Shown piece by piece: positions 1 through 64,000 of a stretch of 64,000 bases of DNA; within the stretch, counting starts at the first letter, position 1; each line of letters opens with the position of its first letter. The notes under the pieces are model-generated. The model had not been told where the DNA came from. It did not search any database and saw only the letters and a program-made list of their open reading frames with translations. The stretch is from Mucilaginibacter conchicola (GTDB lineage Bacteria > Bacteroidota > Bacteroidia > Sphingobacteriales > Sphingobacteriaceae), in the NCBI RefSeq assembly GCF_003432115.1, contig NZ_QWDC01000002.1, positions 1,454,878-1,518,877 on the forward strand, read 5' to 3'. Made by a program: the position numbers and the translations under genes.

Positions 1-804
1 TAGCCAAAGGTAAAGCCATCAGTATCGGGCCGCGAACAGCTAAAGGCATCGTGTGCGATTTCCTGACCGCCGCAACTAAAAGTACCTATAAAGACCTGCT
101 CAAAAAACGCACGGTCAGCAAAAAGAAAAGCATTATGCTTTCGCTGGAAGATGAGCGGCACTTCAAATTGCCTAAGCCATTGCGCAAGGCACTCAAAGCG
201 CATATACACCATTGGATCAAAACCAGCAGTGACGGGCCTTATAATTATGAAGTGATCAGTTCTGTGTACCCCCTGGCCGGTACCGGCAGTATTGGGCTTA
301 AGCGTTACCTGTTCCTGCTGAAGAGTAACAACACCAAGGATCATTACTTATTCCTCGATATGAAACAGGCGCGCGCCTCGTCTGCCCAGCCCTATGTTGC
401 CGTTCAACAATTGCAATGGGCATCGGTGGCCCAAAGGATTATCGGCGTGCAGCAACGGATGCAAAATATACCGGCCGCTTTACTCAGTTCAACGGAGTTC
501 CAGGGAGATGCGTTTATCATCCAGGAATTGCAGGCCGTTAAGGACAGCGTCAAATTTAAAGCTGCATGATTACCGGGACATGTACCAGGTGATCGATGAC
601 ATGGCGGCACTGACGGCATCGGCGCAGCTGCACTGTGGCGGAACGCAGGGCTCCGGCTCATTAGATGACCTTATGGCTTTTGTAGCCGACCAGGGCGGGC
701 AGGCGGCGGTGATCGGCTACGCTCAGCACTATGCTTTAACCGTAAAAAAGGATTACCGCGAATTTCAAAAGGATTTTAAAAGAGGTAAATATGAAAAAAC
801 CTGA
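1..804 (+). pseudogene. DUF2252 family protein, 5'-truncated by the window and frameshifted
   Basis: The open frame runs in from the window edge with no start codon, so the N-terminal part lies upstream. The first part (to the stop at 567-569) has DUF2252-like sequence: a KRTVSKK segment, 'LKRYLFLLK', 'DMKQARASS' and 'FIIQELQ'. The typical C-terminal part of the family ('MAALTASAQLH', 'GSGSLDDLMAF') continues in the next frame to a stop at 802-804. The frames join cleanly if one A is removed from the AAA run at 552-554, giving an uninterrupted family-like protein. It is therefore a one-base insertion, either a real disabling mutation or a homopolymer sequencing error. DUF2252 proteins are uncharacterised with a kinase-like fold, and no function is claimed. 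The last 14 bases overlap the pyrophosphatase gene, suggesting one transcript. Confidence 0.75.
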
Positions 805-1285
805 AACCATCACCGTAATGGTGGAAAGTCCGAGGGGCTTTAACCAAAAATTCGATTATGAGCCGAAAAGCCAGCGGTTTAAACTGAACAAAATTCTTCC
901 TGCCGGCCTGGTATTCCCCTTTGATTTCGGGATGATCCCCGGAACAAAGGGAGATGACGGCGATCCTTTGGATATCATTGTGGTGTCCGAAAGCGGCACA
1001 TTTCCCGGCTGCCTGATCGATTGCCGGATTGTCGGCGTTTTACAAGCCGAACAAACGGAGCGTGACGGAAAAATTATGCGCAATGACCGGTTTATTGGTA
1101 TACCGGATGTGTCGCAGTTGTTTTCGGAGGTTAAAACACTGGAAGATTTACCGGACGCGATCTTAAATCAGCTGGAGCATTTTTTCAGGAATTATAACGA
1201 ACAAGCCGGTAAGCAGTTCAGCGTGACTGCCAGGCTGGGTGCACAACCGGCTATCAAACTGATCGGGCATGGAACTATTAAATAA
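791..1285 (+). CDS. family I inorganic pyrophosphatase-like protein
   Basis: The 164-residue protein has the signature of soluble family I pyrophosphatases, DGDPLD at residues 56-61, whose aspartates bind Mg2+ and pyrophosphate. It is preceded by the family's 'FDFGMIPGT' segment (45-52), with a further conserved-type Asp-Gly-Lys at 92-94. The known reaction is pyrophosphate plus water to two phosphates in the cytoplasm. It is slightly short and divergent at the C-terminus, so it may be an accessory paralogue rather than the housekeeping enzyme. The start ATG follows an AGAGGT ribosome-binding site inside the end of the DUF2252 frame. The 3' end overlaps the next gene by 17 bases, so the three genes probably share a transcript. 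Confidence 0.85.
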   Translation: MKKPETITVMVESPRGFNQKFDYEPKSQRFKLNKILPAGLVFPFDFGMIPGTKGDDGDPLDIIVVSESGTFPGCLIDCRIVGVLQAEQTERDGKIMRNDRFIGIPDVSQLFSEVKTLEDLPDAILNQLEHFFRNYNEQAGKQFSVTARLGAQPAIKLIGHGTIK

Positions 1286-1754
1286 GTTATTCGGGGAAGG
1301 CAAAGACCTTAATGCGCTGCAAATGAGTGATCGCGGTGTAGTCATGTTCATCATCGCGCTGATACTGATCCGCATCTCCGGCCGGCGTTCCTTTGGGGTA
1401 CGGACGCCACTGGACAATATTATTACGATTTCGCTGGGTGCGGTAATGAGCCGGGCTATTGTCGGCGCGTCGGACTTTGTGCCGGTAGTGGTCTGTTGCC
1501 TGGTGATCGTTTTGCTGCACCGTTTGTTCGGCTGGCTGATCGCGCACAGCAAGGCCTTCGGCCGGTTTATCGAGGGGGACAAAATGGTGTTATTTGAGGA
1601 CGGTAAGTTTCAAAATGACCATCTGAAAAAGGCGCTGGTCTGCGAAGAGGATGTCATGCAGGGAGTCCGGAAATCTGTAGCGACGGAGGATATGGCAAAA
1701 ATCGAAAAAGTTTACATGGAACGCAACGGCGAAATCAGTTCGATCAAAAAATAG
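1269..1754 (+). CDS. DUF421/YetF-like membrane protein
   Basis: A 161-residue protein of the DUF421 (YetF) type. Hydrophobic segments at about residues 21-35 and 67-92 flank the motif 'ISGRRSFG' and 'TPLDNIITISLG', typical of the family. They are followed by a soluble tail (about 100-161) that in homologues forms a small domain on the cytoplasmic side. Members are inner-membrane proteins of unclear function, in Bacillus linked to spore coat or stress phenotypes. The start overlaps the pyrophosphatase gene by 17 bases. Coupling of a phosphate-metabolism gene with DUF421 suggests a general stress cassette, but this is inference. Confidence 0.8.
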   Translation: MELLNKLFGEGKDLNALQMSDRGVVMFIIALILIRISGRRSFGVRTPLDNIITISLGAVMSRAIVGASDFVPVVVCCLVIVLLHRLFGWLIAHSKAFGRFIEGDKMVLFEDGKFQNDHLKKALVCEEDVMQGVRKSVATEDMAKIEKVYMERNGEISSIKK

Positions 1755-1809
1755 CCGTTTTTGGAATATTATTTGCACATATACCCATACCAAAAAATTG
1801 AAAAACGTT

Positions 1810-2367
1810 ATGCCTACAAAAAACAACAAAAAGTCGACCGCAGCAGTTGCGGAGCGTACAGCAGAAGCCGAAAGTGCTTTGAAAGAATTATTCGTGGATG
1901 AATTGAAAGACATCTATTGGGCCGAGAAACATCTGGCAACAGCTTTACCCAAAATGATCAAAGGCGCAACCTCAGAAGACCTCAAACAGACGATCAGCAC
2001 CCATCTGGAAGAAACTAAAAACCAGATCACCCGCCTGGAAAGTGTTTTTGCTTCAGTAGGGGAAAAAGCTGCCGCCAAAAAATGCCTGGCGATGGAAGGC
2101 TTGCTGAAAGAAGCGACCGAATTATTATCAGATTCCGAGAAAGGTACCGAGGTGCGCGATGTGGCCATCATTTCAGCAGCGCAAAAAGTGGAACATTACG
2201 AGATCGCTTCGTATGGCACCCTGCGCACTTTAGCCGGTACATTAGGCTACAGTGAGGCCCAAAGCCTGTTGGAAGAAACCTTAGCCGAAGAGAAAAATGC
2301 CGATTCCCTGTTGACTCAAGTAGCCGAAAATTACGTGAATGAAGCCGCGGCCGCAGAAGTAGAATAA
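1810..2367 (+). CDS. DUF892 ferritin-like (YciE/YciF type) stress protein
   Basis: The ATG at 1810 is preferred over an upstream TTG at 1798. The 185-residue product is almost wholly helical. The family hallmark 'LFVDELKDIYWAEKHL' begins about 25 residues in, followed by repeated Glu/His positions expected of a ferritin-like four-helix bundle ('HLEETKNQITRLE', 'KVEHYEIASYGTLRTLA', 'LLEETLAEEK'). DUF892 proteins are small cytoplasmic proteins induced by osmotic and general stress; metal binding is presumed. A good intrinsic terminator follows directly, so the gene ends its transcription unit. With the pyrophosphatase and DUF421 genes it makes a stress-flavoured cluster. Confidence 0.88.
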   Translation: MPTKNNKKSTAAVAERTAEAESALKELFVDELKDIYWAEKHLATALPKMIKGATSEDLKQTISTHLEETKNQITRLESVFASVGEKAAAKKCLAMEGLLKEATELLSDSEKGTEVRDVAIISAAQKVEHYEIASYGTLRTLAGTLGYSEAQSLLEETLAEEKNADSLLTQVAENYVNEAAAAEVE

Positions 2368-2392
2368 TTATGAAAGCAAATTGTGCTAACCA

Positions 2393-2422
2393 GGGGATGC
2401 CGTAAAAGGTGTCCCTTTTTTT
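2393..2422 (+). terminator. intrinsic terminator after the DUF892 gene
   Basis: An 8-bp GC-rich stem (GGGATGCC paired with GGTGTCCC, with wobbles) and a 6-base loop is followed by seven T residues. Confidence 0.75.
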
Positions 2423-2452
2423 GTTCCCACAGGACCGTGGACTCACCCCACG

Positions 2453-2645
2453 CTATGGCAATCGAATTGGTGAGTACTTCCCGCGTCGCTGATCAGTGAA
2501 AGGCAGGCTAAAGAAAAATGTTGACCCCTTCCCACTTTCGCTCTCCACCCAGATTTTGCCGCCATGTTCACGAATGATCTCCGCACTCAGGTATAAGCCG
2601 ATGCCAAAACCGGAGATATGCTGGCTGTTGGCAAGATGATCACTG
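2453..2645 (-). pseudogene. remnant of a sensor histidine kinase ATPase domain
   Basis: On the minus strand this stretch translates as the C-terminal end of a HATPase_c domain: 'HISGFGIGLYLSAEIIREH', then 'GGKIWVESESGKGSTFFF', then a stop at 2453-2455. These match the G2 box and the last strands of a histidine kinase. The frame is open upstream only to a stop at 2711-2713 and contains no start codon, N box or phosphoacceptor domain. It is a gene fragment left after deletion or rearrangement. It is the only recognisable content of the gap between 2423 and 2743. Confidence 0.8.
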
Positions 2646-2743
2646 GCATTTCCAGTTTTATGCTGCTCTATAATGAAATAACAAAAAGCTGCCGGAATGG
2701 TTGCCGGTAATTAGTTAAAAGGGCATTTTGCCGCTATCATTAA

Positions 2744-3031
2744 ATGGTCGCAATCTTTAAAGGAATGATTATCGCCAAAATCCATATTTTTGGACCGATG
2801 ACCATGGATGTATTTAACATGCTTTCGTTGGATGAAAAAGCGGACGTGGTATGGAGCGGAACCTTTCTGAGCGATCGCATTAAAGATGAATTCTGCATTC
2901 AGTTGTATTCCTTACCGGATTTTTATGTAGAAGTATTTTACGAGGTGAAAGCGAATAAGATCGTAGATTTCCGGCCGTTTACCGATAAACAGGCATTGGT
3001 GCCTTATCTGGCACAAATCAAACTGATTTAA
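2744..3031 (+). CDS. hypothetical protein
   Basis: A 95-residue (or 88-residue, if the ATG at 2765 is used) soluble protein without recognised domains. It is mixed alpha/beta: 'IIAKIHIFGP' then an acidic, aromatic middle ('FCIQLYSLPDFYVEVFYEV'). It ends 1 base before the S1/P1 nuclease gene, so the two are probably co-transcribed. Codon use and the tight spacing support a real gene. I do not recognise a function. Confidence 0.6.
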   Translation: MVAIFKGMIIAKIHIFGPMTMDVFNMLSLDEKADVVWSGTFLSDRIKDEFCIQLYSLPDFYVEVFYEVKANKIVDFRPFTDKQALVPYLAQIKLI

Positions 3032-3032
3032 A

Positions 3033-4127
3033 ATGAGAAAAACTTTATTTTCTGTGCTGGCCGTAGGCGGCGCTTTATGTTTAATATCCTGGGGATTCAA
3101 AGGACATCGCGCCGTGGCGACGATCGCGCAAAAGCATATGACGAGCAATACGGCTTATGTGGTGTCGGCTTATCTGGGCGGAAGTCGTATGGCGGAAGTC
3201 TCGACCTGGGCGGACGAGAACCGGAACCCGAAGACGGCGGTATGGCATTACCTCAACCTGCCGCCGGGCTTGAGCCATGAGGTTTTCTTTTCGGCAGTTA
3301 CGCAAAGTGATGGCAACGTTTATTCGGCCATTGTCAAAACGGAGGCACAGCTAAAGGATAAGAGTTTAAGTGCGGAGCAAAAGAACGAGGCGCTGAAGTA
3401 CCTGATCCACCTGGTGAGTGATGCGCACCAGCCGATGCATGTCAGCCGTAAGGAAGATAAAGGCGGGAACACGATACAGGTTCGTTTTGATAACAAGGGC
3501 ACGAACCTGCATGCGCTTTGGGACAGCGGCCTGATCGGTCACGGGGGGCTGAGCGAAGCGGATATCGTGAAGACCTGTGACACGGCGACGCCGGAGCAGA
3601 TCAAAGCCTGGTAAAAGGACAGTCCGCTGGAATGGCTTTGGGAAAGTTACCGGATCAGCAGCCAGCTGTATGCGGAGATCAAACCGGGTCAGGTGATCGA
3701 TGAGGTTTATTATCAAAAATATATGCCGGTCATCCGTCAGCGGATCGACCGGGCGGGTATCCGGCTGGCGGGTGAACTGAACAGGTTGTTTAATAATGAA
3801 CCTGTACCCGCGGTTAAGTTCGCTGCACCGATTCAATCAGCCGTGCCGGGAGAATCGGTAAAGCTGGAAAATCTCAAAAACTACATCGGGAAGACGGTTA
3901 GCGTGCAGGGCAAGGTTTACAGTGTCAAAGATATCGGCAGTATGGTTTTGGCGAATATGGGTGCGGCTTATCCGAACCAGTTGCTGACGCTGGCATTCAA
4001 GGGCGATACGAAGGCGTTGGCTGGTACGCTGGAAGGTAAAACGGTTAGCATCAGCGGGCAGGTGATCGATTATAAAGGGAAACCTGAAATTATTGTGACC
4101 TCGGCAGAACAGGTGAAAGTGCAATGA
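3033..4127 (+). pseudogene. S1/P1-type nuclease with C-terminal OB-like domain, interrupted by an in-frame stop
   Basis: The first part (3033-3614) begins with a hydrophobic signal sequence that leads into W20-GFKGH25, the mature N-terminus of zinc-dependent S1/P1 nucleases. Further family zinc-ligand candidates are Asp61, His72, His126, Asp130, His136, His160 and Asp164 ('HLVSDAHQPMHV', 'LHALWDSG'). Such enzymes cleave single-stranded nucleic acids outside the cytoplasm. TAA at 3612-3614 stops the frame, but the same frame continues ('KDSPLEWLWESY') to 4127, and homologues commonly have Gln there, so CAA to TAA is the likely change. The last ~85 residues ('IGKTVSVQGKVYSV', 'GKTVSISGQVIDYKGKPEI') look like an OB fold, an unusual fusion. 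The gene overlaps the next by 4 bases. Confidence 0.8.
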
Positions 4128-4357
4128 ATGAGCCCTTTGTTTTAAAAATTACATATCAGAACAAGCCGCTGGAGCTCCCGGCGGCTTTTCAGCGTTATGG
4201 TTACACTTACCGTATCGCGGTGTCTATCCTTGATCAGTCTTATGTATTTGAACCGGATGAGGAAGGTCGGTACCGTGTTTTGGGAGCGCCGGCAGGTGTG
4301 ACGCCTGATCCGGGTTTACTGCAGGCTATCGCTGAAAAGCTGGCAAAGCTCGGTTAA
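4124..4357 (+). CDS. small hypothetical protein
   Basis: A 77-residue protein whose ATG overlaps the stop of the S1/P1 nuclease gene (ATGA), indicating translational coupling. It is soluble and mixed alpha/beta ('YRIAVSILDQSYVFEPDEEGRYRVL'), ending in a short helix. No known domain is recognised. Short proteins of this character follow many Bacteroidota operons; no function is proposed. Confidence 0.6.
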   Translation: MNEPFVLKITYQNKPLELPAAFQRYGYTYRIAVSILDQSYVFEPDEEGRYRVLGAPAGVTPDPGLLQAIAEKLAKLG

Positions 4358-4654
4358 GTTTTCTTGTCCGTAAAGTTCCCTGAATTGAAATACTGAACGG
4401 TTATTCAGCGGGACGGTGATATGCGCTGTCCGGTGACAGATGATCTCTGTACTGAAAAGGCCTTTATTACAAAAAACCATTCCGGATCCCGTGCCGGAAT
4501 GGTTTTTTGCATCCATACTGGAAATAATTCTTTCAGCCTCATACCTGATCAGTTCCTGATGAGAGGTCACATCAGTAAACATTCCTGAAGCATCAGGGGT
4601 ACGGCTGTCATTAATACGCTGCCGTCTGTTGTCCGTAAGAAACAGCGATAGCAT
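4316..4654 (-). CDS. possible small protein downstream of the C10 peptidase gene
   Basis: A 112-codon open frame starts 2 bases after the stop of the C10 peptidase gene on the same strand. C10 (SpeB-type) peptidases are often followed by a small inhibitor gene, which would fit the position. Against it: there is no signal peptide, a terminator-like palindrome (4471-4508) lies inside the frame, and the 3' end overlaps the convergent plus-strand gene. I do not recognise the sequence, and it may be noncoding. Confidence 0.25.
   Translation of the reverse strand: MLSLFLTDNRRQRINDSRTPDASGMFTDVTSHQELIRYEAERIISSMDAKNHSGTGSGMVFCNKGLFSTEIICHRTAHITVPLNNRSVFQFRELYGQENLTELCQLFSDSLQ
4471..4508. terminator. 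bidirectional terminator-like palindrome
   Basis: AACCATTCCGG pairs perfectly with CCGGAATGGTT across an 8-base loop. It is flanked by six A on the left and six T on the right, so it can act in both directions between the convergent nuclease and C10 peptidase units. Confidence 0.75.
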
Positions 4655-4656
4655 GA

Positions 4657-5928
4657 TTAATGATGGATATTGATCACCGCGCGTTGCTGTGTATTGAATA
4701 CGTGTCCGTTTCCGTTCATATAGCTGGCGACGTAGTAACCGTTATAGGGGTCGTAATCCTGGTAGATCTCTCCCCATCCCCAGTTCATATGGAAGGATAC
4801 ATAAGTGGCTACCATACCGTCACCTACGCAGTAGTTACTGAGCATATAGCCGTCACATACCCATGCGTGGCCGGTTGGCTGCCCGCTTTCAACACCGCTT
4901 AGCAGGACCGGTCTGCCCATATCGATCTGCTGCATAACTTTGGTCATAAAGGTTGCATTGTTGCTGACATCGATCTGCGAGACATCGGATGCATATCCGA
5001 AAGTATATTTCAGGGCATTGGGTACATCGCTGGTATAAGCGTTAGAACCTGTGCAGGTGGGAACCATCCCGACACTTAGTGCCGCATTATAAAGCAGGCG
5101 GGACATCTCGTTTGTCCCTGTGGAGGTATAGTTACTAAAAGTGACCTTGTTGGGCATGACACTATAGTTGTAGCTGGCCGGATACTGGTGATATCGCATG
5201 ATCTGTCCCATTGCCGTTGCCACACAACCGGTATAGGCATGCCCGTAGTTGTAGTAGTCAAGCGTACATGACGGCAGCGTTCCGAAATTGTTGTTGTAAC
5301 CCGCCTGCTGCCCCCAGTTGGTTTGCATCAGCGGTCCGCGGTAAGAATAGCTGTCTTCGCAGTAGTTTGGCGGCGGCGGCGGCGGAGGTAATTTGTTTAC
5401 AGCGACGGTTCCTCCTGAAGCCTTCGGTCTCGTCGGGACGATCAGTGTGTCCTGTCCCTTGTAAGCCAGATGCTGCGCACGGATCCCGGTAATGTAATTC
5501 TTCGTTTCGTTCAGCCAAGTCTGTAAACCCTGCGGTAAAACGGTATCCGTTTTGAAAGTATTGTTTTCAGAATAGGCAAGTACGGCGGGTGTTCTTTTAT
5601 CGGCTGAAAGGATGGCGAAACCACCGCCTGCATAATTCACGATGTAGAGTACGTTTTTGCCATCCGCCGCTTTGTATTCTTTTAAAGCAGAGACCTTTCT
5701 TCCTGCAGCGCTTTTAGAAACGGCACTGGCGCGAAGGCGGCCGCTTTGCGGGCTGAGGAACACTTTTTCCGCCAGTTTGGCTACGTCGGCAGAGCTGACA
5801 TAGTTGGAATCCTTTTTTGCAGTAAGTTCTTCTGTAGAGATGTCGCGTTTACAGGATGAGAACGCCAGGGCGAATGCAAGCGCTAAGCCATAACCTGACA
5901 GCAGGCGCTTTAATAGTCGGTTGTTCAT
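4657..5928 (-). CDS. C10 family (streptopain/SpeB-like) cysteine peptidase lipoprotein
   Basis: The 423-residue precursor has a signal sequence with lipobox 'AFSSC' (Cys26), so it is predicted to be a lipoprotein. Residues about 45-150 match the inhibitory Spi-type propeptide ('GGGFAILSADKRTPAVLAYS'). A linker with seven consecutive prolines (181-187) leads to the catalytic domain. The nucleophile is Cys235 in 'GCVATAMGQIMRYHQYP', the catalytic His is His354 in 'GHAWVCDGY', and 'MNWGWGE' at 381-387 is the family's third landmark. C10 enzymes are secreted proteases related to streptococcal SpeB. All key residues are present, so activity is expected. The downstream frame at 4316-4654 could encode a partner. 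Confidence 0.92.
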   Translation of the reverse strand: MNNRLLKRLLSGYGLALAFALAFSSCKRDISTEELTAKKDSNYVSSADVAKLAEKVFLSPQSGRLRASAVSKSAAGRKVSALKEYKAADGKNVLYIVNYAGGGFAILSADKRTPAVLAYSENNTFKTDTVLPQGLQTWLNETKNYITGIRAQHLAYKGQDTLIVPTRPKASGGTVAVNKLPPPPPPPNYCEDSYSYRGPLMQTNWGQQAGYNNNFGTLPSCTLDYYNYGHAYTGCVATAMGQIMRYHQYPASYNYSVMPNKVTFSNYTSTGTNEMSRLLYNAALSVGMVPTCTGSNAYTSDVPNALKYTFGYASDVSQIDVSNNATFMTKVMQQIDMGRPVLLSGVESGQPTGHAWVCDGYMLSNYCVGDGMVATYVSFHMNWGWGEIYQDYDPYNGYYVASYMNGNGHVFNTQQRAVINIHH

Positions 5929-6072
5929 GTGTAAGAGTTTAGTTTCCTCAAATTTATAACTTCAGTTAAAAATTACAAATATTTTTTTCTCAAAAATTAA
6001 TATGTATTGCATGATTTGAAAATGGTAAACTGACAGGAAAGTGTCCGGTAGGTGATCAGTGTCCGGATATGC

Positions 6073-6111
6073 TTTCCCGTGTGTTGCGCTTTTTATTTGT
6101 TACACGGGAAA
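6073..6111. repeat. 10-bp inverted repeat
   Basis: TTTCCCGTGT and ACACGGGAAA form perfect 10-bp arms around a 19-base loop. They lie in the 370-base gene-free stretch between the C10 peptidase and zinc-ribbon genes, just before the larger stem-loop at 6180-6261. Confidence 0.6.
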
Positions 6112-6179
6112 AGCCGGTTCGCCTTCGCTCTGCGCGGTGTCGCGCACGCCGCTGCGGTTCACCCGTTTTTACCGCTGTT

Positions 6180-6261
6180 GCAACCGCCGCAGTTTTGGTT
6201 ACGCTTCGCCGGCGCAGGCGGCTGAAGCCGTCCCTGCGCTGACCAAAACAGCGGCCGTTGC
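6180..6261. ncRNA. large structured stem-loop, possible noncoding RNA or single-strand DNA signal
   Basis: Positions 6180-6199 pair with 6242-6261 at 18 of 20 positions. Inside, GCGCAGG (6212-6218) pairs with CCTGCGC (6233-6239). At the tip CGGC-TGAA-GCCG forms a tetraloop hairpin. A T-rich run (6262-6273) follows on the plus strand. The whole 6.05-6.28 kb stretch is GC-rich and no convincing gene was found in it. The structure is read directly from the sequence; whether it is an RNA, a terminator or a replication/transfer signal is unknown. Confidence 0.5.
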
Positions 6262-6299
6262 TGTTTTATTTTTTAAGACTGCTGAATTTGTATTGGAGG

Positions 6300-6719
6300 T
6301 TAACAGAATGTTTCGCTGCTGCGTTCTTCGATGTACACGCGGCCATCTTCACGGACATGATATCCATAATCGAAGCAGAACTTAAATTTCAGACCATCGA
6401 TCTCGCATTCGCTGGTGAAATATTTGAGATTGAAGCCTTTGCCAAGCAGGTCCCGGAGCATGTAGGGCGGGTCTTTAAATGTATCCCACATCATCAGTGT
6501 CGTCCGGTTCGCCAGTAAGATCTGGTAAATTTTTTGAAACTGAGGATTGACCGGTGCCGGTGTTTCCGGTACTTTGGTTACCTCGTCTTTACGGCGGCGG
6601 TTGTTATAGGCAGTACGACAAATATCGTTACAGTATTTCCGGTCATCCCTGCCGGGGCCTAAAGATTGGCCGCATTCCAGGCAGGTTTTTTCGTTCGTTA
6701 TTTCTGTTAAGTCACTCAT
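6300..6719 (-). CDS. zinc-ribbon hypothetical protein of mobile elements
   Basis: A 139-residue protein. The N-terminus (residues 14-40) has two cysteine pairs, 'CLECGQSLGPGRDDRKYC' and 'CRTAYNNRRR', typical of a small treble-clef or zinc-ribbon domain with a basic patch. A proline-rich linker ('VPETPAPVNPQ') precedes an alpha/beta C-terminal part ('FKFCFDYGYHVREDGRVYIEE'). Proteins with this layout occur in Bacteroidota integrative elements and plasmids. Nucleic-acid binding is a reasonable inference, but no function is established. It is divergent from the PUR/RadC gene and shares its roughly 100-base promoter region. Confidence 0.75.
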   Translation of the reverse strand: MSDLTEITNEKTCLECGQSLGPGRDDRKYCNDICRTAYNNRRRKDEVTKVPETPAPVNPQFQKIYQILLANRTTLMMWDTFKDPPYMLRDLLGKGFNLKYFTSECEIDGLKFKFCFDYGYHVREDGRVYIEERSSETFC

Positions 6720-6819
6720 GGACGGCTCGGCTGAAACGGTTATAAACGTTTAAATAACAGTGTTTTCGAGGATTTGATTTTTTGTGTTGACAATTTTGAT
6801 TGGATTTAAAAGAATAGTT

Positions 6820-7404
6820 ATGGAAAATGCAAGAAAAATAAATTACCCGAACCTGGTCAGTGAAAGCTTTGGCCACGGTCGTAAACACTATTTCATTGAC
6901 GTAAAGAAAGCCGCGAACGATACGCATTTTGTGCTGGTTACTTCCAGTGAGCAGTATGCGGATAAGCAATACCACCGGCAAACGATACAGCTTTGGGAGG
7001 AAGATCTGGCCTTCTTTGTGGAGGCACTGACGATGGTGCTGAGACAAATGACCTGCGGCGACGGGCCGAGGCCTTTCAGTAAACCTCAAATGGAAGTGGT
7101 GAAGGACGCTGCGGGCATGAAGGCGCTGGCAACCGAAGACAGGCCACGGGAGAAGCTGCATGCTTTTGGTGCCGGTTCTTTGAGTAATGCGGAGTTACTG
7201 GCGATCCTGTTCTGTACGGGCAGTTCGGAATTGTCGGTGCTGGATCTTTGCGGAAAGATCATGCGGTCGGTGAAAGATGATCCGGCGCGTTTAACGCTGC
7301 GGACAACGGAAGATCTTTGTCGCTTTCGCGGGGTTGGCGTGGCGAAGGCTGCGACGCTGCTGGCGGCGCTGGAACTGGGCCGCCGTGCTTTTGCGACGGT
7401 TTAG
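6820..7404 (+). CDS. PUR-domain (DUF3276) / RadC N-terminal domain fusion
   Basis: The ATG at 6820 is chosen over an upstream GTG (6784). Residues about 5-78 ('KINYPNLVSESFGHGRKHYF' onward) resemble the DUF3276/PUR-type single-strand nucleic-acid-binding domain of Bacteroidota. Residues about 105-192 match the helix-hairpin-helix N-terminal half of RadC/UPF0758 ('REKLHAFGAGSLSNAELLAIL', 'CRFRGVGVAKAATLLAALELG'). The MPN/JAMM catalytic half of RadC is absent and the protein simply ends at 194 residues. RadC-like proteins are common in mobile elements. The combination of two nucleic-acid-binding modules suggests a DNA-processing or anti-restriction helper, which is inference. Confidence 0.75.
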   Translation: MENARKINYPNLVSESFGHGRKHYFIDVKKAANDTHFVLVTSSEQYADKQYHRQTIQLWEEDLAFFVEALTMVLRQMTCGDGPRPFSKPQMEVVKDAAGMKALATEDRPREKLHAFGAGSLSNAELLAILFCTGSSELSVLDLCGKIMRSVKDDPARLTLRTTEDLCRFRGVGVAKAATLLAALELGRRAFATV

Positions 7405-7487
7405 CGGGCAGCGGCATTTTTCCGCAGCAATGAAGTGTTTATAGCAAAGGTAGCGCGATCCCGGCCCGCCCGTCAAGGGTTTATGAA

Positions 7488-7504
7488 CCGCGGCGATGCC
7501 GCGG
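7488..7504. repeat. 7-bp perfect hairpin in intergenic DNA
   Basis: CCGCGGC-GAT-GCCGCGG lies in the 157-base GC-rich gap between the PUR/RadC gene and the next gene. It is flanked by a weaker outer pairing of GTCAAGGG with CCCCTGAC. It has no T-tract, so it is not an obvious terminator. Confidence 0.5.
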
Positions 7505-7561
7505 CCCCTGACAGGCAAACCGTGCCGCGCTTTCGGGGCATAAAAACTTAATTGCCACGCT

Positions 7562-8152
7562 ATGGAAAAATTTGCATTAACCCTTCGTTCTAAAACCGTC
7601 TTAAAGGAGCACCGCGGTTTCGCCCGGTATGAAAAGGAACTGGCTGCCGAGATTATTTTGGCTATCGAGCAAAAGAATACCGAAGTGTTGAACTGGTTCA
7701 ATGGTTTCGGTGACAGCCTGCGGGCGATCCTGATGAATGTTCATGCCTACCATAAAGGTTTGGAGTTTGGTTTCACCGAAATCGCTTTTGGTCAGTATGG
7801 TTGGTTTGTCCGCCCGCAATTTCTGGATTATGAAGTGATAAAACCGGGTAATAGTGAACGTTACGGCGAGTACAGCGAGATCCGCATCGGTCGCGGGCCA
7901 AATGGCATCTGGTCGTATGCGCTGAATTATAGCTTTGGTTGTGCGGGCGGTGGTTCCGCATTGTCGGTTTACGATCCGCATTTTGCTTCCCGCGATGCGG
8001 CACTGGATCATGCGTTGGCCAAATTAAAGGTAATGTTTACGGCTCAGATCGGTTCCTCTGATACCACGAACTATAAACAGGATATTATCCAGAAAACTTT
8101 AAAGGCCATAGATCAGCAGATGGTCGCCATGATACAATTAAGCCTGTTTTGA
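7562..8152 (+). CDS. conserved element-associated hypothetical protein
   Basis: A 196-residue soluble protein. The N-terminal half is helical ('EKELAAEIILAIEQKNTEVLNWFNGFGDSLRAIL'). The middle is rich in aromatic and glycine residues ('GFTEIAFGQYGWFVRPQFLDYEV', 'SYALNYSFGCAGGGSALSVYD'), and the C-terminus is a long helix. I do not recognise a named domain. Its position between the PUR/RadC gene and the primase suggests an element-maintenance role, which is inference only. Confidence 0.7.
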   Translation: MEKFALTLRSKTVLKEHRGFARYEKELAAEIILAIEQKNTEVLNWFNGFGDSLRAILMNVHAYHKGLEFGFTEIAFGQYGWFVRPQFLDYEVIKPGNSERYGEYSEIRIGRGPNGIWSYALNYSFGCAGGGSALSVYDPHFASRDAALDHALAKLKVMFTAQIGSSDTTNYKQDIIQKTLKAIDQQMVAMIQLSLF

Positions 8153-8205
8153 AGGCTTAATTGTAATCTTTTTTTGGGGGGTGAGCCGGGGTATCGGTCT
8201 TTTTT

Positions 8206-8493
8206 TTACTTGCCGGACAGGCCTTTCATTTTTTCACTGAGTTCTTTTAAGCCTGCCTTGTCCAGGCAGTCCCCGGCAAAGTCTTTTAACTTTTCGACGT
8301 CCTCTGCCGGAACAAGCTTAATAAGTTCCGGCTTTTCGCCCTCGGTGGTCAGACTAAGCTCGATAATACTGTTGAGGAACAATACGGTTTTACGGCTCAT
8401 CTTTACATCGATCTTAACTGCTTCATTCATTCCGGGACTACATAACAATGTTTCAAACACTGTTCCCAGCACACTTGTCGTTGCCATACGCAT
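8206..8493 (-). CDS. small conserved hypothetical protein
   Basis: A 95-residue protein, convergent with the preceding gene. It starts with a short segment ('TSVLGTVFETLLCSPGM') and continues as a soluble alpha/beta protein ending in a charged helix ('EKLKDFAGDCLDKAGLKEL'). No domain is recognised. Its placement between element genes on the opposite strand suggests independent expression. The opposite strand is also open over this stretch, but it reads as low-quality Ser/Phe-rich sequence. Confidence 0.6.
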   Translation of the reverse strand: MRMATTSVLGTVFETLLCSPGMNEAVKIDVKMSRKTVLFLNSIIELSLTTEGEKPELIKLVPAEDVEKLKDFAGDCLDKAGLKELSEKMKGLSGK

Positions 8494-8629
8494 TTATTTT
8501 TTAGGATTAATAATTGGCTCAAAGGTCGGTACCTGGTTTGAAATGATCCTACCCAATATTTGGGGTGGATAGGTAAATGCGGATGGGCTGCTCTACTTTT
8601 GTTTTCGATAAATGTGAAGGAGATAAGTG

Positions 8630-9553
8630 ATGGATTTTAGCGATGAGTATTTTTCGCTGGCTAAGGTTAAGGATATCGACCTGAACCTTTTCCTTGGAGT
8701 GGAAGGCTTTGAGCCGGTGGCGCGGAAGAAAAACGATACGGACTGGTGGTATCTCTCGCCATTGCGCAATGAAAAAACGGCCAGCTTTCATGTGGACCTG
8801 TTGCGTAATGAGTGGTATGATTTCGGGCTGGGGGCGGGTGGGAATCCCTTAGATTTTTTCCTGCGGTATTACACGGGCGATATACCGGAAGTACTGGAAA
8901 TTCTGAACCACAATTATTCGACGCATACCCTGCAATTGTATCAGCCGGAAAGGTTTGCGGATTTGGTCAGCGAAGCGCATAAATTGCTGGTGACAGCGAT
9001 ACGTCCGCTGTACAGTTACCCGCTCAAAAATTACCTGCATGAGCGGTCGGTACCGGTGTCGGTGGCGGATCAGTTTTGCAGGGAATTGACGTACGAAATC
9101 GGTGGCCGTAGTTACTACGGTATCGGCTTTCAAAATGATGCAGGCGGCTGGGAGATCCGCAATAAAAATTTTAAGCAAAGCAGTGCCCCGAAGGATATCA
9201 CCTGCCTGGCTCATGGCGCAGGTTCGGTACATGTGTTCGAGGGCTTTATGGACTTCCTTTCCTGGCGTTCTTTGAACCCTTATGTGGATCCGCATTCGGT
9301 AGATACCGTAGTGTTGAACGGGGCAGGTTTGTTTGACCGTGCGCTGCCTTTTCTGAATGCGCATGAGCGTGTGCATTTGTGGCTGGACAGGGATGTTACC
9401 GGCTTGGCTTTCCGGGATTATGCGCTTTCCCGGAGCAGCAGGTTTGTAGATGAAAGCGGTTTGTATGAACGCTTTAAGGATCTGAATGAGTGGTTGCAGC
9501 GCAAAGGCGAAACACCGCTTTTGCGCCGGCAGTCAGGTTTGCATTTGACTTAA
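8630..9553 (+). CDS. Toprim-domain primase-like protein
   Basis: The ATG at 8630 has an AAGGAG site 6 bases upstream, which decides the start. The N-terminal ~90 residues follow the outline of the DnaG/CHC2 zinc-binding domain ('YLSPLRNEKTASFHV', 'WYDFGLGAGGNPLDFF') but lack the zinc-binding Cys/His residues. Residues about 195-260 form a Toprim domain: 'HVFEGFMDFLSW' supplies the conserved Glu and 'LWLDRDVTG' the DxD. Such proteins accompany mob genes in Bacteroidota elements and are thought to prime the complementary strand after transfer. At 308 residues it is far shorter than DnaG and has no helicase-binding domain. Confidence 0.85.
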   Translation: MDFSDEYFSLAKVKDIDLNLFLGVEGFEPVARKKNDTDWWYLSPLRNEKTASFHVDLLRNEWYDFGLGAGGNPLDFFLRYYTGDIPEVLEILNHNYSTHTLQLYQPERFADLVSEAHKLLVTAIRPLYSYPLKNYLHERSVPVSVADQFCRELTYEIGGRSYYGIGFQNDAGGWEIRNKNFKQSSAPKDITCLAHGAGSVHVFEGFMDFLSWRSLNPYVDPHSVDTVVLNGAGLFDRALPFLNAHERVHLWLDRDVTGLAFRDYALSRSSRFVDESGLYERFKDLNEWLQRKGETPLLRRQSGLHLT

Positions 9554-9619
9554 TATTGATTTAATGGATTTTTTGTGATGGTGCTATTTTGCTTTTTCCC
9601 TCACCGGGAGAATGCCTGA

Positions 9620-9701
9620 GATCGCCAGTTTTGCGATCGGCAAGATGTACCATTGTCTGACAACAATGGAAGATTGCGCCCCTTCTCCGAAGTCGGGGGC
9701 G
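9620..9701. other. candidate origin of transfer (oriT)
   Basis: Directly upstream of mobC lie three successive inverted repeats: GATCGC/GCGATC (9620-9625, 9633-9638), CCATTGT/ACAATGG (9650-9656, 9663-9669) and CGCCCC/GGGGCG (9677-9682, 9696-9701). Clustered short inverted repeats just upstream of mobC-relaxase genes are the usual arrangement of an oriT. The nick site cannot be assigned by eye. Confidence 0.5.
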
Positions 9702-9760
9702 GCGGGAAACGAGTGTTTTTGAAGCCATTTAGGCAGGGGTATTTTGTGGGAGGATGAGTG

Positions 9761-10150
9761 ATGGAAGAGGAGAATAGAGGCCGTAAACGACGAATTACGC
9801 TGCGTTTGACCGCAGAGGAATTTGCAGAATTAGAAGGTAACTGGAAAAATTCGACGGTGCGCAAGCTCTCAGATTTTGTGCGGCGGCTGATCTTTGGCCG
9901 GAAGTTTACAGTCTACACGCGTAATAAATCAATGGATGAATTGCTGGAAGAACTGGGGCTTTTACGTCGGGAATTAAATGCCATCGGGGTGAATTTTAAC
10001 CAGGCGGTGCATCGTTTAAATATGCTGGATCATGCACCGCAGATGCAGGCCTGGGTCATGCGTTTTGAGCAGGATAAGGAGCGCTATTTTACTGCGGTTG
10101 CAGCTATTGAATTGAAGCTGGTTTCGCTGAATGAAATATGGTTGCAGTGA
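9761..10150 (+). CDS. mobC: MobC-like mobilization (relaxosome accessory) protein
   Basis: A 129-residue basic protein. It opens with 'RGRKRRITLRLTAEEFAELEGNW', a ribbon-helix-helix-like DNA-binding segment found in MobC/plasmid mobilization proteins. 'LGLLRRELNAIGVNFNQAVHRLN' follows, the conserved helix of that family. It is expected to bind oriT DNA and help the relaxase open the strands. ATG 9761 has GGGAGGA about 7 bases upstream. The 3' end overlaps the relaxase gene by 13 bases, typical of mobC-mobA pairs. Confidence 0.88.
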   Translation: MEEENRGRKRRITLRLTAEEFAELEGNWKNSTVRKLSDFVRRLIFGRKFTVYTRNKSMDELLEELGLLRRELNAIGVNFNQAVHRLNMLDHAPQMQAWVMRFEQDKERYFTAVAAIELKLVSLNEIWLQ

Positions 10151-11430
10151 TCCATCAATCGAAGCATTTGCGGATCGCCTTGAATTATAATGAGCACAAA
10201 GTAAAGAATGGCCAGGCGGTTTGTCTGGAAGCGGGTTATTATCCCGTCGGGCCGGAGCATTTGAGCTTTCACCAGAAGTTGAGACGGCTGGAATTGCTGG
10301 CTGAACTGAACCAGCGGACAAAGCATAACTGCCTGCACGTGTCTTTAAATTTTGATCCCTCTGAAAACCTTTCGGATGAGCGTTTGCGGGAGATCGCAGC
10401 AGTGTATCTGGAAAAGATCGGCTTTGCCGGGCAGCCTTATTTGTTATACAAACATGAGGATGCAGGGCACCCGCATCTGCATCTGGTGACGACGAATATT
10501 AAGCCGGATGGCAGCGCCATCCGCATGAATTATTTAGGGCGTGATCAATCCGAACCGGCGCGAAAAGATATCGAGCAATTGTTTGGTTTAGTGGTTGCGG
10601 ACAAGCAGCAAAAGCGGCAGGTGTTTCAGGTGCAGCCGGTGAATGCAGCGAAGGTTTTATATGGTAAGACGGAAACGAAGCAAGCCATTAATAATGTATT
10701 AGTAAAAGTATTGGCGCAATACAAATATGCTTCGCTGGCGGAATTGAATGCGGTGCTGCGGCAGTATAATATTGTTGCCGACCGGGGAGATGAAAAATCA
10801 AGGATTTTTAAGTACAGCGGTTTGGTTTACCGGGTGCTGGATGAACAGGGTAACAAGGTTGGGGTGCCTGTCAAGGCGAGTTTGTTTTTTGCTAAACCGA
10901 CCTTGAAATTTTTAACGGAAAAGTTTGAAGCGAACAAGTTGGCAAAGGATGAACCGAAAGCGAAACTGCGTTTAAAAAATGTGATCGATCTGTATTTGTT
11001 AAATGGTCCTAAAACTTTGGATGGTTTGATGGCGCACCTGAAAACAAAGGGTATAGATATGGTTCTTCGGTATAATGAGCAGGGTATTTTATATGGGGTG
11101 ACTTATGTAGATCATTATAGTAAATGTGTTTTTAACGGAAGTGTTTTGGGGAAAGCCTATAGTGCCAACGCCATAAGGGAACGCTGTTTAAAAACCGGGG
11201 CTGATGAGGGGAAAAAACAAAACGGGCGAATGGCAAAACTGGCGCGGGACGGGCAGGGAACGCGGGGTAAAACGCGTGAAGATCGACCGGGAATTTTTGA
11301 TGCTGTTGGGGGGTATCAGGGGCAGGGTTTGGTGGAAACCCTGCTGGATACCAGTGGTACAGCAGAGGTGATGGATTGGGATCTGAAGCGGACGAAGAAA
11401 AAGAAAAAGAAAGTGCGGATGTCGATGTGA
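10138..11430 (+). CDS. relaxase/mobilization nuclease (MobA/VirD2 type)
   Basis: A 430-residue relaxase. The histidine triad motif is clear in 'HEDAGHPHLHLVTTNI' (about residues 107-122), which binds the metal for oriT nicking. The upstream 'HVSLNFDPSENLSDERL' is motif II-like, and a candidate catalytic Tyr lies in the N-terminal 30 residues (for example 'LNYNEHKV'). The C-terminal 200 residues lack a recognised domain and end in a lysine-rich tail. It overlaps mobC by 13 bases and precedes the coupling protein, so the relaxosome genes form one operon. This is the strongest evidence that the region is transferable. Confidence 0.9.
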   Translation: MVAVIHQSKHLRIALNYNEHKVKNGQAVCLEAGYYPVGPEHLSFHQKLRRLELLAELNQRTKHNCLHVSLNFDPSENLSDERLREIAAVYLEKIGFAGQPYLLYKHEDAGHPHLHLVTTNIKPDGSAIRMNYLGRDQSEPARKDIEQLFGLVVADKQQKRQVFQVQPVNAAKVLYGKTETKQAINNVLVKVLAQYKYASLAELNAVLRQYNIVADRGDEKSRIFKYSGLVYRVLDEQGNKVGVPVKASLFFAKPTLKFLTEKFEANKLAKDEPKAKLRLKNVIDLYLLNGPKTLDGLMAHLKTKGIDMVLRYNEQGILYGVTYVDHYSKCVFNGSVLGKAYSANAIRERCLKTGADEGKKQNGRMAKLARDGQGTRGKTREDRPGIFDAVGGYQGQGLVETLLDTSGTAEVMDWDLKRTKKKKKKVRMSM

Positions 11431-11490
11431 TGCCGGTGAGCATTGGCTTGCCGGTGAAATAAAATAAAAGTGTGGTTGGATAAAGAAAAG

Positions 11491-11530
11491 CCCCCCGCTG
11501 GAGCTTGTGCTGAGCACGGTCGAAGCAGGG
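11491..11530. repeat. REP-like palindromic element
   Basis: The 120-base gap between the relaxase and coupling-protein genes contains an imperfect hairpin centred on GTGCTGAGCAC, with 'GAGCTTGTGCTGAGCACGG' and 'TCGAAGC' around it. It resembles the dispersed CTTGTxCTGAGC..TCGAAG repeats of many bacterial genomes. No T-tract follows. Confidence 0.45.
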
Positions 11531-11550
11531 AGGGTTGGGAGGGGTGAGAT

Positions 11551-13530
11551 ATGCAAACTGGAGAAAGCGATCAGGCGATGCGCAAGATCCTGGACATGAC
11601 CAGGCTGATCAGTATAGGGGTCTTATTGCTGCATTTTTATGTGGTATGTTACGGTGCTTTTGTGGAATGGCATTGGGTGTCGGAATTGTCGGACCGTCTG
11701 CTGGGCAATGTGGTGAAAACAGGTTTGTTCAGTAGCTTCCTGAAGCCGAAACTGATCTCGCTGGGCTTCCTGGCTATTGCCCTGATCGGGGTTAAGGGAA
11801 AGAAGGACGAGAAGCAGACCTGGAAGACGGCAGCGCTTTATTTGGCGGTAGGCCTTTCTTTTTTCTTCGCCAGTCAATTGGTGTTGCTGGTGAGGGGAAA
11901 AATAACTTTGGTGGCCTCGGCTTATATGGGTAGCTGTGGCCTGGGCTTTTTGCTGATGCTGAGCGGCGGTACGATGCTGTCGCGAATCATCCGGGATCAA
12001 TTGCAGGGGGATATTTTTAATCGCGACCAGGAAACGTTCCCGCAGGAGGAGCGCCTGCTGGAGAATGAGTTTTCGGTCAATCTGCCGATGAAATATGTGC
12101 TGAAAGGTAAGGTGCGGGATGGCTGGATCAATTTGATCAATTTGTTCCGCGCCTTGTTGGTCTTGGGTTCACCGGGATCGGGTAAAAGTTACTTTATTAT
12201 CCGGCATGTGATCACACAGCATATCCGTAAGGGGTTTGCGATGTTCGTGTATGACTTTAAGATGCCGGACCTGGCGGTGATCGCTTACAATACTTGGCTG
12301 AAAAACAAAGGCGGGTATAAAATAGAACCTCAATTCTATTCCATTAATTTCGATGACCTCTCCCGCAGTCATCGCTGCAATCCGCTGGATCCATCTGCCA
12401 TGCTGGACCTGACGGATGCGGTGGAATCGGCAAGAACGATATTGCTGGGCTTGAACCGGGAATGGATCAAAAAGCAGGGTGACTTTTTTGTGGAATCGCC
12501 GATCAACTTTCTGACAGCGATCATCTGGTACTTGCGCAAGTATAATAATGGGGAGTTCTGCACGCTGCCGCATGTGATCGAGTTGATGCAGGCGGATTAC
12601 GATAGTTTATTTACACTGTTGGGTACACAAAAGGAAATTGACGTGCTGATCAATCCTTTTATCAGCGCTTATAAACGGGATGCGGTGGAGCAGTTGGAGG
12701 GGCAGATCGCTTCGGCGAAGATTACGATGGCGCGGGTGGCTTCGCCGCAATTATATTATGTGCTGTCTGGTAACGAATTTACGCTGGATATCAATAATCC
12801 TGAAAATCCGAAGATCGTCTGCATGGGGAATAATCCGCAGAAGATACAGATCTATGGGGCGGTGCTTTCCTTATTTACCAACCGCCTGCTGAAGATCATT
12901 AACCAAAAGAACAAGCTGAAATGCAGCCTGGTATTCGATGAGTTCCCTACACTGACCACGGATATCATTCCGACGATTGCGACGGGCAGGTCTAACCTGA
13001 TCGCCACCACGCTCGGTATCCAGGATGCCAGCCAGCTGCGCAAAGATTACGGAAGGGAACAGGCGGATGTGATCATGAATATCGTGGGCAACATGGCGGT
13101 TGGGCAGGTATCGGGAGATACGGCGAAATATGTTTCGGAAAAGATCGGGCGGATCATGCAGGATAGGGAAAGTCTGTCCATCAATCGCAGTGATACTTCG
13201 ATCAGTCGTTCAAAGCAGTTGGAGGCAGCTGTGCCAGTCTCCCGCATTTCGGCTTTAAGTTCCGGCGAGTTCGTGGGGATGGTGGCCGATAACCCGGATT
13301 GCAAGATTGAGTTGAAGACTTTTCATGGCGAGATCGTAAATGACCATGCGGCGCTGAAAAAAGAAATCGAGGGTTATGTGGCTTTGCCGGAAGTGCGGAA
13401 GATTAGCAGCGCTATTATAGAACGGAATTATTTACAGATCAAACAGGATATCAGGGACATTATTGAGCTCGAGATGGAACGTTTGTTGAGTGACCCGGAA
13501 CTGGCGCACCTGATCATTAGAAAGAATTAG
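11551..13530 (+). CDS. type IV secretion coupling protein (TraG/VirD4/TraD type)
   Basis: A 659-residue ATPase. Four hydrophobic segments (about 18-36, 66-81, 93-115 and 120-142) anchor it in the inner membrane. Walker A is 'GSPGSGKS' at 206-213 and Walker B is 'SLVFDEF' at about 459-465; the intervening sequence has the TraG-type layout ('NPLDPSAMLDLTDAVESARTIL'). It should link the relaxosome to a type IV secretion channel and power DNA transfer. No channel genes are visible here, so they lie outside the window or are supplied in trans. The ATG follows a GGGAGGGG-type purine run. Confidence 0.9.
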   Translation: MQTGESDQAMRKILDMTRLISIGVLLLHFYVVCYGAFVEWHWVSELSDRLLGNVVKTGLFSSFLKPKLISLGFLAIALIGVKGKKDEKQTWKTAALYLAVGLSFFFASQLVLLVRGKITLVASAYMGSCGLGFLLMLSGGTMLSRIIRDQLQGDIFNRDQETFPQEERLLENEFSVNLPMKYVLKGKVRDGWINLINLFRALLVLGSPGSGKSYFIIRHVITQHIRKGFAMFVYDFKMPDLAVIAYNTWLKNKGGYKIEPQFYSINFDDLSRSHRCNPLDPSAMLDLTDAVESARTILLGLNREWIKKQGDFFVESPINFLTAIIWYLRKYNNGEFCTLPHVIELMQADYDSLFTLLGTQKEIDVLINPFISAYKRDAVEQLEGQIASAKITMARVASPQLYYVLSGNEFTLDINNPENPKIVCMGNNPQKIQIYGAVLSLFTNRLLKIINQKNKLKCSLVFDEFPTLTTDIIPTIATGRSNLIATTLGIQDASQLRKDYGREQADVIMNIVGNMAVGQVSGDTAKYVSEKIGRIMQDRESLSINRSDTSISRSKQLEAAVPVSRISALSSGEFVGMVADNPDCKIELKTFHGEIVNDHAALKKEIEGYVALPEVRKISSAIIERNYLQIKQDIRDIIELEMERLLSDPELAHLIIRKN

Positions 13531-13531
13531 T

Positions 13532-14020
13532 ATGGCGAATCAATGTTATAATGAAGTGTATTTTACTGGTGAACAGAACCGGGTCAAACAAGCAAATCGT
13601 TTTCTGTCGGGTCACCAATTGGATGAATATGACGGTACGGCGATCAAGGGCACTGATGGATATTTTCAGGACCTGTATTTCTGTAACGGAAAATTTCATT
13701 TCGGAACCCGCTGGGTCCCGGATTTTACCACGCTGATCGCAGTGGCAGACCTCTTTAAGGTCGGTTTCATCGTGGAATATTCGGATCCGGCGATGTCTCT
13801 TTACGGACGTGGCATGTATAAGGACGGCACTTTTGTTGACGTTCGCTTGGACATCGATGATTATAAAAAGATCGGCTACAACCAAAAAGAAGGCACTTAT
13901 CAATATCAGGACAGGACGTACCGGGATCTGGAAAAACCTGCTTTGGCAGTCTTAAAAGATAAGGTCAGTCAGCATCCGGCATGTAAGGTCCGCCGACTGA
14001 AGATAAAACGAGGTCAATAA
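13532..14020 (+). CDS. hypothetical protein of the MANxCxNxVxF (Api92/DUF1281-like) type
   Basis: A 162-residue soluble protein starting 1 base after the coupling-protein stop. The opening 'MANQCYNEVYFTGEQ' and the later 'FHFGTRWVPD' and 'YSDPAMSLYGRGMYKDG' recall the small family seen in phages and mobile elements (Api92/DUF1281-like), whose function is unknown. The assignment is by pattern only. It is probably the last gene of the mobilization operon. Confidence 0.65.
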   Translation: MANQCYNEVYFTGEQNRVKQANRFLSGHQLDEYDGTAIKGTDGYFQDLYFCNGKFHFGTRWVPDFTTLIAVADLFKVGFIVEYSDPAMSLYGRGMYKDGTFVDVRLDIDDYKKIGYNQKEGTYQYQDRTYRDLEKPALAVLKDKVSQHPACKVRRLKIKRGQ

Positions 14021-14077
14021 GCGATAGCCGATTGTATTTTACAATTCCTGGTTTTTAAGATAATCTTTATAGTAAGA

Positions 14078-14626
14078 TTAGAATCGTAAAAGGCCGGAAT
14101 TTAAAATTCTGTAATACATGGCCTGAGAAGATACATCAAAAACTTTCGCCAGATTTTTGATATCATCTTCACTTCCCAGGTCAAAATCGATCTGATCTAT
14201 TTCTTTTTTTAACAAATGATCGGGCATTAATATATAGGCAGCGAATGTGTTGGCTTCACGCTCCAAAACCTGTGTTTCCTCCGTTAAACCTGACTGTCTG
14301 CTTCTGAAAATGGCATTAAAGCCTTTATCCATGAACATCTTTGATTCAGTACTATGGAGTGCGTAATGGCCGCATTCGTGGGCGATCGTGAATCGGCGTC
14401 GCACACGCGATTCATTTTGATTGTAGCCGATGTAGCCCTGTTCATTCTCAATTACCAATACACCTGATATGTCATCGTCAAAAGCAAATGGCGTTACCCT
14501 TAATCCAAGTGCTTTGGCGACATCTTCGATCTTTACCGGTAAGGATCTGATGTTTAATTCTGATAAAATGGCATCAGCGCGCTTTTTAATAAAATGGATC
14601 GACCTGGCGTGAGTTCTGGTACTCAT
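14078..14626 (-). CDS. ImmA/IrrE family metallopeptidase
   Basis: The 182-residue protein has the zinc-peptidase motif in 'FTIAHECGHYALHS' (HECGH). Upstream are the family's 'ADAILSELNIRSLPVKIEDVAKALGL' and downstream 'EREANTFAAYILMPDHLLK', giving the third ligand region, and a C-terminal 'VSSQAMYYRIL' helix. ImmA/IrrE peptidases cleave or inactivate a partner XRE repressor in response to a signal such as DNA damage. The start overlaps the upstream XRE gene by 4 bases (ATGA), so the two are translationally coupled. Confidence 0.92.
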   Translation of the reverse strand: MSTRTHARSIHFIKKRADAILSELNIRSLPVKIEDVAKALGLRVTPFAFDDDISGVLVIENEQGYIGYNQNESRVRRRFTIAHECGHYALHSTESKMFMDKGFNAIFRSRQSGLTEETQVLEREANTFAAYILMPDHLLKKEIDQIDFDLGSEDDIKNLAKVFDVSSQAMYYRILNSGLLRF

Positions 14627-14988
14627 TTAGTAATTTGATTCATGAATTGATTGATGGAATTTTTAACTCTCTCATTTAGATCTACATTAGAACTGGCGAT
14701 TACCGAAGAGAAATCCACCTCCCGCAGCGTTTGTTCATGCTGCTCCACCCGCTCGATATTGAGTTCAACCGGAACCAGATCAATATAATCAACCTTTAAA
14801 ATATTTGCGATAGTGATCAATAAATATAAAGAAGGTCGCTGCCGGCCTTTCTCGATATTAACAACAGAAGAGCGGGTCATGTTTAACAATTCTGAAAATA
14901 CCTCCTGATTGATGCCTGCTGTAAGGCGGTAGTTCCTAATCCGTTCACCAATTTTTTCGTAAAATACTTCTTCAGAAAGTGCGATCAT
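14623..14988 (-). CDS. XRE-family helix-turn-helix transcriptional regulator
   Basis: A 121-residue protein with a clear Cro/CI-type HTH at residues about 10-65 ('IGERIRNYRLTAGINQEVFS', 'TRSSVVNIEKGRQRPSLYLL'). A short C-terminal tail follows that could be the target of the neighbouring ImmA peptidase. It is paired with ImmA/IrrE in the usual order. Pairs like this commonly control excision, transfer or cargo genes of integrative elements; what it controls here is not shown. Confidence 0.92.
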   Translation of the reverse strand: MIALSEEVFYEKIGERIRNYRLTAGINQEVFSELLNMTRSSVVNIEKGRQRPSLYLLITIANILKVDYIDLVPVELNIERVEQHEQTLREVDFSSVIASSNVDLNERVKNSINQFMNQITK

Positions 14989-15014
14989 AACCCGTTGATT
15001 TTTAAACCGATGTA

Positions 15015-15046
15015 CAAAGGTGGGTATAATTTAGAAATATTCCAAA
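15015..15046 (-). promoter_or_regulatory. promoter of the XRE-ImmA operon
   Basis: On the minus strand a -33 TTTG (15043-15046) is followed after 20 bases by CACCTTTG (15015-15022), one mismatch from the Bacteroidota -7 consensus TAnnTTTG. It lies 27 bases upstream of the XRE start codon. Confidence 0.6.
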
Positions 15047-15143
15047 TGGTTTTTTAAAATTACACAGAAAAAAAGTTTTATAAAATTTGTCAGTTTTCAA
15101 AATTTGTATTAATTTAGCGGCATGATCTTAAAATAAAAGACAT

Positions 15144-15171
15144 AAAAAAAGCCGAGAGCAAGGCTCCCAGC
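15144..15171 (-). terminator. intrinsic terminator reading on the minus strand
   Basis: GCTGGGAGC and GCTCTCGGC form a 9-bp stem (two wobbles) with a 3-base loop, followed by seven T on the minus strand. It would end a transcript coming from the 15.2-15.4 kb gap. On the plus strand a T6 run also follows, 5 bases away. Confidence 0.65.
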
Positions 15172-15254
15172 TTCGTATTTTTTAGCGTAATCAACAGGCG
15201 TTGCCGCCCTCGTTAAAAACTTGCTAATGTTTCTAGTCAACTCAAAAGTAAGGA

Positions 15255-15404
15255 TTATTCTTCAAAATAACAAGCGGATAGGTATATTTTATCTATTGGG
15301 AGCATCTCAAGGCCATTTTTGGAATAAAATTTTTTAAAAGGCAAATACCATTTCATTATTTCCGGAAAAGCGTCCGTTAAGGACAACGCCTGCACAACAG
15401 GCAT
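15255..15404 (-). CDS. possible 49-aa small protein divergent from the ubiquitin-like operon
   Basis: An ATG-initiated frame of 49 codons on the minus strand has a protein-like composition ('TDAFPEIMKWYLPFKKFYSKNG', 'LSACYFEE'). It is followed 83 bases later by a good minus-strand terminator. It lies in the 450-base gap between the XRE gene and the ubiquitin-like operon, where no larger gene exists. It could be a real small gene, a gene remnant or chance. Confidence 0.3.
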   Translation of the reverse strand: MPVVQALSLTDAFPEIMKWYLPFKKFYSKNGLEMLPIDKIYLSACYFEE

Positions 15405-15443
15405 GGTATTCAACATTGTTTTTTAAAATTAGATCCCAAAAAA

Positions 15444-16622
15444 ATGGAATTAAAAAAAGACGGGCATGAGAAGCCCAAAGTATATATCGCAACAGTTAAC
15501 GCAACAGAAATAGCTGTTTACGATCCAAAGATTACCGGCGCACAATTATTGAAAGAAGCCGGTATCAAACACGTTCAATGTCACACGCTTTATCAAAAAT
15601 TCAAAGGCTGTGATTTCGAAAAAGTGGCCATGGGCGAAGTGATAGATCTTTCAAAGGAAGATATCGAACATTTCGTTACTAAAGGTCCTGATGTTTTTAA
15701 TTATGAGGTTGACGGCGAGCCCGAAACGACCGATCACAAGGACCTGACCCCGCTTCGGATCATGGAGCTCAAGGGGGCGGATCCGGCTAATCACTACCTG
15801 ATCCAATTATTGCACGGCCGTGAGCAAGTTAGCTACGCCTATTGTCCGGATGAGCCGATTATTATGGATTGCCGCGGGATGAAGTTCATTACGGCTAAAT
15901 GGCTCGATGTGGTGAATATCGAAGAGTATGGTAAACAATGTAAACCGGTCCCTCCGGCGCGCAAATACCGTATCCGTGTAGATAAACAATATCATGACTG
16001 GGCAGATCGCTTAATTTCCGTACGTGAACTGATCAATTTAGAGTACCCGCACAGTTCCGCACCTTTTGAGGTATACAAGTTCCTTAATACAAGTCCTAAA
16101 CCTGTAAAGCTTCATCATAGTGAAAAGGTTGACCTGACAGAAAAATGCCTGGTCAGATTTACCATCCAGCCAAAGGAGCAGAAAGATGGTTTACAGACAG
16201 TTGCTGCGGAAGCGGCGCACAAGGTGCAGCCACGCAGGGAATTTTACCTGCCTGAGGATGATACAGATTTTTTAGACAGCCTTGGCCTCCTTTGGGAGGC
16301 CATAGGCCGTCAGTCCGCAATGTGGTTGCTTATTCATGATTACCCGCTGCCGGATGGCTATAATGTAGCGAAGGTAGATGTCGCTTTACTGATCGCACCC
16401 TCTTATCCTGCTACAGAAATTGACATGGCTTATTTTTATCCTGCCCTTTCTAAAAGATCCGGGCGTCCGATCAACGCGTTAAGCTCACAGATTGTCGACG
16501 GTCGGAATTTCCAACGCTGGTCGAGGCACCGTCAACCCGGTGAATGGAGGCCTGGGGTAGATAGCATCTCCACGCACTTATGTTTAGTTGACAATTGGTT
16601 AGTTACAGATTTAGGGAGGTAA
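15444..16622 (+). CDS. multi-ubiquitin-like protein fused to a prokaryotic E2-like domain
   Basis: A 392-residue protein. Residues 12-80 ('KVYIATVNATEIAVYDPKIT' on), about 101-155 ('TPLRIMELKGADPANHYLI' to 'CRGMKFITAKW') and about 173-245 ('RKYRIRVDK' to 'VRFTIQPKEQ') look like three tandem ubiquitin-like domains of the prokaryotic Multi_ubiq type. Residues about 265-392 ('REFYLPEDDTDFLDSLGLLW', 'HDYPLPDGYNVAKVDVALLI', 'DMAYFYPAL', 'RWSRHRQPGEWRPGVDSIST') match the prokaryotic E2 family E. The E2 part has one cysteine, Cys380. The chain ends in the E2 domain with no diglycine tail. A GGGAGG site at its end serves the E1 gene 1 base away. Predicted role: modifier and E2-like carrier in a ubiquitination-like pathway. 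Confidence 0.88.
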   Translation: MELKKDGHEKPKVYIATVNATEIAVYDPKITGAQLLKEAGIKHVQCHTLYQKFKGCDFEKVAMGEVIDLSKEDIEHFVTKGPDVFNYEVDGEPETTDHKDLTPLRIMELKGADPANHYLIQLLHGREQVSYAYCPDEPIIMDCRGMKFITAKWLDVVNIEEYGKQCKPVPPARKYRIRVDKQYHDWADRLISVRELINLEYPHSSAPFEVYKFLNTSPKPVKLHHSEKVDLTEKCLVRFTIQPKEQKDGLQTVAAEAAHKVQPRREFYLPEDDTDFLDSLGLLWEAIGRQSAMWLLIHDYPLPDGYNVAKVDVALLIAPSYPATEIDMAYFYPALSKRSGRPINALSSQIVDGRNFQRWSRHRQPGEWRPGVDSISTHLCLVDNWLVTDLGR

Positions 16623-16623
16623 T

Positions 16624-18018
16624 ATGAACGCGTTAAGAATTTCGGGATTTCATTATAATTTACTTCAACAGCACCTTTATCCCGGCGATAATAAGGAAGC
16701 GGTTGCCATCGCACTTTGTGGCCGGAGCGATTATCAGGGAAACCATACTTTATTAGTGCAGGACCTGTTATTGGTACCTTACGGGGTTTGCGACCGCAAA
16801 AGTGACTTTATACGCTGGCCGACAGAGGTAATCAATACTTTCTTGGAACGTGCTGCCAAACATCAACTGGCGATTGTGAAGATCCATTGCCATCCGGGCC
16901 CTGATATACACGAATATTTTTCAGAACTGGATGATGAATCGGACCGGCTTTTGTTCCGAAGTATACATTCTTGGCTCGACGACAATCTGCCGCACGCCAG
17001 TTGCATCATGCTGCCTGACGGACGTTTGTTCGGCCGCTTTTTTAACGGCCAGATGGGAACGGAGACCGTTCACAAGATCGCTGTTGCAGGAAGCGATGTG
17101 TTGATCTGGCATTACCAGGATGACCGGCCGGGAATAGTTGACGAATATCAGTTGCGTAACTTGCAGGCCTTCGGCCAAAGAACGGTTCATGTGCTCAACA
17201 AGATGAAAGTTGCAGTGGTCGGCTGCTCAGGCACAGGAAGCCCGGTTATCGAGCAATTAAAGCGACTCGGCGTGGGAGAGTTAATACTTGTTGACCCTGA
17301 CTTTGTCGACGGGGTAAACTTGAACAGGATCATTGGGACCACCAGTGCCGATGCCGCTGCTAAGACCATGAAGGTTGACGTGATGCGCAGGGGCATTGAG
17401 GAGGTAGGAATGGGAACAAAGGTCACCACCTTCGCCGCCCATATATCCCGGGTCGATATCATCAAGGCGATAGCCGACAGCGATTATCTGATCAGTTGTG
17501 TTGACGGAACGGAAGGCAGGCATAATTTGAACCTGATCTCCTCTTTTTATGTTCTACCGTTAATGGATATGGGCGTAAAATTAAATGCCGACGGAAATGG
17601 TGGAATCAAAAATATCTTTGGTGCGGTGCATTACATCCAGCCCGGCGGTTCAAGCTTGTTAAGCCGGCAGCAATATAGTTTAGAAAGCCTGCTCGCCGAA
17701 TCAGTTAAACGCATGGATCAGGAAGAGTACGCGCGTAACCAGTATTTAGCCAACGTTAACGAATCTCAGCCGGCAGTGATCAGTATCAACATGCAGGTTG
17801 CTGCTACTGCTGTTAACGACTTCCTGGCAAGGATACATCCTTACAGGAATATATCTAATTCGGACGTTGATGCCATCAAGATCGATTTTGCGGATGGTCT
17901 TTCTTATACAGAAACATTTACCGAGGTATGCCCATTTTTCAGAAAATGGGTTGGCAAAGGAGATGTTGAGCCATTGTTGAACAGTCCTGAGCTAAGTGAT
18001 GTTAAGGCTGTTTTATAA
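16624..18018 (+). CDS. JAMM/JAB isopeptidase fused to E1-like (ThiF family) adenylating domain
   Basis: A 464-residue fusion. Residues about 1-145 form a JAB/MPN domain with the metal site His88-x-His90-Pro, Ser100 and Asp103 ('KIHCHPG' and 'SELDDESD'). Residues about 165-440 form an E1/ThiF domain: a glycine-rich loop 'VVGCSGTGSP' (198-207), 'LVDPDFVDGVNLNR' (222-235) with the ATP/Mg-binding Asp and Arg, and 'SCVDGTEGRHNLN' (291-303). The first half should remove or process ubiquitin-like modifiers and the second should adenylate them. Candidate cysteines are 201, 292 and 436; which, if any, carries a thioester is unclear. The gene follows the E2 fusion by 1 base and overlaps the DUF6527 gene by 20 bases. 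Confidence 0.9.
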   Translation: MNALRISGFHYNLLQQHLYPGDNKEAVAIALCGRSDYQGNHTLLVQDLLLVPYGVCDRKSDFIRWPTEVINTFLERAAKHQLAIVKIHCHPGPDIHEYFSELDDESDRLLFRSIHSWLDDNLPHASCIMLPDGRLFGRFFNGQMGTETVHKIAVAGSDVLIWHYQDDRPGIVDEYQLRNLQAFGQRTVHVLNKMKVAVVGCSGTGSPVIEQLKRLGVGELILVDPDFVDGVNLNRIIGTTSADAAAKTMKVDVMRRGIEEVGMGTKVTTFAAHISRVDIIKAIADSDYLISCVDGTEGRHNLNLISSFYVLPLMDMGVKLNADGNGGIKNIFGAVHYIQPGGSSLLSRQQYSLESLLAESVKRMDQEEYARNQYLANVNESQPAVISINMQVAATAVNDFLARIHPYRNISNSDVDAIKIDFADGLSYTETFTEVCPFFRKWVGKGDVEPLLNSPELSDVKAVL

Positions 18019-18322
18019 TTGGCTCTTAAGGCTTTTCAGGAAGGAAAAGCTTTATGGCTACCAGTTCGTAGACGATGTACCTGGCCGGCTCAGGCTGGGT
18101 ATTGTTTACCTGGTCGGAAACCAAGGGTATATTTGGCAATGTGTAATGCTTTGCCCTTGCGGTTGTAAACAAATACTTTACACGAACCTGATCGAAGATC
18201 ATCATCCTTTTTGGAAATATAAGCTTAACGGTAAAACGATTTCTTTAAGGCCGTCCATTGATCGACTGGTTGGCTGCCGCAGTCACTTTTTCCTGACGGA
18301 TGGGAAGATTATTTGGTGTTAG
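17999..18322 (+). CDS. DUF6527 family protein of ubiquitin-like operons
   Basis: A 107-residue protein. Its signature is 'CPCGC' (about 52-56) with the C-terminal 'RPSIDRLVGCRSHFFLTDGK' and a final Trp-Cys, the pattern of DUF6527. That family recurs beside E1/E2/JAB/multi-ubiquitin genes, and I recall the name BubE being used for it, which should be checked. ATG 17999 overlaps the E1 gene by 20 bases, so translation is coupled. It may act as a processing protease or accessory of the pathway; the conserved Ser and His of 'PSI...CRSHFF' are notable. A strong terminator follows 49 bases later and closes the operon. Confidence 0.8.
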   Translation: MLRLFYNWLLRLFRKEKLYGYQFVDDVPGRLRLGIVYLVGNQGYIWQCVMLCPCGCKQILYTNLIEDHHPFWKYKLNGKTISLRPSIDRLVGCRSHFFLTDGKIIWC

Positions 18323-18370
18323 CTGTTTTTCAAATTACCTCATTTTCATTTTTTTAACATCAGCTTACTT

Positions 18371-18410
18371 ACAAACAATCTGAAAAACAATTTTCAGATT
18401 GTTTGTTTTT
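18371..18410 (+). terminator. strong terminator of the ubiquitin-like operon
   Basis: ACAAACAATCTGAAAA pairs perfectly with TTTTCAGATTGTTTGT around a 3-4 base loop, followed by five T. The long A/T-rich stem marks the end of the E2-E1-DUF6527 transcript. Confidence 0.85.
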
Positions 18411-18435
18411 ATGGTTACAGATAATTAGTTTAGGA

Positions 18436-18469
18436 TTGTGATTTAATTTAAACCTTATTTGTACCTTTG
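18436..18469 (+). promoter_or_regulatory. promoter for the small gene and C39-like peptidase
   Basis: TACCTTTG at 18462-18469 fits the Bacteroidota -7 consensus TAnnTTTG exactly. A TTG at 18436-18438 lies 23 bases upstream, slightly farther than the usual 19-21. The first ATG is 40 bases downstream. Confidence 0.6.
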
Positions 18470-18508
18470 CAGTCCAAAAAATGGCTGAAAAGTTATTTAT
18501 TATCAATT

Positions 18509-18685
18509 ATGGAAAAACTTCAACTATCACAGATTTTGGTGCCAGGCGCTGAGATCAAAGCGGTTAAGCTGAAACAAACAGCTGCCGTAAGAAAGGCGAT
18601 TGAAGATACCATGCTTTTACAAGATGAGATACTTAAATTAAAAAACGTTGACCAGGAGACCCTCAAGTTGGTTGTACAGTTATAA
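18509..18685 (+). CDS. 58-aa small protein preceding the C39-like peptidase
   Basis: The ATG at 18509 gives 58 residues, mostly helical and charged: 'LSQILVPGAEIKAVKLKQ' then 'TAAVRKAIEDTMLLQDEILK', ending in 'LKLVVQL'. It has no cysteines, no signal peptide and no recognised domain. It is the first gene of a two-gene unit, with the peptidase GTG 7 bases after its stop. A substrate, chaperone or antitoxin-like partner of the peptidase is possible, but none is shown. Confidence 0.65.
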   Translation: MEKLQLSQILVPGAEIKAVKLKQTAAVRKAIEDTMLLQDEILKLKNVDQETLKLVVQL

Positions 18686-18692
18686 TTAAGTA

Positions 18693-20228
18693 GTGAAAAT
18701 CCTCGCCTATTCTGAGGCTAACCTCGCGGTAGCCTTATCTAACAAAAAGACCACCCCCGAAATAGTTAAGCTGAAAAAGCACTTTAGCTATTTCAAAAAG
18801 TATTTGGAAAGCCCAGAGCTTAACGTAAAGACGATTCTTCTTGAAGAAGGTTATATCAGTCGCGATTACCTTCATGACTATGCTTCATATTACGCGCTCT
18901 GTTATGAACAATATGAAAAAGTGTGCCGTAGGGTGCACTTTTTTGATAATGAGGTCACTGAAGATGAATTTAAAAAGATCATTATTCAGCCCGTTGAGGA
19001 TCAAGCCGAATTTTGGAAGCATTATATGGGTTTCATCGTAGTCAAACCGTTGCCTTCCAAAATGATCGGCTATACGGTTCTAAAAACCTATTCAAATAGC
19101 CAAAACTACAGTGACCGAAATTTTTGGGGTTTGCGGCAGTACACGATCAACCTATACGGGAATAAAATCACCTTGGAATCTCTGGCTTTTCAGGAACAGG
19201 ATTCTGTACTTGCCGCTTGCGCAACTATGGCAGTGTGGTCGATGCTGAACAAGGCCGCAGTCGATTTTCACACCGTCCTTAAATCCCCCAGCCAGATAAC
19301 TAACGACGCAGATAATGTTTCTCCTGACGGCAGTCGGTTATTCCCGAATAATGGCTTGAGTATACAGCAGATCTCTCAGGCGATACTGGCATCAGGTCTT
19401 GTATCAGAAATAAAGGATGGCGATTTCAGGCCGCCCGATAGGCCGTACAAGGTCATTACGGTACGTTATCTGAAAAAGATCATTAATGCTTATTCCGGCA
19501 TTGGCATACCCATCATCTTGGTCGTTAGGGTGCCTAGTGGCGGCAGTCACGGCCTGCATGCCATAACTGTCTCGGGTTTTAAGGTAAATCAGCCCCTCCC
19601 CATTTTGCCGCAAAAGAATATCAGTTATATGTCTGATAACATTGATCGGATATATGCCCATGACGACCAATGGGGACCGTTCGCGCGGATCAACCTGTCA
19701 AATGATTACGACCTTGAAACGCCCTGGACAGAGTTTGATAAAGAGCATCGCCCAACTGTAGTTACAAGCATCGTCGTTTCTCTCTATCCTAAAATCAGAA
19801 TTTCTTATCAGGACCTGGAAGTGATCGTAGTGGGACTGGATCTGATACTTACCCTTTTCTTTAAAAATCACATCCTTGCAGACCTGGTTTGGGATATCAA
19901 GATCGAGTTCAGCGAAAAGTATAAAACAACCCTAAAAAATTCCTCTTTGGATGACACTGAAAAGGTAGAAATACTGGCAGAGAGCATGCCGAAATATATT
20001 TGGGTAGCAACCTGTCACATAGGCGAACACAAGTTGTTCTGTTTTACATTTGATGCTACAAATGTAAATCATGCCATGATCGGACTGCAGGTTATATCCT
20101 TTCTGCCGGACAAACTTCAGCAAACACTTAAACAGTTCTTGATAAAGAACAGAGAAACCCTTCAGTTTATGTTCAAGCACATGGCAAGTGAAAAGTATTA
20201 TGAATTTTTGATCAATAAACTCAAGTAA
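18693..20228 (+). CDS. C39/papain-like cysteine peptidase domain protein of unknown function
   Basis: A 511-residue protein starting at GTG 18693. The N-terminal ~160 residues are unassigned ('YMGFIVVKPLPSKMIGYTVL'). A papain/C39-like core follows: 'QEQDSVLAACATMAVWSML' gives an oxyanion Gln169 and nucleophile Cys176, 'GSHGLHAITVSGF' gives His289 (or His286), and 'YAHDDQWGPF' at 321-330 supplies the acidic residue. The C-terminal ~160 residues are also unassigned. All catalytic positions are present, so peptidase or transglutaminase-like activity is plausible. Next to a ubiquitin-like operon, a deconjugating or modifier-processing role is attractive but unproven. It could equally be an independent defense gene. 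Confidence 0.75.
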   Translation: MKILAYSEANLAVALSNKKTTPEIVKLKKHFSYFKKYLESPELNVKTILLEEGYISRDYLHDYASYYALCYEQYEKVCRRVHFFDNEVTEDEFKKIIIQPVEDQAEFWKHYMGFIVVKPLPSKMIGYTVLKTYSNSQNYSDRNFWGLRQYTINLYGNKITLESLAFQEQDSVLAACATMAVWSMLNKAAVDFHTVLKSPSQITNDADNVSPDGSRLFPNNGLSIQQISQAILASGLVSEIKDGDFRPPDRPYKVITVRYLKKIINAYSGIGIPIILVVRVPSGGSHGLHAITVSGFKVNQPLPILPQKNISYMSDNIDRIYAHDDQWGPFARINLSNDYDLETPWTEFDKEHRPTVVTSIVVSLYPKIRISYQDLEVIVVGLDLILTLFFKNHILADLVWDIKIEFSEKYKTTLKNSSLDDTEKVEILAESMPKYIWVATCHIGEHKLFCFTFDATNVNHAMIGLQVISFLPDKLQQTLKQFLIKNRETLQFMFKHMASEKYYEFLINKLK

Positions 20229-20723
20229 ACGTTTTTTGAAACTGTTTTCACGCTGAAATAAATCGATTTTTATAGATTATAATTGAGTTTTGAGCTAAAA
20301 CAAGGTACCCTAAATTTGAATTTAAGGGCTTGGAGATATTGCTTGAATCTATAATTGTCAGATGTGATGACGAGAACTTCAGTTTACCTGTGAATTTGAA
20401 TTGTGTTGTAGCTTCGATTTTTGCAATTTCCAAGATAGAAGTAGTTGCATAACGCAGCGGCAGGCTGGCAGGCCACACAGATAATTCTCAGTTTTGTACA
20501 AAATTATTATAACAAATCAACGCCAGCCGTAATCTAAAATAATCCATGGTTCTTTAATCTCATTAGCAGGACTCTACTACGACCATCGGCTGATGGGACC
20601 TAAATAATCATAATTTCCTTAAAATCGACGAACCAATTTTTGTATATTTATGTAATGCCAAAAGGGATGATGGCATTCGTTAATTAACTTCATGCAGGCT
20701 CAATGTGTATTAACATTGTATGA
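20229..20723. other. AT-rich intergenic stretch at the right edge of the accessory region
   Basis: About 500 bases without a convincing gene. Two short hairpins are visible: ATGCCA/TGGCAT (20655-20660, 20671-20676) and CAATGT/ACATTG (20701-20706, 20713-20718). No integrase, terminal repeat or IS is recognisable. Short open frames on the minus strand have poor composition. Confidence 0.5.
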
Positions 20724-20764
20724 CCAAAAACAACAAAGGCAGTCACATTTTCATGTAACTGCCT
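20724..20764 (-). terminator. terminator of the tRNA-Met gene
   Basis: On the minus strand AGGCAGT and ACTGCCT form a 7-bp stem, extended by ACATG/CATGT-like pairs, and a T-rich run follows (complement of 20724-20736). It lies 10 bases beyond the tRNA 3' end. Confidence 0.75.
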
Positions 20765-20773
20765 CGTTATCAG

Positions 20774-20847
20774 TAGCGGGGAGCAGGATCGAACTGCCGA
20801 CCTTAGGGTTATGAATCCTACGCTCTAACCATCTGAGCTACCCCGCC
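20774..20847 (-). tRNA. tRNA-Met (CAT anticodon)
   Basis: A complete 74-base cloverleaf: acceptor GGCGGGG pairs with CCCCGCT (one G-U), the D stem GCTC/GAGC, anticodon CAT in loop TTCATAA, T stem GGCAG/CTGCT around TTCGATC, discriminator A, no encoded CCA. The anticodon stem TAGGA/CCCTA has an A-C mismatch at its last pair. The GAGC and loop sequences fit an elongator-type Met (or tRNA-Ile2 precursor) rather than initiator. The accessory region ends next to its 3' side. Confidence 0.9.
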
Positions 20848-20879
20848 GTATTTAAATGTTCAGGACTTGCTCCTGATTG

Positions 20880-20956
20880 TGGTTCTATGGATCGAACTGC
20901 CGTCCGACAGCTGGCGGATATGAATCCTACGCTCTAACCATCTGAGCTACCCCGCC
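20880..20956 (-). pseudogene. degenerate tandem copy of the tRNA-Met gene
   Basis: A 42-bp segment (20919-20960) covering the 5' half is identical to 20810-20851 of the intact tRNA, and GGATCGAACTGCCG of the T arm also recurs. The 3' half differs: the anticodon 3' stem and variable loop are replaced by a palindrome-like CCGCCAGCTGTCGG. The 3' acceptor strand (ending ATAGAACCA) cannot pair with GGCGGGG. A working cloverleaf is not possible, so this is a tRNA pseudogene 109 bases from the intact copy. Confidence 0.75.
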
Positions 20957-21115
20957 GTATAAATAAATTATTGCTAAATTAACTTTAGCTTACTTTTTTA
21001 GTCGAACCCATGTAAGGGTGGCTAAAAAAGGTTTGCAAATATAGCAGATTTTCGCTTTCTTTAGAAAAAAAGTTAACTTTTAGCCCCCTGATTGATTTGT
21101 AACGATTGTACCCCT

Positions 21116-21496
21116 ATGTCTGAGAAGAAGAAGTTTAATCTTGAGTATGAGATAAAATCCTCACCAAGAATACTATATAGTTTCCTGAATGAAGCAAACG
21201 GCCTTACCCAATGGTTTGCTGATGATGTGTCTGTTCGCGATCAGGTGTATACTTTTACCTGGGATGATGAAACCCAGCGCGCTAAACTGATCACCATAAA
21301 AGAGAATAAACTGGTACGTTTTAAGTGGCTTGATGATGAACCGCAATGCTATCTTGAAATGGAAATTCTGCAGGACGAACTCACCAATGATGTAGCCCTG
21401 GCTATTACTGATTTTGCCACGGATGAAAATATTGCCGACCGCAAACTGATTTGGGATAACCAGATAGATTATCTCATTAGCACACTGGGCGCGTAA
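21116..21496 (+). CDS. START/SRPBCC-like (AHSA1-type) domain protein
   Basis: The ATG at 21116 gives 126 residues: 'KFNLEYEIKSSPRILYSFL' and 'LTQWFADDVSVRDQVYTFTW' are typical of the N-terminal strands and helix of AHSA1/SRPBCC proteins, ending in a long helix ('DNQIDYLISTLGA'). The fold binds hydrophobic ligands or partners in the cytoplasm; the specific ligand is unknown. This small START-like protein is common in Bacteroidota, commonly upstream of an LptF/G-type permease gene as here (90 bases apart). Confidence 0.8.
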   Translation: MSEKKKFNLEYEIKSSPRILYSFLNEANGLTQWFADDVSVRDQVYTFTWDDETQRAKLITIKENKLVRFKWLDDEPQCYLEMEILQDELTNDVALAITDFATDENIADRKLIWDNQIDYLISTLGA

Positions 21497-21586
21497 ACTC
21501 TTTAATTTCTGTATTTTTGCCGCGTTGAACCTGTCATGCAATTATTTGCGTGTACAGTCGTTTCATGCTTACCCGGAAATTGCTGA

Positions 21587-23014
21587 ATGAAGAAAATACA
21601 TCTTTTACTGCTCAAGTCTTTTATCAGGCCATTCATTGTAACCTTGCTTATAGTGATGTTTGTGTTGCTGATGTTATTTCTCTTCAAGTACATCGATGAC
21701 CTGATAGGCAAGGGCTTTGCGTGGTACATCATCCTTGAGTTGATGATGTACAATTCTGCAACAAATGTGGTGATGGCGTTGCCCTTATCTGTTTTGCTTT
21801 CCTCTATCATGACCTATGGCGCCCTGGGCGAAAACTATGAACTTGTTGCTATTAAATCTGCAGGTATCTCATTGCGCCGCGCTATGTACCCCATGATGGT
21901 GATCATCATTGTGATAAGTATTGCCGCTTTTGCGTTTTCGGATTATATGCTCCCGGTTGCTAACCTTAAATACTATTCGCTGCTATATGATGCGCGTAAG
22001 CAAAAATCAGCCGACTTGCTTCCTGAGAATATCTTCAGTAATCGTTTTCCCGGTTATACCATAAGGGTTAAACACAAAGATCCCGACGGGCAAACCCTGC
22101 ATGACATTATTATTTACGAGGCCGGTACGGGTGCTTCATCGGGTACGCAAATGGTAACATTTGCCAAAACCGGGCTGATGTACCGTACTAAGGACGATCT
22201 TTACCTGGTTTTAACGCTTAAGGATGGTGTACGCTACCAGGAAGACCCCGGCGAGAAAAGCGGTGTAGCCAGGCAGCGCCTTACCCGTTTCAGGTTTGAG
22301 GAAACAGAACAGAAATTCGACCTCTCAGGCCTTAAAATGACCCGTACAAACGAGAATGAGTTTAGGAGTGCTTCGCAGATGATGAATCTTAGGCAGCTTA
22401 CCCATTTTGTTGATTCGGCAAACAAAAATATAGATAGCACGCGGTATCAGAATTACAGATTGCTTACATCTTACATACGCTATGCACTGGTGCCTAAAAC
22501 TTCAATAGCTGTTAAGCAAACCGTGGCTGCAGATAGCACCAGACCTAAAGAGCAAACAGCCAAAATTAATGCGCTCAATAATGCTTCGAGCGAAGTACAC
22601 CAGATATTGGATGCACTACGTAACCGCGTAGATCAGCATAACGATGCCAGCAAAACGGTGCGCAAATATGTGCTGGAGTACCAAAAGAAATTTACGCTCA
22701 GCGCAGCATGCGTTGTATTGTTCCTGATAGGGGCACCGCTGGGAGCCATCATCCGCAAAGGCGGTTTGGGCTTGCCGGTGGTAGTGTCGGTAATCTTCTT
22801 CCTCATTTACTATATCATCGGAACTATCGGCGAAAAATCAGCCAAAGAGGGCGATTGGTCGCCGGTTACGGGGGCATGGATAGGTATTGTTATCCTGCTT
22901 CCTGTAGGAGTTTTCCTTACTTACAAAGCCGCTACTGATTCCAGTTTATTTGATGTGGAAATTTACAGGCGTTTTGTAGGCCGCATTAAGTTTTGGAAAC
23001 GCAGCCGCGCCTAA
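21587..23014 (+). CDS. LptF/LptG family lipopolysaccharide export permease (YjgP/YjgQ)
   Basis: A 475-residue membrane protein. The N-terminal half has helices with 'LLLKSFIRPFIVTLLIVMFV' and 'LELMMYNSATNVVMALPLSVLLSSIMTYGALGE', the family signature. A large periplasmic beta-jellyroll-like domain (about 120-350) follows, then three C-terminal helices ('LIGAPLGAIIRKGGLG'). LptF/G permeases extract lipopolysaccharide from the inner membrane with the LptB ATPase. It lies between the START-like protein and RibBA. Confidence 0.92.
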   Translation: MKKIHLLLLKSFIRPFIVTLLIVMFVLLMLFLFKYIDDLIGKGFAWYIILELMMYNSATNVVMALPLSVLLSSIMTYGALGENYELVAIKSAGISLRRAMYPMMVIIIVISIAAFAFSDYMLPVANLKYYSLLYDARKQKSADLLPENIFSNRFPGYTIRVKHKDPDGQTLHDIIIYEAGTGASSGTQMVTFAKTGLMYRTKDDLYLVLTLKDGVRYQEDPGEKSGVARQRLTRFRFEETEQKFDLSGLKMTRTNENEFRSASQMMNLRQLTHFVDSANKNIDSTRYQNYRLLTSYIRYALVPKTSIAVKQTVAADSTRPKEQTAKINALNNASSEVHQILDALRNRVDQHNDASKTVRKYVLEYQKKFTLSAACVVLFLIGAPLGAIIRKGGLGLPVVVSVIFFLIYYIIGTIGEKSAKEGDWSPVTGAWIGIVILLPVGVFLTYKAATDSSLFDVEIYRRFVGRIKFWKRSRA

Positions 23015-23105
23015 CCATACTTTTACACAATCCCGACGCTATTAGTTTAAATATAAACTACATTTGCTTAGTAAATGCAGCATTGCTGCATTCAATTTTG
23101 ATACA

Positions 23106-24311
23106 ATGCTTAACACTATACCTGAAGCCATTGAGGCTATTAAAGCCGGCAAAACTATAATTGTTGTTGATGACGAGGATCGCGAGAACGAAGGTGACTT
23201 TTTAACCGCAGCACGCAATGCAACGCCCGAGACCATTAATTTTATGGTGAAATATGGCCGCGGGCTGGTTTGCGCCCCGATCACTAAAGACCGCGCCCGC
23301 GAACTTGACCTGGAGCCGATGGTGAGCAACAATACCACATCACACGAAACAAACTTTACTGTTTCTGTTGACCTGCTTGGCCATGGTTGCACAACCGGTA
23401 TCTCGGCATCAGACCGTTCAAAAACTACTATTGCCCTTATTGATCCGGCAACAAAGCCATCAGACCTTGGCCGCCCGGGGCACATTTTCCCGCTGATTGC
23501 TAAGGATGGTGGTGTACTGCGCCGCTCGGGCCATACCGAGGCTGCTATTGACCTTTCTGTTCTTGCCGGGTTTGAGCCGGCCGGCGTTATCTGCGAAATA
23601 ATGCGCGAAGATGGCGAAATGGCACGTTTACCTGAATTATTGGAACTTGCCAAAGAACACGACCTTAAAATAGTATCAATAAAAGATTTGATAGCCTACC
23701 GCTTAAACACCGAATCAATGGTGCGCAAAGAGGTATCTGTAAAGATGCCTACCGAGTGGGGCGATTTTGATATGGTGGCGTATACCCAAATTGATACCGG
23801 CGAAAATCACCTTGCTTTGATAAAAGGCGAATGGGAGCCTGGCGAGCCTATAATGGTGCGCGTACACAGCTCATGCGTTACCGGCGATATCTTTGGCTCG
23901 TGCCGTTGCGATTGTGGCCCTCAACTGCATAAAGCAATGGAGATGATAAGTAAAGAGGGCAAAGGCGTTATTGTTTACATGAACCAGGAAGGCCGCGGCA
24001 TTGGCCTTGTAAATAAGCTTAAAGCCTACCACCTGCAGGAAAATGGCCTGGACACCGTTGAAGCCAACATTAAACTTGGTTTTAAAATGGATCAGCGCGA
24101 TTACGGTATTGGTGCACAAATATTGCGCAGCCTGGGTATTTCAAAAATGCGTTTGCTTACTAATAACCCTAAAAAACGTGCAGGCCTTATTGGTTACGGA
24201 CTTGAAGTGATCGAGAACATCCCTATCGAAATAGCATCTAACCCGCATAACGAGGCTTACCTGCGTACTAAGCGCGATAAGATGGATCACGCTATAATGC
24301 GCGATCATTAA
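23106..24311 (+). CDS. ribBA: bifunctional 3,4-dihydroxy-2-butanone-4-phosphate synthase / GTP cyclohydrolase II
   Basis: The ATG at 23106 (401 residues) starts the family sequence '[16 protein letters not shown]'. Residues 1-200 are the DHBP synthase: '[11 protein letters not shown]' with its Mg-binding acids and 'GHTEAAIDL' with the catalytic His. Residues about 205-395 are GTP cyclohydrolase II, with zinc ligands in '[17 protein letters not shown]'. The enzyme feeds both branches of riboflavin synthesis, from ribulose 5-phosphate and GTP. No FMN riboswitch is visible upstream. The gene is complete and unremarkable. Confidence 0.95.
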
Positions 24312-24392
24312 TTACCTGTCGAAGAAGTTCTTATCAGGATAAAATATGATTTCCGTTCATCTTAGCTAAGTTAAGAGCGGGATGATAAAAAG

Positions 24393-24431
24393 AATGGCTT
24401 TAGCAAAGTTTAATACTTTCCTAAAGCCATT
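24393..24431. terminator. inverted repeat between ribBA and tamB
   Basis: AATGGCTTTAG (24393-24403) and CTAAAGCCATT (24421-24431) form an 11-bp perfect stem with a 17-base loop between convergent genes. T-tracts are short, so it is a plausible but not strong terminator. Confidence 0.5.
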
Positions 24432-24468
24432 TATGTGTTTGCCGGGTTCTGTTTAAAAACCTTGCTAA

Positions 24469-27400
24469 TTAATCTTCGCTATCCTCGCCATCATCATTGT
24501 TGTTATCGTCTGATGGCTTGCTTGGTGTTGGGCTTGTAGTGGTAGTTGATGGTACCGGGGCCGGGTTAACCGGTTGCTGGTTGCGGCGGCTTTGCCTGAA
24601 TATGTTACGGAAGAACTCCCCGAAAGTATCAAAATCCCTCTGGTAAATTAAACCAACACCGTTTACATACTGTGGTAGCAACTGATCGTTGATGGTATTC
24701 AGCGTAGTGTTGTTGAGCGCGCGGTACGAGTATTTACCACGTAGGTTACCATCCTTACGTATCAGGTATTGTATCTCAAAGTCTTTGGTCAACTGTCGGA
24801 AATCGGTATTAAAGAAGCTTTGGCGGGTGTTAAACAAGTCGTTTGAGCCCGATGTAGAGTACAAGTTACCATTCAGCAATAACCTGTCATTCCACAACCT
24901 GAAGGTGGCACTCGCGTCAGTAAATGAGCGTATGTTCAAGTCAAAGTTTTTGATGTTTGACTGTGATATAAAGCTGTTAAGTTTATTAAAGGCAAACTCG
25001 CTTACAGCCTGTTGGGCTGTACCAAACACCTGGTCGCTTAGGTTACTACCCGTGCCCGATGCAAAACTGCGGCGTACAATAACACTAAGCGCCTGCTGGC
25101 TGCGGTTAGCATTATCAGACAGGTAAGTAGCTAAATCGTCTTTTATAGATGGGTCTACCGGGAAGGTAAAGTCAAAATCAATGCTCGGTTGCAACAGTGT
25201 TTTGGTCAATATCAGCTCGGCTTGTACTAAAACCTGCTTGTTACCGTATGGCGGCTGAAAGCCCGCTGCAGAGTACAAAGGCCCAATAGCCGTACGCACC
25301 TCATATATGGCCCGTAAGTTTATCTCGGCATTTGATGGGTTACCGGTCCAGTGAATGGTACCGCCCTGGTTAACTGTAAAGTTTTTGCTGATGAAATCCT
25401 TAGCCGTAAACTCAAACTTACCCGTTGTGATAAGGAAATCGCCAAACATCTCAAAGTCGCCAAGGCTATTGATGTTCAGCTTTAAGTTACGTGCCTGCCC
25501 CGAGCCTTCTAATACGCCGTAATCCGTTGAAATTCGCACCACGGTACTCTCATCTACTGTAAGGTCAAAGTTCAGTGTAACGCCATTAAAAGGGTTAGAT
25601 TTTGGTCCCGACTTCTGCAGCGTGTCAGCATGGTTTACGTAGCGGATAAAATCGTACTCGCTGGCCGTCATCGAGGTGTTCAATGGGATGTTGAATATTG
25701 TGCCCGCCTCAGTACTGGCCTTGATATCTATCTGCATATTATCAACCGGCCCCGTAAATTTGAATGTGCCGGTACCATAGGCGGTTCCGTAATAAAGGTG
25801 ATTATCCTTAAAGGTGGTGTTAAGGGCCTGCAGATTGGTTGCTTCTAAAGTAACATCAAGCGTTGGGTTTGATATGTTATTCAAATCCACCTTGCCATTT
25901 ACCTCGCCTTTGCCGCCGCGGCTATCCTTCAGTACCATTTTATCAATGGTGATCAAACTATTGGTTACCGATACTTTATCGCTGATAGTGTATGGCGTTT
26001 TAAGGTAATTAACCGTAAGGCCGGTGTTGTTAAGTGTTATATCACCATTAAGTTGTGGCTTTGATGGCGGGCCGGTCATCTTCACATCGGCAGAGAGCGA
26101 ACCCTTGATGTCTGATACGAGGTTCTTAATAAACGGCTCAAAAATAATGGCCTCGGTATGGTCCATCTTAATATCAAAATCAAGCGCATCTTCTGCCCCT
26201 TTCTGGCCTATCAGGTAAGCGCCATCCACGTTCATGGTTTCTTTACCATTATTGGTAATGTTCACCTTCACGTTGGCGCGGCTGTTCTCATTATCAAGAT
26301 CAGAGTTGATCTTTACATCGCCCACCAAAGTTTTGTTCATGGTAAGCGAATCTATCCCCAGTTTGGCATCCACGCCCGGTTGCTTGGTAAGGCCGCTCAG
26401 CATTACATCACCGTTTAAGGCCCCTTTCAGCATCACGCCCGATGGTTTGGTGAGCTGGTTAAGCGTGGCCATGCTAAACTGTTCAAAGGTCACCTTCAGC
26501 TTGTCAGCAGGGTTATCAGAGATGAAGCCATTAATGAGTACCTTCTGGTTCCCGTTTGATAGCTCAAAGTTCTCCACCTTGGTTTTGCCATCAAGCAAGC
26601 GTATGCGTACCTGTTCCTCAATTTTCCAGTTCTGGTGCTCCAGTATAACATCAGATGGCAGCAGGCTCAGTTTGGCCGTTGTATCACGCCCAAAGGCTAC
26701 CAAGCCGTAAAGGTCTAACTGGTTAATGGCGTTTTTATCAGATAACTTAACGTTGAAGTTAAGGCTATCTTTTTTGAGGAAGTTGGTAACCGTAATGTTT
26801 TTGATGTACAAGCTATCCGTCAAATCCACCCGGTTCAACGAAAGGTTGAGGCCCAGGAAATCATCGGTAGTGCTCTCATCAATAATAAAATCATGGAAAA
26901 CTATTTTGCCCAGTTTTATGGTTTTGATGTACCCGTTAAGCGTTGCCGTTTTATCGTTAGAGTTGAACTTCCCTACAAACGTGCCCTGGTCCGGTATCTG
27001 CAGGTTAGGCATAAACATGGCCGTAACCGGTTCCATGTTTTTAAGTGTGAGGTTAAAATCAAAGTTCTGCGGCTTGGGCGGCACTATATCCGTTTTTAAT
27101 GATGGGATATATTTTTTGGCGATAGTTTTATAATATGACGGAAGCGTGGCCAGGTCATAGCTACCTTTAATACTGCCATCGGCAATGTCAGATTTTAACG
27201 AAATCACCCTTTCATCACCCTTGCCTTTTGCCGATAGGTTTAGCGTATCAACCACATAGCTGTTTCGCGGATCATTCACCCGTATTTTGGTAAGCAGGAT
27301 GCTACCATCCAGATTATCCAGGTTATTGCCCGAGAAATCGGTATTCAGTTGCGTAGTGAATGTGATGGTATCTTTCAGCAGCTTTAGCTGGTGCAGACGC

Positions 27401-28959
27401 GCATTGGTGATGTTCCCTGCAATATTGTAAACCGGCAGTTTAGGGTTAAGGTTGATGTTGCCTGTAAGGTTAAACTTAATGTTACGGTCATTAATAGCTA
27501 CACGGCCGTTAGCCACTTTTTTTATAAAAGTGCCGCTGGTTACCAGGTTGGTATAGCTGTAACCTTTAAACTGTACATAAGCCACTTTGGCGTCTCCGCG
27601 GATGTTGAGATTTTTTATCTCGTCGCCACTACCGGCTATGTTGCCGGTAAATGATGTGCGGCCCAGGTCATTATTATCTATTAAAGCACCCGCATCAAAA
27701 TTACTGGCCGTTAGTTTACCACTGTAGCTTGGTATACCGGCTTTGTTTATCTTGAGGTTAATGTCAGGATCTAAGCGGCCAAGCTTGGTTTTAAACGTGC
27801 CAAAGGCCACAAAATCATTCTGCAAACCGGTAAACCTGCCCGTAAAGTTCACGTTGCCAAACTTGCCCACAATATCCGGCACCTTTGCCGTTGGCTTGCC
27901 GGTAAAATGGCTGTACAGGTAATCGAGGTCTTTTTTGTTGGTGGCTATCTGATCGAAACGTAGTTGCAGGAAGGTGTTGTCCCAATCCGGCAATCCCGTA
28001 AGGTGAAAATCGCCTTTGATGAAGGTAGCCTGCGCGGCGGTAATGGTTAAACCCGTAGCCCGCAGGTTATTCACCAACCCACGGATGCGGCCATCCAGGC
28101 CCAACTCAAATGTGGTTTTAACACGCGTAAGTGCATCCGTAAAATAGCTGATATCTTTTGATGACAGATGCGAGGTATGGAACTCTGCATCCATGTTCAC
28201 CTTGTTCTCAAAATCGTCAAGGTCATCAAACGATTTAAACCTCATGCGGAAGTAGTTCTTCACGTTTGAGTTAGCCGTTTGGATGTGCAGGTTTTGCAGC
28301 AACACCTGGTTGGTATCTATCGTAGCATTAGAGTTGAAATTTTTGAGATAAAAGCCGCTTTTTTCCTTCAAAGTCATGCCGGCAACACGTGCTTTAAACA
28401 GGTGGTTCACCAGGTCCATATTGTACACCGTGGTGGTAAAATGGCTTACATCAATATCATTGAAATTAACACCCTTTACAAAATCGTTACGCAGGTAGTT
28501 TTTGTACCTGAAATGGAAGTTGTAGATGCTGATCTTCTCAAAGTTGAGCGTCCAGGGCTGGCTCTTGGTTTTGGTGGTATCGCCGGAACTGAAATAATCT
28601 ATAACGAATTTGAGGTTGGTGGTGCTGTCTTTTAACTTCTTCAGATAAAAAGCGCCGTTATCCAACTGGATAGATTTAAAATCTAATTTCTTTTTCTTGA
28701 TGCTGTTGAAGATGGAGAAGCCGCTCAGCTCAACAGAAAGCTTTGGCGTGCTCAGCAAAGTATCCTGTTGCTTATCCAGTATGTAAAGGCCCTCTAACAC
28801 TACCGATGAGAACGGTTTTATGTACAGGCTCTTGATATCAACCTTGGTATTAAGCTCTTTAGACAGGTATTTGGTAGCTTTTTTTGCCGCCCAGGTTTGC
28901 ACAGGCTTATACTGAAACGAGATGAGCACGATGCTTACCAGCAGCAGTATTACCAGCAC
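24469..28959 (-). CDS. TamB-like translocation and assembly module protein (DUF490)
   Basis: A 1496-residue protein. A hydrophobic N-terminal segment ('LVILLLVSIVLISFQY') anchors it in the inner membrane. A long repetitive beta-rich AsmA/TamB-like body follows, with repeated 'GxVxLxG'-type strands. The TamB/DUF490 domain is at about 1030-1450 (with 'FTAKDFISKNFTVNQGGTIHWTG' and 'LYSAAGFQPPYGNKQVLVQAELIL'). A proline/threonine-rich, then acidic tail ends the chain. The family bridges inner and outer membranes and transports phospholipids or helps insert outer-membrane proteins. The length is usual for Bacteroidota. Confidence 0.93.
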   Translation of the reverse strand: MLVILLLVSIVLISFQYKPVQTWAAKKATKYLSKELNTKVDIKSLYIKPFSSVVLEGLYILDKQQDTLLSTPKLSVELSGFSIFNSIKKKKLDFKSIQLDNGAFYLKKLKDSTTNLKFVIDYFSSGDTTKTKSQPWTLNFEKISIYNFHFRYKNYLRNDFVKGVNFNDIDVSHFTTTVYNMDLVNHLFKARVAGMTLKEKSGFYLKNFNSNATIDTNQVLLQNLHIQTANSNVKNYFRMRFKSFDDLDDFENKVNMDAEFHTSHLSSKDISYFTDALTRVKTTFELGLDGRIRGLVNNLRATGLTITAAQATFIKGDFHLTGLPDWDNTFLQLRFDQIATNKKDLDYLYSHFTGKPTAKVPDIVGKFGNVNFTGRFTGLQNDFVAFGTFKTKLGRLDPDINLKINKAGIPSYSGKLTASNFDAGALIDNNDLGRTSFTGNIAGSGDEIKNLNIRGDAKVAYVQFKGYSYTNLVTSGTFIKKVANGRVAINDRNIKFNLTGNINLNPKLPVYNIAGNITNARLHQLKLLKDTITFTTQLNTDFSGNNLDNLDGSILLTKIRVNDPRNSYVVDTLNLSAKGKGDERVISLKSDIADGSIKGSYDLATLPSYYKTIAKKYIPSLKTDIVPPKPQNFDFNLTLKNMEPVTAMFMPNLQIPDQGTFVGKFNSNDKTATLNGYIKTIKLGKIVFHDFIIDESTTDDFLGLNLSLNRVDLTDSLYIKNITVTNFLKKDSLNFNVKLSDKNAINQLDLYGLVAFGRDTTAKLSLLPSDVILEHQNWKIEEQVRIRLLDGKTKVENFELSNGNQKVLINGFISDNPADKLKVTFEQFSMATLNQLTKPSGVMLKGALNGDVMLSGLTKQPGVDAKLGIDSLTMNKTLVGDVKINSDLDNENSRANVKVNITNNGKETMNVDGAYLIGQKGAEDALDFDIKMDHTEAIIFEPFIKNLVSDIKGSLSADVKMTGPPSKPQLNGDITLNNTGLTVNYLKTPYTISDKVSVTNSLITIDKMVLKDSRGGKGEVNGKVDLNNISNPTLDVTLEATNLQALNTTFKDNHLYYGTAYGTGTFKFTGPVDNMQIDIKASTEAGTIFNIPLNTSMTASEYDFIRYVNHADTLQKSGPKSNPFNGVTLNFDLTVDESTVVRISTDYGVLEGSGQARNLKLNINSLGDFEMFGDFLITTGKFEFTAKDFISKNFTVNQGGTIHWTGNPSNAEINLRAIYEVRTAIGPLYSAAGFQPPYGNKQVLVQAELILTKTLLQPSIDFDFTFPVDPSIKDDLATYLSDNANRSQQALSVIVRRSFASGTGSNLSDQVFGTAQQAVSEFAFNKLNSFISQSNIKNFDLNIRSFTDASATFRLWNDRLLLNGNLYSTSGSNDLFNTRQSFFNTDFRQLTKDFEIQYLIRKDGNLRGKYSYRALNNTTLNTINDQLLPQYVNGVGLIYQRDFDTFGEFFRNIFRQSRRNQQPVNPAPVPSTTTTSPTPSKPSDDNNNDDGEDSED

Positions 28960-29160
28960 GATGCCTAACGCTATTTTGAGTACTTTTTTAATAACTTTGC
29001 AGTTTAAATAATATCCTGAATTATTGAATTATCGATTGACTGAATAACGTATATCGCTATACATAGTTTAAGTTTGAAAGTTTTAAATAATCAATAATTC
29101 AAAATTCAGTAATTCAATAAATAGAATTTATAATCTATGTCGAAAACTGAACGTCGATAC

Positions 29161-29188
29161 TTTTGACTTTCAACTTTTGACTTTCAAC
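29161..29188. repeat. 14-bp tandem direct repeat upstream of tsaD
   Basis: TTTTGACTTTCAAC occurs twice without a spacer (29161-29174 and 29175-29188), ending 10 bases before the GTG start of tsaD. The surrounding 28.98-29.19 kb gap is AT-rich and holds an imperfect inverted repeat of 'TGAATTATTGAATTAT' type. Confidence 0.6.
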
Positions 29189-29198
29189 TTTATAACAC

Positions 29199-30200
29199 GT
29201 GCCTGCAATATTAGCTATAGAATCTTCGTGCGATGAAACCTCGGCTTCTGTTTGTGTTGACGGTGCAATACTAAGTAATGTTATTGCAAATCAGACCATT
29301 CATGAAGCTTACGGTGGTGTTGTCCCCGAGCTTGCCTCGAGGGTGCATCAGCAAAACATTGTTCCTGCGGTGCAGCAAGCATTATTAAACGCAAAAGTAA
29401 GCAAAAATGATATTGATGCGGTAGCTTTTACGCGCGGCCCCGGCCTTTTAGGTTCATTATTGGTAGGCGTATCATTTGCAAAGGCTTTTGCTTTGGCTAA
29501 ACAGATACCACTTATTGAGGTCAACCACATGCAGGCGCATATCCTGGCGCATTTTATTGCCGAGAAGAAACCATCGTTCCCTTTCATTTGCTTAACCGTA
29601 TCGGGCGGCCATACCCAGATAGTTTTGGTAAAGGACTATTTTGATATGGAAGTGATAGGCCAAACGCTTGATGATGCGGCCGGCGAAGCGATGGATAAAA
29701 CCAGCAAGATACTGGGCCTGCCTTATCCCGGCGGACCGCTTATTGACAAGAACGCCCGCAACGGTAACCCCGATGCGTATAAATTTCCAGAGCCGCAGAT
29801 ACCGGGCTTTGATTTCAGCTTTAGCGGATTGAAAACTTCTATCCTGTATTTCATAAGGGATAATGTAGCCGCTAACCCGAACTTCATCCAGGAGAACATG
29901 AATGATATCTGTGCCTCGGTAGAGAAACGTATTGCCACCATCCTGATAAACAAGCTGAAAAAAGCAGCCGACGAACACGGGATAAAGGACGTAGCTTTGG
30001 CGGGTGGGGTATCTGCCAATACCGGCCTGCGCAACCTGCTTACTGAAACGGGCGAAAAGAACGGCTGGAATGTTTTTATCCCCAAGTTTGAATACTGTAC
30101 AGATAACGCGGCAATGATTGCCATTGCAGGTTACCACAAATATTTAAAAGGCGAATTTATTGGGCAAGATGTTGCCCCGCTGGCAAGGATGCCATTTTAA
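29199..30200 (+). CDS. tsaD: tRNA N6-adenosine threonylcarbamoyltransferase TsaD
   Basis: A 333-residue protein opening 'ILAIESSCDETSASVCVDG', the family's signature phosphate-binding segment. The metal-binding 'HMQAH' (about 110-114) and 'SGGHTQIVLV', 'GLPYPGGP' and 'GGVSANTGLR' follow. TsaD transfers the threonylcarbamoyl group to adenosine 37 of tRNAs reading ANN codons, with TsaB, TsaE and TsaC. The start is GTG 29199, close behind a tandem repeat. All motifs are intact. Confidence 0.97.
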   Translation: MPAILAIESSCDETSASVCVDGAILSNVIANQTIHEAYGGVVPELASRVHQQNIVPAVQQALLNAKVSKNDIDAVAFTRGPGLLGSLLVGVSFAKAFALAKQIPLIEVNHMQAHILAHFIAEKKPSFPFICLTVSGGHTQIVLVKDYFDMEVIGQTLDDAAGEAMDKTSKILGLPYPGGPLIDKNARNGNPDAYKFPEPQIPGFDFSFSGLKTSILYFIRDNVAANPNFIQENMNDICASVEKRIATILINKLKKAADEHGIKDVALAGGVSANTGLRNLLTETGEKNGWNVFIPKFEYCTDNAAMIAIAGYHKYLKGEFIGQDVAPLARMPF

Positions 30201-30300
30201 TGAGTGAATTATTGAATGAGTGATTTAGTGAATGAATTTACACACCGCTCATCAATAAATTGCTCTATTCACTAATTCAATAACTCACTCATTCACTAAT
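30201..30300. repeat. inverted repeat of the GAGTGAATT/AATTCACTC family
   Basis: The 104-base gap after tsaD carries two arms built of 'TGAATGAGTGATTTAGTGAATG' type sequence and its complement ('ACTCATTCACTAATT'). A related arm pair follows greA (39851-39911). Confidence 0.6.
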
Positions 30301-30304
30301 TGTA

Positions 30305-30475
30305 ATGAACATTCCTTCTCTTATTTTCTGGATAATATTTGTAGTGCCGCTGGTGGCTTTTTTGGTATGGGTAATGCGCCAGGATAAACGCAGAGGTAAA
30401 ACCGGCCTTGTAGTTCTGATAGTTACCGTTGTGGTTTGTATCGCTTACATGTACTGGAAAACCGGCGGTAAGTAA
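30305..30475 (+). CDS. 56-aa small membrane protein
   Basis: Two strongly hydrophobic stretches ('LIFWIIFVVPLVAFLVWVM' and 'GLVVLIVTVVVCIAYMYW') flank a basic loop 'RQDKRRGKTG', so a two-helix membrane protein is predicted. It begins ATG and ends TAA in intergenic DNA after tsaD. It is too short to assign, but the composition is far from random. I judge it a real small gene. Confidence 0.55.
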   Translation: MNIPSLIFWIIFVVPLVAFLVWVMRQDKRRGKTGLVVLIVTVVVCIAYMYWKTGGK

Positions 30476-30478
30476 GAA

Positions 30479-30557
30479 TCTCTCCCCAAACCCCCACTCC
30501 GAAGGAGAGGGACTTAAGCTGCTTTTTTGAAGTCTCCCCGCCAGCTGGCGGGGGAGA
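30479..30557. repeat. palindromic intergenic repeat with CCGCCAGCTGGCGG core
   Basis: The outer arms AATCTCTCCCC and GGGGGAGATT enclose 'CCCACTCCGAAGGAGAGGG' and the inner palindrome CCCCGCCAGCTGGCGGGG (30536-30553). The same core appears in the tRNA pseudogene at about 20.9 kb. Confidence 0.65.
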
Positions 30558-30743
30558 TTATTCACGATATTATTGTTATGGGTGTTCACGAATGCTCCGC
30601 AATTTAGAGGAGGCTTCTTCGCTGTTGCTCAAAATGACAGCTATTTATCACTGACAAAATCTCGTCAGTCTCATGTGTCTGATTATTAGTTATTTGAAAA
30701 CTGCTGATTAAATATTGTCAGTCGGATGTTGTTGATAATCAGG

Positions 30744-30786
30744 TGTTCACCAATGTTCACGATGTTCATGCGCGTGAACGTGAACA
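30744..30786. promoter_or_regulatory. array of TGTTCA half-sites
   Basis: TGTTCA occurs at 30744, 30754 and 30763 and its complement at 30775 (TGAACG) and 30781 (TGAACA), at about 10-base spacing, with a nested palindrome GTTCATGCGCGTGAAC in the middle. This looks like a regulator-binding array in the 505-base gap, but no promoter can be assigned with confidence. The rest of the gap holds nothing recognised. Confidence 0.4.
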
Positions 30787-30980
30787 CTTGCAGTTATTTC
30801 ACGAAACATTCCTCTGGAATGTAATTGACATCACTAAATTGAGCTACCCACGAGTTGTTCCGCCTGAACAAGCCCTGCAGCGTCATCTCGTAGGGATGTT
30901 TTGTCGGTAGAGTTAGAGCCGTTGCTTATTTCGTTCCGTAGGAACGTTTTGTGTTAATAAATTCTGCAAGACTTTAAGCG

Positions 30981-32165
30981 CTATATCTTCAGCCTCACGT
31001 TTATTTTCTGCAGCAATCCCGTTAGCCATACGATCACGAAGGAGAATATTAAACAACGTATCAGCCCACCCGTGCCCTGATCCAAGTATTCCGGGTAGCC
31101 GAGGTCTGTCATCTGATAGATAGGGTAGAAGAGGTAAGGTAGCAGGTAAGCCGTAAAAGTGCTGGTACCCGCCGGTTCAATGATCTTAAACCAATGGTAC
31201 TTGTGCCTAAAATCTACAATGTAGATAAAGATGGCATACACCACCAAGCTTATCCCCGTACATATCAAAACCCATGAAGGGGTATCGCGGGCTTTGGAGA
31301 TACCGCCGCTAAAGTAACGTACAATAAAGCCGAGGTTGAATAAGATGATAGCCATCATGATCATGGCGGCCCAAAGCATTTTTATCTCGTTGTTTTTGCT
31401 GAGGCGCATATACAACACCGATACAAACACCCCGGCCATAGTAAAGGCTTGCATGGCGCCATTACCGGCTATCCACATATATTTTTGCAGTCCGCTTAAA
31501 AAATCGAGCATCCCAAAGTGGAAATCGATATTAAAGAACATGAAGAACAGCCAGGCTGCCGCCTGTATCCACAGGTAGCCGTTGCTATAATAGTAAATAA
31601 GCCCGCATACCAGGTATGACCAGCCTATGAGCCCCAGAATACCCCACCACGTAAGGTGCAGCCATGGGTGGGCGGGATCGGTACTGCGGTAAACGATACA
31701 CATGGCAATTAACAGCGCCCAGCCAAATCCCTGGAAAATGTAGCGCCGCAACTTTGAGGTATTCTTTTGGTAATCTAAAAAGATGAAAAAGAAACTGAAC
31801 GTGGCTAAACTATCCCAAACCGGCTTGGGTAAAAGGGTTGCAGTTTCATTGTAGGTTTCGCTGTTGGCATGAAAAAAGCCGATAAATATCAGCGCCAGCG
31901 AACGGGTAATGATCCGCGAAGGCACATGCGCTTCTGAATTATGCAGCCGTTTGGCGAAGGCATACGGGATCGATAGCCCTACAATAAAGAGGAAGGCAGG
32001 AAAGATGGTGTCGGCAAGTCCTAAAGCGTCGTCGCTTATTGCAGCATGTTTAAGCCATTCTGGGGTATTGGGCACGCCGTCAAGATCATTCACAAAGATC
32101 ATCAGGAACATGGTAACCGCACGAAACGCATCAATAGACCTGATGCGGTTTATTAAATTACTCAT
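30981..32165 (-). CDS. DUF5009 / HGSNAT-like acyltransferase-type membrane protein
   Basis: A 394-residue protein with about ten transmembrane segments. 'RIRSIDAFRAVTMFLMIFVND' and 'TIFPAFLFIVGLSIPYAFAKR' at the N-terminus are the signature of the DUF5009/heparan-alpha-glucosaminide N-acetyltransferase-like group, whose members are thought to acylate sugars across the membrane. It probably modifies surface or scavenged glycans; the substrate is unknown. It is convergent with upstream intergenic repeats and adjacent to pdxA. Confidence 0.85.
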   Translation of the reverse strand: MSNLINRIRSIDAFRAVTMFLMIFVNDLDGVPNTPEWLKHAAISDDALGLADTIFPAFLFIVGLSIPYAFAKRLHNSEAHVPSRIITRSLALIFIGFFHANSETYNETATLLPKPVWDSLATFSFFFIFLDYQKNTSKLRRYIFQGFGWALLIAMCIVYRSTDPAHPWLHLTWWGILGLIGWSYLVCGLIYYYSNGYLWIQAAAWLFFMFFNIDFHFGMLDFLSGLQKYMWIAGNGAMQAFTMAGVFVSVLYMRLSKNNEIKMLWAAMIMMAIILFNLGFIVRYFSGGISKARDTPSWVLICTGISLVVYAIFIYIVDFRHKYHWFKIIEPAGTSTFTAYLLPYLFYPIYQMTDLGYPEYLDQGTGGLIRCLIFSFVIVWLTGLLQKINVRLKI

Positions 32166-32244
32166 TAAACAGGCAAATGTATTTCAGAGATATTTGTTTT
32201 AAATAAACGGTAACAAATTTAAAACAGTATCTGCTTAGGTACTA

Positions 32245-33300
32245 TTAATCCCTGTCGCGGCTTAGTTTACTAAACAGCAAAGGGTTTTCATTAAGTTCGG
32301 CAGTTTCGCGCCTGTGCTTAATAACGTGTATGGCCGTAAACAGCGCCTCGCGGAACGATACTTCTGATGCCATGTTCTTGCCGGCAATATCATAAGCCGT
32401 ACCATGATCTGGCGAGGTGCGCACAAAGCTTAAGCCTGCGGTATAATTAACACCGGTTTCAAAAGCTATCTGTTTAAACGGAATAAGGCCCTGGTCATGG
32501 TACATGGCCAGTACGGCATCAAATTGCAGGTAAGTGCCGTTTGCAAAAAAGCCGTCAGCAGCGTAAGGGCCAAAGGCCAAAACATCATGCGTGCGGGCTT
32601 CTTCAATGGCAGGGATAATAGTTTCCTGCTCTTCGGTACCTATCAGGCCGTTGTCGCCGGCGTGGGGATTAAGACCCAATACGGCAATTTTTGGTTTGCG
32701 GATCCAGAAATCATCTTTCAGGCTCGCATTCATCACTTGTAATTTCTTAACAATTTTTTCAGTAGTGATGCTCTGTGCAATTTTAGTAACCGGGATATGG
32801 CCGGTAACTACACCTACACGCAGCGAGTCGCTCACCAAAAACATCAACGATTCGTCTTTGCTATCGCGATGCTGTAAATATTCGGTATGGCCGGGGAAGG
32901 CGAAATCTTCACTCTGGATATTGTCTTTATTGATAGGCGCGGTAACCAAACCATCAATATGGCCGCTCAGCAGGTCATCCGTAGCGCGTTGCAGCGAGGT
33001 GAAGGCATATTTACCGCCATCTTTGGTAGACTGGCCCATCTCAATGCGTACATCCTCTTCCCAGCAATTGATCATGTTGGGTTTGCGGCTTTGTGCATCA
33101 AGGGCGCTATCCACCACAGTAAAGTTAAACTCGTTTAAGTGCGTGGCTTTACGGTGGAACGATGCCACTTTGGTATGCCCGTAAACTATGGGTGTACAGT
33201 AATCGTAAATGCGTGAGTCGGAAAGGGTTTTGATGATAATCTCAAGCCCGATGCCGTTAATGTCTCCTATGCTGATGCCTATTTTAGGTTTGTCGCTCAT
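32245..33300 (-). CDS. pdxA: 4-hydroxythreonine-4-phosphate dehydrogenase
   Basis: A 351-residue protein with family landmarks 'PKIGISIGDINGIGLEIIIK', 'GHTEYLQHRD', 'LGLNPHAGDNGLIGTEE' and 'AMYHDQGLIPFKQIAF'. It oxidises 4-phosphohydroxy-L-threonine in the pyridoxal phosphate pathway, using divalent metal bound by the conserved His residues. It is a housekeeping gene lying between DUF5009 and the divergent rsmA. Confidence 0.95.
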   Translation of the reverse strand: MSDKPKIGISIGDINGIGLEIIIKTLSDSRIYDYCTPIVYGHTKVASFHRKATHLNEFNFTVVDSALDAQSRKPNMINCWEEDVRIEMGQSTKDGGKYAFTSLQRATDDLLSGHIDGLVTAPINKDNIQSEDFAFPGHTEYLQHRDSKDESLMFLVSDSLRVGVVTGHIPVTKIAQSITTEKIVKKLQVMNASLKDDFWIRKPKIAVLGLNPHAGDNGLIGTEEQETIIPAIEEARTHDVLAFGPYAADGFFANGTYLQFDAVLAMYHDQGLIPFKQIAFETGVNYTAGLSFVRTSPDHGTAYDIAGKNMASEVSFREALFTAIHVIKHRRETAELNENPLLFSKLSRDRD

Positions 33301-33455
33301 TGTTCGTTGTCCGGTTTTACTGCTGGTGGGCAGTATAATTCGCTTTGGTATTTAGGCGCTTAGCTTTTTACCAAAAATGCAAATTAAAAGATTTTCAACT
33401 TATTATTCCTGATAAAAGCACAATATGCCGTAATTTGTGTGATTAATTTTAGCAA

Positions 33456-34235
33456 ATGACCTTAGTACGGGCAAAAAAACATCTCGGGCAGCACTTCCTC
33501 ACTGATAAAAACATCGCTTCAAAAATTGTTGAGAGCTTAAGGCCTGCTAATGGCTACAAGCAAGTGCTTGAGGTTGGCCCCGGCATGGGCATCCTATCCG
33601 ATTTCTTGCTGCAGAAACCCGACTATGAGGTTTTTCTGATCGATATCGATACCGAATCATACAACTTTCTGCAAAAGAAATACCCGCAATTAGGCAACAG
33701 GCTCATCAATGCCGATTTTTTGGAGCTTGATTTTAAAGCCAACTTTGATGAGAAAATGGCCGTGATAGGTAACTTCCCTTACAACATATCTTCCCAAATA
33801 CTTTTTAAGATCCTGGATAACCGCGATCAGGTGGTTGAAGTGGTAGGTATGTTCCAGAAAGAAGTAGCCGAGCGCTGTAATGCAAAGGCGGGTAGCAAAG
33901 AGTACGGCATCCTGAGCGTTTTCCTACAGGCTTATTACAAGGTTGAATATTTGTTCACCGTAAAAGCAGGCGTGTTCAACCCACCGCCCAAAGTGCTATC
34001 AGCAGTTATTCGCTTAACCCGCAACGAAACAGCCGCATTAAACTGCGACGAAAAACTTTTCTGGCAGGTAGTAAAAGCCGGTTTCAACCAGCGCCGCAAA
34101 ACGCTGCGCAATGCGGTATCGTCGCTTATCAACAAAGAGAAAATGGCAGATAACGCCACCCTGGACCTGCGCGCAGAGCGCTTAACCGTTGATGACTTTG
34201 TGAAACTGACTAATGAGATAGCGGCAGCGAGATAG
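33456..34235 (+). CDS. rsmA: 16S rRNA (adenine1518/1519-N6) dimethyltransferase RsmA/KsgA
   Basis: A 259-residue methyltransferase: 'KKHLGQHFLTDKNIASKIV', SAM-binding 'VLEVGPGMGILSDFLL', and the catalytic motif IV 'NFPYNISSQILFKIL'. It dimethylates two adjacent adenines near the 3' end of 16S rRNA late in small-subunit assembly. The layout is normal; the next small gene follows 8 bases downstream. Confidence 0.97.
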   Translation: MTLVRAKKHLGQHFLTDKNIASKIVESLRPANGYKQVLEVGPGMGILSDFLLQKPDYEVFLIDIDTESYNFLQKKYPQLGNRLINADFLELDFKANFDEKMAVIGNFPYNISSQILFKILDNRDQVVEVVGMFQKEVAERCNAKAGSKEYGILSVFLQAYYKVEYLFTVKAGVFNPPPKVLSAVIRLTRNETAALNCDEKLFWQVVKAGFNQRRKTLRNAVSSLINKEKMADNATLDLRAERLTVDDFVKLTNEIAAAR

Positions 34236-34243
34236 CCAACTTT

Positions 34244-34543
34244 ATGGATCAGATAGAGCAACTGATAGCCGATAATTTTAAAGTCAAAAGGAGCGACCTT
34301 CAAAACATCCAATTAATAGGTTCATTTTATTTCTCAGATGAATTATTTGATGAAATGTCTGCTTTTCTCTCAGCAGAAAAAATCGAAAAATTAAGAGACT
34401 CTAAGGATAAAATCGGTTTAGATGCCCTTGATAGCATATTCATCTATAAGTTGACTCTTTCAGGCAAAGATATTTTTGCCGTAGTTTATGATCACTATGA
34501 ACTTTACCTGCCCACATTTATTTGGGAAACCTTTGAAGCTTAA
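34244..34543 (+). CDS. hypothetical protein downstream of rsmA
   Basis: A 99-residue soluble protein starting 8 bases after rsmA, so probably co-transcribed. It has a helix-rich middle ('DELFDEMSAFLSAEKIEKLRDSK') and an aromatic C-terminal strand pattern ('KDIFAVVYDHYELYLPTFIWE'). No named family is recognised. It is convergent with the hybrid kinase. Confidence 0.6.
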   Translation: MDQIEQLIADNFKVKRSDLQNIQLIGSFYFSDELFDEMSAFLSAEKIEKLRDSKDKIGLDALDSIFIYKLTLSGKDIFAVVYDHYELYLPTFIWETFEA

Positions 34544-34550
34544 TATAATT

Positions 34551-37319
34551 TTAGCCACTAACTTCCACATCTATTTTCGCCAAGGCTGATAGCAACTCAT
34601 CCAGTTGTATCGGTTTAGATAAATAACCCGTCATGCCGGCTTGTAAACAGGCATCTTTATCTTCCTGCATGGCATTGGCTGTAACGGCAATGATCACCGG
34701 CTGCTCAATTGGCAAGCCGCGGATAATGCGCGTAGCTTCCAGTCCGCCCATCTCGGGCATTTGTACATCCATCAGTATCACATCAAAAGAGTTATGTTCC
34801 ATCAAGGCCAGTACCTCAATGCCGTTTGCAGCTATCTGTGGTTCGTAACCCAGTTTGTTCAATATCCTTACTATCAGCTTTTGGTTGATGAGGTTATCTT
34901 CAGCAACCAAAATATCCATAGGGTGCAGCGCTGCAAAATCGGGCGTTAGCAAACTGGCGCGGGCCTGTGGCTCGCTCACCTGTTTTATGTTTTGCTGCAG
35001 GCTCGCCAAAATGGTTTTGCCCAGCACCTGCTGTTTTACGGGCTTGGTTAATATGGCCGAGAACAGATCAGGGTATTTGGTCTTGGTTTCGTCGCCTATC
35101 GAGCTCAGCAGTATTACCGGTATCTGCGGATGTTTGGCATGTAAAATAGTAGCCAGCTGCACACCGTCCATATCCGGCATTTGCATATCGCTAATGATAA
35201 GGTCAAATGGCCGTTGGTCAACAAAAATTAAAGCCTCGGCGGCAGATGAAGCCATCACGGGTGCGAGTCGCCATTGCTCTAACTGTACCTGCAATATTTT
35301 GCGGTTGGTTGGGTTATCATCAACCACCAAAACGGTTTTGCCTTCTTGCCCGGCCATGCTCAATGGCACCTGCGTGCGCACCGCCTCGCGACTTGGCTCT
35401 ACTTTAATGGTAAACATAAAGGTTGTACCTGCGCCGGGTTCGCTGCTTACGCCAATACTGCCGCCTAATAAAGTAACCAAGCGCTCGCAAATGGCAAGGC
35501 CCAAACCCGTACCACCGTATTTGCGCGTAGTTGATGAATCAACCTGAGAGAAAGCCTCAAACAAATGCTGCACCTTATCCGCAGGGATACCTATGCCCGT
35601 ATCGCGAATTTCGAAGCCTAATACATGGCTGCCATCAGAACAAGTATCGGCAAGGACGATCTTCATAAATACTTCGCCGGCATGGGTAAATTTAACTGCG
35701 TTGCTCACCAGGTTAATCAGGATCTGCTTCAGGCGCATGCTATCGGCTACCAGGTTGGCTGGTATCTGCTCGTCTATTTCATAAATGAGGTCGATATTGG
35801 CTACCGCCGCTTTGCCGGCAAAAATATCCATCACCTCTTCTACACACTGGCGAAGGTTAAACGGATGCGGATCAAGATCCAATTTGCCCGATTCTATCTT
35901 TGAAAAATCGAGGATATCATTAATAACGTTCAGTAGCGTCGAGCCACTTGTTTGGATGGTTTCTACATACTCCAGTTGCTCATCATCTAACCGGGTATCA
36001 TGCAATAGCGAGGCCATGCCCAAAACACCATTCATAGGCGTGCGGATCTCGTGACTCATGGTAGCAAGGAAAACGCTTTTGGCCAGGTTGGCTTTCTCGG
36101 CCTCTTCGCGGGCCTGGTGTTCCTGCTCCTGTTGCTGGCGCAATTCCTCATTAAGTGAATATAACTCTTCTGATTGTGCCTTCAGTTCCTCGGCCTGTGC
36201 CTGCATGTCTTCGTTCATTTGCTGCAGCTCGCTGGTTTTTTCGTGCAGGTTATTAATGTGGCTGCGAAGCGTGGTCTTCAACAGATCAAAGTCGGTATAA
36301 AGTTGCTCAGTTTCCATACTGTTTGGCTTTATACCACTTTGCTGCAAAGGTTGGGGGATATTCTGAAAGTCGGAATTGATAAAATCGGCCATGCGCTGGT
36401 TTAACTCCTTCAGGTCTCGGGTAAAGTAGCGCGAGAAAATGATGGTGAGTACCACCACCGCAATAAGTGATAATGCCGACAGCCCGATAAGCAACCAGCT
36501 GAATTTTTTGTTTAATGCAACAATGGTACCCTCTACCATTTTATCGGTAACGGCATAGCGGCTCTCAAAACGTTTAATGGCTTGTTGTATATCGGGAACC
36601 ACGCCTGATGTTTTTAATAAGCCAAGCTGCTCGGTATAATCAACCAATTGTACAAAGTACTTGCGGTAATTGGTGAGTGCATCATAAGTAGCAGTGCCAC
36701 GCGGCATCAGGGCTATCAATGAGTCGGCTTGTTTAACGAAAAGGCTCGAGTAAGTTCCCTGCCCGCGCAGCATGTAATCCTTCTCGTGGCGCCGCAGTTG
36801 CAGGATGTTTGGTTTAGATATATTGCCGTAGTTCTCCAGCCAATGGGCATATTTACGCATCCTGCCCTCAAGGCCGTAATCCATAAAGCCTTTTTTAAAA
36901 TAGAGCGATTTTAATGAAAAGCCTAAACCGATGGTTTGGTTATTCAGCGCAATGAGGCTGTCTATTTCGCTATGCGTATCCAGGTTATTTTCTTCTGCTT
37001 TTATCTTCAAATTTGCCAGGCGTTTTACAATATCGCGCTGCAGCAATAGGAACATATCGGCGTTTTTCTGGCGGCCGTTATCATAAAAGTGTTCTTCATG
37101 GAAACCTGACAGCATAAAACGCTGCAGGTTATCTGTACTTTCGAGATAGCTGATCTGTATATGCGAAAGGTCGTCAGATATGGCAGTTAACTGGCTCTGT
37201 TTATGATCAATAAGCAGGTAAGCCATCAGCCATACGGCGATGATAAATATAAAGGAAGAAAAGCTTAGAAGGAGCCTCGCCTTAAATAACTTTAGAAGGG
37301 GAATTTGAAAAATGCGCAC
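34551..37319 (-). CDS. hybrid sensor histidine kinase with two receiver domains
   Basis: A 922-residue protein. An N-terminal transmembrane helix ('[21 protein letters not shown]'), a ~230-residue extracytoplasmic helical sensor region, a second helix ('[20 protein letters not shown]') and a coiled coil precede HisKA ('[18 protein letters not shown]', phosphoacceptor His). HATPase_c ('[20 protein letters not shown]', '[14 protein letters not shown]') follows, then two receivers: '[13 protein letters not shown]' with Asp in '[13 protein letters not shown]', and '[13 protein letters not shown]' with '[13 protein letters not shown]'. No output domain or response-regulator partner is adjacent. 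Confidence 0.93.
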
Positions 37320-37386
37320 ATCGCATCTTACGGAAACATTATGGCTTAGGTTGTTACGCCAATGTTAAGTTTTAAAATAGTGGATG

Positions 37387-37950
37387 TCAGTCTATTTTGA
37401 TCACCATTTTGGGGTTGGGATATTGTTCTTTTACCTTATCGGCCATACGTTTTACAAAAAGGTAATTTGCCGTGCCGCCAATGGCTGCGCCGATAACCGG
37501 AACCAACCGTTCGGCAGTGCGAACACCAAAGGTTAAGAATAGCCTTTCTGCAACACCTTCCATCATAGTTTTGCTAACTGCTATACCCGCTTCAATTTTA
37601 AAAGAGGTTGCCACCAACTGCATAAACTCATCAAAACCTACCCGGTAGCTACCACGATTATAATACATCACGGCCATGGTAACGCGGAATTGCTGGGTTA
37701 TCAAATTCACAAAATCAACAGGCATGCCTATTAACATGGTGAACAAGCCGCCTGTGCCGGCAACCGCACCTGTACCCGCGGCCATCAACGCGCATTGGTT
37801 AATAAATTTATCAAGCCCCATGGTATCAACACCGCGTTTAACACTCAACTGGTCTATCCGGTCAAAAATACTTCTGAAACCACCTTCTGATAATTTCATG
37901 GTAAACTGTTTGATATTCTTGCGCGCGTTTTTAAATGGGATGATGTTCAT
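37387..37950 (-). CDS. EcsC family protein
   Basis: The ATG at 37950 gives a 187-residue EcsC-type protein: 'MNIIPFKNARKNIKQ', 'GLFTMLIGMPVDFVNLITQQFRV' and 'VIGAAIGGTANYLFVKRMAD'. A frame open upstream runs through a palindromic repeat and is not part of the protein. EcsC proteins are membrane-associated with poorly known function, linked in Bacillus to an ABC transporter. The gene lies between the hybrid kinase and the dehydrogenase. Confidence 0.8.
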   Translation of the reverse strand: MNIIPFKNARKNIKQFTMKLSEGGFRSIFDRIDQLSVKRGVDTMGLDKFINQCALMAAGTGAVAGTGGLFTMLIGMPVDFVNLITQQFRVTMAVMYYNRGSYRVGFDEFMQLVATSFKIEAGIAVSKTMMEGVAERLFLTFGVRTAERLVPVIGAAIGGTANYLFVKRMADKVKEQYPNPKMVIKID

Positions 37951-38016
37951 AGGCTTTTGGTAATGCCATTTACGTGCCAGTTTTTTGTGGCCGGGTTTGG
38001 TCGCTCGCACAAATTG

Positions 38017-38164
38017 ACTCACCCCGACATCTCCGCCATTCGGCGGATCGTCGACCCTGTCTTCGCTGTGCGAAAAGAGGGTTAGGGAAAATCTATTTCT
38101 TTTCAACCCTCTTTGCTGCTTGCAGCATAGAGGGTGGTCCAGCGTAGCGGAGACCGGGTGAGTT
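38017..38164. repeat. ACTCACCCCGACAT-type long palindromic repeat
   Basis: Outer arms ACTCACCCCG... and ...GGGTGAGT enclose further arms CCGCC/GGCGG, AGAGGGTT/AACCCTCT and others. The same outer arms occur at 59619-59735. Confidence 0.75.
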
Positions 38165-38227
38165 AATATGCAAGCGATATAGTAAGGGATGATCAACTTT
38201 TGTACTTTTACCGCACAACTTACAGCA

Positions 38228-39160
38228 ATGAAAAATAACATCCTTATAGTTGACGATCTGCACCCCGCTTTTATGGAGCAGGCACAGGCGTTTGGCTACA
38301 CTATAAATTACCAACCCGACATGAAACTGGATGCGGCCAAAGCCATCATTAATGATTACGACGGTTTGGTTATCCGTTCCAAGTTTCAGGTAGATAAGGA
38401 ATTTTTAGACCTGGCCACCAACCTGCGTTTTATTTGCAGGGCAGGGGCGGGGATGGATAATATCGACGAGGATTATGCCGTAGCCAAAGGTGTCATCCTC
38501 ATCAATGCGCCCGAGGGTAACCGTGATGCTGTTGGCGAACATGGCGTAGGTATGCTGCTATCGCTGATGAACAACCTTAACCGTAGCGACGCTGAGGTGC
38601 GCGATGGCAAATGGCTGCGCGAGGAAAACCGTGGTTACGAACTAAAGGGCCGCACTGTAGGCATTATTGGATATGGTAATATGGGCCAGGCCTTTGCACA
38701 ACGCCTATCAGGCTTTGGAGTTGAGGTGATCGCCTTTGATAAATATAAAACCGGTTTTAGCGACAGGTATGCCCGCGAGGTAAGCATGGAGCAAATTGTT
38801 AAGCATGCCGATGTGCTGAGCCTGCATATCCCGCTTACACGCGAAACCAACGGGATGGTGGATGATGAGTACCTGTTCCACTTCAGGAAGCCGATATTTT
38901 TCCTGAACCTTGCCCGTGGCAAGGTGGTTAAAACGCAGGCGGTACTTAATGCCATAAAGCAAGGTAAGATATTAGGTGCCGGACTGGATGTGCTTGAGGT
39001 AGAGAAATTCCCGGCGTTAGGAGAGCAGCAATGGTTTGATGAATTGCGTGCCAGCGGCAAGGTGCTGCTAAGCCCGCACGTAGGCGGCTGGACATTTGAA
39101 AGCTATCGCAAAATAAGCGAAGTAATGGCGCAAAAGCTTGGCGAAATTGGCCTGGCTTAA
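38228..39160 (+). CDS. D-2-hydroxyacid dehydrogenase (phosphoglycerate dehydrogenase type)
   Basis: The ATG at 38228 gives 310 residues. The N-terminal substrate domain has 'LVIRSKFQVDKEFLDLA' and the NAD-binding domain 'GRTVGIIGYGNMGQAFAQRL' with 'ARGKVVKTQAVLNAI'. The catalytic Arg/Glu/His are in 'LRFICRAGAGMDNID', 'GLDVLEVEKFP' and 'SPHVGGWT'. It could be 3-phosphoglycerate dehydrogenase (serine synthesis) or a related 2-hydroxyacid enzyme; the 310-residue length lacks an ACT domain. Serine pathway genes are not adjacent. Confidence 0.88.
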   Translation: MKNNILIVDDLHPAFMEQAQAFGYTINYQPDMKLDAAKAIINDYDGLVIRSKFQVDKEFLDLATNLRFICRAGAGMDNIDEDYAVAKGVILINAPEGNRDAVGEHGVGMLLSLMNNLNRSDAEVRDGKWLREENRGYELKGRTVGIIGYGNMGQAFAQRLSGFGVEVIAFDKYKTGFSDRYAREVSMEQIVKHADVLSLHIPLTRETNGMVDDEYLFHFRKPIFFLNLARGKVVKTQAVLNAIKQGKILGAGLDVLEVEKFPALGEQQWFDELRASGKVLLSPHVGGWTFESYRKISEVMAQKLGEIGLA

Positions 39161-39369
39161 TAGCTGGCGGAGTAAAAAATCAGCTTAAAATATTTGGAGA
39201 TTAAAATTTAAAAACGTTATCTTCGTTTTAATACCAAACAAGATCATGGAGACTGATGTCCCGTGGTCTTGTTTGTTTTTATGGCCGAACGCTCTTCTAT
39301 CAAGAAAGTAGAGGGGCGGTTTTTTTTGGCCCAACGCGAACGAATTATAGAACTAATTATAAGTGTATT

Positions 39370-39843
39370 ATGGCAGACGTATCATACTATACCAAAGAAG
39401 GTTTAGAGAACTTAAAAGAAGAATTACAGCAACTAAAAACTACAGGCCGTGCTAAAATAGCAAACGCTATAGCCGAGGCCCGCGATAAAGGCGACTTATC
39501 TGAGAACGCCGAGTACGATGCTGCAAAAGAAGCGCAAGGCTTGCACGAAACCAAGATTGCCAAGCTGGAAGAAACGCTATCAAACGCACGTTTGTTAGAT
39601 GAATCTAAACTGGATATGTCAAAGGTTTTGGCACTATCTATTGTAAAGATCAAAAACGTTAAGAACGGCGCTACTATGAGCTACCAACTGGTATCAGAAA
39701 GCGAGGCCGACCTTAAAGCCGGTAAAATATCGGTAGCATCTCCTATTGCAAAAGGTTTGTTAGGTAAATCTGTTGGTGATAAAACCGAGATACAGGTGCC
39801 TGCCGGTAAAATGGAATTTGAGATACTGGAAATTAGCCGTTAG
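39370..39843 (+). CDS. greA: transcription elongation factor GreA
   Basis: The ATG at 39370 gives 157 residues in the usual GreA length. The N-terminal coiled-coil ('YYTKEGLENLKEELQQLKT', 'DKGDLSENAEYDAAKEAQG' carrying the catalytic acidic tip) and the C-terminal FKBP-like part ('VASPIAKGLLGKSVGD') are complete. It rescues backtracked RNA polymerase by stimulating transcript cleavage. A palindromic repeat follows. Confidence 0.97.
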   Translation: MADVSYYTKEGLENLKEELQQLKTTGRAKIANAIAEARDKGDLSENAEYDAAKEAQGLHETKIAKLEETLSNARLLDESKLDMSKVLALSIVKIKNVKNGATMSYQLVSESEADLKAGKISVASPIAKGLLGKSVGDKTEIQVPAGKMEFEILEISR

Positions 39844-39850
39844 TATTTAA

Positions 39851-39911
39851 TGAGTGATTGAGCGAAGGATAGAAGGAGCGAATGTTTTTTTCTTATTCGC
39901 TCAATCACTCA
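39851..39911. repeat. 16-bp perfect inverted repeat after greA
   Basis: TGAGTGATTGAGCGAA (39851-39866) pairs with TTCGCTCAATCACTCA (39896-39911). The loop contains T7. It belongs to the same family as 30201-30300. Confidence 0.7.
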
Positions 39912-39943
39912 TTCCATCCTTCAAACATTAAACATCCCTACCC

Positions 39944-40357
39944 ATGTCTACCATCTTTTCAAAAATAGTTGCAGGCGAAATCCCCGCCCATAAGGTTGCA
40001 GAGACCACCGAATTTCTGGCGTTTTTAGATATCAGTCCGCTGGCTGAAGGTCACGTTTTGGTGATCCCAAAAAAGGAAGTGGATTATATTTTTGATATTG
40101 ATGACGAGACCTTTCTTGGCCTGCAGATGTTCGCCAAAATTGTAGCTAAGGGTATCAAGAATGCTATCCCTTGCAAAAAAGTAGGTGTAGCAGTCATCGG
40201 CCTCGAGGTGCCGCACGCGCATATCCACCTCATCCCGATGAATCGTGTAGACGATATGAATTTTGCCCGCCCTAAGCTTTCACCAACGCAAGAGGAATTA
40301 GAAGCCACGGCTAAGAAAATTTCTGAGGCTTTGAAAGAGGTGACGCAAAGGGATTAA
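39944..40357 (+). CDS. HIT family nucleotide-binding protein
   Basis: A 137-residue protein with the histidine triad 'HAHIHLIPM' near residue 92 and 'DISPLAEGHVLVIPKKEVD' upstream. HIT proteins hydrolyse or transfer from purine nucleotide phosphoramidates or dinucleoside polyphosphates. It is a housekeeping-type gene immediately after greA, probably the same transcription unit though a repeat lies between. Confidence 0.93.
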   Translation: MSTIFSKIVAGEIPAHKVAETTEFLAFLDISPLAEGHVLVIPKKEVDYIFDIDDETFLGLQMFAKIVAKGIKNAIPCKKVGVAVIGLEVPHAHIHLIPMNRVDDMNFARPKLSPTQEELEATAKKISEALKEVTQRD

Positions 40358-40381
40358 CAAAACAAGCCCAATCACAGCAAC

Positions 40382-40455
40382 GTCATGCCGAATTTATTTC
40401 GGCATCCCACGGGTAAGATCTGCGTGATGAGAACCTGAAATAAATTCAGGATGAC
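40382..40455. repeat. GTCATGCCGAATTTATTTCGGC-type inverted repeat
   Basis: Outer arms GTCATgCcGAATTTATTTCgG and CcTGAAATAAATTCaGGATGAC are near-perfect inverted copies around a central 'CATCCCACGGGTAAGATC' spacer. It lies between the convergent HIT and oxyR genes. Confidence 0.7.
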
Positions 40456-40478
40456 GTAAGGAGATATGGCCATAGTGA

Positions 40479-41414
40479 TTATATCTCCACAATCTCTTTC
40501 TTTTTCTTTGTGCGAAGTCTTTTCGGCACAAACTCCAGTATTTCATTCTTTAAAGCTTCTATCATGCGGCGCTTTAAATAGTTGCGGTGCATTACTATGC
40601 TAACCTCACGCGCAGGCTCGGGGCTTTTAAAGTAACGTACACGGTCGCGCTGTTTGTCGGTCATTTCGGCAAGGGCAAGCTCGGGCAGGATGGTGGCGCC
40701 GTTGTTCATGTCTACCATGCGTTTCAAAGTTTCCACACTGCCGGTATTGTACTCAAAATGCTGGAAGCCTTTGGTGGCTTTGCGCCGCTGGCAAATGTTC
40801 AATACCTGCTCGCGCATGCAATGGCCCTCGTTCAGCACCCAAATCTCTTCCATATCTATGTCATCAGGGGTGATGACTTTCTTTTTAGATAACTTGCTGC
40901 TTTTTGCAGCGTAAGCCACAAAGTTCTCGTAAAATACGGGTATCTCGGTGAGGCTGCTTTCGTTTAAAGGCGTTGATAATAAGCCGCAATCAATAGTGCC
41001 CAGCTTTAGTTGCTGGATGATCTGCTCGGTAGTTTGTTCCCAAACAATGAGTTTTACCTGGGGATATTTCTCAATAAAACTATTGAGTATTTTGGGCAGG
41101 ATGTATGGCGATATAGTTGGGATGATACCTACCCTCAATTCTCCTGATAATTCTTTCTGCCTGTCTGTGACTATTTCTTTTATCTTTTCACTTTCTGCTA
41201 TCAGCACACGGGCCTGCGCTATGATTTCTTCGCCTATCTCGGTAGGCACAACAGGCTGCTTGCTGCGGTCAAATATCTTTACACCCAGCGTGTCTTCCAG
41301 CTTTTGTATCTGCATGCTCAAAGTTGGCTGCGTAACAAAACATTTATTGGCAGCAGCAACAAAACTGCGGTAAGTATCAACGGCTACAATGTATTCGAGT
41401 TGGGTAATGGTCAT
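40479..41414 (-). CDS. oxyR: hydrogen-peroxide-inducible regulator OxyR (LysR family)
   Basis: A 311-residue LysR-type regulator. The N-terminal HTH is 'SFVAAANKCFVTQPTLSMQIQ' and the C-terminal ligand domain follows. Cysteines 199 and 208 in 'GHCMREQVLNIC' sit at the same numbering as the redox pair of E. coli OxyR. Peroxide should form a disulfide that activates antioxidant genes. No typical target gene is adjacent. Confidence 0.9.
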   Translation of the reverse strand: MTITQLEYIVAVDTYRSFVAAANKCFVTQPTLSMQIQKLEDTLGVKIFDRSKQPVVPTEIGEEIIAQARVLIAESEKIKEIVTDRQKELSGELRVGIIPTISPYILPKILNSFIEKYPQVKLIVWEQTTEQIIQQLKLGTIDCGLLSTPLNESSLTEIPVFYENFVAYAAKSSKLSKKKVITPDDIDMEEIWVLNEGHCMREQVLNICQRRKATKGFQHFEYNTGSVETLKRMVDMNNGATILPELALAEMTDKQRDRVRYFKSPEPAREVSIVMHRNYLKRRMIEALKNEILEFVPKRLRTKKKKEIVEI

Positions 41415-41482
41415 ATCAACAGGTTCTATACAAATATAAAATTGTGATTGATTTTTTCTATGGGTATAAGAATAATTATAAT

Positions 41483-41610
41483 GTCATTTCGAACGATAGT
41501 GAGAAATCCTGTTATTGATGCTAAGTTCGGCGCTTGTTTTGTCTAACAGGATTTCTCGTCGCCCACACGCAAAGCCCACCCTTCTGCTCGCTCGCAATGA
41601 CGCGTGGGGG
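41483..41610. repeat. hybrid of two intergenic repeat families
   Basis: The left end (GTCATTTCGAACGATAGTGA) is the arm of the repeat at 48672-48758. The right end (CTCGCAATGACGCGTGGGG) is the arm of the repeat at 45534-45640. The two arms do not pair with each other except GTCATT...AATGAC. Confidence 0.7.
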
Positions 41611-41622
41611 TATTATCAAAAC

Positions 41623-41654
41623 AAAAAAGCCCCCGACATGTCGGGGGCTTTTTT
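41623..41654. terminator. bidirectional terminator of htrA
   Basis: A six-A/six-T flanked palindrome GCCCCCGACATGTCGGGGGC lies 20 bases beyond the htrA stop. Strong stem and T-tract. Confidence 0.85.
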
Positions 41655-41674
41655 GTTGATTATTTTGGATTATG

Positions 41675-43210
41675 TTACTGCACTTCAAACATATTGTTGA
41701 AACTGCCACCATCAGGATAGTAACCACTGATCACCAGTCGGCCATTCTTAAGGTTCGTTATAGCTTTATCAATATCTTCAACGCTGTTTACAGGCTGCCT
41801 GTTGATTGAGGTGATGATAGAGCCTGTTGGGATCTCGGTATCATCAAACAAACCACCACGACGCACTTGTGTAACCACAACACCACCGTTAACGCGGTAT
41901 TTAGATTTTTGCTGTGCATTTAACGGTTGGAAACTTGCACCCAGTTTGTTGAACAGTTCCGAAGCTGATTTTGAGTTAGCAGCAGTTTTGTTAGCCGGAG
42001 CATCAGCCTTAAGCGTTACCGAGAAGTTTTTCTCAGCACCGTTACGCAAAACGGTCAGGTTAATTTTATCACCAGGCTGTAAACGTGCAACACGCTCTTG
42101 CAGGTCTGATGATTCGTAAACGGTATTGCCTTCAACTTTAGTGATAATATCACCTTGTTTAATACCGGCTTGCTCGGCACCACCACCTGCAACCAGGCTG
42201 TTTACGTACAGGCCATTGGTTTTGTCGCTGTTAACTTGTTTAGCAGCATCCGGGTCGCTCAGGTCGGCAAAACCGATACCTACATAACCACGTTTAACCG
42301 AACCATATTTCTTAATATCATTCAATACCTTTTTAGCCAGGTTAATAGGGATGGCAAAACCATAGCCCTCATAAGAACCGGTGTGCGATGCGATAGCAGC
42401 GTTGATACCGATCAATTCTCCCGCAGTATTCACTAATGCGCCACCACTGTTACCAGGGTTAATAGCTGCATCAGTTTGAATGAACGACTCGATACCTTTT
42501 TTCAAAGTAGGCGTCTCTTGCTGGCGTACAGGGTAAGGGCTATCCTCATCATCCTCACGACCGATGATACCAATGCTGCGACCTTTTGCGCTCACAATGC
42601 CCGCCGTAACAGTAGAGTTCAGTTTAAAAGGGTTACCCACGGCCAATACCCACTCGCCAACTTTTACGGCATCAGAGTTACCTAATTTAACGATAGGCAG
42701 GTTAGTAGCGTTAACCTTAATTAAGGCAAGGTCGGTATTAGGGTCGGTACCTATCACTTTGGCCTCAAAGCTGCGGTGGTCATTGGTCACGATCTGGATC
42801 TTTTCGGCTTTAGCTACAACGTGGTTGTTGGTAACAATGTAACCATCCGGGGAGATGATCACACCAGAGCCCGATGCCATCTGCGGGCCTTGCGGGCGCA
42901 TACGGCCACCAAACATCTGCCCAAACATTTGCTCAAACGGATCGCCACTGCCACCATCAGATGACTTGCTTGCGTATGTGGTACGGATATAAACAACGGC
43001 AGGCGTTGCTTCGGCAGCTGCCTGGGTAAAATCAGCCGTACCGGCAGATGATACCAAATTGCTTTTCTCAGGATTGCTGGCAAAATAAACTTTCTGCTTA
43101 TCCTCAATGCTCAAATTCTGGTCGTACTTGTTCTCGGCAAACTTATACGCTCCCAAAGCGAGCGCGCCGCCTGCAAAGGCGGTCAGTAATGTTAAACCAA
43201 ACTTTCTCAT
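41675..43210 (-). CDS. Do/DegP-type serine protease HtrA
   Basis: The ATG at 43210 gives 511 residues. A signal anchor ('KFGLTLLTAFAGGALALGAY') is followed by a trypsin-like domain with His130, Asp160 and Ser255 ('VTNNHVV', 'NTDLALIKV', 'NPGNSGGALV'). Two PDZ domains follow (about 290-390, 'GYVGIGF' and 'GGGAEQAGIKQGD', and about 420-511). It is a periplasmic protease-chaperone of the envelope stress response. A glycine-rich loop ('DGGSGDPFEQMFGQMFGGRM') resembles the Q-linker of DegP. All catalytic residues are present. Confidence 0.94.
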   Translation of the reverse strand: MRKFGLTLLTAFAGGALALGAYKFAENKYDQNLSIEDKQKVYFASNPEKSNLVSSAGTADFTQAAAEATPAVVYIRTTYASKSSDGGSGDPFEQMFGQMFGGRMRPQGPQMASGSGVIISPDGYIVTNNHVVAKAEKIQIVTNDHRSFEAKVIGTDPNTDLALIKVNATNLPIVKLGNSDAVKVGEWVLAVGNPFKLNSTVTAGIVSAKGRSIGIIGREDDEDSPYPVRQQETPTLKKGIESFIQTDAAINPGNSGGALVNTAGELIGINAAIASHTGSYEGYGFAIPINLAKKVLNDIKKYGSVKRGYVGIGFADLSDPDAAKQVNSDKTNGLYVNSLVAGGGAEQAGIKQGDIITKVEGNTVYESSDLQERVARLQPGDKINLTVLRNGAEKNFSVTLKADAPANKTAANSKSASELFNKLGASFQPLNAQQKSKYRVNGGVVVTQVRRGGLFDDTEIPTGSIITSINRQPVNSVEDIDKAITNLKNGRLVISGYYPDGGSFNNMFEVQ

Positions 43211-43258
43211 ATTATTTCTCACTTTCTTAAATACTATAGTTTAATAACCTTAGAGGTT

Positions 43259-43290
43259 CAAATTTAATACCATATAGACGCAATTTACAA
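43259..43290 (-). promoter_or_regulatory. promoter of htrA
   Basis: On the minus strand TTG (43288-43290) precedes TAAATTTG (43259-43266), an exact TAnnTTTG, by 21 bases. The start codon lies 48 bases downstream. Confidence 0.65.
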
Positions 43291-43319
43291 CAATAAGGTA
43301 TGTGTAATAATGTTAAATA

Positions 43320-43353
43320 TTGTTAAAATGAGATAAACTCTCTGCTATATTTG
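43320..43353 (+). promoter_or_regulatory. promoter of dapF
   Basis: TATATTTG (43346-43353) fits the -7 consensus; a TTG at 43320-43322 lies 23 bases upstream. It is back to back with the htrA promoter. Confidence 0.55.
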
Positions 43354-43401
43354 TTACTCGTTACTTTTTTAAATTTAACATCTACTGCTTAAAGTAAAAT
43401 T

Positions 43402-44187
43402 GTGGAAATAAACTTTTATAAATACCAGGGTGCCGGCAACGATTTTGTGCTGATAGATAATCGTGAAAATGCTATCAATTCGCTTGATAAAGAACAGGTT
43501 GCATTGCTGTGCGACCGCCGTTTTGGTATAGGTGGCGATGGCCTCATGTTGTTGGAGAACGAGCAGGGGTATGATTTTAAAATGGTGTACTACAATGCCG
43601 ATGGTGCCGAGGGCAGCATGTGCGGAAATGGTGGCCGTTGCATCGTTGCCTTTGCGAAGCGTTTGGGTGTGATAAACGATACGACAAAATTTCTGGCTAC
43701 AGACGGTGTTCACCATGCCAAAATTTCAGAAAATGGCGAATGGGTGAGCCTGCAAATGATAGACGTTGAGGAGATAAATAAAGACGGCGATGCTTTTGTG
43801 CTGAATACCGGTTCCCCGCATTACGTAAAAACAGCGGTTGATCTGGCGGTTAAAGATGTGTATAACGAAGGCCGTGCTATCCGCAACAACGCAACCTATA
43901 AGCAACAAGGCATCAACGTAAACTTTGTTGAGAAAGAAGGGGAAGGTTACTTTGTACGCACCTTTGAACGCGGTGTTGAGAACGAGACCTATGCCTGCGG
44001 TACAGGTGTTACGGCAGTCGCATTGGCTATGGCCAAAAAGAACGGTGAATTTGGTACCATCAGCACCCCGATCAGGGTTTTAGGCGGCGATCTAAATATC
44101 CGCTTCGATCACGACGGCGAAAAGTTTAGCAACATCTTTCTGGAAGGCCCGGCTAAGCTGGTTTTCGAGGGAGAGATAGTTTTATAA
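43402..44187 (+). CDS. dapF: diaminopimelate epimerase
   Basis: A 261-residue protein from a GTG start. 'YKYQGAGNDFVLIDNR' opens the family, with the two catalytic cysteines in 'GSMCGNGGRC' (first half) and 'YACGTGVTAVALAM' (second half). It converts LL- to meso-diaminopimelate for lysine and peptidoglycan synthesis. The upstream intergenic region carries a divergent promoter pair shared with htrA. Confidence 0.96.
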   Translation: MEINFYKYQGAGNDFVLIDNRENAINSLDKEQVALLCDRRFGIGGDGLMLLENEQGYDFKMVYYNADGAEGSMCGNGGRCIVAFAKRLGVINDTTKFLATDGVHHAKISENGEWVSLQMIDVEEINKDGDAFVLNTGSPHYVKTAVDLAVKDVYNEGRAIRNNATYKQQGINVNFVEKEGEGYFVRTFERGVENETYACGTGVTAVALAMAKKNGEFGTISTPIRVLGGDLNIRFDHDGEKFSNIFLEGPAKLVFEGEIVL

Positions 44188-44212
44188 ATGACATTTTACA
44201 GGCATAAGAAAA

Positions 44213-44785
44213 ATGAAATTGATTAAGGTGGTGTTAGCGTGCTTTGTTATGTTCTCTGCATTTAACACCAATGCTCAAAGCACTAAACCAGTGTTCAGAT
44301 CGTTAACGCACGTTTTATATCAGGTTGAGAGCGGGAAAATTATTATTAAGCAATTATTTGATATTGATAGCGTGGGTAATACGCGTTTACAGTGTGTTTG
44401 GCCAAGAGGCATTTCAGATACAACTTATCTGTTAGCTGATGAAAAAGTGGCACTGCTTAATTCAATTTTTAATGATAGCAAACCGTTAGAAGATTTTGTA
44501 GCAAGGCGGCGGTTAAAAGCCGGTGAACATTTTCCCGGACCTTATGAGTATGTTAAATATGTTATGCCGAATGGAAAAACAGGAGAGCTTACTTTTGCTG
44601 CGCCGTTAATGGCAGATAATTTTAATCGGGCACTTGATCTCTTTATTTTCGCGGGGAAGTCTTTCCGGGATGGTGATGTTATTGAAAATGCTGAGCTGAT
44701 ACGCCAGGCAGAACTTTCACAAAAAAAGATAACCTACCTTCCTAAAATAGAACCACCACCGACAGTAAAGGACCTTAGGTTTTAA
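44213..44785 (+). CDS. secreted hypothetical protein
   Basis: A 190-residue protein with a clear signal peptide ('VVLACFVMFSAFNTNAQ', cleavage after AQ). The mature part has no recognised domain; it is beta-rich with 'PGPYEYVKYVMPNGKTGELTF'. It lies 25 bases after dapF and may share its transcript. Function unknown. Confidence 0.65.
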   Translation: MKLIKVVLACFVMFSAFNTNAQSTKPVFRSLTHVLYQVESGKIIIKQLFDIDSVGNTRLQCVWPRGISDTTYLLADEKVALLNSIFNDSKPLEDFVARRRLKAGEHFPGPYEYVKYVMPNGKTGELTFAAPLMADNFNRALDLFIFAGKSFRDGDVIENAELIRQAELSQKKITYLPKIEPPPTVKDLRF

Positions 44786-44848
44786 CAACGGGCGAAAATC
44801 TGAAAATTCTTTAAAAGATAAAAGTCTGCTGCTCGTCTTCACAGGTAT

Positions 44849-45523
44849 ATGCCAGATACAATGAAGTTGAGTATAATACTGACCGGTGCCACGGGGCTGG
44901 TTGGTGAAGGAGTTTTGTTAGAGTGCCTTGCCCATCCTGCAGTTGAAAAAGTTTTGATGGTTAACCGCAAACATTTCGATCTACAGCATCCTAAGCTGCG
45001 GGAATTAATAGTTCCCGATTTTATGGATCTTCACGAAGTGGAAGATATCCTGAAAGGTTACAACACCTGCCTCTTTTGCGCCGGTATCAGTTCCAACGGA
45101 CTGAACGAGCAGCAATACAGCCATATCACTTACGATATCACAATGAACTTTGCTGAAGCCCTGCTGAGCGAAAATCCTGATATGGTTTTCAATTTTGTAT
45201 CAGGCGCACATACCGATAGCACCGAAAAAGGCCGTATGATGTGGGCCCGTGTAAAAGGCAAAACCGAAAATGCATTGCTGAAGCTTCCCTTCAAAAGCGT
45301 ATACACCTTCCGCCCCGGTTTTATGAAACCCACCGAGGGGCAGAGGAATGTTAAAGGTTATTACAAGATTATCTCATCACTGTACCCGATACTAAAGGTG
45401 TTATTCCCAAGCGCTGTGCTTACCATGAAAGATGTTGGCAAGGCCATGATCAATGCTGCTATACGCGGGTATTACAAGCATGTTTTAGAGGTAAAAGATA
45501 TCAAGACGCTGGCAGCGTTGTAA
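44849..45523 (+). CDS. NAD(P)-binding short-chain/atypical SDR protein
   Basis: A 224-residue protein with the Rossmann motif 'LTGATGLVGEGVLLECL' (GxxGxxG) at the N-terminus and 'NFVSGAHTDSTEKGRMMWARVKGKTE', where the Lys matches the SDR active-site region. It resembles atypical short-chain epimerase-like proteins (YwnB/SDR_a5 type). Substrate unknown. An inner ATG at 44861 is an alternative start. Confidence 0.75.
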   Translation: MPDTMKLSIILTGATGLVGEGVLLECLAHPAVEKVLMVNRKHFDLQHPKLRELIVPDFMDLHEVEDILKGYNTCLFCAGISSNGLNEQQYSHITYDITMNFAEALLSENPDMVFNFVSGAHTDSTEKGRMMWARVKGKTENALLKLPFKSVYTFRPGFMKPTEGQRNVKGYYKIISSLYPILKVLFPSAVLTMKDVGKAMINAAIRGYYKHVLEVKDIKTLAAL

Positions 45524-45533
45524 AATCTGATTA

Positions 45534-45640
45534 CCCCACGCGTCATTGCGAGGAACGAAGCAATCTCTTTGCTATACAGAGCCGTTCTGTAAGTAGGGGA
45601 TTGCCACGTCGCTGTCGCTTCTCGCAATGACGTGGTGGGG
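45534..45640. repeat. CCCCACGCGTCATTGCGAG-type inverted repeat
   Basis: CCCCACgcGTCATTGCGAG and CTCGCAATGACGTGGTGGGG are inverted arms at the two ends, with inner arms CAATCTC.../GGATTGCC. The same arm occurs at 41601 and at 48779-48870. Confidence 0.8.
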
Positions 45641-45756
45641 CTCATCCACCCATGTTAATAAATTTTTAAGCAAAAATTTTTGAGTGCAGATTTTTTAATT
45701 TACGTTTGAATTTTTTCTTGTCGTAGCTTCCATTAATTTTTTACCTGAGAAACTTA

Positions 45757-48651
45757 ATGCTACGCGTAGACAGCACCAAGCCCTGCCAAATTATCTATTC
45801 CATCGCCCGTCACGATTACCTTTCGTACGTGATTGAGCCGCATGTGGTACAGCTAAACCCCAACGGCGAGTTCTCGTTTACGCATCAACGCCTTTTCTCA
45901 AACACAGCCGAAGAATTTTCATCATGCATTGATGATGCCGACCGTAAACTCATCAAAATTTTAGAGGATATGGAGCAGGGTAACATCATTAAGCGGTTCT
46001 ACAAAAAGCCTATCCGCCCGTTCGAGTTTTTTGGGAAGATCTTTAACGACCAGCTTTTTGATACCATCCGCCCTAAAATAGAGAAGAAGATAGTTGAGGC
46101 TTTGGGGATGTTGGGCGACAAAGAGATCTATTTGATGAGCAAGGAAGGCTATCCCGCTGGCCGCAAACTGCACATTGCCGATGAGGCAGCTTCGGTGTTG
46201 TTCCATTTCCGCAGGAGCGAAGAAGAGATCCGTTATTTTCCTACCATCAAGTACCAGGGCATGCGCATCGAGTTCATGTTTAAGGATGCCGAGATCATCT
46301 GTAACCACCCTGCCTGGATGCTCCTGGATGATACGCTATATTATTTTGATAAGGATATCGAGGGAAAAAAACTCCAACCTTTCCTGAACAAGCGCTATAT
46401 CTCTATTCCAAAATCATCAGAGCATTCGTACTTCGAAAAATTTGTTGCCCCGCTGATAGAGAAGCATAACGTGTATGCAGAAGGTTTTACTATCAATACA
46501 GAGAAGTATGATGCCATTGCCTGCGTAAAACCTATTTACGTGGAAGGCGGCACCTCACAACTGCAATTGTACTTTAAGTATGCCGGTTATGTTTTCCCTT
46601 ACGGGGATGGCAGGCATATCTCCGTACGTATGGAGAAAACCGGCGACGATTACCTTTTCCACCGCATTAAACGCTCGGTAACATGGGAGAAAGGGAAGTT
46701 GCAACTGCTGGAAAACATGGGGCTGCAAACCACCTCATCGTTGTTCCAAAACCTGGAAGTAGCTGCCCATGATGAAGATGCCGACCGCTCGTTTCCCATT
46801 TTTGAGTGGCTTAACCACCACCATGATGAGTTGATAGAGAAAGGATTTGAAATTGAACAACCCGATGGGCAGAAACGCTACGTTTTTGGCAGTACCAAAA
46901 TAGAACTTGAGGTAAGCGAAAATAACGACTGGTTCGATATCAACGCAGTGGTGTCCTTCGGGCCGTACCGCATCCCGTTCATTCAACTGAAGAACCACAT
47001 CCTCAACCATAAAAAAGAATTTATATTGCCAAGCGGCGAAATTGCCGTGATACCGGAGAGCTGGTTTGCTCAATTCGGCAACCTGCTGCACTTTAGCGAG
47101 GGTGGCGAAGAAATAAAACTGCGCCGCCATCACTTAGGTTTGGTGAACGATATATCGGGCGGCGAAATGGCCGAAGTAGCCATGAACCGTAAGCTGCAAA
47201 AGCTCACCGATTTTGAAGAGACCGAAGACGTGCCGATGCCGGTGAACTTTGCAGGCAGCCTGCGCCCTTACCAAAAGGCGGGTTACAACTGGTTCCATTT
47301 CTTAAAAGATTTCCACTTTGGCGGATGCCTTGCCGATGACATGGGTTTGGGTAAAACTATCCAGACCTTATCGTTGCTGCAAAAACATAAAGAAGATGCT
47401 GAGAATGCGGGCGGTAAAAGTACCTCGCTGATCATCATGCCTACTTCGCTGATCTATAACTGGCTGAATGAAGCACGCAAATTTGCCCCGCAATTGCGCA
47501 TTATGGTGCACACGGGCGCCTTCCGCTATAAATCGGCAGAGGTGTTTGCCAATTATGACCTGGTGATCACTACCTACGGTATCAGCCGGATAGATATTGA
47601 AATGTTTAAAGCATACTTTTTTGAGTATGTGATACTGGATGAAAGTCAGAACATCAAGAACGCTTCGTCAAAATCGTTCCAGGCCGTAAGGCAGCTCAAA
47701 TCGCGCTTTAAACTGATACTGAGCGGCACACCGGTAGAGAACTCGGTGAATGACCTTTGGACACAGATGTCGTTCATTAACCCTGGTCTGTTAGGCTCAC
47801 AACAGTTCTTCCAGAACGAGTTTGTTACGCCGATAGAAAAGAAGAAGGACGAAGAGAAAGCCCGCAAGCTACAAGCCATCATCAAACCCTTTGTGTTGCG
47901 CCGCACCAAGGAGCAAGTGGCTACCGAGTTACCGCCAAAAACCGAGAACCTGTTCTATTGCCAGATGAGCGAGGAGCAGGCCAGCGTGTACGATAAGGTG
48001 AAATCTGAATACCGTAATGAGTTACTGCGCAGCCTGGAAGATGGCACTTTTGCTAAAACGCAGATCCAGGTTTTACAGGGCCTGATCAAACTTCGCCAGA
48101 TAGCCAATCACCCGTCAATGATCGATTCTGATTACGAGGGCGACAGCGGCAAATTTGAGAACGTAGTGCACACCCTCGCCAATGTTTTGGATGGCGGGCA
48201 TAAGGTTTTGATCTTCTCGCAGTTTGTAAAGCAGTTGGCCATTTACCGCGAATATTTTGAACGCGAGGGTATCCCGTACGCCTACCTTGATGGCGGTACA
48301 CAAAACCGCGGTGATGTAGTACAGAAATTTCAGCAGGATAAGAAAACGCAGATCTTCCTGATCTCGATAAAAGCGGGAGGTGTAGGTCTCAACCTTACCG
48401 AAGCCGACTACGTGTTCATCCTCGATCCATGGTGGAACCCGGCGGTAGAGCAACAAGCCATTGACCGTACGCACCGCATCGGCCAAACCAAAAACGTGTT
48501 CATCTATAAATTTATCACCAAAGATACTGTAGAAGAAAAGATCCTGGCCCTGCAGCAACGCAAACTAAGCGTAGCCCGCTCGCTCATCACTACCGAAGAA
48601 AGTTTCATTAAGTCGCTTTCGGCAGATGATATAAAGGAGATTTTGGGGTAG
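45757..48651 (+). CDS. SNF2-family helicase/ATPase
   Basis: A 964-residue SWI2/SNF2 protein. The C-terminal half has motif I 'DDMGLGKTIQTLSLLQ', DEAH-type 'ILDESQNIKNASS', motif III 'LSGTPVENSVNDLW', and the helicase C domain ('VLIFSQFVKQLAIYREYFE', 'GVGLNLTEADYVF', 'QAIDRTHRIGQ'). The N-terminal ~480 residues form an unassigned region common in bacterial SNF2 proteins, possibly with the SNF2_assoc-type fold. It remodels or translocates on DNA-protein complexes. Chromosomal and complete. Confidence 0.93.
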   Translation: MLRVDSTKPCQIIYSIARHDYLSYVIEPHVVQLNPNGEFSFTHQRLFSNTAEEFSSCIDDADRKLIKILEDMEQGNIIKRFYKKPIRPFEFFGKIFNDQLFDTIRPKIEKKIVEALGMLGDKEIYLMSKEGYPAGRKLHIADEAASVLFHFRRSEEEIRYFPTIKYQGMRIEFMFKDAEIICNHPAWMLLDDTLYYFDKDIEGKKLQPFLNKRYISIPKSSEHSYFEKFVAPLIEKHNVYAEGFTINTEKYDAIACVKPIYVEGGTSQLQLYFKYAGYVFPYGDGRHISVRMEKTGDDYLFHRIKRSVTWEKGKLQLLENMGLQTTSSLFQNLEVAAHDEDADRSFPIFEWLNHHHDELIEKGFEIEQPDGQKRYVFGSTKIELEVSENNDWFDINAVVSFGPYRIPFIQLKNHILNHKKEFILPSGEIAVIPESWFAQFGNLLHFSEGGEEIKLRRHHLGLVNDISGGEMAEVAMNRKLQKLTDFEETEDVPMPVNFAGSLRPYQKAGYNWFHFLKDFHFGGCLADDMGLGKTIQTLSLLQKHKEDAENAGGKSTSLIIMPTSLIYNWLNEARKFAPQLRIMVHTGAFRYKSAEVFANYDLVITTYGISRIDIEMFKAYFFEYVILDESQNIKNASSKSFQAVRQLKSRFKLILSGTPVENSVNDLWTQMSFINPGLLGSQQFFQNEFVTPIEKKKDEEKARKLQAIIKPFVLRRTKEQVATELPPKTENLFYCQMSEEQASVYDKVKSEYRNELLRSLEDGTFAKTQIQVLQGLIKLRQIANHPSMIDSDYEGDSGKFENVVHTLANVLDGGHKVLIFSQFVKQLAIYREYFEREGIPYAYLDGGTQNRGDVVQKFQQDKKTQIFLISIKAGGVGLNLTEADYVFILDPWWNPAVEQQAIDRTHRIGQTKNVFIYKFITKDTVEEKILALQQRKLSVARSLITTEESFIKSLSADDIKEILG

Positions 48652-48671
48652 TAACCCAATTTCAAATAATT

Positions 48672-48758
48672 GTCATTTCGAACGATAGTGAGAAATCTTC
48701 TGCTCGGGATACTTTCGGCGTAGAAGATTTCTCCTCGCTGTCGCTCGTTCGAAATGAC
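48672..48758. repeat. GTCATTTCGAACGA-type inverted repeat
   Basis: Outer arms GTCATTTCGAACGATAGTGA and its near-complement ending GTTCGAAATGAC, inner arms GAAATCTTCTGC/AGAAGATTTC. It is adjacent to a second repeat at 48779. Confidence 0.8.
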
Positions 48759-48778
48759 AAATCGGACTAAGAATGTAT

Positions 48779-48870
48779 GTCATTGCGAGGAGCGACAGCG
48801 ACGAGGCAATCTCATAGACAGATTCGATATGCTTGCCCTATGAGATTGCCACGCTATCGCTCGCAATGAC
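48779..48870. repeat. GTCATTGCGAGGAGCGACAG-type inverted repeat
   Basis: The arms GTCATTGCGAG and CTCGCAATGAC enclose GGCAATCTCATAG/CTATGAGATTGCC. The family is shared with 45534-45640. Confidence 0.8.
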
Positions 48871-48885
48871 ATTTATGATTAGTGT

Positions 48886-50418
48886 TTATTTCTTCTCCTT
48901 AGCTTTCTTTACCAAAAAATCCAGCGCTGCAGCATCAGCCAATGGTTTGGCAGCAGGTTGCTCACCCAGATACATGGTTTGCCCGCCTTTTGCAGAGTAC
49001 GCAGGCCACTTAGCCAGGCCCGCGCCATTCGGATCACCGGTTTTTACAAAGTTTACCCAGTAAGATGATGCCTCATCAGCCAGTTTGTTATCAATGGCTT
49101 CAAAAGGGCGGTTCACAAACTTGAGGTTGTTGAATATGTACGGCACTTCGGCGGTATGAAAAGCGCCGTATTTTACAAATTCGGGTGTGGCAGGCATGCG
49201 GCGGGTAAAGCGGTACAGGTAAACCTTTCTGCCTTTTGCAGCCTGGATATTGGCCCAGGTATAATTTTGTATCCCGAAGGTCATATCGCGCGAGAGGTTG
49301 ATCTGCGAGCGCTCTGCTTCAGCGTCAGTATTGCCGGGGAATAGTTTCAGGAAATCGTCCGCATCAGTGCCGTATTGTTTTTGTGCATCGGCGCGATAGG
49401 CCTCAGCATTTTTCAGCTGACCGATAAAGGCATCGTCCTCATTCCAGCCGGTAAGCAGGTTTACCGGGTTCTCTTTACCAGCGGCGAAGATGGCCGCGAT
49501 GCTTTGCGGCAATACATAGCCGTCTACAATCGGCCTGCCGCCGAACTGTTTTAGCAGCTCATCGGTACTCAGTTTACGCAGGTCGGTCAGTGTTTTTGCA
49601 CCCAGTTTCTCTGCCGTTTCCACGCCTGCTTTCTCGGCTTGTGCCAGTGTAGTGCCGCCAAACGGGCCGGCTATAAAATTAGCCCCGCTCTCGGCAATGG
49701 CATTCCTGAACAAACCTTTAGCCAGCGGCGATGCCACCAAACTATTCACATTCATTGATCCTGCCGATTGCCCTGTAATAGTCACTTTTGTAGGGTCGCC
49801 GCCAAAGGCTGCAATATTTTTTTGTACCCATTTCAATGCGGCTATCAGATCCATCAAACCATAATTACCCGATGCATGATTGGGCGATTCTTTGGTTAAT
49901 TCAGGATGAGCAAAGAAACCTAAAATGCCAACGCGGTAAGGGATACTTACCACAATAACGCCTTTTTTTGCCAGTGCTTCGCCATCATAAATGGGGGCAT
50001 TAGTGCCGCCACTTACAAAGCCGCCGCCATAGATCCATACAAAAACAGGGCGTTTTTCGGTAGCTGCTTTTGCGCCTGTCCACACGTTAAGGTACAAGCA
50101 ATCCTCGCTCAGCGGTTCATCTTTTATCAGGAACTCGCGGGTATAAACGCCAAACTCGTTAGGCTTGCTTTGTATGCCGCTTTTCGCAAAATCGATGCAG
50201 GCTTTTACACCGTCCCAGGGTTTTACAGGCTGCGGGGCTTTCCATCGTAAATCACCTACAGGCGGGGCAGCAAAGGGGATACCTTTGTAAATGCGGATGC
50301 TTTTATCTTCGCCCACCGTGCCCGATATTTTACCGGCACCGGTTTGTATAATAGCTGATTGTGCAGCTGCATTAAGGGCCGGCAGCAGGGCTGTGAGCAG
50401 GACGAACAGGCGTTTCAT
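48886..50418 (-). CDS. type B carboxylesterase
   Basis: A 510-residue protein with a signal peptide ('LFVLLTALLPALNAAAQ'). The nucleophile elbow is 'TITGQSAGSMN' (Ser about 205), the oxyanion region 'WIYGGGFVSGG', and the acid and His lie in later segments ('GWNEDDAFIGQL', 'GAFHTAEVPYIF'). It hydrolyses carboxylic esters in the periplasm or outside the cell. It lies next to a GH3 glycosidase on the same strand. Confidence 0.93.
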   Translation of the reverse strand: MKRLFVLLTALLPALNAAAQSAIIQTGAGKISGTVGEDKSIRIYKGIPFAAPPVGDLRWKAPQPVKPWDGVKACIDFAKSGIQSKPNEFGVYTREFLIKDEPLSEDCLYLNVWTGAKAATEKRPVFVWIYGGGFVSGGTNAPIYDGEALAKKGVIVVSIPYRVGILGFFAHPELTKESPNHASGNYGLMDLIAALKWVQKNIAAFGGDPTKVTITGQSAGSMNVNSLVASPLAKGLFRNAIAESGANFIAGPFGGTTLAQAEKAGVETAEKLGAKTLTDLRKLSTDELLKQFGGRPIVDGYVLPQSIAAIFAAGKENPVNLLTGWNEDDAFIGQLKNAEAYRADAQKQYGTDADDFLKLFPGNTDAEAERSQINLSRDMTFGIQNYTWANIQAAKGRKVYLYRFTRRMPATPEFVKYGAFHTAEVPYIFNNLKFVNRPFEAIDNKLADEASSYWVNFVKTGDPNGAGLAKWPAYSAKGGQTMYLGEQPAAKPLADAAALDFLVKKAKEKK

Positions 50419-50505
50419 GTATTTTAATTTAGGTTTGTAATGAAGAAACTAAGGCGCAAAGTTTTAATAATGTGACTTTGCGCCTTAGCGAAAATGTAGC
50501 TTAAG

Positions 50506-52839
50506 TTACGGTTTTGCCACAGCTTTAGTGTACTTAGCTGTGCGGGCGTCTTTTATAACACCTTTCCAGTTTAAGCCGTAGCCAAAATCATAAACATGGC
50601 CTTCGGCATCTTTGTAGCACTTCATATCCAGTGGTACATCTTCAAACTGCGCCTCAACGGTAAGCATATCCAATGGCATTTGCATTGGCAACAGCGCCGA
50701 TGGCTCTGCTTTACCTGTTAAGATATCCAGGCTTGCCTGTCCCTGTACACCAAAATCGGCAATAATAGCTGCGGCGTTTTTCTCAAACTCGCCAAATACC
50801 ATTGGGTTGTTAAGGTTTACCGATACGATGACCGGTTTGCCTTTCATCTTGGCATAAGTATCATTCACCATAGCCAGGTCGGTAACGTTGGTTGATACAT
50901 CAGATTTGCCTTTGTAGCTGCGGTTGGTGGTTTTTTCCAATGGGTCGCCGCCGGCAAGGCTGGTTGCACGGGCAGTTTCTGCAGTGTATTTGCTGTATTG
51001 TAATGATACCGGCAAATAACCATTGCCGCCGTTTTTAACATCTTCCTCATCATAACCACCATGTCCTATCGGGCTGGCAATAAATACCAGTGCGTAGTCA
51101 GCCTCATCAGGGTTATCCGTTACTTTAAAGTACTTTTTAACGATATCCATATTTACCGGATACTCCAGTTTTTCGGGATAAGGCATCCCCAGGAAGTTTT
51201 TGCCCGCAGGCGTAAATTTCTTAGGCACGTAAACGGTTTTGCCACTTTGCAAAGGCAATACGCCGCCTTTGTTTTTCAGCATCACGATAGATTTTAGCTG
51301 CGCCTGGTAACCGGCATCCATAAACTCGGGTTTGCCTACGGTTTGTTTGGTTTGCTCAGGATCTAAGTAAGGGTTCTCGAACAATCCGGTACGGAAGCTG
51401 CCGCGAAGCAAACGCACGGCAGATTGCTCAAAGCGTTCGCGCATCCATTTTTCTCCGTGCTCTTTAACGCCCATTTTGTAGGCATCCAATACTGGTGCCA
51501 TATCGTTGTTACCGCCAAACTGGTCAACACCGGCCATTAATATTTTGTAGTGGCGTTCGGCAAGGGTGGCTTTTTCCATCCCCCATGATTTGCCAGAGAG
51601 GAAGCTGTTGATCACTGTTTCGTCGCCGGTAACCAGCCAATCGGTACATACCACGCCATCGTAATGATACTTGTTGCGTAACAGATCGGTGATGATGTAT
51701 TTGTTGTAGTTGTTGGCCACGTTCTCGTGGTTTTTGGTATCCTGGTTAAAGCTGATGGTGTAATAAGGCATCACAGCAGCAGCCATTTTGGTTTTGCCAT
51801 CAAGTTTAAACGCACCCTCGGTAAAAGGGATCATGTGCTGCGCAAAGTTTTTACCCGGATACACGGCATATTTACCGAAACCGTAATGCGCATCGCGGCC
51901 ACCCTCGCCAGCACCGCCGCCCGGCCAGTGTTTTACCATGGCGTTTACGCTGTTAAAGCCCCAGCCATCTTTAATTTCTTTATCGCCTGTTGAGGTTTGG
52001 AAACCATCAATGTAAGCACGTGCCATATCAGCAGCCAGCCAAGGGTTTTCACCAAAGGTACCGCTAACGCGGTTCCAGCGCGGGTCGCTGGCCATATCAA
52101 CTTGTGGCGAAAGTGCTGTGGCAATACCCAGCGCACGATACTCCTGCGCAGCTATATGCCCAAAGTTTTGCGTAACCGCCGGGTCAAAAGTAGCTGCTAA
52201 GCCCAAAGAGCCGGGCCACATAGAGATAGCCCCGCCCGCACCGCCATTATACTCGGCTGTAGCAATGGTGCCATTGCGCGGATCGGAACTGTTATTGGCA
52301 GGTATACCGAAACCAACGCCTTCTACATAAGCCTGTACGTTGTTGCTCCATTTGGCAGCAACCTCGGGGCTTTGTACCGAGGTTACCAGCACGTGGCGCA
52401 CGTTATCATCCTTCAAAAACTTACGTTGCTGGTCTGAAAGATCGTACGGGTTAGCGCCGCTTTCATTGAAAGGTTTGCCATTGTTATAGGTACCTGCAAA
52501 AGGCCCCATGGGGATGGAAGGGATCATCTGGTGGCGGCTATAGAGCATTAAACCGGCAATTTGCTCAACGCTTAGTTTACTGGCCAGGTCTTTTGCACGC
52601 TCATCAACCGGTAAGCGCCAGTCTTCATATTTATCAAGCTTGCCGTTTTTGTTGAGGTCTTTAAATGCGAGACCATCAACGGTGAGTATTTTTACGCCCG
52701 AAGTGGTGGAATAACCAAGCCTTTGGCCTTTTGGGTTTGATACGATAGCTATATCGCCATGTGTAACTTGCGACCATTGGTTTTGCGCAGAAGCCATGGC
52801 AGGCAGCAATGCGAGCAGCAGCAGGTAATTTTTTCTCAT
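50506..52839 (-). CDS. glycoside hydrolase family 3 (beta-glucosidase type)
   Basis: A 777-residue secreted protein ('MRKNYLLLLALLPAMASAQ' signal). The N-terminal GH3 barrel holds 'SMWPGSLGLAATFDP', 'PQVDMASDPRWNRVSGTFGE' and the nucleophile Asp in 'YDGVVCTDWLVTGDE'. The C-terminal GH3 domain follows ('SIVMLKNKGGVLPLQS', 'DYALVFIASPIGHG'). It releases terminal beta-linked sugars from plant or microbial glycans. It precedes the carboxylesterase on the same strand, suggesting joint saccharide deesterification and hydrolysis. Confidence 0.94.
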   Translation of the reverse strand: MRKNYLLLLALLPAMASAQNQWSQVTHGDIAIVSNPKGQRLGYSTTSGVKILTVDGLAFKDLNKNGKLDKYEDWRLPVDERAKDLASKLSVEQIAGLMLYSRHQMIPSIPMGPFAGTYNNGKPFNESGANPYDLSDQQRKFLKDDNVRHVLVTSVQSPEVAAKWSNNVQAYVEGVGFGIPANNSSDPRNGTIATAEYNGGAGGAISMWPGSLGLAATFDPAVTQNFGHIAAQEYRALGIATALSPQVDMASDPRWNRVSGTFGENPWLAADMARAYIDGFQTSTGDKEIKDGWGFNSVNAMVKHWPGGGAGEGGRDAHYGFGKYAVYPGKNFAQHMIPFTEGAFKLDGKTKMAAAVMPYYTISFNQDTKNHENVANNYNKYIITDLLRNKYHYDGVVCTDWLVTGDETVINSFLSGKSWGMEKATLAERHYKILMAGVDQFGGNNDMAPVLDAYKMGVKEHGEKWMRERFEQSAVRLLRGSFRTGLFENPYLDPEQTKQTVGKPEFMDAGYQAQLKSIVMLKNKGGVLPLQSGKTVYVPKKFTPAGKNFLGMPYPEKLEYPVNMDIVKKYFKVTDNPDEADYALVFIASPIGHGGYDEEDVKNGGNGYLPVSLQYSKYTAETARATSLAGGDPLEKTTNRSYKGKSDVSTNVTDLAMVNDTYAKMKGKPVIVSVNLNNPMVFGEFEKNAAAIIADFGVQGQASLDILTGKAEPSALLPMQMPLDMLTVEAQFEDVPLDMKCYKDAEGHVYDFGYGLNWKGVIKDARTAKYTKAVAKP

Positions 52840-52895
52840 AAAAAATAGCAGCTTAAGGTAAGCGGTATGGGTTTTATTGGTTATCAGACCGTTGT

Positions 52896-52947
52896 ATTGT
52901 GTCTGTTGTACACAATGCTAAATATTATATTTGATACTTGCAAGTAT
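52896..52947 (+). promoter_or_regulatory. candidate promoter and operator for heme oxygenase
   Basis: A -7 box TATATTTG (52926-52933) is followed immediately by a perfect palindrome ATACTTGCAAGTAT (52934-52947), just where transcription would start. A second inverted repeat ATTGTGT/ACACAAT (52896-52902, 52910-52916) lies just upstream. The upstream TTG is 17 bases from the -7 box, shorter than usual. Repressor control is inferred. Confidence 0.45.
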
Positions 52948-52981
52948 TGATTAATTTTACCCGCTACCAAATTTGAAAAAC

Positions 52982-53554
52982 ATGCTATCAGAAAAACTGA
53001 AAGAAGAAACCAAGCAAAATCACCAGATATTAGAGAAAGCCCTTGTAGGTAATTTAAAAGCTATCCGCAACCAGGGCGAATACGTAGAGTTGCTAAAGTT
53101 GTTCTACGGCTATTTCGGCGGACTGGAAGAAAGCATCGCCCAAAGCATCGACCCCAACCTGTTGCCTGATAATGCAGAGCGCAGAAAGATAGAATATATA
53201 GCTAACGATATTGAAGCTTTAGGCGGCGATGTTCCTGCGAAAGCAGAAGGTGCCGATCTGCCACGTATCCAAAGCCATTTGGAAGCCTTAGGTGCTTTGT
53301 ACGTGATAGAAGGATCAACCCTTGGCGGCAAGATCATCAGTAAAATGATGCAGCAGCAATTGGGGCTTAGCGGCGATGGGCTCAGCTTCTTCTCGGGCTA
53401 CGGCGACCGCACCGAACAGATGTGGAATACCTTTAAAGATGTGCTGAACGCGCAGGCAGAAAACCCAGAACAAGAAGCCGCGGTAATAGCAGCAGCCAAC
53501 CAAACTTTCTTAAAATTTGGCGACTGGTTTGCAAAGCATCAGCAAACTGCTTAG
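52982..53554 (+). CDS. biliverdin-producing heme oxygenase
   Basis: The ATG at 52982 gives 190 residues, nearly all helical. His14 in 'KQNHQILEKAL' is the likely proximal heme ligand and 'LYVIEGSTLGGKII' the distal-helix glycine motif of BphO/HO-like enzymes. It opens heme to biliverdin, the chromophore of the bacteriophytochrome encoded convergently, with stop codons overlapping by 4 bases. A palindromic operator lies in front. Confidence 0.88.
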   Translation: MLSEKLKEETKQNHQILEKALVGNLKAIRNQGEYVELLKLFYGYFGGLEESIAQSIDPNLLPDNAERRKIEYIANDIEALGGDVPAKAEGADLPRIQSHLEALGALYVIEGSTLGGKIISKMMQQQLGLSGDGLSFFSGYGDRTEQMWNTFKDVLNAQAENPEQEAAVIAAANQTFLKFGDWFAKHQQTA

Positions 53555-55770
53555 TCGGCAGTGTTTTTGTTAAAGGCGATATAGAACGTACTACCCTGGC
53601 CAAGTTCGCTATCCACCCAGATCTTTCCGCGGTGTTTTTCGATAATGCGCTTCACAATGGCCAAGCCAACCCCAGTGCCTTCGATATCGCCAACATTATC
53701 CATGCGATTGAATAGTTCAAAAATGCGTGGCAGTTGTTTGATATCTATACCTAAGCCGTTATCGGTAATGGAGTAAACCACTTCGCGGTCGTTCTCGGTA
53801 GCATCTATAATTACTTTTTGCGGACTGGTTTTCTTGGAGTACTTGATAGCATTACTTATCACATTGGCAAATACCTGCGATACCATCACCGGGTCGCCGC
53901 TGATGGCAGGGGTGTTTTTGATAGTTACAACAGACGGCTCAACCTCATATACCAACAATAATTCACGTACATGGTCCTCAATCAAAGTTTTGGTATCAAT
54001 CTCGGTTGATACCAACTCAGAACGGCCAATACGCGAGTAATCCAATACCTCGGCAATCATGTTGTTCATTTTATCGGCGCCGGCATTGATACGCTCTAAG
54101 GCACGTATAGCCTGCGGCGTAAGGTTCTTATCACGAAGCAAAATTTGCGCATAGCTTTTAACAGCCGTCAACGGATTCTTCAGATCGTGCGAGATGGTGT
54201 AGCTGAAGGTATCCAACTCTTCGTAGGCTTGTTTCAGTTTCTCGTTCAATAATCGGATGGCACCGGCTTTTTGATTAAGTGCATAAGCTATCTCGCTACG
54301 CAGGCGAATAACAGACTTTACTTCCTCATTACTCCACGATGCTGATGTGGCTGTGATGGTTTCAGACCATTCCTCGAACGAGTTACGTGGCGATATAATG
54401 CGGTTGCCGTTGGCATCCGTCTCAATATTTTTCTCCGGGTTACCGGCCCACTTCACCGTCTTTAATTGCTCAGGCTTAAACCAAAGCACATATTCATCCA
54501 GCTCGCGCGATAGGGTGGATACCATCAAACCCGATGCAATATCCTTATATTTTGCAGCTGCCGGATAAATTGCCGAAAGCTTGCCGGTATAATAAAGCGA
54601 ATCGATAATATTGGCCTTTACCCAGGTAACCAGCTCTTTCAGCTGTTCATCATCGGGCGTGTTGCCTAATTTGATCACATTGTTCTCCAGCATCAAAACT
54701 GCGCCGCCTGCGTCTACCACATCAAGCAGTGAGGTATCATGGGCCGTTAACGCGAACTCGATGCCGTTATCTTTCAGCATCAGGCGGCTTAGCTGGTCAA
54801 CGGCGTTTTTAAATTTATCAGATACCTGCTGGTTCTCCTCATCCTGCCTAAACTCTAATGCAGATGACAGGATCTGCCCGATGAGTTTTGCCGACTCGCG
54901 TGAGCGGAAATCAATAAACCTTGGCGTGTAATTGTGGCAGGCTATTAAACCCCAAAGCTCCTGTTTGTACATCAACGAGATGCTGAAGCTTGATGCCACT
55001 TCCATGTTTTTCAGATACTGGATATGGATGGGCGATACCGCACGCAACTGCGAGTTGGTGAGATCTAAATTGCTGCCTGCATTATCTGCCGCGGTGATGA
55101 TAGCGCTTGGCTGCGTATATACATCGGCAATTAAGCGGGTAAAGTTCTTTTTATAAAGCTCTCGGGCCTGTTTGGGTATGTCTGATGCGGGGTAGTGCAG
55201 GCCTAACCATGGCTCAAGCTCATCGTTTTTTGCTTCGGCAACCACTTCGCCGTGGCCGTCCTCGGCAAAGCGGTACACCATTACACGATCATACCCTATA
55301 ACGCTTTTCACTTGTGCTGCACTGTTATTTAACAGGTTCTGCAGGTTTTTATCCGCCAGCATCTCGGAGATAGAGCGGCCTATGGTGCGCTGTATATCGG
55401 TACTGCTGTCAGAGCGTGCAGGTTCAAACTCAAGCAGGTAGTTATCGTCAGAATCGGAAATGATGAGGTGATAAGCCTGGCCATGTATATCGGTATTAAA
55501 AGGGTTGGTTTGCTCAAACCCATTTGTTTTACCGAAGGATAGTAATTGATTAATGAAATTAAATGGCTCGTTATTGCCAATTAACGGCTCGATGGTGCCA
55601 ATATGCTGCCCCAATAAAACATCGGGCACATCTTTTAAATACGTCTTTACATTTTCACTGTGATAAGTGATCTCGCCTTTACGATTGATAGCGATAAGGA
55701 AGCCATGAGACTGGATACTGCCGGGGATGTGGATGGGTTCGCGGTCGCAGTTGGTTAGATCAATATTCAA
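53551..55770 (-). CDS. bacteriophytochrome histidine kinase
   Basis: A 739-residue protein: PAS (about 1-120) with Cys8 as the expected biliverdin attachment site; GAF (about 130-310) with 'HYPASDIPKQAR' and 'WGLIACHNY', the PxSDIP-type and His motifs; PHY (about 320-500); HisKA ('SYTISHDLKNPLTAVKSYAQ'); HATPase_c ('SVVTIKNT', 'ADNGLGIDIKQLPRIFELFNRM'-like). It senses red and far-red light and phosphorylates a regulator not seen here. Biliverdin is made by the neighbouring heme oxygenase. Confidence 0.94.
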   Translation of the reverse strand: MNIDLTNCDREPIHIPGSIQSHGFLIAINRKGEITYHSENVKTYLKDVPDVLLGQHIGTIEPLIGNNEPFNFINQLLSFGKTNGFEQTNPFNTDIHGQAYHLIISDSDDNYLLEFEPARSDSSTDIQRTIGRSISEMLADKNLQNLLNNSAAQVKSVIGYDRVMVYRFAEDGHGEVVAEAKNDELEPWLGLHYPASDIPKQARELYKKNFTRLIADVYTQPSAIITAADNAGSNLDLTNSQLRAVSPIHIQYLKNMEVASSFSISLMYKQELWGLIACHNYTPRFIDFRSRESAKLIGQILSSALEFRQDEENQQVSDKFKNAVDQLSRLMLKDNGIEFALTAHDTSLLDVVDAGGAVLMLENNVIKLGNTPDDEQLKELVTWVKANIIDSLYYTGKLSAIYPAAAKYKDIASGLMVSTLSRELDEYVLWFKPEQLKTVKWAGNPEKNIETDANGNRIISPRNSFEEWSETITATSASWSNEEVKSVIRLRSEIAYALNQKAGAIRLLNEKLKQAYEELDTFSYTISHDLKNPLTAVKSYAQILLRDKNLTPQAIRALERINAGADKMNNMIAEVLDYSRIGRSELVSTEIDTKTLIEDHVRELLLVYEVEPSVVTIKNTPAISGDPVMVSQVFANVISNAIKYSKKTSPQKVIIDATENDREVVYSITDNGLGIDIKQLPRIFELFNRMDNVGDIEGTGVGLAIVKRIIEKHRGKIWVDSELGQGSTFYIAFNKNTAD

Positions 55771-55945
55771 AAGGTAGTTTATTAAAGGGTAAAATTTTAA
55801 ACAAATATGAAAAAATAATCATGGCAAACAAGGCCATTGATTTTTTAATTTAAACTGCAAGGTTGTTAAGCGTTTTTGGACGGTTTTTGTTTGAGTTATT
55901 TTGTGATGATAAACCAATATATTTGATATTAAAGACATTATAAAG

Positions 55946-56335
55946 ATGATGCAGAAACCGGAATCGGCCGATCAATATATCAGTAGTTTTCCTGCTGATA
56001 TTCAATCTTTGCTTAACCAAATGCGCCAAACCATCAAGCAAGCCGCGCCTGCCACGCAGGAGGTGATAAGTTACGGCATGCCTGCTTATAAACTGCACAG
56101 CGTGCTGGTATATTTTGCCGCGCAAAGCAAGCACATTGGTTTTTATCCCGGTGCGCAGGCCATAGTGGTTTTTGCCGATGAACTGAAAAATTACAAAACA
56201 TCAAAAGGTGCTATTCAGCTACCGTTGGATAAACCCCTGCCGCTTGATCTGGTAGCCCGCATAACCCAATACCGCATTGGTGAAGATAAGGAGATATTTG
56301 AAGCGCGGCAGGCAAAAAAGAAGGCTAAGAAATAA
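55946..56335 (+). CDS. DUF1801 (YdhG-like) protein
   Basis: A 129-residue protein with 'QYISSFPADIQSLLNQMRQTIKQAAP', 'EVISYGMPAYKL', 'HIGFYPG' and 'GAIQLPLDKPLPLDLVARI', all typical of DUF1801. Homologues in Bacillus are suggested to bind iron as frataxin-like scaffolds, though the evidence for this type is limited. It is convergent with the GH42-like gene, with one base between the stops. Confidence 0.88.
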   Translation: MMQKPESADQYISSFPADIQSLLNQMRQTIKQAAPATQEVISYGMPAYKLHSVLVYFAAQSKHIGFYPGAQAIVVFADELKNYKTSKGAIQLPLDKPLPLDLVARITQYRIGEDKEIFEARQAKKKAKK

Positions 56336-56336
56336 G

Positions 56337-58295
56337 CTATACCCACCTGATCACCATGGTTTCCTCTGCTTCAATACTCACATGATTGCCCCCAGCCTTA
56401 CCGCCGCAATTGGCAAATATCACCATGGGTTGCAGGTTAGGTTTTTGGGTGGTTAACGACAGCTCACAGCGCTCGTCAGATTTGTTGATGATGATGGTAA
56501 TGTATTCGCCATTGGCCGATAAGACTTTCATCATTAACCCCGGTTGCGGCTGGCTGAACCTGAATGGAACGTGTAGCGAATCATAGTTCAGCGCCTGTTG
56601 CAGAAACTCATTTAGCTGAGCGTAATCATCAAAAAGGCGGCTGCCTAAACCGGCCATCGTCGGTATCCACCAGGCAGTTCCTTTGCCATAATGGTTTACG
56701 GTAGCGTGCACTTCTTCGTTATTCAGCGCTATGGCTTTTGCAGTTGTTGGCTTCAGGATGCCTGTCCACTGAAATGCGGGTAATATGATATCTGATACTG
56801 TGGTTTCCTGCATGCCATCAATGGCTTTATATTCTAAAACGTCGGCACCCAAAACATCACGCAGCGGGAACCCGAGGCGCATGGTGCCAACGGCATTTTC
56901 ATCGTAGCAAGCGGTTAATCCGTCGCTTATCAATTTGCCGCCTTTCTCAACAAATGCGGTTAATAACGGCCAGTATTTGGATGGGATGGAGATCTGGTGC
57001 GCCAATATTATAGCTACACCATCATAGCTTTCTCTGCCGAAATCAAACTCGCTTATCTCCTTAAAGTTGGCTTGTACACCTACCTCATTTAGCGCCTCGA
57101 AATAGGCAATGGCCGATTTCATTACGCCCCCTTCATCCCGTCCTTCATAACTCTTGCCACCCATTTGCAGGGTTTTCTCTATCCATAAAGATTCGCGGGT
57201 GTACAGGATATTGATACCCGACTCTGCTTCTTTTGCATCGTTAAAAAAAGTATGATTGCTATTGATGGTGTCGATCACTTCCCGCGCGGCAATGAACCTG
57301 TCTGATGGTTCACTATGATAATTGAGCATGGCCCATTCGCCCGCCTCAATACCTGATGAGCGCGGATTAAGGCACCAGAAAATGGCGCCACGGCTTTCGG
57401 CACCTATGGCCGTCCAAAGCCATTGGGCTATCTCGTATTTAGTAGGGCAAAGCGACAGGAAGCCGCTGTAGGTATTGTTGCCGCCCTGTAGTTCGGTCAT
57501 AAACCAGGGTATTTCGCCTGCACCTGAGCGAATGATCTCGCAATTGGCGTTTACGGCCAAAGCATATTTTTGCCTTGGGAAATAATCAAAGTGCCAGCTG
57601 GCATGCGCCGAACCACCCAGGCTGGTCAGGAAGTTTCTCCACGCAGGGAAATCATACTCGGCTACATTCTTAAATATAGCGTGGTTATTTACGTGGATGA
57701 TACTGCCGGGATGGTGCTTGTGTATCTCATCAGTAAGCCACTGCAGGAACCAGGTATTGTACCAAAGGTGGAAACGCTCGTCGGCAAAATCAAAACGATC
57801 ATAACCGCCGCTGGTGTATTCGCTTTGCTTTTGAGCATCGCGCCACTCTTTGTACTTATCGGTAGCAAATTGTTCCTGAGGGAAAGAACCCACGCCCGGC
57901 TCGTTAACCGGTACCCAACCATAGCACGAAGGGAACTGTTTAAAGTGACCGACCACATTCTCTATATATTGAGAGATGGATTTGAGGTGATCTGCATCTT
58001 TCGGGAATTTCAGTCCGCCCAGATCAGTAAAAGCCGTACGCGGAAACAGGTTGCCATAAATTTTTATTCCGTATTTGTCTGCCGCTTTGTAGGCCGTATC
58101 AAACAAAGTATAGTCCCAGGTGCCACCGGCTTGGTGCATATAGGTTTCAAACAGGCGGATGCGTGTTACCAGCATGCCGGCCTCGCTCAAACGGCGAAAC
58201 CAAAGGTCTATTTCTTCGGCAGTTTGGCCGGGCTCAATAAAAACTTCGGCACCAAATAGTATGGGTGTGGCTTCTTGTTTGGTTGTATAGCTCAT
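56337..58295 (-). CDS. GH42-like beta-galactosidase family hydrolase
   Basis: A 652-residue protein without a signal peptide. The TIM-barrel half has acid/base Glu132 in 'GWVPVNEPGVG' and nucleophile Glu268 in 'WFMTELQGG'. A glutamine-amidotransferase-like (A4 type) domain follows ('GVAIILAHQISIPSKYWPLL', 'GGKLISDGL') and a C-terminal beta domain. It resembles GH42 beta-galactosidases, acting on galactose-containing oligosaccharides; the exact substrate is unproven. It is followed 1 base from DUF1801 on the other strand. Confidence 0.82.
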   Translation of the reverse strand: MSYTTKQEATPILFGAEVFIEPGQTAEEIDLWFRRLSEAGMLVTRIRLFETYMHQAGGTWDYTLFDTAYKAADKYGIKIYGNLFPRTAFTDLGGLKFPKDADHLKSISQYIENVVGHFKQFPSCYGWVPVNEPGVGSFPQEQFATDKYKEWRDAQKQSEYTSGGYDRFDFADERFHLWYNTWFLQWLTDEIHKHHPGSIIHVNNHAIFKNVAEYDFPAWRNFLTSLGGSAHASWHFDYFPRQKYALAVNANCEIIRSGAGEIPWFMTELQGGNNTYSGFLSLCPTKYEIAQWLWTAIGAESRGAIFWCLNPRSSGIEAGEWAMLNYHSEPSDRFIAAREVIDTINSNHTFFNDAKEAESGINILYTRESLWIEKTLQMGGKSYEGRDEGGVMKSAIAYFEALNEVGVQANFKEISEFDFGRESYDGVAIILAHQISIPSKYWPLLTAFVEKGGKLISDGLTACYDENAVGTMRLGFPLRDVLGADVLEYKAIDGMQETTVSDIILPAFQWTGILKPTTAKAIALNNEEVHATVNHYGKGTAWWIPTMAGLGSRLFDDYAQLNEFLQQALNYDSLHVPFRFSQPQPGLMMKVLSANGEYITIIINKSDERCELSLTTQKPNLQPMVIFANCGGKAGGNHVSIEAEETMVIRWV

Positions 58296-58365
58296 TACGT
58301 ATCAGCAAGCTGTTGCCCGCTAATAAATAACCTGCCATACCGCTAATGGTTTGCTAAAGCTGCCC

Positions 58366-58797
58366 TTAGGTGTGTATGTAGCTGTGCAGCTGCTCTATGG
58401 TTTCTTTTTGCGAGTGGATGGTCTCGTACACCACATCGTTAATAGAAATGATACCGCAAAGGCGCTGTTCGCGGTCAAAAACCGGCAGGTAGCGGATGTT
58501 GCGTTCGCTCATGATCAGCATACAATCATCAATTGACGACTCGGGCGTAATGTGCGGAAAGCCGTTGCTCATGATCTCGCCGGCGGTGGTATCATCAGAG
58601 TGTTTACCCATTAATATGATCTTACGGGCGTAATCGCGTTCGGTAACCAGGCCGGCATATTCGCCGTTCTCGTTCACTACTACCGAACCGATATTTTTAT
58701 CGGCCATCAGCTTTAAAACGTCTAATACAGTGGTTGTGGCAGGTACGGCAATAACATTGCTCCCCTTGCGGGCAAGGATGTGCTTTACGTTTTTCAT
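58366..58797 (-). CDS. two-CBS-domain protein
   Basis: A 143-residue protein made of two CBS domains: 'TTVLDVLKLMADKNIGSVVVNENGEYAGLVTERDYAR' and 'ESSIDDCMLIMSERNIRYLPVFDREQRLCGIISINDVV'. CBS pairs bind adenosine nucleotides and regulate partners. The partner is unknown. It is a chromosomal gene with no special features. Confidence 0.92.
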   Translation of the reverse strand: MKNVKHILARKGSNVIAVPATTTVLDVLKLMADKNIGSVVVNENGEYAGLVTERDYARKIILMGKHSDDTTAGEIMSNGFPHITPESSIDDCMLIMSERNIRYLPVFDREQRLCGIISINDVVYETIHSQKETIEQLHSYIHT

Positions 58798-58884
58798 ATT
58801 AACTCAGGTTTTGTTGGGAACCTCAAGTTAGAAAATAACTAATAGAAAAACAAGTAGTTAAGATGAATTAATAACGAATTAAAA

Positions 58885-59550
58885 TTAGCCGATTGGGATA
58901 ACCTTATCTTTTAATACGCCAAATATCCTGTCGGTTTTATGGCTTAGGATAGCCACCTTGCCGGTGAATTTGCCGAATGAAGGCAGTATGGCCTGATTTT
59001 TCCCGAAGGCAAAACAAGGCAGCGTAACACTTTGCCTGCCACGACCAACCAGGCTAACACCCGGATGGATATGTCCGCAAAGTACATAGCCGTTGTCCGC
59101 TTTTTTGGTGGCGTCAGGCAGTGGGTGGTGCAACATCAGGAAAGGGCCTATCGCCAGCTCTTTATGCAGGATGACACCCAGATCAGTATAATGTCTATCG
59201 CTGATGATATCGTGGTTACCTTTTATCAGGATGATCTCCACCTTAGGGAACTGACTGCGCCAGAGTACAAACCAATCCCAGTCGTTATTCATATCGCTGT
59301 GGAAAAGGTCGCCGAGGAAATAGATCTTTTCGGGCTGATACTCATAGATCAAATCTGAAAGTACCGCCAGATCATCCTGCTCCATATTGCGGGGAATAGC
59401 AATACCCGCCTTGCGAAAATGCCCAACCTTGCCAAAATGTACATCAGCCGCGATCAGCGCCTTCTCCTGTTTCCAGTAAATAGCTTTCTGTGGCAGCAAT
59501 AAAAGATCCTGATCTAAAAATTGAAAAGGGGTACCCGCACTCATCGTCAT
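58885..59550 (-). CDS. pdeM: PdeM-type metallophosphoesterase (ligase-associated DNA repair endonuclease)
   Basis: The ATG at 59550 (or 59544) is preferred over an upstream TTG at 59562. Metal-binding motifs: 'ALIAADVHFGK', 'FLGDLFHSD', 'LIKGNHD', and 'CGHIHPGVS'. The family is associated with DNA-ligase and helicase genes in a bacterial DNA-damage module; those partners are not adjacent here. Short C-terminal tail, length usual. Confidence 0.88.
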   Translation of the reverse strand: MTMSAGTPFQFLDQDLLLLPQKAIYWKQEKALIAADVHFGKVGHFRKAGIAIPRNMEQDDLAVLSDLIYEYQPEKIYFLGDLFHSDMNNDWDWFVLWRSQFPKVEIILIKGNHDIISDRHYTDLGVILHKELAIGPFLMLHHPLPDATKKADNGYVLCGHIHPGVSLVGRGRQSVTLPCFAFGKNQAILPSFGKFTGKVAILSHKTDRIFGVLKDKVIPIG

Positions 59551-59618
59551 AATCGGGGGCAAAGATAAGGGTTTTGGAAATTAGTGAATGGAGAGTGGTT
59601 TTACCTTGCATTTATTTT

Positions 59619-59735
59619 ACTCACCCCGCGGCACTTCGTGCGCGACCCTCTCTGCTTCGCAAAGAGGGTAAGAAATAAGTGTCCCCTCTCTACAAAGTAG
59701 AGAGGGGGGACGAGCGTAGCGATGTCGGGGTGAGT
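59619..59735. repeat. ACTCACCCCG-type long palindromic repeat
   Basis: Outer arms ACTCACCCCG... and ...CGGGGTGAGT enclose CCCTCTCTGC/AGAGGG and TCCCCTCTCTAC/GTAGAGAGGGGGGA. The same family as 38017-38164. Confidence 0.75.
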
Positions 59736-59756
59736 CAATTTTTGTAATATTGCTTG

Positions 59757-60083
59757 ATGGAAATTAAGCAGGCACAGCATCTTGTAGATAACTGGATCAA
59801 AACAACAGGGGTACGTTATTTTAACGAGTTGACCAACACGGCCATTTTAATGGAAGAGGTTGGCGAGGTGGCACGTATTATGGCCCGGCAGTATGGCGAG
59901 CAATCGTTCAAGAAATCGGATACGGAAGTTAACCTTGCTGATGAGATGGCCGATGTGCTTTTTGTGCTGATATGCCTGGCTAACCAAACCGGCATTGATC
60001 TGACGGATGCGCTGGAGAAGAATTTGGAGAAGAAAAGTATCCGCGATGCAGACAGGCACAAAAGCAATGAGAAGTTAAAGTAA
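59757..60083 (+). CDS. MazG-like nucleotide pyrophosphohydrolase
   Basis: The ATG at 59757 gives 108 residues. 'AILMEEVGEVARIMARQYGEQ' and 'LADEMADVLFVLICLANQTGI' supply the ExxE...ExxD metal-binding helices of all-alpha NTP pyrophosphohydrolases. It should hydrolyse non-canonical or damaged nucleoside triphosphates. The gene follows the long repeat. Confidence 0.88.
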   Translation: MEIKQAQHLVDNWIKTTGVRYFNELTNTAILMEEVGEVARIMARQYGEQSFKKSDTEVNLADEMADVLFVLICLANQTGIDLTDALEKNLEKKSIRDADRHKSNEKLK

Positions 60084-60139
60084 AGTATTCGGAATATAAA
60101 TTCGATAAAAATATATAAACAAAATATAATTCTGTTTTA

Positions 60140-60172
60140 TTTGTTTTTTCGGAATTTTATAATGTAAATTTG
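60140..60172 (+). promoter_or_regulatory. promoter of the DUF4349 gene
   Basis: TTTG (60140-60143) and TAAATTTG (60165-60172) are separated by 21 bases, a close fit to the Bacteroidota consensus. The ATG lies 22 bases downstream. Confidence 0.75.
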
Positions 60173-60194
60173 ATTCAGCCAATCAATTTATATT

Positions 60195-61112
60195 ATGAAA
60201 AAATATTTTATCCTTTCATTGCTGGCACTGGTGGTGCTGGCATGTAACCAAAAGCAACCTGAGAGAGTAACAACTGCTGAAGTAGTTTTACCCGCGCCGC
60301 CTGCAGAGCAAAAAGCAAAAATGTCAGCGCAGTTTGCGCCTCCTGTTGTTAAAGCTGATGCTGAAGTATCAGAATATAATGCTGTGGAAGAACCGCCGGA
60401 GTTTATTGGCGGTGATGATAAGACAACAGTAGTTGTGACCAATAAAAAGATTATCAAAGAAGGGAACATTAGTTTTGAAACTGCCGATGTTGCCCAAACC
60501 CGTAAGCTGATTATGGCCAGCCTGAAAAACCTGGGTGGCTATGCCGAAAACGACAGCGAGACGGTTAACGGCGATGAAAACCGCAAGGAGTATGTGCTGG
60601 ATATCCGCATCCCCGCTGCCAATTTTGATACTTTCTTAAATAGCGTATCCGGCACGGCAACTAAGATAGATCAAAAGAATATCCGCGTACGCGATGTAAC
60701 CACCGAGTACATTGATACCAAAGCACGGTTGAACAATAAACTCGAGTTAGAGAAACGCTACCTTAACCTGCTAAACCGTGCCGGCAAAATGCGCGACCTG
60801 CTGGATATCGAAGCCAAACTTACCGAGATCCGCAGTGATATAGAATCTACTCAATCGCAGCTCAATTACATGAGCAAACAGGTGCAGTTTAGTTCGCTTA
60901 ACATCACGTTTTATACCACCCAGCCCAAACAGGTTAATGCCGGTAACGGGTTTGGTTATAAACTGAAGATGGCGTTAAGCAATGGCTTTGATGGCCTGCA
61001 ATCTTTATTTTTTGGACTGATAGCGGTTTGGCCATTTGTTATTGCAGGAGCTGTTGTCTGGTTTATTGTAAAACGCTGGCGTAAAAGCCGCAGAGCCGAA
61101 GCCGATGCTTAA
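60195..61112 (+). CDS. DUF4349 domain lipoprotein
   Basis: A 305-residue protein. 'LLALVVLACNQKQ' is a lipobox (Cys17). A low-complexity linker follows, then the DUF4349 region ('GNISFETADVAQTRKLIMASLKNLGGYAEND' to 'LLNRAGKMRDLLDIEAKLTEIRSDIESTQSQLNYMSKQVQFS') with a coiled coil, and a C-terminal transmembrane helix ('FFGLIAVWPFVIAGAVVWFIV') with a basic tail. It anchors in the membrane; function unknown. It is convergent with comB, overlapping 4 bases at their stops. Confidence 0.9.
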   Translation: MKKYFILSLLALVVLACNQKQPERVTTAEVVLPAPPAEQKAKMSAQFAPPVVKADAEVSEYNAVEEPPEFIGGDDKTTVVVTNKKIIKEGNISFETADVAQTRKLIMASLKNLGGYAENDSETVNGDENRKEYVLDIRIPAANFDTFLNSVSGTATKIDQKNIRVRDVTTEYIDTKARLNNKLELEKRYLNLLNRAGKMRDLLDIEAKLTEIRSDIESTQSQLNYMSKQVQFSSLNITFYTTQPKQVNAGNGFGYKLKMALSNGFDGLQSLFFGLIAVWPFVIAGAVVWFIVKRWRKSRRAEADA

Positions 61113-61864
61113 ACCAGTTTCACCAGTCGCTCACCTTCCAATACAGGGATGGCGGTGGTAAGATCAACCTGAAGACAAAACTCGATATCTTTTTCAATAC
61201 CCAGCTTTTTTAAACGCTCTCCATGCGATGTTTTGCTGAGGTACTGGCTGATATCGTTTTTGCCCAACTGGAAAAGATCGTTTGCTGCAATAGCAGGATC
61301 ATCCAAAGTAAATCCTTCTGTTTTTAGTTGCTCAATAACGGCACCGGCAAAAAGGGTATCCTCAAGGTTAAAGTTGTTTTTCCAGCCGGCACAAACCAAC
61401 AGGATATTCTCGTGCTGGGTTTTAAGCCAGTTGCAAAGAGCAGTTAAATTCAAGAACGAGCCAATAACCACACGTTTAGCACTGCGCGATAAATGCAGGG
61501 CATGTGTGCCGTTGGTAGTGGTCAATACCACGGTTTTGCCGGCCACTTTTTCGGCAGTGTAAGAAAATGGCGAGTTGCCAAAATCGAAACCGTCCACCAC
61601 TTCGCCATTGCGCTCCGCCGCCAAAAGATAGTCCATGCCTTTCTCGCGATAAGCGGCGCATTCCTCAACCTCGGCAACGGGAATGATAGCTTCGGCACCA
61701 TTCTCAATACCATAAGAGATAGATGAAGTAGCACGGAAAATATCGATCACCACCACTATATAATCCGAAACGTTATATAACGGAATAAGAGCAGGAGTGA
61801 GGCAAACGTCAAGCGAAGCCCCCCAGCCCCCTGAAGGGGGAGTAGGAGTATTTTGATTAGTCAT
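61109..61864 (-). CDS. 2-phosphosulfolactate phosphatase (ComB)
   Basis: A 251-residue ComB protein: 'YIVVVIDIFRATSSISYGIENGAEAI', 'GVDGFDFGNSPF'-like segment, and 'TTTNGTHALH'. ComB dephosphorylates phosphosulfolactate in coenzyme M/sulfolactate chemistry; in bacteria it may act on other phosphoesters. The first ~19 residues ('MTNQNTPTPPSGGWGAS') are encoded by half of a palindromic repeat, so the start looks rebuilt by repeat insertion. An internal start near 'LDVCLTPALIPLY' could be the original one, but no ATG is present there. Confidence 0.85.
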   Translation of the reverse strand: MTNQNTPTPPSGGWGASLDVCLTPALIPLYNVSDYIVVVIDIFRATSSISYGIENGAEAIIPVAEVEECAAYREKGMDYLLAAERNGEVVDGFDFGNSPFSYTAEKVAGKTVVLTTTNGTHALHLSRSAKRVVIGSFLNLTALCNWLKTQHENILLVCAGWKNNFNLEDTLFAGAVIEQLKTEGFTLDDPAIAANDLFQLGKNDISQYLSKTSHGERLKKLGIEKDIEFCLQVDLTTAIPVLEGERLVKLV

Positions 61865-61903
61865 GCTATTAATTCTATTCCCCCTTCAGGGGGTTAGGGG
61901 GCC
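61819..61903. repeat. CCCCCTTCAGGGGG-type palindromic repeat
   Basis: CCCCCCAGCCCCCTGAAGGGGG (arm at 61819-61840) and CCCCCTTCAGGGGGTTAGGGGG (61880-61903) are inverted copies. The left part encodes the N-terminus of ComB. Confidence 0.8.
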
Positions 61904-61907
61904 TCGT

Positions 61908-62987
61908 TTATTTATAAAACGGCGGTTTAACCACCTTGGCTTTTACTTTGTTATCGCGGATGCTGATATAGATCTCGGTACCTTCTTTGGCGAAAGCGGT
62001 TTCTACGTAGCCCAAACCAATTGCTTTTTGTAACGATGGCGATTGGGTGCCCGATGTTACTTTACCTATGTTGTTGCCATCGGCATCAACAATAGCATAA
62101 TCATGGCGGGGAATACCGCGGTCTATCATTTCAAAACCGATAAGCTTGCGGCCAACACCGGCTTGTTTTTGTTGCTGCAAAGCTTCTGAGTTGGTAAACT
62201 CTTTAGTGAATTTGGTTACCCAGCCCAGGCCTGCCTCTAAAGGCGACGTAGTATCATCAATATCGTTACCGTAAAGGCAGAAACCCATCTCTAAACGCAA
62301 GGTATCGCGCGCTGCCAAACCGATAGGTTTTATACCGAACGGTTCGCCTGCTTTAAATACCTCATTCCAGATATGGTCGGCATGTTCGTTATCAAAATAA
62401 AGCTCAAAACCACCCGCACCGGTATAACCTGTTGCCGAAACTACCACGTTATCAATGCCGGCAAATTTACCTTTGGTAAAGGTGTAGTACTCCATCGAGC
62501 CTAAGTCGATATCAGTAAGGCTTTGCAGGGCATCAGCAGCTTTTGGGCCTTGTACAGCCAGCAGCGAAGTGCGGTCTGAGATATCTTTCATCTCTACACC
62601 GTTGGTGTTGAATTTAGAGATCCAGTTCCAGTCTTTTTCAATGTTTGATGCGTTAACTACCAGCATGTAGGTTTTCTCATCAATGCGATAAACCAACAGG
62701 TCGTCAACAATACCACCATCCTCGTTAGGCAGGCAAGAGTATTGCACTTTACCATCGTACAATTTGGCAGCATCGTTACTGGTAACGCGTTGTATCAGAT
62801 CAAGCGCGTTCTCGCCTTTCAGGATAAATTCGCCCATGTGGCTTACGTCAAAAACACCAACGCCTTTGCGCACGGTATCATGTTCAACATTTACGCCTGC
62901 ATATTGCACGGGCATATTATAACCTGCAAAGGGTACCATTTTAGCACCTAATTGTATATGTACGGGAGATAACGCTGTATTCTTCAT
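61908..62987 (-). CDS. gcvT: glycine cleavage system T protein (aminomethyltransferase)
   Basis: The ATG at 62987 gives 359 residues. Family landmarks: '[19 protein letters not shown]', '[15 protein letters not shown]', the folate-binding '[17 protein letters not shown]' and '[11 protein letters not shown]' with the conserved Asp nearby. It transfers the aminomethyl carbon of glycine to tetrahydrofolate. No glycine riboswitch is apparent upstream, and gcvH/gcvP are not in the window. Confidence 0.96.
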
Positions 62988-63038
62988 CAACAAAATTACT
63001 TTGGGGCAAAAATAGGAAAAATAGCAGCAGGGGCGGGG

Positions 63039-64000
63039 CTATTTCAAAACAGTTTCGTAAAAATCAACCAATTTTGGGGTGATGATATTTACATCGTGCT
63101 GCTCCTCTACCAGTTTACGTGCGTTTTCGCCTATATGGCGGCAATGGTACTCGTCAGAAAGGCATTTAATAAGGGCCTCGTGAAACTCATCTACATTGTT
63201 GGCAATGATGATATTTTGGCCATCGGCAATGTTGATACCCTCGGCGCCTAACGAGGTAGAGATAATGCATTTCTGCATAGCCATCCCCTCAACAATTTTC
63301 ACGCGCATGCCCCCACCCGAGAGCAGCGGTACTATCATAATGCCTTTACTATTCACAAACTCCAGCGCGTCATCCACCTCGCCATGTATAAACACCTTTC
63401 CTAATACCTCATACTCGTCATACTCTTCGGGGATGTTATGGCCGGCTACATATAATTTGCCTTTCAGGTCGCCGTCGGTAATTTCCTTGTGGAAATTGTC
63501 CATAAACCACTCCACGCCCTCGCGATTGGGCAGCCAGTCTAACGATCCCAAAAAGAACAAACTGGAGAAATCAGTCTTGTTAAAGTTTGGTTTGTAAAGC
63601 GACAGATCAACCCCAATAGGCAGCACCGTAATGGGCGTACGCGCACCGAAGGACACGAGCGATTGTTTATCCTGCCCCGTAAAGGCCACAATGCCATCAA
63701 AAGAGTTAAGCAAACTCAGCTCGTAATTTTTGATACGCTTGGCCAATAACTTCAGGTACCACTTTTTAAATGGATCGCTTTTTTGCTGCGCGAGTTTTTC
63801 CCAAACCTGATGCTCGATGTTATGCGCCCTGAAGATGATCTTAGCTTTTGAGTTTTTGCGGATGATGTTTAGGTAAGGTGCAACAAAAATGCCTTCTAAC
63901 TGGATAATATCATACTCGTTATCCACCAAATTCCTGAATAGCAATTTCTCGAAACCGGCGTTATAATACTTCTCAATATTATAAGAGTTATTGGTGAACA
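63039..64000 (-). CDS. glycosyltransferase family 4-like protein (partial, 5' end outside the window)
   Basis: At least 320 residues are visible; the frame continues past the window edge without a start codon, so the N-terminus is missing. 'KIIFRAHNIEHQVWEKLA' and 'FFLGSLDWLPNREGVEWFMD' are typical of GT-B glycosyltransferases. The nucleotide-sugar region has the acidic 'GGGMRVKIVEGMAM' and 'GAEGINIADGQNIIIANNVDEF'. It probably builds an exopolysaccharide or lipopolysaccharide component. Confidence 0.9.
   Translation of the reverse strand, partial: FTNNSYNIEKYYNAGFEKLLFRNLVDNEYDIIQLEGIFVAPYLNIIRKNSKAKIIFRAHNIEHQVWEKLAQQKSDPFKKWYLKLLAKRIKNYELSLLNSFDGIVAFTGQDKQSLVSFGARTPITVLPIGVDLSLYKPNFNKTDFSSLFFLGSLDWLPNREGVEWFMDNFHKEITDGDLKGKLYVAGHNIPEEYDEYEVLGKVFIHGEVDDALEFVNSKGIMIVPLLSGGGMRVKIVEGMAMQKCIISTSLGAEGINIADGQNIIIANNVDEFHEALIKCLSDEYHCRHIGENARKLVEEQHDVNIITPKLVDFYETVLK

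Follow-up and report, generated by a model that had tools for sequence, protein, structure and literature searches.

A Bub-family ubiquitin-like operon of Mucilaginibacter conchicola and the genes conserved beside it

Which ubiquitin-like pathway do three tightly linked genes of Mucilaginibacter conchicola encode, and how far does the conserved unit reach beyond them? In the 64,000-nt stretch of contig NZ_QWDC01000002.1 analysed here (the window), a preliminary description had placed at 15444–18322 an operon for a multi-Ubl/E2 fusion, a JAMM/E1 fusion and a DUF6527 protein. The ORFs, the Pfam matches and the match to BubCD show that this operon is real. That reading overlooked a downstream peptidase gene and a small gene of the conserved unit, as well as the likeness of the neighbouring XRE/ImmA pair to CapH/CapP. 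The features are as follows.

14078–14626, minus strand: CapP-like ImmA/IrrE metallopeptidase (Peptidase_M78, HExxH motif present as HECGH; Pfam M78 6.9e-21, PADLOC capP 1.6e-35)
14623–14988, minus strand: CapH-like XRE repressor (HTH_3 8.5e-11, PADLOC capH 8.5e-8), overlapping capP by 4 bases
15444–16622, plus strand: BubA-BubB fusion, 392 aa; Ubl domains (two shown, a probable middle one), then a Prok-E2_E domain
16188–16190, plus strand: codon of Gly249, the predicted mature Ubl end (..QPKEQKDG, then LQT..), from split-operon Ubl ends, the Gly of fused forms and PDB chains
16230–16616, plus strand: E2-like (BubB) domain (Prok-E2_E; BubB 9eav; 19-row alignment)
16624–18018, plus strand: BubCD, N-terminal JAMM isopeptidase and ThiF-type E1, 464 aa (match to 9ea4)
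17996 or 17999–18322, plus strand: DUF6527 protein (PF20137), 108 aa from GTG 17996 or 107 aa from ATG 17999
18371–18406, plus strand: terminator-like hairpin (16-bp stem and T run) 3' of the three-gene operon
18467–18685, plus strand: small partner ORF, 58 aa from its ATG, ending ..LKLVVQL, 7 bases 5' of the peptidase gene
18693–20228, plus strand: predicted papain-fold (C39-like) cysteine peptidase, 511 aa (Q169, C176, H289, D324)

The three-gene operon and its products

The junctions described earlier, of 1 and 20 bases, agree with the ORF coordinates: the first (16622/16624) is a 1-base gap, and the second, with the ATG as start of the DUF6527 gene, is an overlap of 20 bases (23 with the GTG). 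Seven terminator-like sites were counted in 14900–18800 versus a shuffle mean of 3.4, and the hairpin 3' of the operon is a consensus match only. Four of the five profiles proposed as a check were matched in Pfam, namely Multi_ubiq (1.6e-18, two stretches), Prok-E2_E (2.7e-36), ThiF (6.9e-24) and DUF6527 (1.8e-21), whereas Prok-JAB reached 20.1 bits against a cut-off of 25. The JAMM domain is settled despite this score, because the protein matches Citrobacter BubCD (9ea4) over residues 10–459 (2.9e-73) and its JAMM residues E25, H88, H90, S100 and D103 are invariant in 19 of 19 aligned homologues. The E1 half carries a single ThiF match (residues 178–318 of 464), and its GSGTG stretch is invariant or nearly so in the same number of aligned BubCD proteins. 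In the 19-row alignment, invariant cysteines of BubCD are confined to three positions, C32 and C56 within the JAMM part and C292 within the CVDG motif. PADLOC E1-E2 models also matched the E1 half (best 4.9e-12); this reflects the shared E1 domain only and was not counted as evidence for CBASS.

In the fusion protein, which had been described as carrying three Ubls, domains 1 and 3 are Multi_ubiq matches (window 15492–15680 and 15966–16166), and domain 3 also gave an end-to-end alignment with proteins of a single Ubl (hhalign 98.8%). We infer the middle domain because multi-ubiquitin structures of 240–260 aa (8u38 and 9d5b; whole-sequence E of 2.5e-5 and 3.1e-5) align through residue 128; residues 86–165 gave no match to Ubl3 profiles in single-sequence hhalign.

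The glycine at the Ubl end is present in 14/14 fused forms and C-terminal in the standalone Ubls of four of the five split operons; the search pattern requires Gly, so its uniformity arises by construction, and the argument lies in the hhalign column match and the ORF ends. Gly249 aligns with the terminal Gly of the split Ubls, as expected of a Multi_ubiq-kind Ubl with a C-terminal Gly, and this conservation offers a clear, testable processing site. The spacer from Gly249 to the RRxF start of the E2 domain is 14 residues in the window, versus 3–10 in the other fused forms counted, and the boundary motif is KDG, versus TEG in 9 of the 14; spacer and motif both count against the mechanism proposed below.

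No cysteine of the E2 domain is conserved in the 19-row alignment, the single one of the window's E2 (C380) included, and therefore thioester carriage of the modifier is unsupported. Of the parts named earlier for activation and removal, the E1 and the JAMM domain stand. In the transfer chemistry, the Cys-less E2 and the few invariant cysteines of BubCD count against the proposed pathway.

The condensed architecture emphasized earlier is present, but its distinctiveness was overstated: the fused form, known since 2006, is common in the Bub family, occurring in 14 of 19 compared loci (five are split) in a set found mostly with a fused query and thus biased towards it. Fourteen loci came from one search; the 19-row BubCD/E2 set leaves out L015, L016, L017 and L019 (a more distant JAB-E1 type), L023, L026, L054, L057 and L058, and the DUF6791 or Mesorhizobium-type operons L041, L042, L061, L062 and L082.

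The DUF6527 protein has a predicted zinc site, C53-x3-C57-x36-C94-x2-H97, with all four ligands invariant in 23/23 rows. It had no sequence match in the PDB and no Foldseek match at E <= 0.001, with a best VIA-align Z of 3.0, and this want of a fold match counts against the proposed explanation. On an E3/RING reading the fold comparisons point neither way. The name DUF6527 was absent from the literature searched.

The downstream peptidase and its small partner

The region 14078–20228, from the CapP/CapH-like regulators to the peptidase, is one collinear block in common with L052, a locus of another genus whose flanks are unrelated. Judged from this alignment, the conserved unit reaches past the operon to the peptidase and the small gene. 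In two of the six closest cassettes (L053 and L006) the peptidase is missing from the examined flank, which counts against a seven-gene cassette.

The peptidase had no Pfam, NCBIfam or PADLOC match at E <= 0.1. Q169, C176, H289, D324 and D325 are invariant in 19/19 rows and include a Q-C-H-D set (oxyanion Gln, catalytic Cys, His and Asp). Its AF2 model (pLDDT 83.9, pTM 0.85) matched staphopain 1cv8 (Z 15.5, rmsd 3.5, 171 aligned), the PCAT1 C39 domain (Z 13.6), UfSP2 (Z 11.3) and ZUFSP (Z 10.4). The likeness lies in the fold of residues ~138–366 and in the Q-C-H-D set; the protein differs from all four in its 11–16% identity and its small partner ORF, and the match leaves out about 137 residues at the N-terminal end and 145 at the C-terminal end. 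Among three homologues scanned, one (L018) exceeded the Peptidase_C39_2 (PF13529) cut-off, with 24.9 bits versus 24, whereas those of the window and L007 gave no match. There was no tblastn match in phage records, and the best E in PHROGs was 0.098. Sequence and model thus identify 18693–20228 as a predicted papain-like (C39-like) peptidase of an unannotated family with conserved active-site residues. Homologues of the small ORF lie directly 5' of the peptidase gene in L052, L041, L042 and L050.

Is the peptidase tied to Ubl operons? It is an even question whether the peptidase and small gene form a stand-alone defence-island module that merely neighbours the Bub operon. Of 22 loci found through the peptidase alone and re-checked for Ubl-type genes, 16 had no Ubl operon of the tested kinds in the examined flank. 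Several adjoin defence genes (an MkoA-like kinase with AbiGi, a retron RT, a HamB-like helicase with caspase, a Type I REase). Ubl operons, too, seldom have the peptidase as a partner: among 20 other Multi_ubiq genomes it is adjacent in two, and it is absent from the six other Prok-E2_E genomes of the class sample; in the window, the terminator-like hairpin separates it from the operon. Against such independence, the other six loci, one of them assigned by eye, lie beside Ubl operons of several types, placing Ubl neighbours on the peptidase tree takes a minimum of five gains or losses, and the peptidase belongs to the block in common with L052.

We suggest, tentatively and with considerable doubt, that the pair at 18467–20228 could be an undescribed arm of bacterial Ubl pathways. 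The peptidase would be either a second Ubl protease, of the cysteine type, or a killer protease under Ubl control, and the pair would have been recruited more than once in evolution, to Bub, to Multi_ubiq/DUF6791-ThiF operons (those beside the peptidase showed no JAMM domain) and probably to further Ubl operons; the small protein might then be an inhibitor, a propeptide or a conjugation target. If Ubl conjugates are substrates of the peptidase, the bacterial pathways would gain a cysteine protease with a fold like that of eukaryotic UFSP/ZUFSP. A peptidase-Ubl link had no mention in our literature search, whose coverage did not extend to the main papers. New here are the collinear block in two genera and the peptidase family beside Ubl operons; found repeatedly near different Ubl operons and defence genes, and in one block with the Bub operon here, the pair is a useful lead.

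Regulation and proposed mechanism

The XRE/ImmA neighbours and the mobile setting noted earlier were both found, the former as a pair at 14078–14988 (ORFs, Pfam) and the latter as MobC, MobA relaxase and T4SS coupling-protein genes at 9758–13530. A search for a duplication bounding the element found only a tandem partial tRNA copy, and a plasmid DNA search with the operon gave no match.

The pair, an XRE repressor and an HExxH ImmA-type protease beside and divergent to an immune-type operon, resembles CapH+CapP; capH ranks second among the PADLOC matches of the XRE protein, after HTH_VI (9e-12). Because of this likeness, the pair is probably the operon's own controller. Alternatively, it could be the immunity repressor of the mobile element (ImmR/ImmA type), exerting no control over the operon. 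XRE/ImmA pairs are common in conjugative elements, Mob and coupling-protein genes adjoin, and no convincing operator palindrome was common to the capH-bubAB intergenic regions. We nevertheless consider this unlikely, as the block in common with L052 begins at CapP while the flanks are unrelated, and the divergent pair is present in all six closest cassettes (window, L052, L053, L006, L007 and L008). CapH+CapP regulators are attributed to Lau et al. 2022 in the part of PMC13373217 consulted, where CapW or CapH+CapP is given for 219 of 544 Bub operons.

A Bub (bacterial ubiquitination-like; Iyer type 6e) pathway in a seven-gene cassette, working as set out here, is the likely reading; family membership, conserved active-site residues, the conserved glycine and the conserved cassette support it. 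Regulation, cleavage, conjugation and the role of the cassette would then run as follows. CapH would repress the operon until CapP, activated by ssDNA as inferred from the family, cuts it. The first gene would yield a multi-Ubl/E2 polyprotein, and proteolysis after Gly249, most likely by the JAMM part of BubCD, would release a free Ubl C-terminus and the E2 domain. The E1 domain would adenylate Gly249 and, with the Cys-less E2 domain serving for docking or positioning, pass the Ubl to target proteins, from which the JAMM domain would remove it again. The DUF6527 zinc protein would be an accessory, perhaps a target adaptor, and the papain-fold peptidase and its small partner probably a separately transcribed accessory of the cassette.

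The fusion might instead stay uncut as a non-conjugated scaffold or oligomer, with E1/JAMM acting on something else. An E2 domain lacking a conserved Cys would suit such a protein, as would the oligomerization of bacterial Ubls, which the title of Gong et al. 2025 reportedly names; we regard it as quite improbable, given that in four of five split operons the free Ubl ends at the Gly kept in fused forms and that the Citrobacter protein is split between PDB chains at this Gly. A pathway for a sulfur carrier or cofactor (of the ThiF/JAB type known from siderophore operons), involving no protein conjugation, is hardly credible. In its favour, the E1 half matches ThiF/MoeB models, with scores far short of the cut-offs; against it, the BubCD match is full-length, Multi_ubiq and Prok-E2_E domains are present, and the block in common with L052 contains no metabolic genes.

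Relation to known systems

Bil (bacterial ISG15-like, BilABCD) has a single operon for Ubl, E1, E2 and an isopeptidase, as here. PMC11354881 gives BilD two adenylation domains and a Cys domain, whereas the 464-aa protein of the window has one ThiF match fused to JAMM, accompanied by a Cys-less E2.

The preliminary assignment to a Bub-type operon was borne out by BubCD (2.9e-73) and BubB (2.2e-28). Its statement that an antiphage role is established for such relatives needs correction for Bub: according to the consulted part of PMC13373217, phage defence by this pathway is not demonstrated. The architecture was already known, and on sequence the operon is a new representative of the Bub family (Iyer type 6e), having a full-length BubCD with the JAMM residues, a Ubl with C-terminal Gly, a Cys-less Prok-E2_E/BubB domain and a small zinc protein. 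It is a compact addition to this family. Type 6e was described by Iyer et al. 2006 (PMC1779556, seen in part), including the fusion and the cysteine-less E2, with one to three Ubls, an optional C-terminal E2, a JAB-E1 fusion and a small zinc-finger-like protein starting C-x3-C. In that text, however, the third Ubl and the E2 are mutually exclusive C-terminal domains and the printed zinc signature ends H-x2-C, whereas here both domains occur in one protein and the signature ends C-x2-H.

The closest comparison is with Citrobacter Bub. In the fusion of the plasmid locus L066, PDB chain BubA covers residues 155–229, ending at Gly, and BubB starts at the next residue. The pathway (BubA/BubB/BubCD; PDB 9ea4, 9ea5, 9ea8, 9eae and 9eav) is reportedly that of Ye et al. 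2026. The window shares with it a full-length BubCD, a BubB domain and a Ubl-E2 fusion that has Gly at the boundary, and in L066, too, DUF6527 is the next gene. It differs from L066 in its diverged sequence, in the CapH/CapP-like pair that replaces two other upstream genes (one annotated as a winged-helix regulator), and in the peptidase and small gene of its cassette.

Identity of the operon and its cassette

The Bub operon lies among the following genes and signals:

14078-14626 (-), capP
14623-14988 (-), capH
15444-16622, bubAB, multi-Ubl/E2 fusion
16624-18018, bubCD, JAMM-E1 fusion
17996-18322, DUF6527 gene
18371-18406, hairpin with a T run, terminator-like
18467-18685, small ORF
18693-20228, peptidase gene

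An ORF check returned the three ORFs of 15444-18322 and their junctions as given in the preliminary description. Among its domain calls, Multi_ubiq, Prok-E2_E, ThiF and DUF6527 scored above the Pfam cut-off and Prok-JAB fell below it; residues 10–459 of the JAMM-E1 protein match solved Citrobacter BubCD (2.9e-73). The multi-Ubl/E2 fusion aligns with Citrobacter BubB in its E2 domain (2.2e-28) and with the multi-ubiquitin proteins 8u38, 9d5b and 9cd2 in its N-terminal part. Of the three Ubl domains proposed, the first and third have Pfam matches, the third being backed also by profile comparison (98.8%). The middle domain is presumably present, since the alignment to the multi-ubiquitin structures runs through residue 128; a single-sequence profile test for it was negative. 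The operon is a genuine, intact-looking Bub family member of ordinary architecture. The fusions at two related loci, L053 (5670-6992) and L006 (5779-7107), carry an extra N-terminal Ubl-like stretch before the E2 (four Ubls by eye). All 23 rows of the DUF6527 alignment share C53, C57, C94 and H97; the AF2 model of the protein is confident (pLDDT 88.8, 18-row alignment), and neither Foldseek nor VIA-align found a clear PDB relative. That it serves as an adaptor is a guess.

The XRE/ImmA pair noted beside the operon is divergent and matches PADLOC capH and capP. A capH/capP-like pair occupies the matching place in the six closest cassettes (the window, L052, L053, L006, L007 and L008). PMC13373217 reports CapW or CapH+CapP with 219 of 544 Bub operons, and gives phage protection by Bub as not demonstrated. 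Comparison of the window with L052, from a different genus of the same family (G200), gave one collinear block (window 14088-20221 = L052 4469-10568, 66.5% identity) and no further match (blastn, E <= 1e-5), and the L052 ORFs flanking it on both sides look unrelated to those of the window. This single block indicates that capP, capH, bubAB, bubCD, the DUF6527 gene, the small ORF and the peptidase gene form one conserved block. All cassette genes are present in L007 and L008, with the peptidase gene inverted, and the peptidase was not found in the flank examined in L053 and L006. The hairpin with a T run at 18371-18406 hints at separate transcription of the last two genes.

Other features were noted nearby. 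A terminator-like hairpin in the capH leader (15148-15174, -), its sequence partly retained in L052, could be an attenuator. A 48-nt imperfect direct repeat (73%; 15038-15085 and 15407-15454), upstream of capH and of bubAB, is a candidate shared control site or a chance occurrence in AT-rich DNA. To the right of the cassette lies a tRNA-Met gene (20773-20847, -), and 109 bases beyond it a second, partly matching copy (~20889-20960; exact repeat of at least 40 bases, no ARAGORN call) that is possibly an insertion scar. An Api92-like (DUF1281_C) protein (13532-14020) adjoins the conjugation coupling gene.

The Ubl–E2 junction

The junction was compared in 19 Bub loci, 14 fused (the window, L006, L007, L008, L009, L010, L011, L014, L018, L052, L053, L055, L063 and L066) and 5 split (L012, L013, L056, L064 and L065). 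Four of the split operons encode a free Ubl ending exactly in ..QTEG; in the fifth, L064, STEG is followed by eight more residues. The fused forms keep a glycine at the matching place just N-terminal to the E2 (12 located by sequence pattern, L018 and L066 by eye), nine with TEG and the window with KDG, where 14 residues link Gly249 to the E2. The simplest reading of these sequences is that the multi-Ubl/E2 polyprotein would be cut after the glycine in the manner of a ubiquitin precursor. Because the JAMM domain is present with conserved residues in all 19 loci, it is the likely protease and would cut the fusion at this position.

The role of modifier carrier, earlier ascribed to the operon, is not borne out by the 19 aligned E2 domains, in which no cysteine is conserved and the conserved block is Q-x-WSRH. 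In BubCD, three cysteines are invariant across the 19-locus alignment: two in the JAMM half (C32, C56) and one in the CVDG motif (C292). Taken together, these placements do not support a classical E1-Cys/E2-Cys relay. Proposals for the Bub chemistry include an ester intermediate; nothing here rests on it.

The peptidase and its neighbours

The 511-aa peptidase had no Pfam, NCBIfam or PADLOC match at E <= 0.1. Residues Q169, C176, H289 and D324/D325 are invariant across 19 homologues, and its model (pLDDT 83.9, pTM 0.85; 15-row alignment) aligns with staphopain (Z 15.5, rmsd 3.5, 171 aligned), the PCAT1 C39 domain (Z 13.6, rmsd 2.0, 134 aligned), the pseudomurein endoisopeptidase PeiR (Z 13.4), UfSP2 (Z 11.3) and ZUFSP (Z 10.4). 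An ORF of 40–68 residues ends 7–84 bases upstream of the peptidase ORF in 15 of 21 cases, and a small ORF lies downstream instead in L047, L048, L051, L078 and L079; sequence matches to the window small protein were found only in L052, L041, L042 and L050.

Twenty-two loci were found via the peptidase alone: 11 class genomes besides the window's, among 395, 7 further phylum genomes, among 395, and 4 plasmids (the G277 locus abuts the beginning of its contig, and the G561 copy is a fragment of 97 aa). Six have a Ubl operon within ~2 kb.

Ubl operons adjacent to the peptidase
G371, G279: Multi_ubiq, DUF6791-ThiF, DUF6527
Pseudomonas plasmid: Multi_ubiq, DUF6791-ThiF, DUF6527 type
Mesorhizobium plasmid, G808: Ubl, E2-like, JAB-ThiF, by similarity
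G301: Ubl-like, DUF7665, JAB match (E 0.088), E1-like protein without Pfam match, assigned by eye

At the other 16, 14 Ubl-operon queries found none, bar a lone ThiF-like protein 7 kb off in G807. Multi_ubiq occurs in 20 further genomes of the class sample (395 genomes), 3 of which (G209, G279 and G371) also hold the peptidase, adjacent in 2, against a chance estimate of ~0.002 (11 loci x 20/394 x ~17.5 kb/4 Mb), which defence-gene clustering would raise. When 26 peptidases are placed on a tree, being 'beside a Ubl operon' (a label of 12 rows, operon-found ones among them) requires 6 changes, gains or losses, at least 5 of them forced by well-supported branches. However, the peptidase may be a general defence module sometimes picked up by Ubl systems, since it is a minority partner on the Ubl side and has other defence neighbours. 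It is adjacent to Multi_ubiq in 2 of the 20 genomes and was not found in the 6 other Prok-E2_E genomes. Searching with the fusion protein gave 14 loci, 10 of them true Bub ones, and four of those 10 hold the peptidase; so do 2 of 4 same-family loci found by BubCD. Elsewhere its neighbours are a Type I restriction enzyme, a Ppl-like ATPase, a type III-A retron RT, an MkoA-like kinase together with AbiGi, and a HamB-like helicase together with a caspase. The peptidase module is worth a bench test.

The retron-like reverse transcriptase of L047 (10010-11161, -; Type III-A, PADLOC 1.8e-162) lies one gene from the peptidase/small-ORF pair. In L051 (3367-6200), genes beside the peptidase encode a Ubl-like protein, DUF7665, a weak JAB and an E1-like protein without Pfam match, a possible further Ubl operon type. 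No gene for a JAMM or E2 protein turned up in the operons of L041, L042 and L061 (Multi_ubiq, DUF6791-ThiF, DUF6527), whose Ubls end in ..NVT(P/S)TDKS, not Gly.

Relation to known Bub operons

The row 6e operons of Iyer et al. 2006 (PMC1779556) comprise one to three Ubls, a fused JAB-E1 protein and a small protein resembling a zinc finger. Their E2-like domain lacks the conserved cysteine and is either fused to the Ubls or encoded by a gene of its own, placed between those for the Ubl and the JAB-E1. The window fits this row in all but one point: the third Ubl and the E2 are described there as mutually exclusive, whereas the window has both in one protein. The Citrobacter plasmid locus L066 has the window's gene order (multiubiquitin protein with E2, ThiF, DUF6527), and its fusion corresponds to the PDB chains 'BubA 155-229', which ends at the glycine, and 'BubB', which begins at the next residue; structural biologists have thus already divided the fused protein at this bond.
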